Positions 1 through 64,000 of a DNA stretch of 64,000 nt are shown in pieces. The DNA comes from Mrakia gelida. Lineage: Eukaryota; Basidiomycota; Tremellomycetes; Cystofilobasidiales; Mrakiaceae. The notes beneath the pieces are model-generated. The model ran no database searches, had not been told where the DNA came from, and worked only from the letters and a program-made list of their open reading frames with translations. The stretch lies in contig BRON01000001.1 of assembly GCA_024345305.1 (NCBI GenBank), positions 1,550,001 to 1,614,000 on the forward strand. Direction: 5' to 3'. The position numbers were made by a program, and so were the translations under genes. Numbering within the stretch: position 1 is the first letter of the stretch; every line of letters begins with the position of its first letter.

Positions 1-32
1 GAAAGATACGAGAAAAGAGTAGAGAAACTCAC

Positions 33-138
33 CGACGTTGAATCTGACCTTCCTGGGAGCGCTCTGGCTAGCAGAGTGAGCGTGGGCTGGCTTGGGCGCG
101 GGTTTGGGAGCCACAGCTGGAGCGACGGCAGCGGACAT
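33..138 (-). CDS. First exon of a probable MAP kinase (partial, runs off the left edge)
   Basis: Seen: an ATG on the minus strand opens a 35-codon exon ending in G|GTGAGT. It encodes an Ala/Pro/His-rich lead-in followed by APRKVRFNV at the exon end. Known: fungal ERK-type MAP kinases (Fus3/Kss1/Kpp2 and relatives) begin their kinase domain with RK[VI]xFNV followed by the glycine-rich loop, which would be the next exon outside the window. Inference: this is the N-terminus of a MAPK. The catalytic domain is not visible, so the subclass (pheromone, cell wall or HOG) cannot be decided. The region upstream of the ATG is strongly CT-rich on the coding strand, as in other leaders here. Confidence 0.45.
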
Positions 139-1309
139 CTAGAGAGAGTGAGAGAGGGTTGAGAGTTGAGAGGTGGTGGGGGATTGGAGAGCCTCTTGAG
201 GGCTTGAGAGATGGAAGGGGAGGGAGAGGGAAGGGAGAGCTAAGGGAGGGAAGGAAGGGAGGGGGAGGGAGGGAACGGACGTCAGCTTGCGGTTTCCCTC
301 TGCTCCTCCTCTTCCCTCGTTCGAGACTCGATGGGATCAGCACTCACAGAGAAGGTGATGTAGAGGGAGAAGGATTTGACTCGAAGGAGAGGTCGATGGG
401 TTGGTTGGTTGTAGTTGGAGACGAACTTCCCTTTCAAGGAGGGGAGGAGGAGGGAAGTCCAAGGAGAGGAGGGAAAGCGAGGGGCAACTGTGCGGACTCG
501 ATCCCGACCCCTGTCTTCTCGTTGTTCTGACAGCCCTCGTTGCTTCTTCTTGGTCCGAGAGCAGATTTTGTCTCCTCGGAATTGTGTCCATCGGTTCGGT
601 GGTAGACTTGAACCTGGAACTCCTCCCACAAACAGGAAGGTCGGTGTGAACTTGACCTTCGCCTCGCTTGCTCTCTTGAAACCGATCACCCTCGAGATCG
701 TTTGCCTGCTAAAAGATTCTTCTTCGACGTTCTCTGGCTCTCAAGATCTCATCCTCCCAGCTTGAGCTCCTGATGATCAAGAGAGGATGCTCTGAAAATG
801 AAAGAGTAGAAGTTTCGCCGCCTTCGAGGGTCGCTCGAGTCCTCGATCACGCGTCTCGCCTCTCTCGCGCGTCTTCTCTCTCGCAGAGCTCTCGAAGTGC
901 GAGAAACGTAGAGATTGACCGTCTCGAGCCCAAGATCGCTACTGAGCGAGTCAAGGAAGTCACTCTACACGCCTGTTTTCCATTCGAGTCGCATGGAGTC
1001 CATGAGGAAAGGCATTCATCCTGGATACGTCAATCGTCGTATCAACGAAACAAATCGAAGGGCAGAGGGCAAGATATCGTGGCAAAGGTAATCAGAGAAA
1101 TAGAGAAGGAGAAGGAGAACCGTTAGAGAACCAAGAAGAGTCGAGAAAGAGAGAAAAGAACGACAGAAAACAAGAAGCGACGCGCGAAGAGAAGAGCAAG
1201 AAGAGGAGGGTAAGATCAAAGACTTCCGAGCAAGAGAGCCACACTGCATTTTAAAGCAGCATGAACTGACGCTCGAACAAAGTCCTCGACCAGCTCTGCC
1301 TTTTCTTGA
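139..1309. other. Intergenic: MAP kinase leader and 3' flank of the MFS gene
   Basis: No reading frame here has splice structure or homology I can support. The part next to the MAP kinase exon is a long GA/CT-rich purine-pyrimidine tract typical of leaders in this window. Open frames here overlap on both strands and look like composition artefacts. Confidence 0.5.
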
Positions 1310-4300
1310 CTACTGGTTCTCTCGCTTCTCGATCTCGCCGTTCGCCTTAGCGTCGATGTCGCCTCGAGTGAACCCCTTCTCGGCCATGCCCCCAGCGTGG
1401 GTCCTCTGCGAGTGACCAACGATCTTGTTGTCCCAGTTGTCCTGCTCGGCGATGAGAGGCTCGAGGGTGACGGTCTTGTTTCGGAGGATGTATCTGAGCG
1501 AGGGGAAGCGAGCGAGGGAGTGAGAGGTCAGGTTTGGAGTCGAGTCAACCGAGGAGTGATGGAAAGGGAGGAGAGAAGACGAACCGCTTGAACCAGTAAG
1601 GAGTGGCCTCCTTGGTGGTGTATCGGATGTGCTCTCTGGTCTTGATGGAGAAGACCTGTGGGGAGGAAAGGAGGGGAAAAGAGGAGAAGAGTTAGTCGCG
1701 TCGTCCCGAGAGACGGTCGAAGGGAAGAGGAACGAACGGAGTCGAGCTCCTCGAGAGTGAGCTGCTTGGTCTCGGGGACGAAGAGGTAGATAAGGATGAG
1801 AGCGACGACGTTGAGACCGGCGTACTGGAGAAGAAGGAGGGGGGAGAAGAGGTCAGGTCAGCAGTCGAAGGAAGGGAGGGAGACGCGACGAGGACTCACG
1901 AATCCGAAAGCTCCAGTGGGAGTGAGAACTCGAAGCAGTCGAGGGAAGGTGATGGAGAGGATACCGGAGAATCCGAAGCAGATCGCGACGGCCCTGAGAG
2001 GAAGCAAAACAAAAAGGGGGATCAGCATGGTCGAATCTCGTGAGAAGGAAGGCGAAAGACTGACCAAGCCATTCCTTGTTCTCGTTGAGCGAGAGGGAAG
2101 ACCTCAGCGGAGTAGGTGAAGGGAACGGGTCCCTCTCCAGGCGAGTAGAAGGCGGCGAAGAGGAAGATGAAGAAGGCTGAAGAGAAGAGAGAGAGAGCTC
2201 GAGTCAGAAACGAGGACGGAAGAGCGCGACGAGACGAGGCGGAGCGACGCGAAGGACTCACCAATCAAACCAATCTTGAGAGATCCAGCCTCGACGGGGT
2301 CGTTGGAAGCGTTGGGAATCAAGAAGCAGAGACCAGCAGCGAGAAGAGACCAAGCCATTTGAGGGAAGGTGACTGCAAGGAGAAGAGAACGAGACGTTAG
2401 TATCACGTCGTCGAACGAGGCAGGAGTGAAACGAGGGACGCGATAACGAGAGAGGTATACGCACAGAGGAGAAGAGCTCGTCGTCCGTACTTGTCGATAG
2501 TGATGAGGGCGGGGAAAGCTGCAACCAAGAAAGAGCTCGAGTCAGAAACGAAGATGGGGGCGAGCCACGAGCGACGCGACGAAGCGAGACTTACCGAAGA
2601 CGAAGTTGACCGCTCCGAAACCGAGGGAGGCGTAAAGAGCTTGACGAGGGGTAGATCCTCCGAGAACGAAGATGGTGGAGGAGTAGAAGGCGATGATCTG
2701 GACGAGATAAGGTCGAAAGAGTCAGCGAGCTCGGGAGGAGGAAGAGGGGAGAATCGAAGCTCGAAGGACTCACGTTGATTCCGCACATCTGTTGAGCGAG
2801 CATGACGATACCGGAGGCGACAGTAGCTCGTCGAACTCGAGGGATAGTGAAAAGCTCCATGGCTCGGCGGAAGTAGTTGTCCCCGCGAATAATCTTTCGC
2901 TCCTCCATGAGCTGGACGTGAATGTAGTAGATGTCCCGAGCAGCCTGAAGCTCCGTGTGTCGAAGTCGGACCAGAGACTTCCAAGCCTGGGGGTATCGAT
3001 CCTTCTTCATGAGCCATCGACTGTTGGAAGGATGAGAGGACGAGAGTCAGCGAGGGTTCGTTGGAAGAGGAGAAGCAGACGATTTCGTTCGAATGAGGAG
3101 GAGGCGAGGAAAGGGACGAACGGGGACTCAGGGCAGAACCAGATTCCAAGAGCGAGAGGGACAGCGGGGATGAAGGCAGATCCGAGTTGCAGTCTCCAAG
3201 CGATAGCTCCAGTGTTTTGTACGATAACGTTGGCGGCGAAACTGACCGAAGGAAGAGGAAGGGAAGACGAGTCAGTCGCGGTCGACGATCTTCGTTGCTC
3301 CAGTCTGTCTCCCGAGCGCCTGCTCTCGGCGAACCAGGTCCTGCGAAGAGAAGCGGGAAGACTCACCCAAGGAAGATTCCGAAGCTGAATGAGGAGGAAA
3401 GTTCGAAGGTCAGCGTTGAGAGAGACGAGGTCGCGACGAAGAAAGACGCGTCGAGTTGCTCACGCAGTCCAAAGTTGCCATCCCCTGCAAGTCAGAAGAA
3501 GAGAGGAAGGATGTCAGAAGAGGTTGAGCTACATCGGATCGCGAAGCGGTTGAAACTCACATGACTGAAGACGCGTCGAGGTGAAGAAGAGGAACAAAAG
3601 GTCAGCGACGAGCAGGGACGACGATGCGAGAACTGATTTGACTCTTCGGTACGTACCCAGAGCACCTCGAATTTGGGCAGGAGCGTTCTCAGCAGCGAAG
3701 ACGGGTACAGTAGATCCCTTTGCTCCCATTCCGACACCGAGGCTTATGAGCGAGAAGAAAGCCGATGCATGTCAGCGCGAGAAGGAGAGAGCGTGAGAGA
3801 ACGAGCGGACTGAGAAGGAGGAAGAAATGGGAGAACGAGCGGACTCACAGAAGTCGAACGACGAAGAGCTGCTGCCAGGTCTGAGTGAGTCCAGAGCAGA
3901 TGGGAGTGATGACAAGAATGATGGCAGTGACTGAGGAGGGTGGGAGGGGAGAGTCAGAACGGAAAGGCTCGGAAGGGAGGAACAAAGTCGAGCTCGCGAC
4001 TCACTGAAGATGACTCCTCGTCGTCCGAACCAGTTGTTCAGAGGATCCGAGATCCAGCATCCGAAGAGAGCAGAAGCGATGTAAGGAGCGGCGTTGACCT
4101 TGAGGAGGGAAGAAGAAGAGCGTGCGAAAGGGGAAGGGGGGCAGGAGGATCAGCTTCGCGTCGCGGACCTTGAAGCTCGAGAACGATGCGTCGAACTCAC
4201 CAGTCCGACGAGCCACTCGTCACGCTCGTAGTTGGGCTCTCCCTCAAGAGCTCCGATCCCGAACTCGGAGGGGAAGGAAAGGTCTGGAGAGAAGAAAGAA

Positions 4301-5113
4301 GGGAAAGGAAGCGAGGAAGGGGAGTCAAGTCAGCTCGGCGGAATCGAAGCGTGTCGAGTCGAGTCAAAATCTACTCACTGGCTCCGTTGCTACCCGTCTG
4401 ATCCCATCCCTGAGTAGCAGCACCAAGGGAGCAGAGGAAGATCGTCGCATACATCGTCTTGGGGTGGCTGTGAATCAAGGAGAGGGTCAGCTAAGGAGCG
4501 AGAAGGGAAAGAAAGGGAGCCCGCGACGCGCTCACCTCCATTTGTGAGCGTGCTCGTAATCGATTGTCTCCTTATCCTCGTCCGTGAACTCCTCGATATC
4601 CTGGTATGCGAAAGGTTCCTGTGCGAGAAGAGCACCCTTGCGAAGGATGGGGATGTGCTCGGTCAAACCTTTCTCGGCGGCGAAGCTGCGAATAAACGAA
4701 CGGGCAGAGAACGGCGAAAGGGATCAGCCTTCTCTTCTCACGAGTGTTTCTCTTCGAACCAAGTGCCCCTCATATGTCTGCTGAGAATCCTAGCCGCATA
4801 GAAAGCGGTGGTGAGGGAGGAAGGGAAGGTGAACTCACGCGTCGACGTCCGCAAACATCTGCTCCTTGCTGATACCCGCCAGAGGGTTTCGCAGCTTCGC
4901 GCTGTATAGACGAACCGAGCGAGTGAAAGAAAAGATCAGCCTACATGTTCGAAGCTCGATTTCTTTCCTCCCCTTCTCTCCCAAGGCTCGAACGAAGAGA
5001 CGAACGACTAACCTGACGTCCCGATTCTGAGCCGCGATGTCGTCGAATCGATCCTCAGCGATGTCTCGGTGCTCAATCTCGACCTTTCTACCACTGCGGG
5101 AGTAGTCGTCCAT
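1310..5113 (-). CDS. MFS sugar/polyol porter (SP family), heavily interrupted by introns
   Basis: Twelve-helix plasma-membrane proton-coupled or facilitative sugar transporter of about 580 aa; substrate not predictable. Exons in order give a hydrophilic start ([15 protein letters not shown]), then [19 protein letters not shown], the loop 2-3 signature [26 protein letters not shown], the PESPRW motif before the central loop, QQMCGINIIAFYSS in helix 7, [27 protein letters not shown] and [12 protein letters not shown]. The protein ends in a charged tail finishing EKRENQ. Around 15 short introns, nearly all with CTGAC before the acceptor. A likely 5'-leader intron lies at about 5143-5273. The ATG at 5113 is the first in frame after that acceptor. 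It resembles the large basidiomycete SP group often annotated as inositol/sugar transporter-like; the substrate is inference only. Confidence 0.9.
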
Positions 5114-5142
5114 TTCTGAGTTGCTCTTGGGAGGGAAGAGGG

Positions 5143-5273
5143 CTGAGGGGAAGCAGACGAAACGAGAGAAGGAGGAGGAGAGGTCAGCCAAGGTCGGCTT
5201 GGAGGAGGGAGAGGACAAGGACGAGGTGATAAGATATCGAAGGAGAACGAAGGAGGAGGAAAGAGGAGCTCAC
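5143..5273 (-). other. Probable 5'-UTR intron of the MFS porter gene
   Basis: On the minus strand a GTGAGC donor at 5273, a GCTGACC branch-like motif near 5187 and a CCCCTCAG acceptor at 5143 sit just upstream of the start codon. No coding sequence is needed to explain them, so a leader intron is the simplest reading. A second acceptor (ACTCAG, about 5116) right before the ATG is an alternative. Confidence 0.45.
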
Positions 5274-6290
5274 GAGAAGATGGATGGGGAGTTGGATGGA
5301 GAGGTGGGGTGGTGGGTGAGGGGCAGAAGGGGCAGCGAAGGGGGACCTCGATGTAGGTTTTCAAAGCTCTCGAATGGAGCGGTCCGCGAGGTTTTGAACC
5401 CCTTCCTTCTTCAAGACACACGCGTCACTCAATTCCTCCCGAAAGGTCATTTAACTTTTCCTTCCTTGTGCGCGTCTGAGCAGGACTGAGGCGCTTCTGT
5501 TGTGCTCTCGCTTCTATATCTTGCGAGAAACAACCTCTAGAGACTTCGAGAGACCATCCAGCTGCTCTTGTCTCGCGTTTCTCGACCTCGCCGCTGATCT
5601 TCGGTTCTACCCCAACGTCAACCCCATCAGCCTATCCACCGTTGCGCCACGGCCTTCGAGTAATAGTCATCTGGTGCTTTTTTTTTGAACCGGCTCCTCT
5701 CGATTCCTGAAGAAAAGGCCGGCGGAACTCGAAACGAAAACGAGCGAGCACGCAGATTTTGGGGCCCGCTCTGTCCTTTCCATGCATATCCTCAGTCCCA
5801 ACAACTCGGTCTCGAGAGCCGGGAAGCTGGGCTAAGATCCGAAAGGAAGGGGGAGGGGGAAAAGAGAGAGACGCGTCGCATCAAAGGGAGGCCTTCGAAA
5901 CGACTTCTCAGCGCCTGCGAGTCTTTGATCCAGACGAGATGAGAGTTGTGAGTTCGCATCAGCTGTATACACGCTCTCTCGTCCTTCAGTCTCGCCTTGT
6001 TCCAGCGAAAATCTACCATTGAAGCTTTCGATGCGAGGAGTGGCGAGGCGAGCTCGCACTTACCGGCAGAAATCACCTCGAGAGTCGGCCAAACTGCTTA
6101 GGCTCGATCTCGACTTGTCTCGACCGACCTCGAACGAAAGAGCAACAAGGGAGGGAAAGCAAAACAAAGAGAACGAGTGCGAGAACCGCGTCAAACGTCG
6201 TCCGACGAATCGACAACCTCCTTCGCTCTCGCCTTCTTCGAGCTCAAGTCTTCACATCAATCAGTGTGCTGTAGCAGAGAGCGTCAAAAA
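5274..6290. other. Intergenic upstream of the MFS porter
   Basis: About 1 kb with the distal leader/promoter of the minus-strand porter. A poly-T tract lies near 5683. I see no gene with splice signals or recognisable protein here. Confidence 0.4.
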
Positions 6291-6548
6291 ATGAACCAAC
6301 TCTGGCCGGTCGAAGGGGTGGACCCTCCGGCCAATCTCGGAAACCCTCACGTTCCTCGTTTCTCGTCTCGCCTCGGTGCGCTCTCTCGCATCAACGAACA
6401 ACCCCACCCTCTAATCTACAAATGGATCCGTGTATACGCAGGCGAACCGGAGCTCTCGATGGATTCTCGCTCGGTTCCCAACTTCATCGAATTTTCGAGC
6501 GAGCTCGCCCTCCTCTTCTCTCCCTCTCCCTCGCTTCGTCCTTCTTGA
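6291..6548 (+). CDS. Possible short hypothetical ORF
   Basis: Seen: an ATG opens an 85-codon frame. Its first 70 or so codons (MNQLWPVEGVDPPANL, then RINEQPHPLIYKWIRVY) have the C/G-ending codon usage of true genes in this window. After SVPNFIEFSSE the frame enters a CT-rich tract and stops. A second coding-like frame, one base out of register, follows at about 6553-6855 (HEDLFHIL, LLMHMRRLGIRYRREVELRF). No GT..AG intron joins the two in frame: a GC..AG candidate at 6499-6554 gives the wrong phase. It may be a short gene, a gene with a frame break, or chance. No family recognised. Confidence 0.22.
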   Translation: MNQLWPVEGVDPPANLGNPHVPRFSSRLGALSRINEQPHPLIYKWIRVYAGEPELSMDSRSVPNFIEFSSELALLFSPSPSLRPS

Positions 6549-7153
6549 ACTCAGCGCCAACGCGTACAGCAGTATCCATGAGGATCTGTTTCATATTCTC
6601 TCCTCTCGCCACGGCGGAAAGGGAAAGAGGGAACGGGCCCCGACGCGACGACGAGTCGCGAGTTGGCCATTTGGCCGCTTTGAGCTCTTGTTGCTGTCTC
6701 TCGGTTCCTTGATGCCCGGAAACGGACATGTGGCCAATTTACTGATGCATATGAGGAGATTGGGGATCCGCTATCGTCGAGAGGTCGAACTTCGTTTTAG
6801 CGCTGGAGCGAACGGAGGCGGACGCGTCCCATCGAGGAGCGAGAACGAACGCTAACGGTTGACCTGGCTCTCTCCTCTTCTCACTTGTGGGGGCTCTTGT
6901 CGGTACCTCGAGCCACGAGTCGGTCTTCGAACCCGCGATATTTCGAGGTTTAGTGAGCGAACGACGCGACTTCAAACTTCGTTCTCTCTTCTTCCCTCTT
7001 CCCTTCCCTCCCCCACTCCTCCAGTTGAGTTCGGGTCAGAACAAACAAGCAATCATAGTAGTCTACGTATATAAATCAGCAAATAACAAACCGAGCGAAA
7101 CGAACCCGAATCAACACCGCATCGACTTCGCACGAACGATCCTCAAACGCGAA
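6549..7153. other. Intergenic with an unassigned coding-like frame
   Basis: This holds the second coding-like plus-strand frame described for 6291-6548 (to a stop near 6855), then the 3' flank of the minus-strand WW-domain gene. Nothing further is supported. Confidence 0.35.
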
Positions 7154-8540
7154 CTACTCTCCTCCTCCTCCATCATCCCCTCCTCCTCCATCAGCACCAT
7201 CCTCGTACCCGTCCGCGTAAGATCCATCGTTGTTTCCCATTCCACCCATCATCGATCCGAGCCTGACGAAGCGAACGAAAAACGAAGAGGGTCAGCTCGC
7301 TCGCTCGCTCGACGGTTCTCTCGCCCTGCCTCCCCTCCACGACCACACCCTCCCCACCCACCCACAGCAAAAGTGAAATCGAGCTACTCACATCATCCCA
7401 CCCAGCAACCCTCCTCCTACACCCATCGCCATCCCACCCGCTCCCATCCCCCCTCCTTGCCTTCTCCCCTGCTGCTGGTACTGCTGCTGCTGACCGTAGC
7501 CTTGCTGCTGCTGAGGGTACATCCCCTGTTGCTGTCCGTATCCTTGCTGCTGCCCGTAGCCCTGCTGCTGACCGTACTGAGGCTGCTGTTGGTACTGCTG
7601 CTGCTGCTGGCTGTTCTTGTTCCCTCCGAGACCTAGCTTGGAGAAGAAGCCTTTCTTCTGAGGTTGCATCTGCTGTTGGTACTGCTGCTGGGGTTGAGAG
7701 GAGAAGGACTGTAGGGGTTGGTTGTTGTAGGAGGGTTCTTCGCGGTAGGAGGATTGGGGGGAAGTGGCCTGCTGAAGGAGGGAAGGGAGTAGGAGGGAGG
7801 GCAGGGGAGGGAGGAAGAAGAGGTCAGCATGGGAGAGAGCGACGAGTTGGAGGGAAGGAGTGCGAGCTCGTTCGTTGCAGATCGCTCAAGACCGAGGAGC
7901 AGCGAGCCCGGGTTCACGAGCCAGCTCGCCTGAGATCAGAACACCTCTCCTCGACTCCCAGGCGAACGAAGAGCGCCTCCCTCGCACGACCGACGTGGAA
8001 GTGGAGGGGACGAGAGGCGAGCGAGGAAGGACGCCAGATGGAACGATCGAGACCGGACGAAACGAAGCTCACCTCTTGCCCGGACCTGTACGAGTCTTGC
8101 TGGTAGCTACTCTTGTAGTCACCGCTTGGAGGAGCACCTGAGGGGGCGGCGTACTGCTCCGTCTTGATATCTAGTGGACTGCGAGAACGAAGAGCGAGGG
8201 AAAGAGGTTCAGCAAAGGTGGGCTGAGTGCCAAGGATCCTTCCCTCCGAGCTCGTTCTCTTCTCTCGCCACATCGACAGAGGGGAATCCTTCGTCGAGAA
8301 GGGAGCGAATGGACTTACTGGATCCAAGAGCTAGTGGGAGGATTGGTGGAGGTGTTGACGTAGAAGGCTGCGAACGAAGAAGAAGGAGAGGAAGGGGAAG
8401 GGAGGAGAAGGAAGGTGAGCAACCGAGGCAAGAGAGGAGGAAGGACGACGACGCTCCAAGAAGGGTCAGGACTGACTGGTTTGATGAGTCGAGTCGAACT
8501 GGGAGACCCAGTTGGGGGGAAGAGGGCGAGAGTCAGACAT
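7154..8540 (-). CDS. WW-domain protein with Gln/Gly-rich low-complexity tail
   Basis: About 235 aa in six exons. The N-terminus is one WW domain split by introns: LPPNWVSQFDSTHQT, then AFYVNTSTNPPTSSWI and HPL. It carries the opening Trp and closing Pro; the position of the second Trp is Ala-Phe-Tyr-Val here. WW domains bind proline-rich partners. The middle is Ser/Gln/Tyr-rich. Then comes a basic FFSKLGLGG segment and a run of QQGYGQQQ-type repeats, a Gly/Met-rich stretch (GGLLGGMM) and an acidic Gly/Asp tail (7154-7265). The tail is prion-like in composition and is a candidate for condensation, which is inference. Splicing was checked in frame at the last junctions. The start ATG is 305 bp from the divergent esterase-like gene. 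No specific orthologue recognised. Confidence 0.75.
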
Positions 8541-8845
8541 GTAGAGTTTCCTGGAGGTTGTTGGCGTTGGAGGAAGGAGGAGGGGAAGGTCGAAGACGAA
8601 ACGACGCCCAAGAGGTTCGGGCCCAGATCCGGAGCTTGATGGCCGTCGTTCTATATTTTTGGTTGGGATTTTGTTTTGGGCGGCTCAAACAGTAGATGGC
8701 GAACAACTGAGTCGAAGAAAAATCTCGCTCGAAAATGAAGGTCAACGTCATCCCCAAGCTGCGAGAAAGTCGAGTCGAGGGGAAAGGAGATCGTCGAGCT
8801 CACCACGCACCCTCTTTTCCCCTTCCTTCTCTCCCTCGAACTCGC
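8541..8845. promoter_or_regulatory. Divergent promoter between the WW-domain and esterase-like genes
   Basis: The 305-bp gap holds both 5' regions. The plus-strand side ends in a strong pyrimidine tract just before the ATG at 8846. An upstream in-frame ATG at 8735 would add 37 residues, but the tract between them looks like leader. Confidence 0.4.
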
Positions 8846-11191
8846 ATGTCCTCCTTCCTCCCTTCAATATCGACCTCTCCCAAACCCCATAGACGGTCCT
8901 CTCCACCCTCGTTCTTCTCGCTCCCCCTCCCTCGTCGAATCAAGACAGCTCTCCTCACGCTCCTCTCTCTCCTCGCTCTCTACCTCCTCTCGCTCCTCCT
9001 CCTTCCCTCCTCTTCCTCTCGTCGTCGGTCCTCCTTCTCGACTACAAATGCCAATCCTTTCGCGCTCCCTGGAAACCTCACCTACGACAAGTACAACCCC
9101 TTCGAAACCTACTACAGGCCAGAGAATGGAGCGAGGAGTCCGAGGCTGATGGAGAAACTCGTGAAGAGGTCCAGAGGAGGAGAGCCGAAGGTCGCGGAGG
9201 CGATTGAGCGAGCTAGGTTGAGGAGGAGGGAAGTTGAGAGGGAATATAGAAGGGAGAATGGTGGGAAGAGTGGGCTGGACGAAGAGTGGGAACAAGAAGA
9301 GGAAGAAGAGGAGGACTTTGAATGGTTGCGAGGTCGAACGATCCTCCTCATCGGCGACTCTCTCGATCGCTATCATCTTCGTGAGTTCAATCTCTCAAAT
9401 TTCACGAGCTTGAAAAGCGAGACCTGATGCTCACCTACTCCAACCTCTCTGTCTGCTTTTCCCCCATCTCCTCCAGTCCATCTCTGCCAATTCCTCTCCC
9501 CCTCCTTCCCCCTCGTTCCCCTCCCCTGGCCACACGCCACACTCTCCGACTTCGTCACCATCCACGACCTCTCCTCTCCAGCCTACCCTCCCGCTCTCCG
9601 TGATCTCGAGGAGGAAATCGTCGCTCGAGATCGAGGTGGGAAACCCTTCTCCACCCCAACATATCGCCCGTGGACTTGCCAGATCCCAGAGTTCGACGCG
9701 ATGATCGTTTGGAGTTTCATGAACGGATTGGACGATGGAGTTACTACGCCAGGGGTGCAGGTGTACGGGGAGGAGCAGGCGGAGGTGGTTGAGGGGAAGC
9801 TGGTCGGAAAGGAGGGGAGTTGGGCGGGCGAGGCGAAGGGGAAGAACGAGGGTGGGTTTGGAGAGAGAGCGTATTGGTCTCTGCAGTGAGTTTTACAGCA
9901 GGTCTGCGAGGTAGAGCGACGAAAGGGGGTTTGTGCTGACTCTGGGTATCGTGTCACTGTGTCGTTCTTGCAGCTCTGAGCACTTCAACCCACCTCTCTC
10001 GACGGAGGACCGTCTTACTCAACTCGTCCTCCCTCTCCTCGCAAACCTCGGTCGCGGAACGGCTCGAAAGGTCGATATGGTCGAGATTGGGATAGCTGCT
10101 TGGGATCTGATGATGTGAGTCTGCTCGCTTTACCGTCTGTTTCCGCCTTCTCGTCGCGTGTTGTTCTCGTCTTTGTTCCCTCGACGCGCCTCGTTCGCTC
10201 ACCATCTTCCTTCTCTTCCGTCTTCGGCTCTATTCTCAGGTTCAAAGTGGGGTTTTCACCTCCTCTGTTCTCTCGTCCGCTCTCTGAACATCCAGCTGAC
10301 TCACTCCTCGGGCGCGTCGTTCGTTTCATCTCGCCTCGCAGAACCAAGACGAAGCCTCCTCCCGAGCCTACCTCTCCTCCCTCCAACCTGACACCACTCC
10401 CAACCTTCCCCCCTCTCTAGTCTCCCTTTCCACCTCCCTCTCCTCCCTTCCTCTCTCCCCACCTCGCCTGCACTGGTACTCCACCCGCCTCACCGCCGTC
10501 CTCACTCGCCTGACCCAACTCTTCCCTCCCACCCCTTCCCCCCTTTCCCTCTCCTCCCCAAACACTCTCCGCCCTCGCATCTCCCTCCGCATGATGGTCG
10601 TCACCCCGCAACACTACACCTGGCCCTACCTCCAGGTCTCCTCGAGGATCCTCCAGCTCGAAGCTGAAGCCAAACGCGTCGTGCGGAACGTGAATGATGC
10701 GTGGGAGCGAGCGAGGTTGGCGAGGTGGGAGGATGGACAAGGGGAGGATGGGAGTGGGAGGAGGAAGCAGGGTGGGATGAAGGGGAAGGGGAAGGGTGGT
10801 GGTCGGAAGGGAGGAGGGGAGGGAAGTGTGAGGTGGAACGATTGGGCGGAGACGATCAGAGGGAATGGAGAGTGGTTGGATCATGTTCATCGTGAGTTGC
10901 GGCTTTCCTCTCGCTCTCTCTCGCGCTCGTCGAGGAAGGTGTGAGGAAGAGAGGGAAAGGAGATGTGAGAGCGAGAGAAAGAGCTGACCTCTCGATCCAT
11001 TCCCCTTCCTCGGGTCGCTCGTCGTGCTGCAGCTGGACCGATACCGGGGAGTTGGCTTTGGGCGGATGGGACGCTTTACGGTGCGTTCCATGCCCTCTTT
11101 CTTTCCCTTGCCTCTCCTCTCTCACTTCACTGACTCGATACCTCCTATCGCTCTCGCAGAGCTGCGAAAACTCGTGACAGGTCGGACGTGA
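8846..11191 (+). CDS. Type II membrane SGNH/PC-esterase-like protein (GDS...DxxH)
   Basis: 573 aa in seven exons; I followed the frame through every junction (8846-9380, 9477-9885, 9974-10114, 10240-10246, 10342-10891, 11033-11080, 11160-11191). A basic N-terminus precedes a single hydrophobic helix at about residues 32-53, so a type II Golgi/ER protein is likely. LLIGDSLDRYHL places GDS at 170-172 and DHVHP places a DxxH at 544-547. These two motifs bracket the catalytic Ser and Asp/His of SGNH hydrolases and of the TBL/PC-esterase type sugar O-acyl transfer proteins. The segment between 9701 and 9880, and a Gly/Lys/Arg-rich insert near 10740-10830, are poorly conserved-looking. Exon 4 is only 7 nt. 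Substrate unknown; cell-wall or glycan O-acetylation is a guess. Confidence 0.7.
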
Positions 11192-11499
11192 GCGAGGAGT
11201 GAGGGAAGCGCGACGCGTCTTCGTTCGTACGTCTTCGCTTCGTTCCTCGATATAGAGACCTTTACAACTGCGCAACTGGGGAAGAGCTACCCAGGAGCCG
11301 AATAACGAGAGCGCCGAACTCAAAGTTTGTGAGACTTACTGTGGAGCGCTCGAGCAACAGCCTCCTGCCTTCGACGACGCCTCGTTTCGTTTTGATAAAC
11401 ACGCAGATGGCTTTTTCTTTTTCGCCTTTTCACTCTTCGCATTTCGCTCTTCGACTCCCAACCACCACAAGCTACCCCTTGTCTCTCTCCTTTCCAAAC
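11192..11499. other. Intergenic, 308 bp
   Basis: 3' flank of the esterase-like gene and leader of the secreted-protein gene. An ATG at 11407, in frame with the signal peptide, would add 31 residues; I prefer the ATG next to the hydrophobic core. Nothing else seen. Confidence 0.4.
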
Positions 11500-12278
11500 A
11501 TGGTCGCCTCCTTCCTCCTCCCTCTCCTCCTCCTCGCCTCCTCCCAACTCGCCATCGTTTCGGCGCGTCCGAGCTCTCCTCTCATTCCCTCAACGGCAAC
11601 CAGGCTCTTCGATCGATTCAACAGCGACAGGCAAAGTCTGCCGATGTAGTGAGGAGGATGAAGTCTGGTCCTCGTAGGAGAGCGCTGTGAGTACAGTCTC
11701 CGCAGGGAAACTTCGCCTACCAGGAGGACTCGGATGGAGCCAATGTCAACGATCATTACTCGTAGTGAGTCAGCCTTCTCCTCGGCTCCCTCCTTCGAGT
11801 GCAACAAACTCGAGAAACTGATCGAGCTCGACCTCTCGCTTTTCCCCAGCATGGCCTACGCCTCCGGCGGTCCTGCCATCATCTCCGTCTCCCAGACCGC
11901 TGCAATCACTCCTGGAATGTACGACTTCTACTTCCGTCTCGGAGTAGCGAGGTTCAACAGCGTCGCTTGCGCGGTCACGGTCACCCTCAACGACCCAAGT
12001 GAGTTCGCCTCTTCCCTCGCATCGTCGGTCGTCGTCGCGTCTTCTTCTTCTTTTGCTGATTCTGCTCCATTCGATTCGGTTCGGTTTCCACAGCCCACGC
12101 CCTCACCATCGTCGACCTCTGCTCTGACAGCTCCCAAGGGTGCATTTCCTCTGGAAACGGCGTCTGGACTCAACTCTCCATCCCGGGCGTGGTGATTCAA
12201 GACTCGACGACGACGGTGTCGATCTCGTGGGACTGCAGAAACGTGGGGCTGAGACGTCGTCGTACTACTACATGGTAG
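11500..12278 (+). CDS. Small secreted protein gene with a broken reading frame
   Basis: Seen: ATG 11500 opens a clear signal peptide (MVASFLLPLLLLASSQLAI). That frame soon stops at 11647. The mature chain continues in another frame: ELSSHSLNGNQALRSIQQRQ, a donor at 11649, then exons 11706-11764, 11850-11998 and 12094-12278. These give GNFAYQEDSDGANVN, GGPAIISVSQTAAITPG, MYDFYFRLGVARFNSVAC and a Cys-containing end. The chain frame has no ATG of its own. Inference: about one base is missing (or two extra) near 11557-11600, either a sequence error or a real frameshift. The mature part looks like a beta-rich extracellular domain of unknown family. The gene may be a pseudogene. Confidence 0.5.
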
Positions 12279-12926
12279 ATGATTTGGTTCTTTCGGAGAC
12301 TGCTTAGAGTGATTTTGTCTTCTGAAGGGGGGAGAGACGCGTGCCGGGTTGTTGTTCGTTTCGTTTCGTTTTCTCCGTTCTTTCGCCTGCTTCCTTTTCG
12401 TATCTTTCTTGTAGGTACACTTGGGCCAAAGTTGATCTTTAAGCATTCTAGTCGTCTCTCTCGAACAGTGTCGCCTACGAGAAGAGAAGACGCAAAGCAG
12501 AGGAGTTTGCGACGAAACGCGACGCGTCTGTCTTCCTTTTCCCTCCTTCTTCCTCCGTTCTTCGTTTTGTCGAGTCAGACCTCTGCGGTCTCATGGAGGC
12601 GGTATATGCAAGCTCACTGGGAGCCCTTGGGAAGAGTGGGTCTGGGGAGAAACGAGGAAGGAGCGGCGAAGCGAGGCAGCTTCGACGGAGGTCGAGCCCG
12701 TTCGATCGTCCTCTTTCTTCTGCCAAAGGTCGAGAGAGGGTTTTTCGAGTTGTTGAGCTCTGACTCATCAGTCTGGCTCTTCAAATCAAGAGAGCAAAAT
12801 CTTTCACCTTTGATTGCCCGAAGAAAAACGACGGCTTTTCAGGCGAACTCGCCGACGTCGTCGTCGAGCTCGAACCCAACCCTCACCTTCCCTGCCCTCG
12901 TCCTTCCCTCGCCTCTCCCCTTTTCA
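12279..12926. other. Intergenic, 648 bp
   Basis: 3' flank of the secreted-protein gene, then the promoter and pyrimidine-rich leader of the purine nucleoside phosphorylase gene. A GACGCGTC palindrome lies near 12520. No gene supported. Confidence 0.45.
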
Positions 12927-14655
12927 ATGTCTCCCACCCTCTCCTTCCCTCTTCAAGAAGCCGTTGATGCTATTCTCGCTGCTGGAGTCCCAGCGAACTT
13001 GAACGTGAGCCCTCTTTCCCTAAGAGAGCAAGGGAGAAGCGGAAGACGAGCTCGCATCTCCTCCGAAGCTGACCTTCCCTCCCTCCCTCTTTCAGAGCCC
13101 TAAGATCGGGATCATCTGGTGAGTCGGACCTCTCCCTATAAGCACGCAGTCCACAAGCTAATGATGTGTCTTCTTATCGCAGTGGATCTGGTCTGAGTGG
13201 GCTATCTGCTTCGTTGAAGGACAAGTTCGAGGTCCCTTACTCGACCATCCCCGGTTTTTTGCAGTCTACTGGTGGGGCAGCTCCCCTATCTCTTTCTCGA
13301 GACTACGAGCTGACACCTCTGCTTCTATAGTCCAGGGCCACAAGTCTTCTCTTGCCTTTGGGTTCCTTGGAGATGTGCCAGTCGTCGCGATGTTGGGTCG
13401 GGTGAGCTCGACTTCCCTTCTCCGCCTCTTTCCCTCCTTCCCTCCTCTTTATCGGCTGACATCTCGTTTCGTTTGCTCTTCAGTTCCACCCCTACGAGGG
13501 ACACCCTATCCAGGAGACCGTCTTTCCTGTCCGAGTCCTCAAGTTGCTCGGAGTCGAGAAGCTCATCAGTTCGTTCCCTCCCCCTCCCTTCGCCTTCACC
13601 TTCAGCCCTCGAACCTCCCTTGCGTTCGCTGACCTCTCTTCCTCCCATTTTGTTTGCATCTACAGTCACCAACGCTGCTGGAGGCCTCAACCCTGCCAAC
13701 CCCGTCGGAACCAGTACGTCTCTTTCCCTCCTTCCTTCGCTGCTTCAACCTCAAAGGAAACCGTCGAGCTCACCAACCTCCTTCTTCCTCCCTCTCTTCT
13801 CCAGTCATCGTGATCAACGACCACTTCTCCCTTCCAGGTCTCTCAGGATCCAATGCTCTCATGGGTCCCACACCTCCCGCTCCCTTCGATATGCGATTCG
13901 TTCCTATGAGCGAGGTTCGTTACATCTCTCTCCTTCGTTGAGCTTCGCTCGTTCGTTCGACCTTCTCCATCGCTGACCTCTTCCCTCACTCTCGTCCTCG
14001 CTCCTCTTTACCCCAGGCCTACTCTCTTGAGATGCGAAAAGCCGCTTTTAAAGCAGCTCATCAGCTCGAGTTCCCTAGAGAAGCTCGTTCGGACCATCTT
14101 TCTCCTCCCTCTCCTCCCCTTCAACCGTCTCGTCTCGTCTCTCCTTCGCTGACTATTCCCGAACCCCTTCCTTTCATTCTCGTTATTTCACCAGTCGCCG
14201 AGGGAGTCTACGCCCACGTCTCCGGACCTACCTACGAGTCTCGTACGGAGGGACGGTTCCTTGCTTCGCTTGGCTGCTCAGCTGTCGGAATGAGCACCGT
14301 CGGAGAAGTTGTCGCTGCTCGCCAGGCTGGACTTGACGTGCTCGTCCTTTCGCTCATCACCAACGCGGTCATCGTTACGTCTCAGAGGAGTGCTAGGGAT
14401 GAGGTTGATAAGGAGGTGAGTCTGTGGAGACTGATGGGGTGGGGATAGAAAAGAAACGAGAGACGAGAGAACGAACTGACGCGCCGTCTCGTTTTACTTT
14501 CGCTTTCGTTGTCCCAGATCCGAGGAGAGACGCTCGAGGTGATTGCCAAGGAGGAAGCTTCGCATGAGGAGGTGCTCGAGGTGGGGACGAGGAAGGCCGT
14601 CGAGGTTGGGAGGTTGGTGGAGAGGGTTGTTGGGATTTTGGGAGGGAGGTACTAG
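12927..14655 (+). CDS. PNP1: Purine nucleoside phosphorylase
   Basis: Cytosolic phosphorolysis of inosine/guanosine to base plus ribose-1-phosphate in purine salvage. Exons in order give GIICGSGLSGLSASLKDKF (the phosphate-binding GSGL loop), FLGDVPVVAMLGRFHPYEGH, LLGVEKLIITNAAGGLNP, EGVYAHVSGPTYESRTE, CSAVGMSTVGEVVAARQAGL and VLSLITNAVI. These match trimeric PNPs of the human PNP / yeast Pnp1 type. The Glu of the TYESR segment, the Met of AVGMS and the Asn of LITNAV are in the expected order. The length, about 330 aa, is slightly longer than usual. Seven or more short introns. One donor (GTTCGG after PREAL, near 14092) is weaker than the rest but restores frame. The start is the first ATG after a long pyrimidine tract. 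Confidence 0.93.
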
Positions 14656-15127
14656 AACGACGCGCGGTTGGAGCTCGCCGGCTGTCCCTTGCGTTCCAAA
14701 CGAGAAGGCGTACGAAGAAGATATGCAAGAGCACGAGTGGGTATAAGTGAGAGAGCAATTACTGGAGAGGAAACAAGTGACGAGACAGAGAGGAAGCGAG
14801 GGAGGGGACGCGATGATCGAGTGAGAGCGAGAAAGAAAGTGGAGAGCGAGAGGGGTTCTAGAACGAGCGAGTGTAGACTATGGAGGGAGAGAAGGGGGGA
14901 CGGAAGATCATAGAGGATGTACGCAGGTGACTCGGGAGTAGGAAGTGAAAATAGGAGACGCGAGGGAGGGACGAAAGGTAAGGAGCGTGGAGGGAGAGGG
15001 AGGTCGCGCGAGTTTGGAGGGAAGATCAAGTGAATGGAGACCATAAAGAGGGAGAGCAAGGAGGATGAAATGAGTGTGGTGCTAGCAAAGTAAGAGGAAA
15101 GAGGGACTACGAAGCGAGTGTAGAACT
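14656..15127. other. Convergent 3' intergenic region
   Basis: Purine-rich 3' flanks of two converging genes. No coding sequence supported. Confidence 0.45.
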
Positions 15128-17864
15128 CTACTCGACAGAGAGCTCGACGGCGACATCTCCTTCAACACCGATCTCCGTCTCCTCCGTCTCGAACTCGGCC
15201 ATCTCGAAGAGCGACGTGTCCCTGGGCGAGTTGATAGTGACGAGACTGTGTCGGTTGACCTCCGTGGGATCCATCCTCGTCCAAGGAGCAGGAGCCGTAG
15301 CCGAGGTCAAGACGACGGCCGACGAGGATTCCCTCGACCTCGACGGGGGTCCGAAGGTTCCAGTCTGGGAAAGGACGGGACTGTTGGAGTCGTCGGACTT
15401 GAGGGAAGCTCGGAACTTGAGTCTGCTGGGGAGGGCTTGGAGGGAGGGGGTGCCGGGTCGAGGAAGGGTGGAGGCGAGTCGCGCGTTGAACGAAGGTCGT
15501 CGCTTGACGTCCGAGGAGGAGGGGTCGGAAGCGATCTCGAAGGGGGGAGCGAGAGCGAGCGACGACTTGACGTTAGAGGGGAAGGAGGTGGAGGTGTCCT
15601 CGGAGGAGGGGTCGGAAGCGATCTCGAAGGGGGGAGCGAGAGCGAGCGACGACTTGACGTTAGAGGGGAAGGAGGTGGAGGTGTCCTTGGAGGAGGGGTT
15701 GACTGGGTCCGAGGGAGGAGGAGTGAAGACCATCGGGGAGGAGGCGATGGGTGGGAGCGAGGGAGCGAAGCTTCGGTCGGCGGCGGGAGTGCTGGAAAGA
15801 CAAGAAAAAAACACGAAAGGTCAGCCAAGCACTTAAGAACGACGATGTAAAAGGTGAGAAGGACGAACATGGGAAAGAAGGGCGAAGCGTCGACGCTGTG
15901 AGAATCAGGAGATTCTGTGAGTTTTGGAGTGCTCAAAGGTCTACAGAAGAAGAAGAAGGAGAAGGGAAACGTCAGCGGACGGACACAATAGTAGAGAAGA
16001 TCAAGAGGAAAGAGAGAGAAGCTCACGAGTCGTTTTCCATGAAAGGAGCTCGAGGAGGAACGAAGACGGATTCGTTCAGGTCGATGAGCTCTCGACGCGG
16101 ACTTCCTTCCCTGGTGCTGAAGCAGGAAGAAGGACTCGTCAGTCTTGCTGTATCAAAGGGAGCACAAGGCAGTGATAGTAGTCACTTGATGTCCGAAAGC
16201 TTCAACGTTCTGAGCGAGATTCCGGACTCCGATCTGGTGCGAGTTCGATCCCTTCGTCTGAACGAATCCGAGCTGCAAACGAGAGCGACGAAGACGTGAG
16301 CTTGGAGAGATCTACTGGAGACCAGTGCGATGATGGATACTCACAGTCGAAGCTGCCAGCTGGGAGGAGTCGAGCCAGCACTTGGATAAGAGCTGTTGTT
16401 GAAGGGAGATCGAAGTCAGCTCGAGCTCACGATTCTCGACAGAAAACAAATGAGATACGAAGAGCTCACTTGTTGTCCAGTTCTTCACAAATGATATCGA
16501 CGATCTCTTTGCATCCGTCAGCGACCTCGGCGAAGAGAGCGGCGTGCTCGCCAGATCCAGGAAGCAGGGACTGAGATTTCTTGACGGCGTCGTCGACGCG
16601 ATCCACGTGCTTGTCGGCAGAAGAACTGTAGAGGGAGGAAGATCAGTTTATTGGCGTCGAGACAGCGTTCACATGAAGGTACGTACGTGTTGACGAGAGC
16701 AGCCTCAAAGAGGGCGAGCAAGCCGTCCCAGCCGGCCTGGACCTATCGACGAGAAGAAGAAGACAACAGGCGCCGTCAGCTTGAGCTCGTCGTCGCGAAG
16801 ACCTTCCGAGTTCGATGATCGTACCTGTGCTGCAGTCACGCTTGGATCTCCGTGAGAGAAGCTCTTGAGAGACCTTTTGAGCTGATGTTGAGCGAGAAGG
16901 ATCCGGTCGTAAGCTGAAGGAGGAGAATGGGGAAAGGGCGGGAAGTGTCAGCTCGAACTCGAAGCTTTCGAGGTAGCTGTATTCTGAACCAGGCAACTGA
17001 GATGAGCTGAAACGCACTGGACCTGCCGGTAGGAGGAGTCTCGGGTCTGGAAGAAGAGACGACGAAGTGAAAAGAACAAGAAGAGGGAAGCGAGTGAGCG
17101 TCGTGATCATCGAGCGAGCGAAAGCTCAACAACAAGCGGAGGAGGAGGAAACGATCCGTCAAGTCTACTCACCCAGCTCCTTGCTCCATCTTTGCCAACC
17201 TCTGCTCCATATCCGTCAAACTCGAGCTCCTCGGTGGGATGAGAGGACGAGTAGCCTTCCCAGCGAGCTCAGTCGAAGCTTCGGGAAGCATACGAGCTTG
17301 CTCCTCCTCCGCTCTCCTCCTCGAGCTCATCGACAACTCCTTCAACGACCACCTCCTTGGCTTCACACTACTCCTCGCCGACCCTCCTGTACCGAGCTGC
17401 TCTCCCATGTGCAGCCCAGGACTAGGAATCTCCCCTCCCAGAACCCATCGTCCTGCAGGGATCGTGTCCTGAGGCGAAGAGGGACGACCTCCTTCTCGCG
17501 ACGGGAGGAACGAGACCATCTTGGTTTGCCCAGGCTGGACTCCGAACTCTTGAGCGATGAGCTGTTCCGAGTTGGGCGAGAGTCGCTTCTCCGAGACTGC
17601 TCGCTGACGAAATCCACCGAGGGAAGGGAGGAGACGGCTGACCCGGGAGGAGGACGAGTTGGATCGACCGTGGAGTCCGAGGGAGGGAGCTCGTGTTCGA
17701 ACAGATCCAGAGAGTCCGAGGGAGGAGGTTGAAGGGAGAGACCTGAGGGTAGGTGGGTCCGTCGAGAGAAGGAGAGGGCGTTGAGAGAAACCCTTGGCTG
17801 GTGTGGGAGGAGGAGAAGGCTGAGGCGAGTTGATCGAACAGAGGGTGGATTGAGCGTTTCCCAT
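15128..17864 (-). CDS. Uncharacterised Ser/Pro-rich protein with an N-myristoylation-type start
   Basis: Not recognised. Roughly 650-720 aa. It starts MGNAQSTLCS, which fits the MGxxxS/T myristoylation pattern (Gly2, Ser6). Exon 1 (to about 17173) is Ser/Arg-rich with many basic-Ser sites. The middle exons are shorter and look alpha-helical: YDRILLAQHQLKRSLKSFSH, AGWDGLLALFEAALVN, LFAEVADGCKEIVDIICEEL. The last exon (to 15128) is Ser/Pro-rich and contains two copies of a 29-residue repeat. I checked the frame across the GPETPPTGRS/TYDR junction and the last intron. An in-frame ATG 19 codons upstream is possible, but MGNAQST is the better start. Inference: a membrane-tethered signalling or scaffold protein. 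Confidence 0.6.
15515..15688 (-). repeat. Tandem 87-bp duplication inside a coding exon
   Basis: Two adjacent copies (15515-15601 and 15602-15688) are identical except at the last base of the unit. Each encodes 29 residues with the core FPSNVKSSLALAPPFEIA. The period is a multiple of three, so the frame is kept. Near-identity suggests a recent duplication. Confidence 0.85.
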
Positions 17865-19199
17865 GGCTTGGAGAGCTCGGTGAGAGGGGAGGAGAGAGGG
17901 GTAGAGGGGAGAGGAGATCAATTAAGGATAAGAGGGGTTTAGAAGGTAGTGGGCGAGGGAGAGGGAGGGAGGGAGAAGGAAGAGGAGGGATAGCCTTTGA
18001 GGAGAGAGAGGAGGTGGTGCCTGAGTAGATGTTCGAGCTCGATCGAGTGGGTGCCTGGATGAGGGATTCGTTGCAAAGTGGGCAAGGAGAGATGATCAGT
18101 CAACTGTCCACTCCATTGAGCGCACTGATACGAGGAAGAGAGCAGAAGGAAAGGAAGGAGGACGAGGAGATGGACTCGAGGATGGAACGAGGAGGGAGGG
18201 AGGAGGAGGAGCTGACCTTTGAAGCTGGCTCGATCTCCATCCATCCTGGATCGAAACCCACTCAGGTTGAGTCTGGGATGGTCGCCGATGCTAGGATCCA
18301 GCTAAGAAGGACGAGGGTCTGTCGATGCGGCCTAGTCGAGGAGAGTGAGGAAGGGAATGCATGTTGAGCTCGTCGGAGGAGGATCAGGAGCCTCCCGTCG
18401 CTTCAAAGAAGCGAAACCATCGACCAGAGCAAAGATCATCCGAGTGAGAGAGCATGTTGAAGACAGGATGAAGATCCGTCGAGTCCTGATCCTGAGGTTG
18501 TTGGCGTTGGGAGGCTGGGAGGAAGGCGAAAGGAGAGGTCCAAGGTCGCGAAGTCGAGAAGCTCGTTTTTTGAGCCTCCAACTCCTTCCTCCTCTTCCCT
18601 TCCCTCTCCCTCCCGCTTCCCTTCAACTCAGAGGTCCAGGCTCAGCTCAACAGCAGAATTGACTCGCTGGTCGACCCACAAAACTATTCAGAGTCTCTGG
18701 TTCGGCGCGACTGAGCAGCAGTAGGCCTGGCTCCTCCTCCCCAGCTCGTCTCCCCTCGTTCTCCCCGCTTCATCAGAACGTTTCAAAGCTTCCTTCCCTC
18801 GTCTTCTCCCACTTCCCTCATCTTCCACCGATCTTCCATCCAGATCTCACGACTTCTATCGTCCGTATTCAAGTCAATCAATCCAAGCTCACTGGTCCGT
18901 GCACCAACAGAGATCGCACGAATCAGCCGTTTCGAAGCAGCTCGCGACTCTCTTCAACCTCCCAGATCGACGACTCCCTCCCTCCGACGTACGTCGAGCT
19001 CGACGAGATAGCTCTCGCTCACTCTCCGGTACCTATCGGGTCGAAAGTAGCGTGGCCGGCGTTGGCTAAGCAGCAAATCAAACCGATCTCGTTCGACCTT
19101 CTGATTCTCCCTCGCACGTCGTCCCACTTTGATTCTCTCTTTCGTTAAAACCAAAATCAAGATCGTTCTACTGGTTCTCCTCAACGTCCACCGCCCATC
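17865..19199. other. Long divergent intergenic region with a possible small minus-strand gene
   Basis: About 1.3 kb between the myristoylated-type protein and ERG11. The right part is the ERG11 promoter and leader. The left part holds minus-strand segments that look coding: an acceptor followed by LDPSIGDHPRLNLSGFRSR (about 18220-18310), a GTCAGC donor, a branch-like GACTGATC, and after a CCAG acceptor THSIELEHLLRHHLLSLLKG ending at a stop at 17939. I could not find a convincing first exon, so it is not listed as a CDS. It could also be leader exons of the 17864 gene. Confidence 0.3.
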
Positions 19200-22173
19200 A
19201 TGTCCAAGTCCATCCTTGCAGACCTCCCTCTCTTCATCCCTCGAGACCAGCTCCCTTCCCTCCCGGTTTGCGCTGCCCTCGCCTTCATCGGAGCTCCTCT
19301 TCTCTTCGCCGTCCTCAACATCATCTACCAGCTCGTGAGTGCAACTCTCTCTCGCTTTTCGAGCTCAACTCTCAAAGAGGACGTGCGCTCACTTCTTTTT
19401 CCGTCTCTTTGTTCGTTCTTCTCTGCAGGCATGGCCTAAGGATCCTACTCTCCCTCCCGTCGTCTTCCACTGGATCCCTTGGGTCGGATCGGCTGTTACC
19501 TGTGAGCTCACTCCAGCTCTCGTTTCCGAAGAGTTCCTCTGAAGCTGATTCGAAATCTAATCGCGTCCACAGACGGAATGTCGCCCTACGAGTTCATGTT
19601 CGCCAACCGAGAAAAGGTGAGCTTGTGCTCCCTTCTTTTGTCGAGCTCAATCCAGCTCTTTCGCCTTCGAGCTCTCGACGAACAGCTCGCTGACATCCTT
19701 TCTTTTCGATCACAGCACGGAGATATCTTCACCTTCATCCTTTTGGGACGAAAGATGACTGTTGCTTTGGGAGCCAAGGTGAGCTTCCTCGTTTGCGTCT
19801 CGTTCCGTCCGAACGCGAGCTCGAGCTGACCTCGCTTTTCCTTCCTCGCCTCTCTCAGGGAAACGACATGATTCTCGGAGGAAAAATCAGCCAGGTCTCT
19901 GCCGAAGCCGCTTACACTGTGAGTCCCTTCGTCCCTTCCCTCTCCGACGCGTCGAAGGACTCCGAGCTCAAGCGTTCGCGTCCTGACCTTTCCCTCACCT
20001 TCTTCTCTTCTCCCAGCATCTCACCACTCCCGTCTTCGGAAAGGGAGTCGTCTACGATGTCCCCAACCACGTCCTCGTCGAGGAGAAGCGAGCCATCAAG
20101 TCCGGACTTTCCCTCGAGAACCTGCGTGAATACGTGCCTATGATCTTCGACGAGGTCGACGGCATGCTCAAGACGGACCCTTCCTTCGAAACCTACCGAT
20201 CCAGGAGCGCTACTACTTCGTGGGGATCCTTCCCTGCCCTCAAGACCATGGCTGAGCTCGTCATTCTCACCGCCGCCCGAACGCTCCAAGGAAAGGAGGT
20301 TCGAGCTCGAGTCGACAAGACCTTCGCCGCTCGATTCATGGCTCTCGATGGAGGATTCACTCCCCTTAACTTCATGTTCCCCAACCTCCCTCTTCCCTCT
20401 TACCGACGACGAGATCAGGCTCACAGTGAGTTCCTCTTCTTCGCTCTCCTCTCGCTCGATTTCAGTCGCGCTCGAAGCTGACCTCGTCCTCTCTTCACTT
20501 CGCGCGTTCTTCAGGAGAGATGTCCGACTTCTACTACAACATTGTCAAGCAGCGACGAGCCGAGACCAACGGAGTTAGTCTCATCTCCTCTTCCCTTCGT
20601 TCGAAGTCTTTCAGAACTGACTCGATCTCCTCGTTTCGTCTCAAAGGAGGAGCACACCGACATGATCGAGTCCCTCACTGCTTTCACCAACAAGAACGGA
20701 ACCAAGCTCTCTGATCGAGATATCGCCCACATCATGTGAGTCTCTACCGTCTCGCCGTCTTCCCCCCGAGATCCGAAGCTGACCTGCTGCCCTTCTCGCG
20801 CTCAGGATCGCTCTCTTGATGGGAGGTCAACACACGTCCGCGGCTACCACCACTTGGGCTCTTCTCGAGATCGCCTCCCACCCTGATATCCAGTACGTCC
20901 AGCTCTTTCACTCTCTCCCTTCTCGTCTTCTCGAGCTGACCCAAGCTCGTACAACCTTTCAAGGCAAGCTCTTTACGACGAGCAAGTCAAGCACCTCGGA
21001 CAAGACGACGGAACTTTCAGGCCTCTCGAGTACGACGAGATGAAGGATGTTCGTGTTCTCTCTCCCTTCCTCCACCTCGCTCGAACCGATACTTACCTCA
21101 CCAATCTCTTTGTCACTCTCTCAGCTTCCTGTTCTTGACTCTGTCATTCGAGAGACCCTTCGAGTTCATCTTCCTATTCACTCGCGTGAGTCGTCTCGAT
21201 CAACCTCGTCCTCCTTCATCCGCGTCTCGACTAAGCTGACCAACCTCTCCCTTCTCTTCTCTCAGTTATGCGAAAGGTCGTCGGAGATCTCCCTGTCCCT
21301 ACTTCGCTTGCTGCTCCCTCCGAGAACTCTGCTTACTTGATCCCCAAGGTCAGCCTCGCGTTTTCGCGCGTTGCTCTTCCCCTCCTCTTTTGCTGACGCC
21401 CTGTCCTCGCTCTTCTCATTCTCAGGGTTACTACCTTATGGCCGTCCCCGGAGTCTCCATGATGGACAAGAAGCTCTGGAACTCTTCTGGATCGGTTCGT
21501 CCCTCCTCTCCTCTCGTTTCGAACGCGTCGAACGAACTCGTCTTGCTCACTCGCGTTCTTCCCCTCCTTCCCTTCGTTCAGTGGCACCCCACTCGATGGA
21601 CCGACCCTGCTGGATTCGCCGCCAAGGCTGGAGACCAGTACGATAACGGAACTCAGGGAGAGCAGCTCATCGATTACGGATTCGGAAGTGAGTACCAGTC
21701 GTGGTGATTTCTCTCGACTCTCGAGCCTTCTGCCTGCTGACACCGCCTCTTCTCCTCTTCCTCTCTTCTCAGTCATTTCCAAGGGAACCATGTCTCCTTA
21801 CCAGCCCTTCGGAGCTGGACGACATCGTTGCATCGGAGAGGTGAGTCTTCATCTCGATTCGAACGAACGAACGAACGAACGAACGAGCAAAAGCTGATCC
21901 ATCCCTCTTTGCCTTTCTCGCTCTCTCAGTCCTTCGCCTACCTTCAAATCAGCGGAGTCATCGCCGCCGTCATCCAAGACATGGAGCTCAAGCTCGCTGC
22001 TCCCATGCCCATGCCCAACTACGAGGTCCGTCTCGAGCTTTTCGCTTTGCACTTCGTTCGTTTCGATTTTAGCTGACCTCCTTTCGTTTCCTCTGCAGAC
22101 CATGGTCGTGCTCCCCAAGTCCCCTGATAACATCATGTACAGGAAGAGGGCCCCCCCTCCCGCTGGAAACTGA
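19200..22173 (+). CDS. ERG11: Lanosterol 14-alpha-demethylase (CYP51)
   Basis: ER-membrane P450 that removes the 14-alpha methyl group in ergosterol synthesis and is the azole target. About 545 aa in many small exons. Visible in order: an N-terminal anchor ([20 protein letters not shown]), the B-C region [17 protein letters not shown], the I-helix [18 protein letters not shown], the K-helix ExxR ([10 protein letters not shown]), and the haem-binding loop [12 protein letters not shown]. The two B-C tyrosines that correspond to the azole-relevant Tyr118 and Tyr132 of Candida albicans are present, as is the lysine corresponding to Lys143. One intron holds a (GAAC)n run. Start and stop are the only sensible ones. 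The gene lies next to a cytochrome b5-type protein; a functional link is only a possibility. Confidence 0.96.
21861..21886. repeat. (GAAC)n tetranucleotide repeat in an ERG11 intron
   Basis: About six and a half copies of GAAC lie between the donor after the CIGE exon and the next branch-like motif. It is a simple repeat without coding effect. Confidence 0.85.
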
Positions 22174-22726
22174 TGAGGAGATGGTGATTCGAGTCTTGTT
22201 TCTTCGTTCGAAGTCAGTCGAACTCGAAGCTGACCTTGCTTCGCTCTCTCGATTGAGCAGATACTTTACGGAGCTGTATCGTCGTCTCTTGTGTATCTTT
22301 CATTTCTTGGGGCTCGTGATATATCTAGATGGACACTTGTTTATTACTCCTCCCACGCTCGAGCGCTGAAAGAACGAAGGGAGAAGAAGAAGCAGGGATC
22401 GGAGACCGACGCGTCGTCGTCGACTTCCACGTTCGCCTGTCATCCTCGACTCTTCAAGCCCTCGAAGGGGGATTTCGAGTGCCTCGTATACACTCATTAC
22501 CTGATGCAGCTACGAGCTCGTCCTTCCTCAAGCGCGAAAGAGTAAGAAACGAGGACAGAAGTGAGCACCTTGACGCGTCGCTCCCTCTTTCCACTTCGTA
22601 TCTCTCTCGACGGGTCTGCAACTCCTTCTAACATTCTGATATAGCTAAAGAGCTCATGGTCTGACTCTAAAGAAGTCCTCTAAATCCCTCCCAAACTAAC
22701 AAACGCGTCCCCTCGCTGCACTACGA
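22174..22726. other. Convergent 3' intergenic region, ERG11 / cytochrome b5 gene
   Basis: 3' flanks of the two genes. It contains two GACGCGTC palindromes (near 22408 and 22572). No gene supported. Confidence 0.45.
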
Positions 22727-23516
22727 TCAACTCGTCGTCGTCGGCTTCTCCCTCTTCTCAACCTTCGGCTTCTCGAAGATCTTCATCTTCTTCTCCTTCT
22801 TAGGTGGTTCCACGTATCCCTCCAACTTTCCCATCAGAAGCGAAGGATCCAGCATCTCGTGGAGGTTCGAGATCCTCGGGTGAGCGTGGTTGAAGAACCC
22901 CGTGTTGTCCTTCCCTGCGTTCTTGAGGATGACTTGAGGACCTCCGGGCTGAGAGGAGAGACAAGTCGACGAGGGTCAGCCGAGTGAGACTCAGCTCGTG
23001 AAGTTTCAAAAGGAGGAGGGGTGGTGGTGGGCGGGACGGACGTGATGGTGGTGGTATTCCGTGAGACTTCAAGACGCGATGGGAGGAAGAGCGACAAGAC
23101 GACGAAAGAAAGAGGGTTGATCAGCTTCAAGTTCTTGATCTTGGCTCGCATACTGTCGGCATTAGATGGAGGGAAGTGACTCACTCCCAGATATCCCCTC
23201 TGATAGCCACCCAAAGTCCATCTTTGATCGAGTTGTGCGTCTTCAACTCCGCGAGACTGATCACCTTCTCGCTTCCTCCCCTCCCTCCTGCCGACTGCTG
23301 AGCGCTATCGAGTTGAACGAGTTTCGATGGGTAGAAGGCGTAAGCGGCGATGGGGATGAGGAGGGCCAATGGAAGGAAGCGAAGGGGACGAGAGGAGGAG
23401 GCGGCCGGGGAAGAGGCGACGGAACGCGAGAGTTTGGGAGGGGTGGGGAGGAGTCGAGGAGCTCGAAGGGAACGAAGGAGTGTAGGAGCTGCTGATGATC
23501 GAAGCGAGGTAGACAT
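22727..23516 (-). CDS. Membrane-anchored cytochrome b5-domain protein
   Basis: 192 aa in three exons, frame checked throughout: 23185-23516, a 25-nt exon at 23042-23066, and 22727-22948. The N-terminus is Ser/Arg/Pro-rich, like a mitochondrial presequence, followed by a hydrophobic helix (FLPLALLIPIAAYAF, about residues 47-61). Then comes a b5 fold: SLAELKTHNSIKDGLWVAI, WDLTEYHHHHPGGPQ with the axial His at about 119 before PGG, and FFNHAHP supplying the second axial His (about 142). The C-terminus is Lys-rich. Likely an electron carrier in the mitochondrial or ER membrane; no fused reductase domain is present. The micro-exon encodes the residues just before HPGG, so skipping it would destroy haem binding. 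Confidence 0.85.
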
Positions 23517-23964
23517 GGTGAAGAGAGGAGGGTGTGGGTGGGAAGTGGTGGTTTGGAAGGAAGGAAGGAAGAAGCGTGAGCTCTTCTGATTTCACGAACT
23601 CTCCATTCGCGGGGGTCTTCCGGCACCTTCTTTTCTCTTCGGAGGAGCTCATGCGTCTTGGATCTCTGCCTCCATATCCGCATCTTAAGAATCGACTGAT
23701 GGGAGTCGCTCCTGGGCTCGGAGACCGAGGAGGAAAGCCTGCTCATCGTTCTCGGCGCAACAAGGGAGTCCGACGCGTCGTCGACCTTCTCGTCCTCTTT
23801 CAGCGCCTCAGCTCGAGATCTCTGACAATGAGGCCCACCTTGAATCAAGATAGATACTCATGCAATCTAAATCGTCGTAAGAGAGAGGGTATGCGGGTTG
23901 CCAAGTAGGGTGTTGAAAGAGATCGAAGGCGAGGTGAAGAAGACGACGCGACAACCTCGAGCGT
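23517..23964. other. Intergenic, 448 bp
   Basis: Leader of the cytochrome b5 gene and 3' flank of the Old Yellow Enzyme gene. A GACGCGTC copy lies near 23770. Nothing else seen. Confidence 0.45.
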
Positions 23965-26201
<2,237 letters not shown>

Positions 26202-26742
26202 TTTGGTTGCTGTAGGGTTGGAGGTTGGAAAAGTGGGAGGGAAGAGAGGAGTTCTAGTTGAGGGAGAGGGTGGGCTTGTGCTGGTTGATGGAGAGAAGAG
26301 CGAGAGAGCGACTGAATTCGCCTTTTCATCAAAGAAGGCGAAGTCGAGGCAGCTGCTGAACAAGCAGAGCGCGATTGATCATCATCGACTCTCGGTCGAC
26401 CCCCTCTCGGCCGACTGTAGAAAAGTTGATCTCCGTGACCGAAGCGAGGAAGATTTCCTCTGCAGATCTGACCGGATCTCGAAGACGGGAGGGCTGAGAG
26501 AAGAACCATGCAAAGAAACGAACCTCGCTAGATGCGAAGAGACGAAAAACGAAGGGCGTTGAAGGAGGATGGGAGATAGCCAAGCTTGCGGATGGTGGAT
26601 AGATAAAACCAGCGAGGAAAGAGATAGAGAGAGAGAAGAAAAGGGAAGATGGCGAAAACGAAAGAAAGAGATCCAAGAAGAACGAAACCTGCCTAACCCC
26701 AGACGAAGACGCACCAAGACCAGCCCACGCGTCGTCCCCTCC
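26202..26742. other. Intergenic, 541 bp
   Basis: Promoter of the Old Yellow Enzyme gene and 3' flank of the DENN gene. No gene supported. Confidence 0.45.
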
Positions 26743-29700
26743 TCACATCGGCCCCAAGTTGAGTCCCTCCACTCCCAACCCGTCCAGCACCACCGGCGAC
26801 GAGCTCGTATCCTCCTCCACCTCTGGGTGCTGGAACTCTCCGTTCCTCCTGGCTTCGGTGAGAGCTCGTCGAACCTGAGGGTCTCGTTCCGACGCGATCC
26901 CGACGAGTCGTTGTTCCGAGAGACGACGGTAGGCGAGGCGGTGGAAGGCGTTGAGGCTGAGGAGGAAGGAACGTCCGATCTGGTGGCGAGCAATGAAAGA
27001 GGGTAAGTTGGAAGTCGAGGCGAAGCGATGCAGCAAAGGCAGAAGAGGAGGAGGGACGAACAGGGTACTGCTGAAGACTGTCGAAGAACTCGAGGATGTA
27101 ACCCTTGACGGCGTTGGAATCGTGGAAGAGAGCGAAGCCGAAGGGTAGGAGACCTCCCCAGCTTGCTGGAGTGTGGGAGAGGAGCTGAGCGAAGGGAATC
27201 GGAAGCGAGGAAGGTCAGCGAACGCAGGAAGAAAGAACGCGTCGAACGAAAGGAAGGTCGAAAAAACGACTCACCTCAACAACCGACTCGTACGACCGAA
27301 CCTCCGTCGCCAGATACTTGAACATCATCTTGATCTCACTCCTCGGAATGACTCTCGTCACATATCTCAGTCTTGAGAGTTGATGGACGAGATCGAACGA
27401 GAGCTCCGAGCGGTAGACGGGGTTGTTGTTGAAGTCCTGTTCGAACACCAGTGGACCACAACGTCAGTTTCGACCTCGAAGCGAAGCAGACCAGAGACCG
27501 GAGAGACCGACTCACCTCCCTCCAAAGCTCGTAACTCTTACTAGCCCTCCACCCTTCGATCCTCCTGACTCCATTCCCACCCACAAACTCCTTCACTGTC
27601 CTCCTCTCTCCCGTCCCGACAAACCCACCTTCGCTCTCCTTTCTCCTCCCTTCCGTGTTCCCCTCTCCACCCAGCCACAGCTCCCCATCCCACAGCACCA
27701 CTCCCGACCCCAGTCGCCCTCGTTTCGCATCGCAGGGGAGGGTAGGGTACCACGTTCGCAAGCCGGAGGGAGAAGGGAGGCCGTAGGTTTCTTCCTCGTA
27801 GCGAGAGGTGAGACGAATGAAGCGTTGGAGGTAGTCGGTGAAGCGGGTTCGGATGATGGCTTCTCCGAAGTGGGAGGAGATGAGCGAGTGGATCTGGAGG
27901 GGAAGGAGGGAGGGTCGCGTCGAGCGAGCGAAGAAAAGAAAGTCAGCTTCATTTCGTCTCATCTCGTCTCGTTCCCGTCCTTCTCCCTCCTTTTCCTTTG
28001 GATGCAGCGTTCGTTCGACTCACCTCCTCCATAAACAACCCATCCGACTCTCCACTCGACCCGCCCTTCGAGCCCGAATCGCTCCTCCCCTGCCTACTCG
28101 AAACGACCGTCGATCTTGAGATCAACTTCTCCTCGTCCTCTCCTCCAATCCCTCCATGCACCGTCCCTCCCGTCATCACACTCGACGTCTCTCCTCCATC
28201 TCCTCCACCAGCAATCGAAGGCGAGAACCTCGACGACGACGTTCCACCCCCACTGAACACCGACGTCGCAGGCGTCTGACTCCCACTTGCTCCTCCGTAG
28301 ATGGACGACGCTCCTCCGGGAGTCATCGTGCCGTGCGACGAGAACGTCGAGGACGAGGGAGCGTAAGGGGTGGTGGTAGGGGAGAAGGGGGCGAAGGAGT
28401 TAATGGTGTTGGCTGGGGAGGAGACGGCTGTGCTGGCGTTGGAGGAGGTGGTGATTGAGTTGGCGGACGAGGAGGAGGAGGAAGAAGGAAGAGGAGGGTC
28501 TCCTTTGATTTCTTTGGAGAGGATGATGCGACCTGTTTCGATGTTGCAGAGGACGTCCCAGCGGGAAGGGAGGTCTTCGAATCGAGGGTTGGTGACTCCG
28601 GCGATGTATCCGGGGCTGAGGCGAGGCAAGAGGACGAGGGAGGGAAGAGAGAAGACGCGTCAGTTTGAGGAGTTTTGTTTCGCGACTCTCGCTCGCTCCT
28701 GTCGGACCCGAGGGTTCCCAGCAAGCTAAAGGAGAGAGACGATGCACTCACACCTCCTCCAACATATCCAACCCCGCCAAATTCGCATACGGGAACGCTC
28801 TCGACGTAAACCCCTTCAGCACGCCTCCTCCTCCACTCCCCAACGCGCACGCGGCGAGAACGAAGTTGGCCACCTGGCCTGCAGCCTTCCCATGTCCGAG
28901 AAAGATGACTCTTCGCTGGGTGACGAGGGCGTTGAAGAGGAGGATGATGGGGTTGGTGGAAGGTCCGGCGGTATGGAGGGAGGAGAGGAACGGAGGAGCG
29001 AAGGGTGGTGGAGGTGGGGAGAGGGGAGAGAAGGTTTGGATGAGGTGGATGAGGGAGTACTGAGAGTACGAAGGTGGTGTGGGTTGGGCAGGGAGGGGAG
29101 AGTGGGTGGGTTGGAGAGGGATGGGAGGCGGAAGAGGGAGAGAGAGGAAGGACGGGAGGAAGAACGAGAACGAGAGTTGGGTCAGCGAAACGCGACGAAC
29201 GACCGCAACCTCGTCCAAAGGGGAACAACGCGACTCGTCTAGTACTCACATCTCCCACCTCCTCCTCAAACGTCCCCAACGGGATCCGAATCGGCACGCT
29301 AATCCCTCTGAACCACGCGCCCGTCTCAAAGTAATGAGTATCCTTGCTGACCTTCTTCCCCTTCCCCGGCGGAGGAGGTCCCATCCCGAACCCTCCTCCC
29401 GCTCCTCCTCCAGGCGTCTGAGGCTGATACGGCGTGTGCTGCTGATGGGGCGTGGTAGGAGGGATGAGGATGCTCGTACTGCTTCCCTGGGCGGTCATCG
29501 GGACGAAGATCGGTTGCGACTGCTGAGCGGCGTTGGTGTGAGATCCGTGCGAGTCTTTGGAAGGAGTAGGGGAGCGGGAGGAGTGGTGGTCGTTGTTGGA
29601 GGAAGTTCGAAAGGAGGAGGCGAGGGAGAGATGGGAGGAGGAGGATTTGAGACGCGTTCGGGGAGGGGAGGAGCTGGGGTTGTGAGAGGGTGGAGGAGGT

Positions 29701-31309
29701 GCTGTTGCTGACGATGAGGGGATGGGGAGAGGAGGTGGTGGAACTTGAGGGATAGGTGGTGAAGACGCTGAGGAGGAAGAGGAAGACATCTTCCGTCCGA
29801 GGTGAGGAGTCGTTCTCGTCGCGGTCGAGCCGACAAATCCAACTCCCTCTTCCGAGTCTTCGAACACTCCTCCGTCCTCAACCCCGACAGGCGCTCCCGA
29901 CTCCATCTCCAGCTCCAGTTCCTCCTCTCCGTCCTCCTCCTCTTCTTCCAACCCAATCTTCTTCCCAAACGCGACAGAAGCAGCTCTCGCTCTCGCCGAC
30001 GCTCCTCCCTCCCCACCTCCTCCCGCTTTCCCTGGAGGAGCAGCGATCTTCCCCACGGCCCAGAACTTCTCCTCGAACAGATCTCTTCGTTCCGAAGCTC
30101 GGAGGATGAGCTTCTCGGAGCGAGAGAGCCGAGGCATGGCGGAGGTGTCGATGGCGTTGAGGGCGTCGAACAGTCGAGCGAGGACCGAGGCGGAGGGCGA
30201 TTGGAAGTACTCTTCGAGGGCCAGAACGAGGAGAGGCTGCGAAAACACGAAAGCAGTGGAGTCAGGAGTGTGAAGAGAGTGTGTGGGGTGTGCGAGAGAT
30301 GCGAGAGCTGACCTTGTAGATCTGAATGAACGGGTGAGGCGTGCAGACGGCGAGAGCTTTCACTCGAGCTCCTCTGCAAGAACGTACGCGTTTTTCGAAG
30401 GCGGAAAGAAGTCAGCTCTGGGTCGGCCCTACACTCTTCAGCCCTCCAAAGCCAAGACATGGTAGCGACGACTCACCTCCTCAACGTCTTGTCCTCCTTC
30501 ATCCTCACACAGTTGAGCACGTACAACAACTCCTGCTTCTCCTTCCCCTTCCCCTTCCCTCCCGAATAACTCTTGGACAGGCTGAAGCTCCTCTTGAGTC
30601 TCTGCTGCTGGCCGTCGTCGTCTGTTCCCGCGTCTGAGTTGGAATCGAGAGCGAGGAGATCGACGACGGTGTTGGAAGGGACTTGGTTGAGGTAGAAGAT
30701 GGTCCAGTCCTCGGCGCGAAGATGAGCTCCGTCGGGGAGCATGAGATCCGCGAGGGCACTGCATAAGGAGAGAAGGAGGTTGTGTTAGTTTGGAGATGAG
30801 CGGAGGAGGAGAAGAGAGCGCGAACGAGAAGGGAAGGGAAGGAGGGAGGGAGGGGAGGAGGAGGAGGTCGGTGCGGGGTTGTTCGTCTTTTGTTGAGCTC
30901 GTTCTCGACCTCTTGTAGATGGAGAAGCGGGGTGAATCCGCTTCGGGAGTTATAGCCTGTATACAGGGCTACCCGTAAGAGCTCTAAAAGCTGCGAAAAC
31001 CCTCTCAGCAGCCCTTGCTGACACGCGTTCTCTCCCTCTCTCGCTCCCCTTCGAGCTCAACAACTCGTCCCAAGCTCTGATCGGAATCTTCCCTCCATCC
31101 CTCCCTCCTTTCCTCTCCTCCCTTGTATAGAAAAGGAACTTGACTCACTGCTCGTCCGTCCCCGTCGGGAAGGGATACTGGTGTGCTAGAGTTGATCCTT
31201 GATCTATATCGAACTCTGCGAGGAGAACGAAAGCGGCGTGATCTGCGAGTTGATTGCGAGGAGGAGGACCGTCCGACAGAACGAGGGAAGGAGGAGCAGG
31301 AGGGGCCAT
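26743..31309 (-). CDS. AFI1: Afi1/MesA-type DENN-domain polarity protein
   Basis: Large cytosolic/cortical protein, over 1,000 aa. Exon 1 (31149-31309) gives FVLLAEFDIDQGSTLAHQYP. Across a 390-nt intron it joins in frame to HALADLMLPDGAHLRAEDW, the signature of the Afi1 Arf3-docking/DENN N-terminus. After long acidic and Ser/Pro linkers come YSLIHLIQTFSPL, RRVIFLGHGKAAGQVANFVL, VLKGFTSRAFPYANLAGLDM and PGYIAGVTNPRFEDLPSRWD, the DENN core. Helical exons follow, ending EGLNLGPM. Known: yeast Afi1 binds Arf3, and Aspergillus MesA stabilises polarity axes. The Ser/Thr-rich inserts (about 28050-28450 and 29340-29800) are long. Start choice: the ATG at 31309 is the first in this frame; no earlier one is seen before the divergent YRA1 promoter. 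Confidence 0.85.
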
Positions 31310-31568
31310 CAACCGGGCTTCTTCCAAACGTAGAGCCAAACGTAGAGAGCGAGGGGAAAGAAGAAGGAGAGTAGGCGGAATGCCTCTGTGCTGGGAAATG
31401 TAGTTGGGAGGGAGAGGGAAGGGAAGGGAAGCGACTCACGAACCTCGCTCGAGAAGCGCCACGCTCTCACGATCGTCGCTTCGTTCGTTCGTTCGTTCGT
31501 TCACTTCCTTCCTTCCATCAACCAACACCCATCCCTCCACCTTCCCAACCTCTTCTTCTTCTTCAAGT
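31310..31568. promoter_or_regulatory. Compact divergent promoter between AFI1 and YRA1 homologues
   Basis: Only 259 bp separate the two start codons. It contains a (TTCG)n run (about 31479-31503) and a pyrimidine-rich YRA1 leader. No TATA box is evident. Confidence 0.5.
31479..31503. repeat. (TTCG)n tetranucleotide repeat in a divergent promoter
   Basis: About six copies of TTCG. It is the same repeat type (up to strand and phase) as the ERG11 intron run and the run near 62534. Confidence 0.8.
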
Positions 31569-33978
31569 ATGGATATCGACATGTCTCTGGACGAGATCGC
31601 TGCTGCGACCAAGAAGCCTACCGCTCCCAAGCAGGCTCCCACGTCGAACGGTGCTCCCAGGACGAGCAACGGTGGTTCGACAGCTCAGAGGAACCAAGCG
31701 CCTTACTCGGTAAGTTCGAGACTTCTTTCCTGTAGTGGGTGATAGGGAGGATGTACGGCGATGTTTGAGAGGCTCTGTAGAAGTCGGATGGGACGTGAGG
31801 GGAGAGAGGAGGACAAGGAAGTGGGAGGGAAGGAAGGGAGGGAGAGCTGGTGATGGAACCAACGTTGGCTTCCCTCTCCTTCTTCCTGCCCTTCTTTCCG
31901 TATACTCGAGCCATCTTCTATACTCTTCACCTCGAGCGTATATCCGGCTTGTCTAGTCCAGCTTTGTTCGACCCTTCTATGCCCTCCCTCTCTCCCACCA
32001 TCCTCCTTCCCTCCACCCGCACTTCCCTTCCCTTCCCTTCCGGCTCCTTCGTTCCCTTTGACTGACCTCCTCTCTACTTCCTCCTCGCTCTCTTCTTCAC
32101 AGCGACCACCTCCAGCTACCACTTCTGGTGGGTCATGGACTCACGACATGTACGCTGGGTCGAGGTCTTCCTTCTCCAACAAGTCCGCTGGAGGAGTCGC
32201 TCGACCGTACCACGCTCCCGCCAACCCCAACACTCCCACCGCTAGGATCAAGATCGAGGGTCTCCACTACGAAATTCAGAAGGCTCAGCTTCAGGTTCGT
32301 GCCCCCTTCCACCAGTCACTTCTACATCTCTACCCGTTGCGTCTCCGCATCGCGAGCTCGCTTCATTCTCGCCTTCCCTTCCCTCCTTCCGGCACGTTCA
32401 CTGACGGCTCCCTCCTTCCGGCACGTTCACTGACGGCATCTCTCCCTCTCTCTCCTTCTCTTCGGCTCGAGCAGAAGATCTTCTCTCAGTGTGGAACCAT
32501 CGTTGATGGTCCTTCGATCCAAGTAAGAATCCGATCCTTCTAAAGCCCACACCTCAAACCTCGCTCGCCTCGACCCGATTCGGTCGTCTTTCCCCTCGTG
32601 AGGCCTCCTTCGTTCGGTACCCTTACCTCAAGAGGTCGACGATCACTGGTCGACCGTACGCCCTCTCGTACGCTAGGACGCTCGCTCGCTCGCTCGCCCA
32701 GATGGGAGCAGGAGAGGACGATGGCTGGCTGGCGATGAAGCGGCATCGGTTTGGAGGACGACTCGCGTTTCGAAGAGGCGACGGCGACGGATCCCTCGCT
32801 CGGTGGCTCGCTACTCAAGCAGCACTCTCGTCGTCTTCGGGTCGTCGTGGACATCATCATCATCGTTCTGTTAGGCTCCTCACTGTCGTGTTACCTTTGA
32901 GATGACGACCCTTTCCACTTTGATTTACCCTCATTCAGGCGAGTCGCTTGTCCTTCCTTTCCTTCCCTCGACGAGCTCTCTTCGTGCTGACTTCTTCGCC
33001 CCTACCATCTCGCTCGCCTTCCCTTGACTGCAGTACGACCGATCCGGTCGATCCCTCGGTATCGCTTTCGTCACCTACGACTCTGTCGACGCCGCAAAGT
33101 GGGCTCGAGAGAAGCTTGATGGACAGAAGGCCAATGGTTCGTCACGTTTCTTCTCTTTTTCTTCTTTCCCACCCTTCGACAACCCTCAAGCGCCAACCTC
33201 GCCTCGCCCAGCAACGATGCGAACGCGTCTACTTTTTCACTTTGAACTCCCGAGCTGACTTCTTTCCCTCCTTTCTCCTCCTCTCAGGCGAACCCATCAA
33301 GATCACCTACATCACCATCTCCCTCCCTCGAACAACTGGAGTCACCGCCAAACCCACCGGACCTGGAGCTGGCCTGCTCGGACGACTGGGAGGTGTCGTT
33401 GGAGAGGAGAAGAAGGGAGGAAACAACAAGCCGTGCGTTCCTACGATCGCTCCTTCTCGCGCCTCGTCCCTTCGTTTCGTCTCGCGAGCTCACACTCACC
33501 TCCTCCCCCCTTCGTCTTTCTTCCTCCCTCTCTCTTCTCAATTTTTCAATCTCGTCGTCAAGCAGTGCTCCCTCCGGACCCCGAGCAGGAGGAGCTCGAC
33601 CCCCAGCTCCTCCGCAGTCGGCTGGAGGAAACGGAAACCCTCGAGGACCTCGTCCCGCTCGAGGTGTTGGAGGAGGAGGAGGAGCTCGACCTGAGAGGGG
33701 AGCTCGACCTGTCAAGAAGGGACCTGCCGATCAGGACTCGCTGGATAAGGAGTTGGAGGCTTTCATGAAGCCTGATGATGTATGTTTTTCGATCTTGTTT
33801 CGAAGGGAGGGGAGGGAGGGAGGGCGAGCTCGAGACGACGAGGGACCCTTCGTTTGCCGTTCGACGCGTCGAGGCGCGTGAGGCTGACTTTTCTTCTTCT
33901 TCTTCGTTGCGTTTCGAGCAGGATCCCACTCCGGCTGCCGTCGCGCCCGTCGTGGGAGAGGCTGCTATGGAGGAGTAG
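31569..33978 (+). CDS. YRA1: mRNA export factor of the Yra1/ALYREF family
   Basis: Nuclear adaptor linking spliced mRNA and the UAP56/Sub2 helicase to the export receptor. It starts MDIDMSLDEIAAATKK, containing the N-terminal LDEI UAP56-binding motif. A variable region follows, then one RRM (ARIKIEGLHYEIQ, KIFSQCGTIVDGPSIQ, SGRSLGIAFVTYDSVDAAKW), an Arg/Gly/Pro-rich arm (RGGA- and RPARG-type repeats), and the C-terminal LDKELEAFMK motif of the same family. I traced the exon boundaries in frame: introns at 31710-32102 (393 nt), 32295-32474, 32523-33033 (511 nt) and 33137-33287, plus later ones. The 511-nt intron interrupts the RRM. These are the longest introns I measured in the window apart from AFI1 intron 1. 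Confidence 0.92.
32381..32436 (+). repeat. Direct 27-bp repeat containing CTGAC inside a YRA1 intron
   Basis: Two copies (32381-32407 and 32410-32436, period 29) of a tract ending ...GTTCACTGACGG lie 40-70 nt before the acceptor of intron 32295-32474. Each carries a CTGAC branch-like core, so the intron appears to have two alternative branch sites. Confidence 0.75.
32679..32697. repeat. (GCTC)n repeat in the long YRA1 intron
   Basis: Four to five copies of GCTC within the 511-nt intron. Simple sequence. Confidence 0.7.
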
Positions 33979-34282
33979 AGGACCGAGGGAGGTGGACGTT
34001 GGGTTGGGTTGTTTCGGTTCATTTTCGTTTCGTTTCGTTTCGTTCTCTCTTTTGGGATGGGATATCGGGTTTGGAAAAACTGCATCGTACTCAAAACTGC
34101 TCTACAAGAGAACCAAGAAAGAGCTCAGAAAATAAAATCTACCAAAACATCCCCAGTTCACGGCTAAAGATCCGAGCGCAGCTTCATTCGGTCGCCCTTC
34201 CGGATCTCTCCCTTTCTGATCCTCACCTCCCTCCTTCCCTCCCACCAACACCCACCCCACCCGACCTCCATCCTTCACCATC
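33979..34282. other. Intergenic, 304 bp
   Basis: 3' flank of YRA1 with a (GTTTC)n-like run near 34025-34050, then the promoter and leader of the polyol dehydrogenase gene. Confidence 0.45.
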
Positions 34283-36275
34283 ATGACCACCAACGGCGCC
34301 TCCTCCTCCTCCTCCTACACTGCTACGGTTCTTTACGGTCCTAAGGACTTGAGAGTGGTGAGTCAAAGAAACTAACGCGGGAAGGAACGAGAGAGAGGTG
34401 AACCGAGTCGAGCTGAGCGCTGACCTTGCTCGTTTTGGATGGTTGGCGTTTTGTTTTGCAGGAGAAACGAGAGGCAGTAGCTCCTTCAGCAGGACAAGCA
34501 ACGATCCGAATCATCGCTACTGGATTGTGTGGATCTGATCGTGAGTTTTGAAGACGAGAGAGAGAGGGAGAGAGAGGCCGGCCCTAGCCGTTCCTCTTCC
34601 TTTTTGCTTGCTGGCTGACCCTCTCTCGAACTTTTCTCTCCATTTTCCCCCCTTCCAATCCTCGCCCATCCCTTTTCCACTCTCGCTTTCGCTCGTTTCT
34701 AGTCCACTACTACATCCACGGTCGAAACGGAGCGTTCGTTCTCCAAGCACCTCTCGTTCTCGGACACGAAGCAGGAGGGAGGATCACCGCTCTCCACCCT
34801 GACTACAAGGGAGATCTCAAGGTCGGAGACGACGTCGCTATCGAGGCCGGAGTCAACTGCAACAAGTGCAAGTACTGCAGGGAGGGCAGGTATAACTTGT
34901 GTTCGGTGAGTGAGGACGAAACCAGGGAGAGAGGGCGGGGACTCAGAAGCGACGAGCTGACCTTTCCTTCTTCGTTTTCTGGTTCGTTTTTGGTTGCTTC
35001 GTTTTCGCTTCGCTAGGACATGTCCTTCTGCTCTTCGGCCAAGACGTTCCCTCACCGAGATGGAACCTTGCAGGAGTTCATGAACCACCCTACGGATTAT
35101 CTGCACAAGTTCGTTCAGCCCGCCTCTTCACCCTCTTCCCTCCCTCCCTCTTCCCTCTCCTCTCCCCCCTCCCCAAGCTTACCCACGTCCCCTCTTTCTT
35201 CGCGTCGTAGGATGCCCTCCACCCTAACCTACGAACTCGCCTCCCTCGCCGAGCCCCTCTCGGTCGTCATCCAAGCCACCCGACGAGCCAACGCTCCCCA
35301 ACCAGGTTCCTCCGTCCTCATCCTCGGTTGCGGGGCCGTAGGTCTCCTCTCCGCTGCTGTCGCCCGAGCTATGGGTGCAACCAGGATCGTCGCGATCGAT
35401 ATCGATCAGGCCAAGCTGGACTTCGCGAAGTCTGCTGGGTGGGCGGATCAGACGGTTGTGCTCCCCCGAGGGAAGAGGGTGTCGGGTTTCGAGAGTTTGG
35501 AAGCGGCGAAGGTTTTGAAGGGAGAGTTGGAGAAGGAGTTGGGAGAGGAGGGGTTCGATACTGTATTTGAGTGTTCGGGAGTTGAGGTGAGTTGGCTTCC
35601 CAGCTGGGATTTGGTGTGCGAGAGGTGAGAAGGGAAACGAGAAGCTGACTTTCGCCTCGACGCGTCGTCTTGCTTGCCTTCTTCGTTCTCTTCGTTCAGT
35701 CTTGCATGCAAGTCGGTATCCTCGTGAGTCTCTTCCGTTTCCTTATTATACTTGAGAGAACGTCTTTTGCGGTCTGCTGACCTCGAGTCGTTCCCCTTCC
35801 AATCGTGCAGCTCGCCAAAGCCGGAGGAAAGGTCGTCTTCGTCGGAATGGGAACTCCCGAAGCCGTCCTCCCCACCGCCAACGCTTTCACTCGAGAGGTT
35901 GATCTTATCGGTGAGTGCTACTCCTTCAAGTCATCCTGCGAACTTGACGAAGAGCTCGCGTGCTCTCTCGTTCAAAGACAAAACGCGTCGGGCTGACCTC
36001 TCCCTCTCCCTCCCTCCCTCTCCTTTTTTCCCCTTCTCCCACCCTCTCCCTCTCGTCTTACACTTGCCACCTCCTCAGGTGTCTTCCGATACTGCTCCAC
36101 CTACCCCGCCGCCATCGCTCTCCTCGGATCGGGAACCTTGGGAGAGGGAATCGCCAAGATGGTCACCCAGCGCTACCCGCTCGAGAAGGCGGCTCAGGCG
36201 TTCGAGGATCTTGCTAGAGGAAAGGATGAGAGTGGGAAGGGCGTCGTGAAGGTGATGATTGGAGTTGACTACTAA
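34283..36275 (+). CDS. Zinc-dependent polyol (sorbitol/xylitol) dehydrogenase
   Basis: Medium-chain dehydrogenase of about 380 aa that oxidises polyols such as sorbitol, xylitol or L-arabinitol with NAD+. Visible: GLCGSDLHYYIHGRNGAF with the catalytic-zinc Cys, PLVLGHEAGG with the His-Glu pair, and the structural-zinc cysteines in VNCNKCKYCREGRYNLC. Then SLAEPLSVVIQA (active-site Glu), the Rossmann motif LILGCGAVGLLSAAVARAMG, and IVAIDIDQAKLDFAK with the Asp that favours NAD+. FVGMGTPEAVLP and a C-terminus KVMIGVDY follow. About nine introns, including one exon of about 24 nt (SCMQVGIL). Family certain; the exact substrate cannot be read from sequence. Confidence 0.92.
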
Positions 36276-36598
36276 TTGTAGCTCTGTAGACCCTCTATGG
36301 TTTTTATGGCAAGACTTTTTCTCTTGCGTTGCCTTTTTGAAGCGACGAGAAGCGAGACGCGTCCGTTCTCGTCGCCATTGGCTCTTCCGCTCACACAAAA
36401 AAGGTCCAAGAGAGCTCAGACGACCTTTTCATCATATTTAGTACGTTTGCTGTGAGTGAAGATCTTCCTTTCTCGAATAGAAGAGCGGCGTTCGCAGGGC
36501 GGGAAGACGCGTCGCGAAAAGTCATGATATCGCACTTCCCCTCTCCCTTCCTCCCACTCTCTCACCTTCCGAAGTCTCGAGAGGACGAGCGGATATCA
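36276..36598. other. Convergent 3' intergenic region
   Basis: 3' flanks of the polyol dehydrogenase and the NTF2-like gene. It contains GACGCGTC near 36357 and 36507. No gene supported. Confidence 0.45.
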
Positions 36599-37284
36599 TC
36601 ATGCAGGAGCAAAAGCCTTCATCGCACCGTCGGAGTCCTGCAGCGAAACCCATTCGAACTCGTCAGTCACGATACTCGACGCGCGCGACTCGAAGGTCGA
36701 AAGGAGACTCACCACGAACTCGTTCAACTCGACGACCTGCTCGTCTTTGAACTTGAAAATGTAGACGTACTCCAACTTCAAGACATTGCCGTTCTTGAGC
36801 TTCCCATCCGAGTTGAGCTGCGAGGAGGGAGGGGAGGAGATGGGCTGAGGTCAGCGATTTCAGAAGAACGAGGAGGACGAAGAAAGATGAAGAAGCAGGT
36901 CGCTGATTTGGAGGACGATGCAGTTCTCAGCCTCAACGACGTTGACGGGATGCTCGATGTCGAGCTGAAGAGGAGAAGAGGGGGAGGAGCGAGAAAGTCA
37001 GCGGGAGGGAGTCGATGCGTCGAGCTGCGCCCCGAGCTCCGCCCTCCCTCCCCGAAGGAACTCATGGTCACCCCAAGAGTCTCCACCATCCCCATGAACT
37101 CTCTAGCCCTGACGAGCCACATCTCCTTATCGGATCCCCCTTCGGGAGTGCCAGGAGGTCGAATCGAAACAGGGAAGATGCGATGGTGGAAATCTGGGTG
37201 GAGGAAAGTCGCGATCTTGTCGATATCTTTGGCGTTGATGGCTTCGATGAGGGTGCGAGAGATGGTGAGAAGAGGGGGGGACAT
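36599..37284 (-). CDS. NTF2/SnoaL-like small protein
   Basis: About 141 aa in four exons. It begins LTISRTLIEAINAKDIDKIA then FLHPDFHHRIFPVSIRPPG, the helix and first strand typical of SnoaL/NTF2-like folds. Next come EMWLVRAREFMGMVETLG, HPVNVVEAENCI, LKLEYVYIFKFKDEQVVELN and EWVSLQDSDGAMKAFAPA. The EYVYIFKFKD strand followed by an EWVS strand fits the curved sheet of the ketosteroid-isomerase superfamily. The introns use somewhat weak donors (GTGACC, GTCCTC), chosen because they alone keep frame and fold. These proteins may be enzymes or binding modules; no function can be assigned. Confidence 0.65.
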
Positions 37285-37961
37285 GCTTGGTCGGGAGTGA
37301 GGTGGAGTGAGCAGAGAGAAGAGGAGGAAGGAGGGCAGACGAGACGATGGCGGTTGAGAGGACAAACGAAGATCATGCGAGGCAGCTCGTTTGAACCTCG
37401 CTTCCAGGTCACCCTGCTCAACCCTGCTGACGAGAAGGGCCATACGGCTCTCTCAAGAAAAGAGGCCAGCACAGGTCTGCCTCGAGCGTCGTACACGAGC
37501 CGAAGAGAAGAGATCGACGTTCCTCCCTTCGTCTTCTTCGTCGTGAGCACCTCTGGGTCTTGACAAGGTCTTGATCATCCATCTTCATTTGAAGACGAAA
37601 TCAGACTGTGAGCTTGTGGAATCACGCAGAGCGAATGCAGACGAGACGAGCCGAAAAGAGAGAGACGCGCCGAGATCTGACTCGACGCGACTGACTTCGA
37701 CCTTTCTGCGTGCGAACTCGCCGTTCTTCTTCGAGGAAGCGGGATTCCCTCTCTCCCTACCTCAGATCCTCTCCTCTGTACTGTCCCTCAGCAAGTCTTC
37801 GGAAGGGAATTTGCATGATCTCGTAATGAAACTGCGCGGACGGCTCTCAGGCCTCGTTGGTCGCACGTCGTCCAGGTTTCCCTTTCTCTTTCATGGCGGC
37901 AGCGCTCTCTGAGTTTTGACCCTCCTTCCTTCTTCCCACCCAACCTCGACCTCGACTCAAC
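37285..37961. other. Intergenic, 677 bp
   Basis: Divergent promoter region between the NTF2-like gene and the GT13-like gene. Overlapping open frames on both strands lack splice support. Nothing assigned. Confidence 0.4.
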
Positions 37962-39231
37962 ATGCTCCATCGACTCCCGTTCACCTCACGAGGTGGCAAC
38001 TCTCTCCCCTCTCCCCTTCGCTTCCTCCAACTCCTCCTCATCCTCCTTTCGACGGTCGTCCTCTTCCTTCTTCTCTCGAGCTGGGAGTACTCTCGCTTCG
38101 AAGCGAACCAGCGAGCTTCAGCTCTCTCGCTAGCTGTCAAAGAAGGTGTCTGGGAGGCTAGGGAGGCTGAGCGAACGAAAAACCTGCTCCCGATCCTCGT
38201 CCCTGTTTGCGCTCGCTCCTCCCACCGACTACAGTACTTCAAGGAGGTTCTCGCAGGGCTCGAGAAGATGGACGGAGCCAACGAGGTACGTATTCCCCTC
38301 TCTACCTTGTTCTTTGGAGAAAGAGGTCTTCGAGTAGTTCTTCTCGTAGGAGAAGGCTGAATGCGCTTCGCCTCGTTTCATCATGCAGACGGTCCTCGTC
38401 CTGTCGATCGACTGTCCCTCACGACGGCTCTACTCCCTTCTCGACACCATCACCACTCCCTCAAACATCATTCTTCTCAATCACAAACCTCCCTGGCACG
38501 GAATCCCTGGTCCCTTCATTACCAACGAATATGCGACTTCAGCAAACATCAGGTTCCTCCTCGGGTTTGCTTTCGAGAGCCTGAAGGTAAATATCTTTGC
38601 TCTCTTTCCAAACTGCCACACCATACTGACTTGATATCATTTCCCTATGTCAGTCACGACGCGTCGACTCGTTTTCGCTCGAACCCCCTTCCAGCCTTCG
38701 AACTCACTCAGATCTCTCTCTTCTCTTCCGAAAGATCGATACCATCAAGGAACTTCGCATCTCTTCCGAACCCATTCCTCCTCCTCGCCACCTCTCCTCA
38801 GCATCCACTCCTTTCACTCGCCCTCCCTCCCGACCTCTCCCTCGCACTCCCTCTTCTCAGGTCCCTTCTGCTCGTGGGGATGGTCGACGAGCTCACTAAC
38901 GTGGCCGGCCCTGAAGTCGAGTTGGTCGTGGATCAACTGGGACATCTCCATCCGACGCGTCTTTGGATCTGGAACCGGAGTCGACGCGTCCATGCTGAGC
39001 TTGGTTCCCGAGAGGAGTCGAGTGAGGATGGTGGGATTGCAGGGGATCAACGTGAAGGAAGAGGCTGGGAGTGAGCATGCGAAGGAGTGGGAAGGGGTTT
39101 GGACTGGTGAGGAGGGAGAGGGAGAAGGGCAGGGGAGCGAGGGAGGCTTGGGACGAGACGAGAGCAGGATGGGAGGGAACGAGGTGGGAGAGTCGAGATG
39201 GGTGATTGATTGGACTTGGAGGAAGAGATGA
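37962..39231 (+). CDS. Type II membrane protein, divergent GT13-like glycosyltransferase (tentative)
   Basis: 347 aa. Four exons (37962-38285, 38389-38586, 38654-38860, 38917-39231) sum exactly in frame; the last intron is 56 nt with a perfect ACTAAC. A hydrophobic helix (FLQLLLILLSTVVLFLLLSS, about residues 21-40) follows a short basic tail, as in Golgi transferases. NLLPILVPVCARSSHRLQYF then VLVLSID resemble the first strand and helix of the GT13 fold (MGAT1/POMGNT1). WSWINWDISIRRVFGSG followed by VPERSRVRMVGLQGIN resembles the conserved C-terminal W..W..R....PE.SR..G..G motif of that family. The acidic EDD-type metal motif is not seen. It may be a divergent or inactive transferase, or the resemblance may be chance. 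The C-terminus is Gly/Glu-rich. Confidence 0.45.
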
Positions 39232-39359
39232 GCATGGGCATGGGATCGTAAGGTCATCAGCGAATCGAAGCAATAATACAAGAACGGAACGGATGAAACG
39301 ATACAACGGTAACAGACAAAGACGAACGAACGGCTCACGTCTCCTCCCTCCCGATCTCT

Positions 39360-40526
39360 TCACCAAGCCCCATCAGCCCAATCCCTCTCCATCTCAGCCT
39401 GGGTCCTGAGACTATCCATCTCCCTCGTCAAATCGGCGACTTCTCCTCGAAGGTAAGCCACCTCGATATCTGCGAAGGTCGAACGAAGCAAGGTCAGCGT
39501 CTCGTAACATCCTCGAGTCGAAGTCGCGTCTCGACTCACCCTTCGCTTCGAGCTCCGCCCTCTGTTGATCGAGGAAGTTCTTCTTCTTATCTCTGAAGGT
39601 TTTGGCGCCTTTGAATGCAGGGAAACGAGTGGTGAAAAACATCCAGGAGGCAGTCCGCGACGCGTCGTTCTTCGCGCCGCGAGAAAGGAAAACAAAGCGA
39701 CTCACTTTGCCTGTTGCTAGCTCGTCGTCTCTCCTCCCTCGAGACCTTCCTATCCCTACGAGTAGTCCCTTCTCCTTCACCTCCTGGCGACCCATCTCCC
39801 TCAGGAGACGCTCCGAACGAATCCGAGTCGCCGCCCTTGTGAGGTTGGCCTTGGGGGGTAGGAGAGGAAGAGGAGGGGAGGAAGGGATCGTCGATGAGTC
39901 CGAGGGATTGAGTAGGGAAGTAGGAGAGGGAGGTTTCGTAGTTGATGGGAGTGAAGGGGGTGGGGAGGGAGAAGGCGGTTGATGTTGATGCGGGGTGATA
40001 AGATAGAGCGTGGAAGTCGGAAGCTGATGTGTTGAAGCTGGGCTGAGTTTGAGGCTCTGCTGGCAGCATCGAGGGACGGGACGAAGGAAGGAGACATGCG
40101 GAGAAGGCAACGGAGAGGCGATGGTGAGCTTGGCGAAGAAGAACGTCGGAAGCGAAGAAGGAAGTGCGACGAACGATAAGAGGAAGCGACCCAGCTCTCG
40201 AACGCGATCCCATCTCCTCCTCCTCCTCCACGATCCTCGCTTTTATCATCCGAGACGAGCCCGAGCTGGCTGTTGGGTAGATAAGATGGAGTGGAGAAGG
40301 AGCGAGCGGGAGGGAAGTCGAAGGAGGAGGGTGGTTGAGCTTGGGTTTGAAACGAGGCTCCTCCTCCCCCGACGAAGCTGAAGTCGAAGGACGGTTGCTG
40401 AGGCTGATCTCGTACCTCCATGCTCTGGTCGAAGGTCCAGTCGTAGGAGAAGAGCTGCTCTTGTGGTTGGATGTCTTCGTCGATGTCCTGATCATGTGAG
40501 AAGAAGAAGGAGAAGTGAGGATCCAT
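39360..40526 (-). CDS. bZIP transcription factor
   Basis: Nuclear DNA-binding protein of about 280 aa. It has a Phe/Gln/Pro-rich N-terminus (FSFFFSHDQDIDEDIQPQ) and a Ser/Pro-rich middle. Then comes a basic region REERRRASNRQ|SAKTFRDKKKNF spanning an intron, with the Asn-x7-Arg spacing diagnostic of bZIP (NRQSAKTFR). A short zipper-like coil follows (AELEAKDIEVAYLRGEVADL, then TREMDSLRTQAEME). The protein ends only about 20 residues after the coil. Junctions at the basic region and at AKG|D were checked in frame. The family is clear; target genes and subgroup are not. Confidence 0.78.
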
Positions 40527-40891
40527 CGGATTCGGAAGAGGGAAACGAGGGGAGAGGCAGGGAAAGATGTGGATGGAGGGACGAACGAACGATTGAGGCA
40601 GCGAAACGGAAAACGACCGTGAGGATGTTGCGTGATGGTGGTTGGTGGAAAGGGCGAGGCGAGCTGAGGCAGCTCTAGGCTTGGGATTATTCAGGAGGTG
40701 CAGCCTGGGAACCGAGGAATCATGCGCCTCGCTCGCTCCTTTCCTCTCGACCGAAGAGCCCGCTCGTCCATCTCCACGAGCCCAGCACATTGAGAGAGGC
40801 GGCAAACATCTTACAGGTTCATTCCAAGCCGTTGAGGGCGATGGTGGAAGAGAGCAGAAGGTCCATCGATCTCGACGCGTCGTGACTGAGC
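40527..40891. other. Intergenic, 365 bp
   Basis: Leader of the bZIP gene and 3' flank of PRP28, with a GACGCGTC near 40875. No gene supported. Confidence 0.45.
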
Positions 40892-43800
40892 TTAATCGTC
40901 TCCCTCCCTCTTCCTCTTGTACTTATCGGCGGCCTGTACGAGTCGAAGAGGGTAGCAAAAGAGAAGATCTTCAGTATGAGAAGGAGAGAAAAGAGAGAGA
41001 GGAAGAAGACGAGGTACTGACCGCGATACGATTCTGGGCAGCTGGGTGTCGAGAGAGCTCGGGGTCGAGTTTACTCCTCTCCGACTTGGTGATCTCGTTC
41101 TTGAGGTCGTACCTGAGGAGTCGAAGAAGCGAGGGAAAAAAGAGGGGTCAGTCGGGGTCCCGGAAGACCTGAAAAGATCGGCTGGAAGGAGGTAGCGAGA
41201 AGCCAACGCACAAAACTTCGTCGTCTTCGTGTCCGAGGAAGGTGATAGCGAGTCCAGTCTTTCCAGCTCGACCGGTACGACCTGTGGGAGGGAAGAAGAA
41301 CGAGAGCGTGGTCAGCTTCGAGGAAGGAGGGGTTTCGAATTCCAAGCGAGAAATAAGAAGGAAATGAGAAGAAGTGTAGACGCGACGAACCAATTCGATG
41401 AACGTAAGCCTCGATGGTGTTCGCCATTTGCCAGTTGATAACGAGCGAGACATCAGGCACATCGATACCACGACCAGCCTGAGAGAAAAGGAGAGAAAAG
41501 AGGTCAGCTCGAAGTCAACGGAAGAAGAGGAAACGGAATCGAGCGAGCTCACGAGATCGGTGGCGACGAGAATCTTGTGCTCTCCGTCTCGAAGACTCTG
41601 AAGCGCGGCTTCTCGCTGCTCCTGGTTCTTTCCAGAGTGAAGGGTTGTAGCGGAGAACTGTTTCGGGAACGAAGATCAAGAAGTTGGTCAGCCACGACGA
41701 ACGACGACGAGGAGAGAAAAGAAGGAAGCTGAACTCACTCCTGCTCGTTGAATGTCTCGACAGACCATGTCCGCCGTCTTCTTCTGGTTGCAGAAAATGA
41801 TTATGGGTGGTGGGAGACCGATGCTTCCGAGGATTTGAATCATTCGTTGCCTTTTGGGAGAAAAGAGCAAAGGGTCGACGATCAGTTCGACGCGTCGAGG
41901 AAGAGCGAAGAGACGAATAACGAAACGAGACGGACTTCTTCTTCTCGTCTCCGGCGACAAACTCAGTCCTCTGCTCGACGGTATCTACAGCCTGAGGGGA
42001 AGAAAGGGACAAGGATAGTAGTTCGTTAGCGAATGAGCACGACCGATCGAGGGAGCGAGAAGGGAAAGAATGAACCTGTCCAGCAACACCGATAGTGACG
42101 ATCGCAGGCTTCCTGAGGTACTTCTTCGTCAACCTCTCGACAGCAGGAGGCATCGTCGCCGAGAACAACGTCGTCACCCTCCAAGCCTGATCTCCCTCCG
42201 CCGGCTGAACCTCCACCATGTTCTCCACCTCGATCCCAGCAGGCTTCTCGTTCCCAGCAGGCAGAGCCTCGAGGATGTAGGTCAACTCCTCCTCGAAACC
42301 AAGGTCGACCATCCTGTCTGCCTCGTCCATGACGACATAACTGCACTGCGAGAGGACGAGGACGTGTCGATCGATAACGTCCTTGAGTCGACCAGGCGTC
42401 GCGATGATGATCTCCGCTCCGTCTCGAAGGTTGAACTGCTGCTCGTCGACCGACCGACCTCCGACGATGGAAACACAGGTGTATCCCATGGGTCCAGCGA
42501 ACCGTCGAGTTTCCGACTCGATCTGTTGAGCCAGCTCTCGCGTGGGAGCCATGATGAGGGCGTAAGGACCTTGGTGTCGGTTGGCGTCGGAGAGAGGAGG
42601 GAGGTGACCGATGTAGGCGAGCATGGGAATGACGAAGGCTGCTGTCTTTCCGGAACCTGTTGAGCGAGGAAGGAAGGGAGGGAAGAGGAAGAGGTCAGCT
42701 CTCGGTCGCGAAAAAAGCAACTTGGACGACGCGAAGGAGGAAAAGCGAAGGGAACAAACCAGTCTCGGCGATTCCGATGAGATCTCGATTTTGAAGACCG
42801 ATAGGGATAGCTTGACGCTGAATCGCACTGGGAGTCTCGTATCCGATGGTCTTGACGACGTCGAGGATGGGCAGAGGAATCTTGGACTCGGTCCACGAAC
42901 GCATCGGGAAGGGAATCGATCCTCCTGGAAAAGGGCAAGGAACGAAGAGAGGACAGAGTCAGCAGAGCAAGGAACCCTCGAGATCATCCAGAGAGCTGTA
43001 CGAACCTCGAGCAGCGATACTGAAATCCTCCCTGAAGATCCGCCAGTCTCGATCCTTCATCTCGTCGAGAGGCTTGTCGCTCCAGTGTCGCTCGTCCGTT
43101 CCAGACTTGTTCGCTGACCGACGTTCGAGAGCATCGGCGTATCTGCGAGAGTCAAAAGAAGGACGTGATCAGCGTCGAGTTCTGAGGAAGACTAAGAGGA
43201 GAAGAGGAGAGAGAGAGAAGGTGGACTGACTGATCCGGAACCGCACCCTCGACGGCCTTCCTTCCTCTCCCAGCATCGCCCATCCCACCGACCATTCCGC
43301 CGAGCATAACACCCCCTGCACTCCGAGCATCCACCAGACTGCCGGCTCCTGTATCCTCCTCTCCGTCCCAGTCGAAGACGAACTTCTTGTCTCCCGTCTT
43401 TCGAACCTTTCGCTTGGTGGCCTCGTTCCCGACTCCGAGGTAGCGAGCCTTGATAGCGGCGAGATCGATGTTGGGATCGACAGAGGATGAGGAGGAAGCT
43501 GGAGCTGAGGAGGAAGCCGGGAGGGTGGGTGCTGAACGAGGTCCTGTGGGAGGAGCTCCGTTTCGAGGACCAGAGGGAGGTTGGCGAGGACCGGAAGGAG
43601 GACCCATCGAGGAGGACGAGGAGGAGGAGGGTTGATCTCGATCTTCGTAGGAGGGTCTGCTGTTGTTGTACTGGTTCTGGTTGTTGTAGCCGTTCTGGTA
43701 GCCTCCACGGTTGTTGTCTGAAGGAGAGAAGAGGAGAGGGAAAGGGAAGGGAAGAGGAAAGGTCAGCTCGACGTTCCTCTCTGCCACGCGAGCCTCCCTC

Positions 43801-44232
43801 GCCCAGCCGCAGCCATATCCCTCGAGAACTATACTCACTGTAGCCACCTCTCCCTCCGTATCCACCTCTGACGTTGTATCCAGCTCCTCCATATCTGCCT
43901 CCGTCGTATCCTCCCTGTTGATTTCCTCCACCACCACCTCCGTTCTTCCTCCTCTCCTCCTCCGCCTTCTTCTCGAGCTCATCTCGTTCGATCTTGGCTT
44001 TGTCGGCTACTCCTCGTTGGGAATCGATCTCGGCTTGACGCTTCTCGAGAGCGATGGCAGCTCGTTCAGACTTGGAGAGGAACTTGGGCTGTAGGAGGAA
44101 GGAAGGAAGGGACGAGTGGTCAGCTCGACGCAAAAGGAAGGGCGAGGAATAAGACGAGATGCGGACCTTTGAAGCTGCTTCCTTCTCAGCCTTCTGCTTG
44201 GCGAGCATATCCACTATAGAGAGAGGTGCCAT
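40892..44232 (-). CDS. PRP28: DEAD-box pre-mRNA splicing helicase Prp28 (DDX23)
   Basis: Spliceosomal ATPase that exchanges U1 for U6 at the 5' splice site. About 780 aa. The N-terminus is charged and coiled ([20 protein letters not shown]), then Gly/Tyr/Asn- and Ser/Pro-rich. FDWDGEEDT and [16 protein letters not shown] precede the core, as in Prp28 orthologues. Helicase motifs in order: Q-motif [20 protein letters not shown] (split by an intron after AETG), [63 protein letters not shown] and [13 protein letters not shown]. It ends YKRKREGDD. About twelve introns. PRP28 is normally single-copy and essential. Confidence 0.94.
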
Positions 44233-44779
44233 CGCGAGAGACAAAAGAGAGTTCGCGGCTGTGGTGGTCGTTGGGAGGCGAGGAGGGCAGGAGGAAGCGT
44301 CGAGAGGCAGTGGACTTGGTCGCGAGGGGAGGTGATGAGGTGAGCTCGCTTCTTTCAACGACGATGTGGCTCTTAAATCTACTTCCTCGAGACAGTGTCA
44401 AACTTGTCGTGCCTATCAATCTCGCATTCCTCTCTGGAAGGCAGCTGGTACGGTCTCCAAGAAACTCGTCGCACCTTCTAAGATCCTTCCCCTTCCCTCC
44501 TCGCCCTCCCCTTCCTTCCTTCACCTACTTCCTCTTCTTCGGACGCTTCCCCTCGCCCAGTTTCTCATCGAACATCGTACCTGTCGTCTAGACTCATCGT
44601 CTCAGGCTTCGATTGAGCTTGCTTCTTCCCTCGAGAACTCGTGAGATCGTGCAACGATCGAAGGAGGTGAGCTCGACTTCCCTTCCTTCCTTCCTCCCTC
44701 TCTCCTCCTCTCTCTCCTTCCCCGTCCCTGATCTCTTTTCTCTCCTCGAATTCACCTCTCGTTTACAGTCCACGCCTTT
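44233..44779. other. PRP28 upstream region
   Basis: Leader and promoter of PRP28. Plus-strand coding-like pieces (TCRAYQSRIPLWKAAG near 44405) lack an ATG. Not assigned. Confidence 0.35.
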
Positions 44780-45990
44780 CGGCCTTCCTACCAAACACTG
44801 CTTCAAACATAGAGCCTCGAGCGAGGTGGGAAACAGGTCGGTCGACGCGTCCCCCTCTGTTTCGCCAGCTCGTCTGCAACAGCTGACTCTCTTTCTCTCT
44901 CTCTTTCCTCGGTCCTCCCAGGAACCTTTTCCTCGTTTCTCTCACGTGGTGCTTCTTCTACCTTCGAGAGGACGATCCAGAACCTCCCCCCCTCGCCCAC
45001 AAGCCCGTTCAAATCAGCCCTCGCTCTCTACCCGCCGGTTCGAGCTCAAAAGCCGCACCAACTCGGACTCGGAGCCTTCTACTTCATGTTCAGGATCAAG
45101 ATCGACCCCTGTACGACTCAGGTGAGTTCGGTTCGACGATTCAGCGAAGGAAAAGCAGAGCTCTCGAGCCCAGGGCCTGGGCGTCTGAAACCAACGCGTC
45201 TGATCTCTCTGCATTCTTGTTTGCTTTGGACCCGGTTCAACGAGGGCTCTTTCTCTTTGCATGACGTTGCACTCCTTCTGGTGGCCAGTTTCTCCGCGTT
45301 CTCGTACCTCCTCGATCCCTTGGTTGCCAGGGTTAGCAGCCGCTCAAACGAGGGAAGGGGTTCAGCTCAGCTCTCTTTCTCGACCCGGCGAGCTCCCCGA
45401 AGACATCTCCCCTTCCCCTCCCTCCTTTCCTCCTCCTCCCCACGGGTCCTCGATCTATTTCTCTCTTTCTCGCAGTGGAGATTAGATCTCGTATCCTCGG
45501 TTCAGCAGTGTGAGTTCGGTTGCGAGTCATGCGAAGACGCGACGAGCTCGTGAAAGCGAGCGAGGGAGGAGGAGGGGGAGCCTGAACTTTAGACGCGTCT
45601 CAGCCTCTTTCTCCTGTTCATGTTTACTTCTTCCGCGTTGACCGTCTCCCCCACATGCTCTCTGACCTCCTTCTCCCTGCAGAATTTGCTCGTTCTGACC
45701 TGGTCCTCTGCCTTTTCTTCTTTTTCCAGAGTTCTATCCTTCTTTGGCCTCGCCTCAAGAAGTTCTGCCTCCAGCGAGAGACAAAGCGAACGGTGATTTG
45801 GAGCGCGATCGTCGCTTTCGACGGCGTCTCTCTTCACTTCTCTTGGAGATTTTACAGCCCAAAGGAGCGTTTCGTCCCCATCGGCTCTCGGTACAACTGA
45901 CTGCCGCTCCGCTTTGCCTCCTGCAGGTGACCCTAGGCTCCGATTGGACTCCCAAGCAGGGGGCGAGCTTCCTTCTCCGTCCTCAGTAAG
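44780..45990 (+). CDS. Hypothetical spliced gene, exon structure unresolved
   Basis: Not recognised. Several GT..AG units with CTGAC branch motifs on the plus strand point to a transcribed, spliced gene: acceptors near 44768, 44920, 45292, 45476, 45682 and 45926; donors near 44831, 45120, 45339, 45508 and 45985. One continuous frame set gives SSTFERTIQNLPPSPTSPFK, LALYPPVRAQKPHQLGLGAF, VEIRSRILGSAEFYPSL and ASPQEVLPPARDKANG. All three frames of the exon near 44921-45120 are open, and no convincing start codon was found. The boundaries are approximate. It could be a degraded gene or a long 5' leader of the sugar porter at 46083. Confidence 0.25.
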
Positions 45991-46082
45991 TCCGCGTCGA
46001 CTTCGTTTTAGTTTTTCTCGGTTCCCTCTCACTCTTCCTTCCCACCAACCACCATCTTCACACCTTCCTTCCCTCCATAAAG

Positions 46083-49000
46083 ATGGCTCACGACGACAAG
46101 AACCAACACGAGACTCAACAGCACGTCGGTCAGATCAACGGAGTGGACGCTGCTACCGCTCACGACGCCGTCCTTCACGAGCAACTGACTGTTCTGAACT
46201 ACCTTGGTCCGCAGCCAACTTCTCTATATCGGCTTCTTCTCTACGTCGAGGTTCGAAGAATAAACAGCGAGCTGACCTTCGTTCCCTGCCTTCTTTCCTT
46301 CCTTCTCGTGTCGTTCCTGCGCTTCCTCCTCTGTCTCTCGGCGCTTCCTTCGATCAGTCGCTGTCTTCTCGTACGTACTACGCTATCTACCTACGTCTTC
46401 CTCGCCCCTGGTCCGAAGGATGAACACCGAGCTGACTTTCCTTGTTGTTTTCCCTTCCTTCTCGCGTCGCTCCTCCCTTCCCTCCTCCGTTTCACTCTCG
46501 TCCCTTCCTTCGATAAGTGGTATCGTGAGTCCTCATGTTCATATCTCGACCTTCCTTCTCTCCTCCCGAGCTGACTTCTTCTTCGTCCCTCCTCATCCTC
46601 GTCGCTTCTCTCTTCTCTCCTCCTCCTCGTTCTCGCTCTTCACCCTTCTTTCGATCAACAGGGATCCTTCCTCTTCGGATGTGAGCTTTCCTCCTTTGAC
46701 GCGACCTCGACGCTCACTCTCGAAGTGCGACTGACGCGTCTTCTCCTCGTTCTTGACGCTTTCCCCCCCCTTCGCCTCCCTCAGACGACTCTGGAATTAT
46801 CGGATCGGTCATCTCTGAGAACTACACCTTCTTCCACGACTACTTCAAGTCACCTAATGCAGACCTCGTTTCCCCAACTAGTGAGTCACTGAAAAAACAC
46901 GCTCGTTGCGATCGCGAGGACGAAGACGAGCGCTGACTTCGGTTCGTCCTTCCCTCCTCAGTCACTGGAGCCATCGTCTCGGTCTTCGCTGGAGGATGCT
47001 TCTTCGGTGCCATCTTCGCTGGATACACTGCCAACAAGATCGGGAGGAAGAGAACCATCCAGGGTACGTAACGCGAAGGAGTCGAGGAGGAGACCAAACC
47101 GCGTCGCACCCTTGCTCACTCTCCCAATCACCCCCACCCCTACCTTCTCTCCTCGCCCCTGCCTTCTCTCCCGTGCCCAGTTGGTGCCAGTATTGCTGTC
47201 GTAGGCTGCACGATCCAAACCGCCGCTGTAAACGTCGGTATGCTCATCGCCGGACGATTCATCGCGTAAGTTTCAAGGACTAGTTCTCGCGCGTCGTCGC
47301 TCGATTCATCGCACCCATGCTCACCTCTCCTCCTCGCTCCCTTTCTTCGATACAGTGGTATCGCGATCGGATGCCTCAGGTGAGCCCTCGTTTCTTCTTG
47401 TCCTCGATCGACCTATCAGGGGCTCTTTGAGCGAAGAACGGACGCGAACTGACTCGACCCCGTCGCTCCTTTCCTCGTTCCAGTATGATCGTCCCCCTCT
47501 ACCAGGCCGAGATCTCCCCTCCCCACGCTCGAGGACTTCTCTCTGGATGGACTCAGATGATGATCACCGCCGGCTTCTTCGTGGCAAATTGGGTAGGCTA
47601 CGGATGCCAGTTTTTGAAGAACGACGGACAGTGGCGAGTTCCCCTCGCTATTCAGATCGTTCCTGCTTTGATCCTCGGCTTGGTGAGTTCGAACGCGAAG
47701 AAGGGAGGGGAAGATCGTCGCGACTCAACTCGAGCTCATTTGTCTCCCTCTCTCTTTTCTTCTCATCCATCAGGGAATGTTCGTTCTCCCCTACTCTCCT
47801 CGATGGCTCGCTCAGGAGGGTCGACATGAGGAGGCCATGGCTTCTCTCATTCGACTTCACGGATCCGAGGCCAACAGGGAGCTCATCGCGTTCGAGTACG
47901 ACGAGATCGTCACTCAGATCGCCTGGGAGAAGGACAACGTCAGCAACAACTTCATGGATCTCTTCAACACTCGACCGTCGCTGCAGAGGACTCTTTGTGG
48001 GGTCATGGTTCAGGTTTGTTGCCAGTGGACTGGAGTCAACGTCAACTCGTACTTCGGACCTACCATTTACGTGAGTCGTCTTTCTTCTTCGATCGGATCT
48101 TCCTCGCGTCGAGCACGAAGCTGATATCTCGCTTCTTTCATCGCAGGCCAACTTGGGATACACCGGATCTACCATTCTGCTCATCAGCGGTATCTCTGGG
48201 GCTTGGGGAAGTAAGTCCTACTCTCCTCCTTCTTGCTCGTCTCGCGCCGAAATCGAACTGACGGGTGTTCTTTTCCCTCCCCTTCCTCAGTGGTCGTCAC
48301 CTTCGTCTTCATCACCTGGATGGTTGACCGAATCGGCCGAAGGAAGCCTCTCGTCTACGGTGGTGTTGCCATGGCCGTTTGTCTCGCTTGGCAGGCTGGA
48401 GTCGCTTCGAGTGAGCTTCGTTTCTCGTCCTCTTCGTTTCTCGCTCGACGCCTTCTGACCCCCTCCTTTCTCTGTTCTTCTTCGTGCAGTGTTCGAGGAT
48501 CCTGCGTACCAGAACTCCTCTGCTGGAATCGCCGGAATCGCCTCCATCTTCCTCTTCTCTGGAGTCTTCTCAGGTGCGTACTCGATCGAGCTCGAAGAAG
48601 GGCGTCGCGGCGGAGAGACGAAGCTGACAGCTCCTCGTTATCTCGTCTTCTTACTCAGTCTCCTACGGTCCCGTCTCCTGGGTTTACCAGTCCGAGGTCT
48701 TCAGTATGCCTCTCCGAGCGTGAGTGTCGTTCGCTTCTCATGCTTCGACGAAGAAACATCGCAGATCTGACCTCTTCCCTTTTCTTCCTCAGTATGGGAA
48801 CTTCGCTCTCGACTGCTTCCAACTGGGCTATGAACGTCCTTCTCTCTCAGATCACTCCCATCGGTCTCGACAACTTGGGTTACAAGTAGTGAGTCTGCGA
48901 TCCGCTCGACGAGCTCAGTTCGTTTCCCTCAACTGACGCTCGACTCCTTTGTTTCTCCGCAGCTTCTTCATCTTCGTCGCCTCCAACGTCTGCAACTCCA

Positions 49001-49276
49001 TCATCGCCTACTTCCTTTTCAAGGAGACCAAGGGACTTACCCTCGAGGAGCTGGGAGCTGTCTTCGTGAGTTCGAGCGAGCCGGCAACGAAGCTCGACGC
49101 GTCGAGATCAGCACTGACTCCTTCTCCTTCTTCTTCCTCCCTTCTTTTAGGGAGACTACGATGTCATCGCTCCTCCTTCCGCTCGAAGAATCGCTCGAGA
49201 CGCCGAGAACCACTCCCCCTCGGGAGAGGACAAGAAGCTCGACCTCGCTCACAACGAGAACATCTCGCAGGTCTAA
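46083..49276 (+). CDS. MFS sugar porter (SP family) with three consecutive micro-exons
   Basis: Twelve-helix hexose-type transporter, about 530 aa. Exon 1 (46083-46206) joins in frame to micro-exons of 13 nt (46358-46370), 7 nt (46518-46524) and 19 nt (46662-46680), then to 46785. This yields TVLNYLVAVFSGIGSFLFGY followed by DSGIIGS, the canonical first helix of sugar porters. Later exons show GYTANKIGRKRTIQ, AGIAIGCLSMIVPLYQAEIS, ARGLLSGWTQ, LPYSPRWLAQEGR, VCCQWTGVNVNSYFG, DRIGRRKPLV, SWVYQSEVFSMPLRA and FKETKGLTLEELGAVF. Substrate not predictable. About fifteen introns in total. The stop is TAA at 49274 after NENISQV. Confidence 0.92.
46207..46661 (+). repeat. Family of related tandem introns around micro-exons
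   Basis: Introns 46207-46357, 46371-46517 and 46525-46661 (151, 147, 137 nt) share a common layout. Each has GAGCTGAC, then a CT-rich block, then a tail like CGCTTCCTTCGATCAG / CCCTTCCTTCGATAAG / CCTTCTTTCGATCAACAG. The first two are clearly similar over most of their 3' halves. They look like diverged copies of one segment. Confidence 0.65.
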
Positions 49277-50011
49277 ATCAGCCGTTTTCATTCCGCTCAT
49301 CTCTCAGGGTTTCACGTCTTCTTCATCTGCACCTTCATTCTTTACGTACCACTTGTCTCTCAATGACCTTTCTTAACATCCTCCACTCGAGTGTGAGCAT
49401 TTTTCGCTGAAGATCGATCTTCGACGACAACGACGACGCGAACTTGCAAGATTGAAGATCTCGAGATGATAAAGTCGTGAGCAAATCGCCAAAGGTAGAC
49501 CTTTGAGTACTCTAGGACTCTCTAGGAAGTGGAGAGCAGCCTTGGGGAAGCTTTCCTTGGGATGCAGCCCGACTTTCGCTTCTCCCGACGCGTTCGCCCC
49601 CGCCTCCGTCCTTCTTCCCCTTCGTTCAAATCTTTTCTACCTTCTTCTTCACTGCGAGATCGGAGCAGGATGAAAACCTTTCTCTCTGCCGCCACGACAG
49701 TAGTAGTAGCAGGTTCTCGAAATGCTCCCGCCTTCGCGGTCTCGGAACTGGCGATTAAGTTCGAGACGCGCCTGCTCGATCCCTTTCGACCGCTCCTCTT
49801 TATTCGTTTCTTGATCCTTACGAAAGAGCTGGGTCAGCACCTCCGTTTTGACCACCTTACTGTCTCTTCACCCTCCTCTTCCTCCTCAACCTTCAACAGC
49901 ACCGGCTTTCCAAACCTCTTTCTCCCTCTTCCCGTCTTCAGCTCGACCCCTCTCCCTTCCCTTCCCTCTAATCGGCTCTCAAATCCCTTCAAACCACATT
50001 AGGAGGGTCTC
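49277..50011. other. Intergenic, 735 bp
   Basis: 3' flank of the sugar porter and promoter of the seven-helix protein gene. Overlapping frames only; nothing assigned. Confidence 0.45.
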
Positions 50012-52892
50012 ATGGACTCGTCACGCCCTCTCGAGCTGTTGACCTCGCGAGCAGCAGAGGTCGGAGCGAACCACAGCTCGACCTTCAACTACAGCTTCCT
50101 CGGCTGCTTTCTCTCGTGGTGCTGCTACGGGGTCATCATGGTGAGTCTTTCCTATATCGCAGCTGGGTCGAGGAGAGAAAAATCTAGCTGACCTTGGCTC
50201 GTTCGCTTCGATCTTCAAGGCTCAAGTGAGTGAGGCGAGGAGGAGGACAACTGCTCGCGGGAGCGAGCTTCCACTGGTCCTGGACGACCCAAGCTCACCG
50301 TGCCGTCTGCTTTCTTTCTCGCAGGCCTGGACCTACTTCAGAGTCTTCCACAAAGATCCTCGTTGGCTCAAATGGTCAGCTTTCGTGGTCTTCCTCCTCA
50401 ACACCGCGAAGGCGAGCTTGGAGCTCTCTCGAGTCGTCTTGTCCAACGGGATCCATCTGGGAGACGTTTCCTATGTGAGCTCGTTCGCTTGCGCTTATCT
50501 ATCACTATCTGCGATACTGACTCAACTTCTGCCGGCCTATGTGTAGGCTCTCTCGTGGAGGCGACATCTACAGGACCCCTTCATTTCGTTCTCGTTGAGT
50601 CGTTCGTCAAGCTTCTTCCTTTCGCCTTCTTCTCGTTGACCTCGATCTTTTGTTTTTCCCAGATCCGTCGCTTTAGCTTCACTGTGCGAAGCCATGCTCG
50701 TCGTACGCTGTATCGCGTGCCTGAAGAGCGGCGCTGAAGGGAAGGAAAGCAGAGGACGAGTCGCGCTCAAAACCTCCCTCATCGCGCTTCTTGTGCTCTC
50801 AACATCCTTCGGAGTCGCGGAGATGGCCCTTGTGTACGTGAGTGTGCTTTATCTTTATTTCCTTCTCTGACCCTCAGCTGATAGCCAATTGCGTCAATCT
50901 TCGCGCTTCGCAGAGCTACCGCGACTAGTGAGATTCGCGTCTCGTTTCTCCCTTTCGTCAAGGTCGGGTCTCACTTAAACTCTTGTCCTTTGTGAGAAGC
51001 CTACAACTCATTTTAGCCCATCTATCTCTCAGACTCGTCCCGTGAGTTTCCTCGGTCCGGGAGAACGACGTCGTCGTCGCCTACAAAGCTCACGTCTTCT
51101 CCTCCTTTTTCCTTCAGCTCGACAATCCTGAACATCTGCTGGGCGGCTGCCAGCGCCGTGAGTATAGCGTATGGAACCCGTCTATGTTCAAGAGAATCAA
51201 CTGACTCTCGTCCTCTTCCGACAGCTGCTTCAAACGATTTTGACGGCCATCCTCACCTCGGATCTGCTTTGCGTTCGTGCTGCCTGCGTTCCCCCTTCTC
51301 TGAAGCCGAAGACAAAGTTAAAGCTCGAACTCTGACCTTCCATTTTCTCTCTCTCTCTCTTCGCAACACCTAGGTCTACGACGATATCCAACCCAACGCG
51401 AACGAGCGAGCCGTTCGACGAATCGCTTTTGTTTTCGTTCGAAACGGTTTTCCCATCCTCCTGTGGGTCTCGTCATCAGCTGGAACTCCTTCTCGAGACT
51501 CCCTACTGACCTTATATCATACTTCAACATCTGCAGCTACCAGGTTAGTTCATCAGTCGTTCCTTGAAGTCGATTCAGGTCGAGATCGAGAATTGATCAA
51601 CAGACGCGACGCGTCTTCAATTCGATCTTCTCAGGTCGTCTTCATGTTCTTCTACGCTCTCTCGTACACCGTGTGAGTCAGACTAGTCTCTTTGCGTCTC
51701 CTTAAATCTGCTGGAGCTGATCTCATCCTTTGAATCTGCTCTTCCAGCTGGCTCACCGTCCCTCTCTCCCTCACTCCTCAACTCTACTCGATCACGACGT
51801 GAGCTCTTCTCCCCAACGCCCAGTCCTTCTCTCCTACTCCTTCTCTCTCCCTCCGCGTAGTTATATTCGAGCCGCTTGAGCCTGAACCATATCTCTACTC
51901 TTCCTCCAGCCTGGTCTACATCTCCGCTCCTCGCCGTTCGACGCGGCTCGCCCTCCACCCTCCTCCCCCTCCGTTCCATTCCTGCAACAACCCCGATGAT
52001 GCTCCCAACCCCAACTCCTCGGAAACGAACTCCTGGGGCTCCTGCACTTGCACGTGCTGCTCCCATCACACCTCTCGCGCGGAGGTCGGGCTGCACGCTC
52101 TCGCGAAGGTCAAGGAAAGATGGAGGAGTTCGGTTCGACGGATTCGAATCGGAGAGACGGGTGTGACGCGAGGGGTGGAGCTCGTCGAGAAGGAGGAGGG
52201 TGAGAGACATAGGATTCGGAGTCGACTGGGAGAAGGTGGAGTGAACGTTGTCGAGATGAAGAGTCGAGGGAGTGTTGGAGGAGGAGGGAAGTCGAAGGAT
52301 TCGAGCAAAGGGTCGGTGTCGGTCGCGACGTCGTCGATGGGAGGACGAGCAGGTGGGATCAGCGTGGGTGCTGTGAAGAGCTGGGGAAGGGTGGATCAAG
52401 AGGAGAGCTGGATTGAAAGATCTGAGAGGATGCTGGTGAGCCTTCGCCTCGTCTCTCTCACTTCGATCTTCGCGACCTCGACGACTGATCCCACCCGACG
52501 CCTTTGTCTTTTCCCTTCCTCTTCTTTCCACCTCGAAGACACCTCAAACATCGGCCTTACCTACGACATCTCCGCATCCATCGCCTCCACTTTAACAACC
52601 AGCATCGCACCCCTCTGACGCCACCCCTCCTCCTCCTTCTCGTCGTCGACCATCCTCCTCCTCCCTCGACGCGTCGAACGACGTCCTTGGCCTACCCGTC
52701 CTCAACGACCCCACGGCTCCAAACTCACCTCTTGCGACGGTCAGTCAAAGAATAGGAGCATCTACGCAGTTTGGGTCGATGGGGATGGACGAGGGTGAGG
52801 CGGACGAGGAGGATCAGGGGGAGCGAAGAGGCGAGGCAGGACGAGGAGGGAACGGAGGAGCTCTTGGGTTCGAGGAAGGATCAAGAGGGTGA
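50012..52892 (+). CDS. Seven-helix membrane protein of the basidiomycete DUF6534-like type
   Basis: Function unknown. Exons give FNYSFLGCFLSWCCYGVIM then AQAWTYFRVFHKDPRWLKWS, the first helix, TYFRxF loop and second helix typical of the many basidiomycete seven-helix proteins with this layout. Later exons add SLIALLVLSTSFGVAEMALVY, ILNICWAAASA, RRIAFVFVRNGFPILL, SYFNICSYQVVFMFFYALSY and WLTVPLSLTPQLYSITT. The cytoplasmic tail is Ser/Gly/Arg-rich to ERSERML. After the next intron the phase-0 frame carries a TAA at 52593-52595 before a clearly coding stretch (NDVLGLPVLNDPTAPNSPLA, QRIGASTQFGSMGMDEGEAD) that stops at 52892. The real end is either near 52593 or 52892. Family name from memory of the pattern, moderately sure. 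Confidence 0.6.
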
Positions 52893-53418
52893 TTAGGCGC
52901 CTGAGAGTAGCTATGAACATCTTCTCGAGTCTGCGGGAGGGTGCGAGAGCATGATACGAGCGGGAAGCTGCGAGGAAAGCGATCACGAAGACCTGCTCGC
53001 GACGCGTCTTTTCACTCTTGCTCCCCTCTTTCTCGCCCTTCCCTCTCACACCCTCGAAGGAGCACCATCCCTTGCACATCTTCCAAAGAAAGAGCCAGTA
53101 GGACGAATCATAGAAGAGGTTTAGAGTCCGTGGGAGGTTGGGTAAGGGAGTGCTGGCAACGGAAAACTAAGCCAAAGGGAAACGAACGAAGAAGAGTCCG
53201 CGAGCGAGAGAAAACTAAGCAAAAGAGGGGAGAGAACTAAAACTATACGAGAACGTGGGGGTTTAGGAGCGAGAGCGAGGAATTTATGCAAGAGAAACGA
53301 GAACGAGAACGGGAAGCAAAACAAGCAAGGGAGGAGGTGGGAGAGAGAGAGCGTCCATTTGGAACCGAACCGAAGAGAGTCTACGCACGAAAGAGAAGAG
53401 GTGGCCTGGGCGGTTGCT
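52893..53418. other. Convergent 3' intergenic region
   Basis: 3' flanks of the seven-helix gene and GFA1, with GACGCGTC near 52999. No gene supported. Confidence 0.45.
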
Positions 53419-57502
<4,084 letters not shown>

Positions 57503-58098
57503 CCTGAAACAGCCAAGAAGAAGAAGGGAGAAGAAGGGGAAGGGGAGGGAGGGTGGAGGAGAGAGACGGAGGGAGTTGGAAGCGAACTCGAGGAGGGAGG
57601 GAGGAGGGCACAGCGAAACCGGGGGCAGCGAAAGAAAGAAAAGAAGAGGGTGACGAACCAAACGACCAGAAAAGCTGCCTCGGTCGAGTAAACGAAGAAG
57701 GCTGTCCTTCGAAGCTTATCTTTGCTGAGGGAAAATCTACCCTTCCACGTAGGGAGAGACGGAGGAGCGAGAACAAAAAACAGTCGCCCATGACGCTGCG
57801 AGAGAATCACGCTCTTCGCGAACTTCGACGCGTCGTCGAGGATCAAACTTTTTTCGCTTATCTCTGGCGATTCTCGATGGCTTGCCTCTTCGGCAATCTA
57901 GGCAGAGACTCTCTCTTCCGTTAATGTGCGAGCTCGTCCAGGGCGAAACGAAAGGAAAGAAGAGGACGAGGTGGAATCCAACGAGCTGCTCTCTCCTCCC
58001 TCCCTCCGCTCCCCCAAGCACTACCACCACCCAGAGACCCAGAGTAGGTTGTTACACTCCATTCCCATTCCAACCTATCTATCTCAACCCCCTCTGCT
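57503..58098. other. Intergenic, 596 bp
   Basis: GFA1 promoter and leader, then 3' flank of the next minus-strand gene. One GACGCGTC lies near 57826. No gene supported. Confidence 0.45.
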
Positions 58099-58727
58099 CT
58101 AGAAAGGGAACGCCGCGGAACACAACTTGACCTGCGCCGTCCTCGCTCCCATCCGTCCAGCGACCGTCTTCATCTTGAGCTCCTTGACTCCATGAGCCAT
58201 CGAGCCTCGTCGGAACTGAACCGTTGTTGTGAAGGTCTGAGTAGCAACGAAGTGGGAGAAGGAGTCAGTCAGCGAGTTAGTTCGTCCTCGAGGACGAGAG
58301 CGAGACGAAGGGAAGGAAGGGAACTCTGCGAGCTCAACCTCCTCCCTTCTCCCTTCCCTTCCCCTCCCTCCTCCCTCCCCTTCCCCCTCCCCCTCCCCAA
58401 ACCCTCGTTCGACAGACTTACCTTCTCAACATGACTCGTCCCGCTAATCTTGATATGCACTCCCGTCACAGGTCTCGCGAGTCTCCCCGTCCCTACGTTC
58501 CCCATCGCCTGGAACAACTGACTCGCGATCTGATTCGACTTCTCCCCTCCCTCGTTGGCGCTGTAGGCGATGTGGTTGGCAAGCGTTTGGGCGGCCATGT
58601 AAGGGTACTTGAGACGGACTTGTTGGACTTGAGGACCGGAGGGGAAGGATTTGGCGTAGGTGAGGATGTTGTCCTTGGGTCCGAACATCGAAGGGAGCAG
58701 GGCTGGGTGGGGGAGTCGGGGGGCCAT
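58099..58727 (-). CDS. Small basic protein, possibly mitochondrial ribosomal uS3m (Var1/Rps3-like)
   Basis: About 150 aa in two exons joined at HVEK|TFTTTVQ. It has FGPKDNILTYAKSFPSG, QVRLKYPYMAAQTLANHIAY, SNQIASQLFQAMGNVGTGRL, then VTGVHIKISGT and a basic end GVKELKMKTVAGRMGARTAQ. The order helix, (Q)IA.QLF....., GxxIKISG, basic tail recalls the C-terminal domain of fungal mitochondrial Rps3/Var1 (GI.I...GR). The key GR after SG is SGT here. Inference only; it could be another mitoribosomal or unrelated small protein. The ATG at 58727 is the first in frame; the region upstream is a purine-rich leader. Confidence 0.5.
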
Positions 58728-59987
58728 GGTTGAGGATGAGGAGGGGGGGTGCTGTTGGAGGGAAGAGATGGGGAGTAAGTATTAGGGTTGGGTTGTTGGG
58801 TGGTGGGTGGGAGGGAGAGAGGAAGGGACGAACGAGGTGGCGAAAGGAAGGGAAGGAAGGAGTCGAGCTCAACGAGCGGAGGGGAGGAGCGAAAGGTCCC
58901 TTTTTGAGGCTGGACGAGGGGGAGTTGGGAGGAAAAAGAGGTAGATCTGAGTAAGGGAGAACGATCAGTATAAGCGCGAGAGAAGAAAGCGGCGAGAAAA
59001 GTGACGCACGAGATTGGGGGAGGAGGAGAAAGTGGTGGTGAGGGAGGAGGGGACCGAAGGAGGAGAAAGGTTGACCTTCGCTTTTCGAGCGGACGGTTTC
59101 CTCTCTCCCAGCGACGTCGATTTTCGAGGGTTGAAGATTTTGCTTCGAGATCGAAGTTTCGTCGGAGATGTTACTCGAGGACAGTTTTTCGATCTCTTTT
59201 CTCGCTTTTTGCGGTCGTTTTGGGTTCTTCGATCCCACCTCCCCTCTTCTCTCGCACCCAAGTCATTCCAATACCTCCTAGAGGGCGAGCCGGCAGCAGG
59301 AGAGTGCAGATCAAATCTCCATCCTCTTTCTCTCTTGTTAATTTCGGGGATCGTGACCTCTTGCAGCTTTTCCGCCTTTGAGAGCGACCTCCCTCTTCCT
59401 CCCTCCCTGTCTCGTTTCGCTCCTTCAGATGCCCGCTTGCTCTCGTTTCTTCTTCGAGCATCAGGTTAGCCTTCGCTCGAGACGATTGGAAGGGTTTTGT
59501 ATCGTTGGGCGTTGGAGAAGAAGCGCGTTCGTGCCTTGGCCATCTTCAGAGACGCGTCGCAGTTTCGAACCGGACCCTGTTCGCTCGCCAAGACACGTCG
59601 TAACACGCTCTGAACCCTCTCAGAGGATGCCACTAAGCCCCATCAAATTTCCGCGAGTACAATCTCGTAACAAGCAGAGGTCGGGACGCGTCTTGAAGTA
59701 AGACGAGCGGCGGAAGAGCTCGCGATTTGCAGCGCTCCTTTCTCAGAACACCCCAGTACCTGTACCCAGCGCTATAATTCTTTCTCAAGTGGTGTCGCTG
59801 AAGATCTTCTCCCACAGTCGAAGAAAAAAATCTTCCTTTTGCTTCCGCCGCGCCCTAAATAGCCGACGGAGAGAAGGGGGTCGAAGGCCTGTCGAGGTCT
59901 CATGGCTTCCTCCTCCTCAACTTCCACCCCGTTACCCTTCCCTGTCCTTCCCCCCCAGACCTCTCTGACAGCAAAACCTCTCCAAAG
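58728..59987. other. Long divergent intergenic region, 1.26 kb
   Basis: Promoters and leaders of the small basic protein (-) and the CaMK-type kinase (+). Open frames up to 151 codons (plus strand, 59014-59469) show no splice logic or recognisable motif, so I do not call them. GACGCGTC occurs near 59530 and 59684. Confidence 0.4.
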
Positions 59988-62493
<2,506 letters not shown>

Positions 62494-62533
62494 GGGGGAA
62501 GCAGTTGAGGCGAGAGTCGAGTCGAGCGAGAGG

Positions 62534-62550
62534 TCGTTCGTTCGTTCGTT
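62534..62550. repeat. (GTTC)n repeat in the kinase 3' flank
   Basis: About four copies of GTTC just after the stop codon of the kinase gene. Simple sequence. Confidence 0.7.
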
Positions 62551-62671
62551 TTGTACGAGATCACCGTGTATCTGCGACTTAATTTTAGCGATGAACTTAA
62601 TCCGCGAACCAGCCTGCGAGAAGGACAGTTGAATTGTAAGCAAAATCGAGCAAGTCGACGCGAGCTCCATC

Positions 62672-64000
62672 TCACTTCTTCGTCAGCCAAGCTCCCAACC
62701 CACCACTGCCGCTTGACGACGCCGTCTTCGTCTTCTTCTTCGGCTTTCCAATCCCTTCTCGTTTCCTCGGCGACGTCTGATCCAGCGGCAGTTAGAAGGA
62801 GAGAGAGTGCGAGTCAGAGATGGGAGAAGAACAGAAGAGGAGGTGACGAAGGAAGAGAAAGGGACGAACCGAGAACGAAGAAGATCCGATCGTTTCCTCC
62901 TGAAGGGCCTTCGCGACGTGCCAGTCCAGGTGCTCTCCTCTGACACGATCGAGTTCGAAGGAAGGGTTGTCGTACAGGCAGAGAGGGGGAGGAACAGGAA
63001 GGACCTTGTTGCACTCGGGACACGTCCAGCTCGTCGACGCGTCTCCGTTCGATTTCGAAGTCGAGGCGTCCTCGGCTTCCTTCTTGACCTTCGAAAGCTG
63101 CTGCTGCTCCATCTTCTTGATCCTCTTCCTCGGCGACGTAGGTGTTGAAGGTCCAGCGACGGCGTTCTGGTTCACAACCTCCCGCCTCCGACTCTTCTCC
63201 CTCGTCTCGTGCTCACCTCCTCCTCCCCCCCCAGCCTTCAAGAACGACTCGATCCCACACTGACCCTCCTCCCTTCTCTCGATACCGGTGAAAGAAAGAC
63301 CAAGGTTGGTGACCCTGATACCGGAAGCGAAGACCTCAGCGAGGAGGCGGGAGGCGAGGACGAGGATGGGTCCGGTCGACGAGAGAGGAGAGTGGAAAGG
63401 GAAAGGGATCTGTTTGGACTTGCGGTGATATCGGATGTTTCCGACGTGGATCTCAGCTAAAAGTTCAAAGACGGAAAGAAGCGTCAGATCGTCCGAGCGA
63501 GGAAGGAGAAGAACAGGCGCGACGCGACGAAGGCAAAACGACGTCGCACTCACCGTCTCTCCATGAGAGAACGAGCGTCTTGGGCCAGACGTCGTTTCCT
63601 TCGATCCCGTCCGCCTCTCCTCGAATGCCGTTCGTCTCTCCTCGAGCTTCTTGTAGTCGACCGATCAGCTCTACGCAGATGAGACGAAGCCAAGGATCTG
63701 CTTGGGTCAGGTCCTCGAGAGCTGGGAAGATGTCCTTCGTCGACAGCATCGACTTGAGGAGGGATCTGGCTTTGACTGTTTCGAGAAAGAGAGGGACGAG
63801 TCAGATGGTCCTCGAGAAGGGTCTAGAAAGGCGACGAAGGAAGGCTCAAGCGAACCTTGACTCTGGTCGATTCCCTGCGAAACCAACACACGCGTGGAGT
63901 CAGCGAGATTCAAGGATCGAGACGAGCGAGACTGTACTCACTCGAAGGAGGTTGTAGACCCATATCGATTCCTCTCCGAACTTCCTCTGCATCTCCTCCA
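62672..64000 (-). CDS. RAD30: DNA polymerase eta, C-terminal half (partial, runs off the right edge)
   Basis: Translesion polymerase. The window holds the part after the catalytic palm: MQRKFGEESIWVYNLLR at the right edge, then VKARSLLKSMLSTKDIFPA, DPWLRLICVELIGRLQEA, NDVWPKTLVLSWRDG, ILVLASRLLAEVF and IRVTNLGLSFTGIERRE with GQCGIESFL, the little-finger (PAD) domain. A UBZ-type ubiquitin-binding zinc finger follows: TCPECNKVLPVPPPL then EHLDWHVAKALQEE (C-x2-C...H-x3-H). The last exon ends in a Lys-rich stretch (RKREGIGKPKKKTKTA) and GLGAWLTKK, like the nuclear-localisation and PCNA-binding ends of Pol eta. The stop TGA is at 62672-62674. The catalytic DDE residues are beyond the window. Confidence 0.88.

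Follow-up and report, generated by a model that had tools for sequence, protein, structure and literature searches.

We found that the first two introns of a sugar porter gene are homologous along nearly their whole length, and we consider it probable (roughly 0.7) that intron 1 (I1), a spliceosomal intron of fairly recent origin, was copied from intron 2 (I2) and inserted 13 nt upstream of it after the gene had split from its paralogue C. The gene, hereafter gene A, lies on the forward strand at 46083..49276 of the window, that is, the whole stretch of 64,000 nucleotides that was analysed (contig C1, 1550001-1614000, of a genome whose 25 contigs total 34.9 Mb). Translation and splice sites give a predicted model of 17 exons and 539 amino acids in which all 16 introns are GT-AG and the spliced coding sequence is open up to the final stop. 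The predicted product matches the Pfam profile PF00083 with E=1.3e-117 and 393.9 bits against a gathering score of 22.3. Two Rfam matches, both below the gathering score, were dismissed as chance. Among the matches listed, the best protein match to gene A was a partial general substrate transporter from Mrakia frigida (91% identity over 84% of the query), and in a tree of 25 proteins the two grouped with support of 99/95. The preliminary description had spoken of related red yeasts; one gene tree gives a narrower placement, with Mrakia in the Cystofilobasidiales, which makes the organism probably a relative of Mrakia. A segment of 579 bases, searched against the whole genome, led to two other places, which hold paralogue B (contig C1, L002) and paralogue C (contig C18, L003). 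Protein identity among A, B and C is 62-77%. Remoter sugar porters of the same genome lie at 601 kb on contig C1 and on contigs C3, C17 and C10.

In both I1 (46207..46357, 151 nt) and I2 (46371..46517, 147 nt), 86 nt separate the branch site from the 3' end. Their alignment has 102 of 135 ungapped positions identical (75.6%) over 146 columns, with an SW score of 309, and spans positions 12-151 of I1 and 7-147 of I2, leaving the first 11 nt of I1 and the first 6 of I2 unaligned. Shuffles that preserved the branch-site core gave a mean score of 132 (sd 18, maximum 206, n=2000), and none of 5000 shuffles that preserved both the ends and the core reached the observed value (maximum 216). The next-best match of I1 scored 197 among 3492 sequence windows covering 264 kb on both strands, and 171 among the 826 other introns of a sample of 827 (72 predicted genes, 264 kb). 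Comparison with CT-rich introns of the same genome had been set beforehand as a refuting test, and the I1-I2 alignment beats all of them. It is highly implausible that the similarity reflects shared CT-richness and splice signals alone: I1-I2 lies above every shuffle and every other window, its two halves are separately significant (5' half, p 0.0002; 3' half, 0/5000), and the likeness reaches into the less CT-biased 5' half. That explanation does hold for intron 3 (I3; 46525..46661, 137 nt), which 2 unrelated introns among the 826 match better than I2 does. The I2-I3 score of 202 was reached by 58 of 5000 shuffles, and I1-I3 scored 154. Of the three look-alike introns grouped in the preliminary description, I1 and I2 are homologous but I3 does not rise above the CT-rich background; the three-intron family was rejected and shrinks to one pair. 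Nor are the motifs that had been singled out as shared special to these introns, since GAGCTGAC occurs in 57 of the 827 predicted introns and TTCGAT in the last 14 nt of 16, I1-I3 included. A branch-to-3'-end distance of at least 86 nt was found in 23 of 454 predicted CTGAC introns, again with I1 and I2 among them. The donor of I1, GTCCGC, is rare, not unique (4 of 827 predicted introns, I1 included). GTNCGT donors are common in the same sample (GTTCGT 113, GTACGT 43, GTGCGT 26, GTCCGT 12) and account for 14 of 59 homology-supported introns. A BLAST-type DNA search run genome-wide lacks the sensitivity to show the I1-I2 homology, which rests on the shuffle and window tests: with I1 as query it reported only I1 itself and missed I2, and with I2 as query it returned the tail of I1 at E=2.39.

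Exon 1 (46083..46206, 124 nt) ends in phase 1 inside the Val codon of LNYLV, where B reads LNYL-VAVF and C reads LNYA-VAVF. It is followed by predicted micro-exons of 13 nt (46358..46370), 7 nt (46518..46524) and 19 nt (46662..46680), and, beyond intron 4 (I4; 46681..46784, 104 nt), by an exon at 46785-46880 that joins in phase with the micro-exons and exon 1. Exons 2-4 are needed to assemble LNYLVAVFSGIGSFLFGYDSG. The three micro-exons predicted earlier are borne out by homology and reading frame: their coordinates and phases proved exact, and the 13/7/19 chain is in frame with no internal stop across the 539-aa coding sequence. A gene finder whose training set omitted gene A, but included its own predictions together with paralogues B and C, recovered 16 of 16 introns of gene A. 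When eight proteins from other genera served as guides for splicing, the exact 13/7/19 chain came out in 0 of 8 cases under a strict intron penalty and in 5 of 8 under a lenient one. An alternative exon at 46358-46374 (17 nt), without the 7-nt exon, was picked by 5 of 8 (strict) and 1 of 8 (lenient), and guide proteins that gave neither solution missed the region. We regard it as decidedly unlikely that the gene model is wrong at this point, whether through other junctions such as this one or through mis-splicing of the copy. The alternative is in frame, makes a protein one residue shorter, and falls where 4 nt are repeated in tandem at the donor, GTACGTAC; however, the 7-nt exon is kept in paralogue C, where the alternative donor is absent, and it is the 13/7/19 chain that yields the complete helix with the SGIG also seen in C. 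In paralogue C the 7- and 19-nt exons were chosen by three of four guide proteins, protein A itself among the three. Masking the intron-1 donor lowered the ab initio score by only 3.5 units, compared with 13.1-14.4 for the other five sites tested, so that this donor rests on protein homology.

Exons of 7 and 19 nt also occur in paralogue C, in the places and phases that they have in gene A, and because of this identity the two exons are probably older than I1. The letters of the 19-nt exon are the same in A, B and C, and in B they form the 3' part of a 29-nt exon. The 13-nt exon, which in C is continuous with the upstream residues, would be the product of the gain of I1. The proposal that copied introns had cut a normal exon into fragments is thereby narrowed to the 13-nt exon alone; the 7- and 19-nt exons look older, the positions of I2 and I3 being common to C. 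Micro-exons are not peculiar to gene A, since 81 of 755 predicted internal exons in the 264-kb sample measure 1-20 nt, a rough count given that the gene finder makes zero-length exons (5 of 755). Three consecutive exons of at most 20 nt were predicted in that sample only in gene A and, doubtfully, in L046. At 47343-47363, where intron 7 ends and exon 8 begins (TTCTTCGATACAG TGGTATCG), the letters look like those at the passage from intron 2 into the 7-nt exon (TTCCTTCGATAAG TGGTATCG), a likeness that may be chance. Two public M. frigida models are both broken at or just past the first helix, as if annotation had failed to thread the small exons: P0001 begins near the junction of exons 5 and 6, and P0064, a relative of B, lacks some first-helix residues. 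The gain of I1 may also account for the break in these models.

The position of I1 occurs only in A, whereas the positions of I2 and I3 occur in A and C (I2 shares position and phase with C2, I3 its position with C3) and that of I4 in all three genes. The same-position pairs A2-C2 and A3-C3 score 63 and 50, that is, at background, while I1-I2 scores 309, which argues that the copy is younger than the split. The divergence between I1 and I2 is 24%, against 58% at A-C fourfold sites, and lies below the fourfold divergence of all three paralogue pairs. I1 is thus most likely a copy that arose in gene A after its separation from C. Gain by local copying had been suggested for the whole series; it is supported for one intron, I1 from I2, and not for three. 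The positions of I2 and I3 are common to C. Two conditions for an intron gain with known source, a clear phylogeny and an identified source, were given by Logsdon et al., as quoted in PMC4974935. The source element here is I2. On the side of phylogeny, within two paralogues from one genome, I1 is absent from B and C, and the protein tree makes A and C sisters with moderate support (92/85) and puts B outside, but fourfold-site identities (A-B 53%, B-C 53%, A-C 42%) disagree with that order, so the branching of A, B and C is not beyond doubt. Were B and C sisters, one gain in A would be no simpler a history than one loss in the ancestor of B and C. It is unlikely that I1 is instead an old intron that C has lost and B has either lost or shifted, and whose likeness to I2 came later by conversion between neighbouring introns. 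Intron B1 lies 8 nt off the I1 position in B and is the second-best match of I1 among the 826 introns (171), and homogenisation is possible, I4 having 77-82% identity between paralogues that agree at 42-54% of their fourfold sites; family introns can evidently stay alike over the same time. Against this, an old I1 requires two losses or shifts on the protein tree, the branch sites of B1 and I1 are out of register in their alignment, and several unrelated windows match I1 as well as B1 does or better.

Intron positions have otherwise turned over widely among the three genes. With 16, 20 and 23 introns respectively, A, B and C coincide exactly in position in only 7 pairs, and the first helix accounts for 5 of these. 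In the rest of the genes (12, 17 and 19 introns) there are 2 exact pairs against 0.54 expected, a number reached in 10% of random draws, and 7 pairs 1-3 nt apart against 3.2 expected; a few of the latter may be old positions that have shifted. The stretch 46662-46784, which joins the invariant 19-nt exon to I4, stands out in comparison with L002 and L003 for its conservation, and could be a conversion patch or a functional element. The turnover fits the intron richness reported for the Cystofilobasidiales, which in passages of PMC5103461 have 7.65 introns per gene, the highest value among the fungi compared, with gain suggested.

In the reading that we prefer, the copy of I2 would have carried a branch site, a long AG-free CT tract and a 3' splice site, and with these inherited signals the new intron could have been spliceable at once and the protein kept. 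Its insertion would have severed a 13-nt exon next to the pre-existing 7- and 19-nt exons. Short fungal introns are recognised by intron definition, and the tiny exons are presumably joined in this way, one step at a time. Two routes to such a copy can be proposed. In the first, the excised intron would be reverse-spliced into its own transcript near the original junction, followed by reverse transcription and then recombination; a whole-intron copy of this kind agrees a little better, as far as length goes, with an alignment that runs almost from end to end, needing only +4 nt in I1. The second is tandem DNA duplication, which the 13-nt distance between I1 and I2 fits. Tandem genomic duplication and intron transposition are both described as routes of intron gain in passages of PMC3443670 and PMC4974935, and two duplication cases in fission yeast appear in PMC3629103. 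As a sub-case of local copying, we entertain tentatively, and as less likely than not, a tandem genomic duplication of exon 2 together with intron 2, in which the upstream exon copy would have decayed into the start of I1 and its Val codon GTC would have supplied the odd donor GTCCGC, as in potato RdRp. The start of I1, GTCCGCAG...CTTCTC, resembles exon 2 (GTCGC...CTTCTC); with exon 2 prepended the best score is 77 as against 58 without it, a shuffled exon 2 equals this in 0.9% of 2000 trials, and tandem exon and intron duplication has a precedent in the case described in PMC4974935. However, of 3000 real coding 14-mers that begin with GT, 14% score as high, a background against which an exon-derived lead in I1 no longer stands out. 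The duplication would also require a net 10-nt deletion, compared with +4 nt for the whole-intron copy, and in a second pair of copied introns no exon sequence was copied.

This second pair, C16 and C17, belongs to paralogue C (contig C18, 454873-454969 and 455018-455117). The two introns are split by a 48-nt exon and align from first to last base with a score of 203 and 75 of 91 positions identical (82%), a score reached in 0 of 5000 shuffles. The position of C16 is common to B15, and that of C17 is found in C only. Since the 48-nt exon reads as conserved protein, no exon appears to have been copied with the intron. The introns of A, B and C form 1711 pairs, and once those at the same position are set aside, the three top scores all fall on adjacent introns: A1-A2, C16-C17 and the doubtful A2-A3. 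Scores of at least 200 were reached by 3 of 750 adjacent pairs (these same three, all in genes A and C; 5 of an original 755, divided by zero-length predicted exons, had been dropped), by none of 5859 non-adjacent pairs within a gene, and by 49 of 334937 between-gene pairs. The adjacent excess has a Fisher p of 0.0015, or 0.013 without the initially given A1-A2, values that are not independent, the other two pairs having already been seen in the set of 1711. With the predicted genes containing A, B and C set aside, 664 adjacent and 4550 non-adjacent pairs remain, and none of them scored at least 200; a threshold of 180 is reached by one adjacent pair (long introns at 31864-32474 of the window, score 197) and by two non-adjacent ones. 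The prediction containing A is fused with upstream sequence and was excluded from the 664-pair set. Recurrence of local intron copying is hinted at by these counts, and the C16/C17 pair in a sister gene suggests that such copying may recur and makes it testable genome-wide. A much bolder extension, to which we give little credence, is that in this lineage full-length intron copies repeatedly land within a few tens of bases of their source, perhaps through reverse splicing that narrowly misses the junction before the spliced-out intron has left it. Such local copying would then be a main source of both the extreme intron richness of the Cystofilobasidiales and their near-complete turnover of positions.

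Searches of the own genome, which can detect only near-identical copies (that with I1 missed I2), reported no close multi-copy (introner) family for I1, I2 or C17 outside their own genes. With C17 as query, the matches were confined to gene C itself and an inverted repeat beside it. This repeat, of about 1 kb (contig C18, approximately 448139-449125 and 454946-455935, 98.3-98.8% identical), holds a 3' part of paralogue C (L029/L030); it includes intron C17 and only the end of C16, most of which lies outside.

We found no published report of gene A, or of adjacent copied introns in Cystofilobasidiales, among the titles and abstract openings listed from the open literature. As it reads from the DNA, I1 would add to a known kind of event, spliceosomal intron gain from an identified source, whereas for most gained introns the mechanistic origin is described as unknown (passages of PMC3443670). 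The closest parallel is potato RdRp, where, as described in PMC4974935, a new intron likewise lies beside its source, has inherited the branch site, pyrimidine tract and 3' splice site, and possibly owes its donor to a former exon. The potato copies differ at ten nucleotides and the junction is confirmed by reads, whereas I1 and I2 are 24% diverged and their junctions are predicted; also unlike the potato case, the exon-derived lead of I1 is only putative and older micro-exons flank the intron. In the intron transposition of Mycosphaerella (Torriani et al. 2011, as reported in PMC3443670), the new intron is again homologous to an existing one, but for I1 the source and the copy are 13 nt apart within one gene. 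Fungal introner-like elements, as described in PMC4457414, resemble I1 in that intron-wide copies become new introns; they differ in belonging to a close multi-copy family, of a kind that our searches, which pass over common words and overlooked I2 with I1 as query, did not report for I1, I2 or C17. The 1-nt exon of Fusarium CYP621A, as described in PMC12940212, is like those of gene A a fungal micro-exon needed for a conserved protein, but gene A would have exons of 13, 7 and 19 nt in a row, predicted from DNA. Finally, the closest listed relative of gene A comes from Mrakia, in the same order that tops the comparison of introns per gene in PMC5103461; the passages of that survey name no mechanism, whereas gene A points to one source, and I1, with that source 13 nt away, would be a concrete case of gain in this order.
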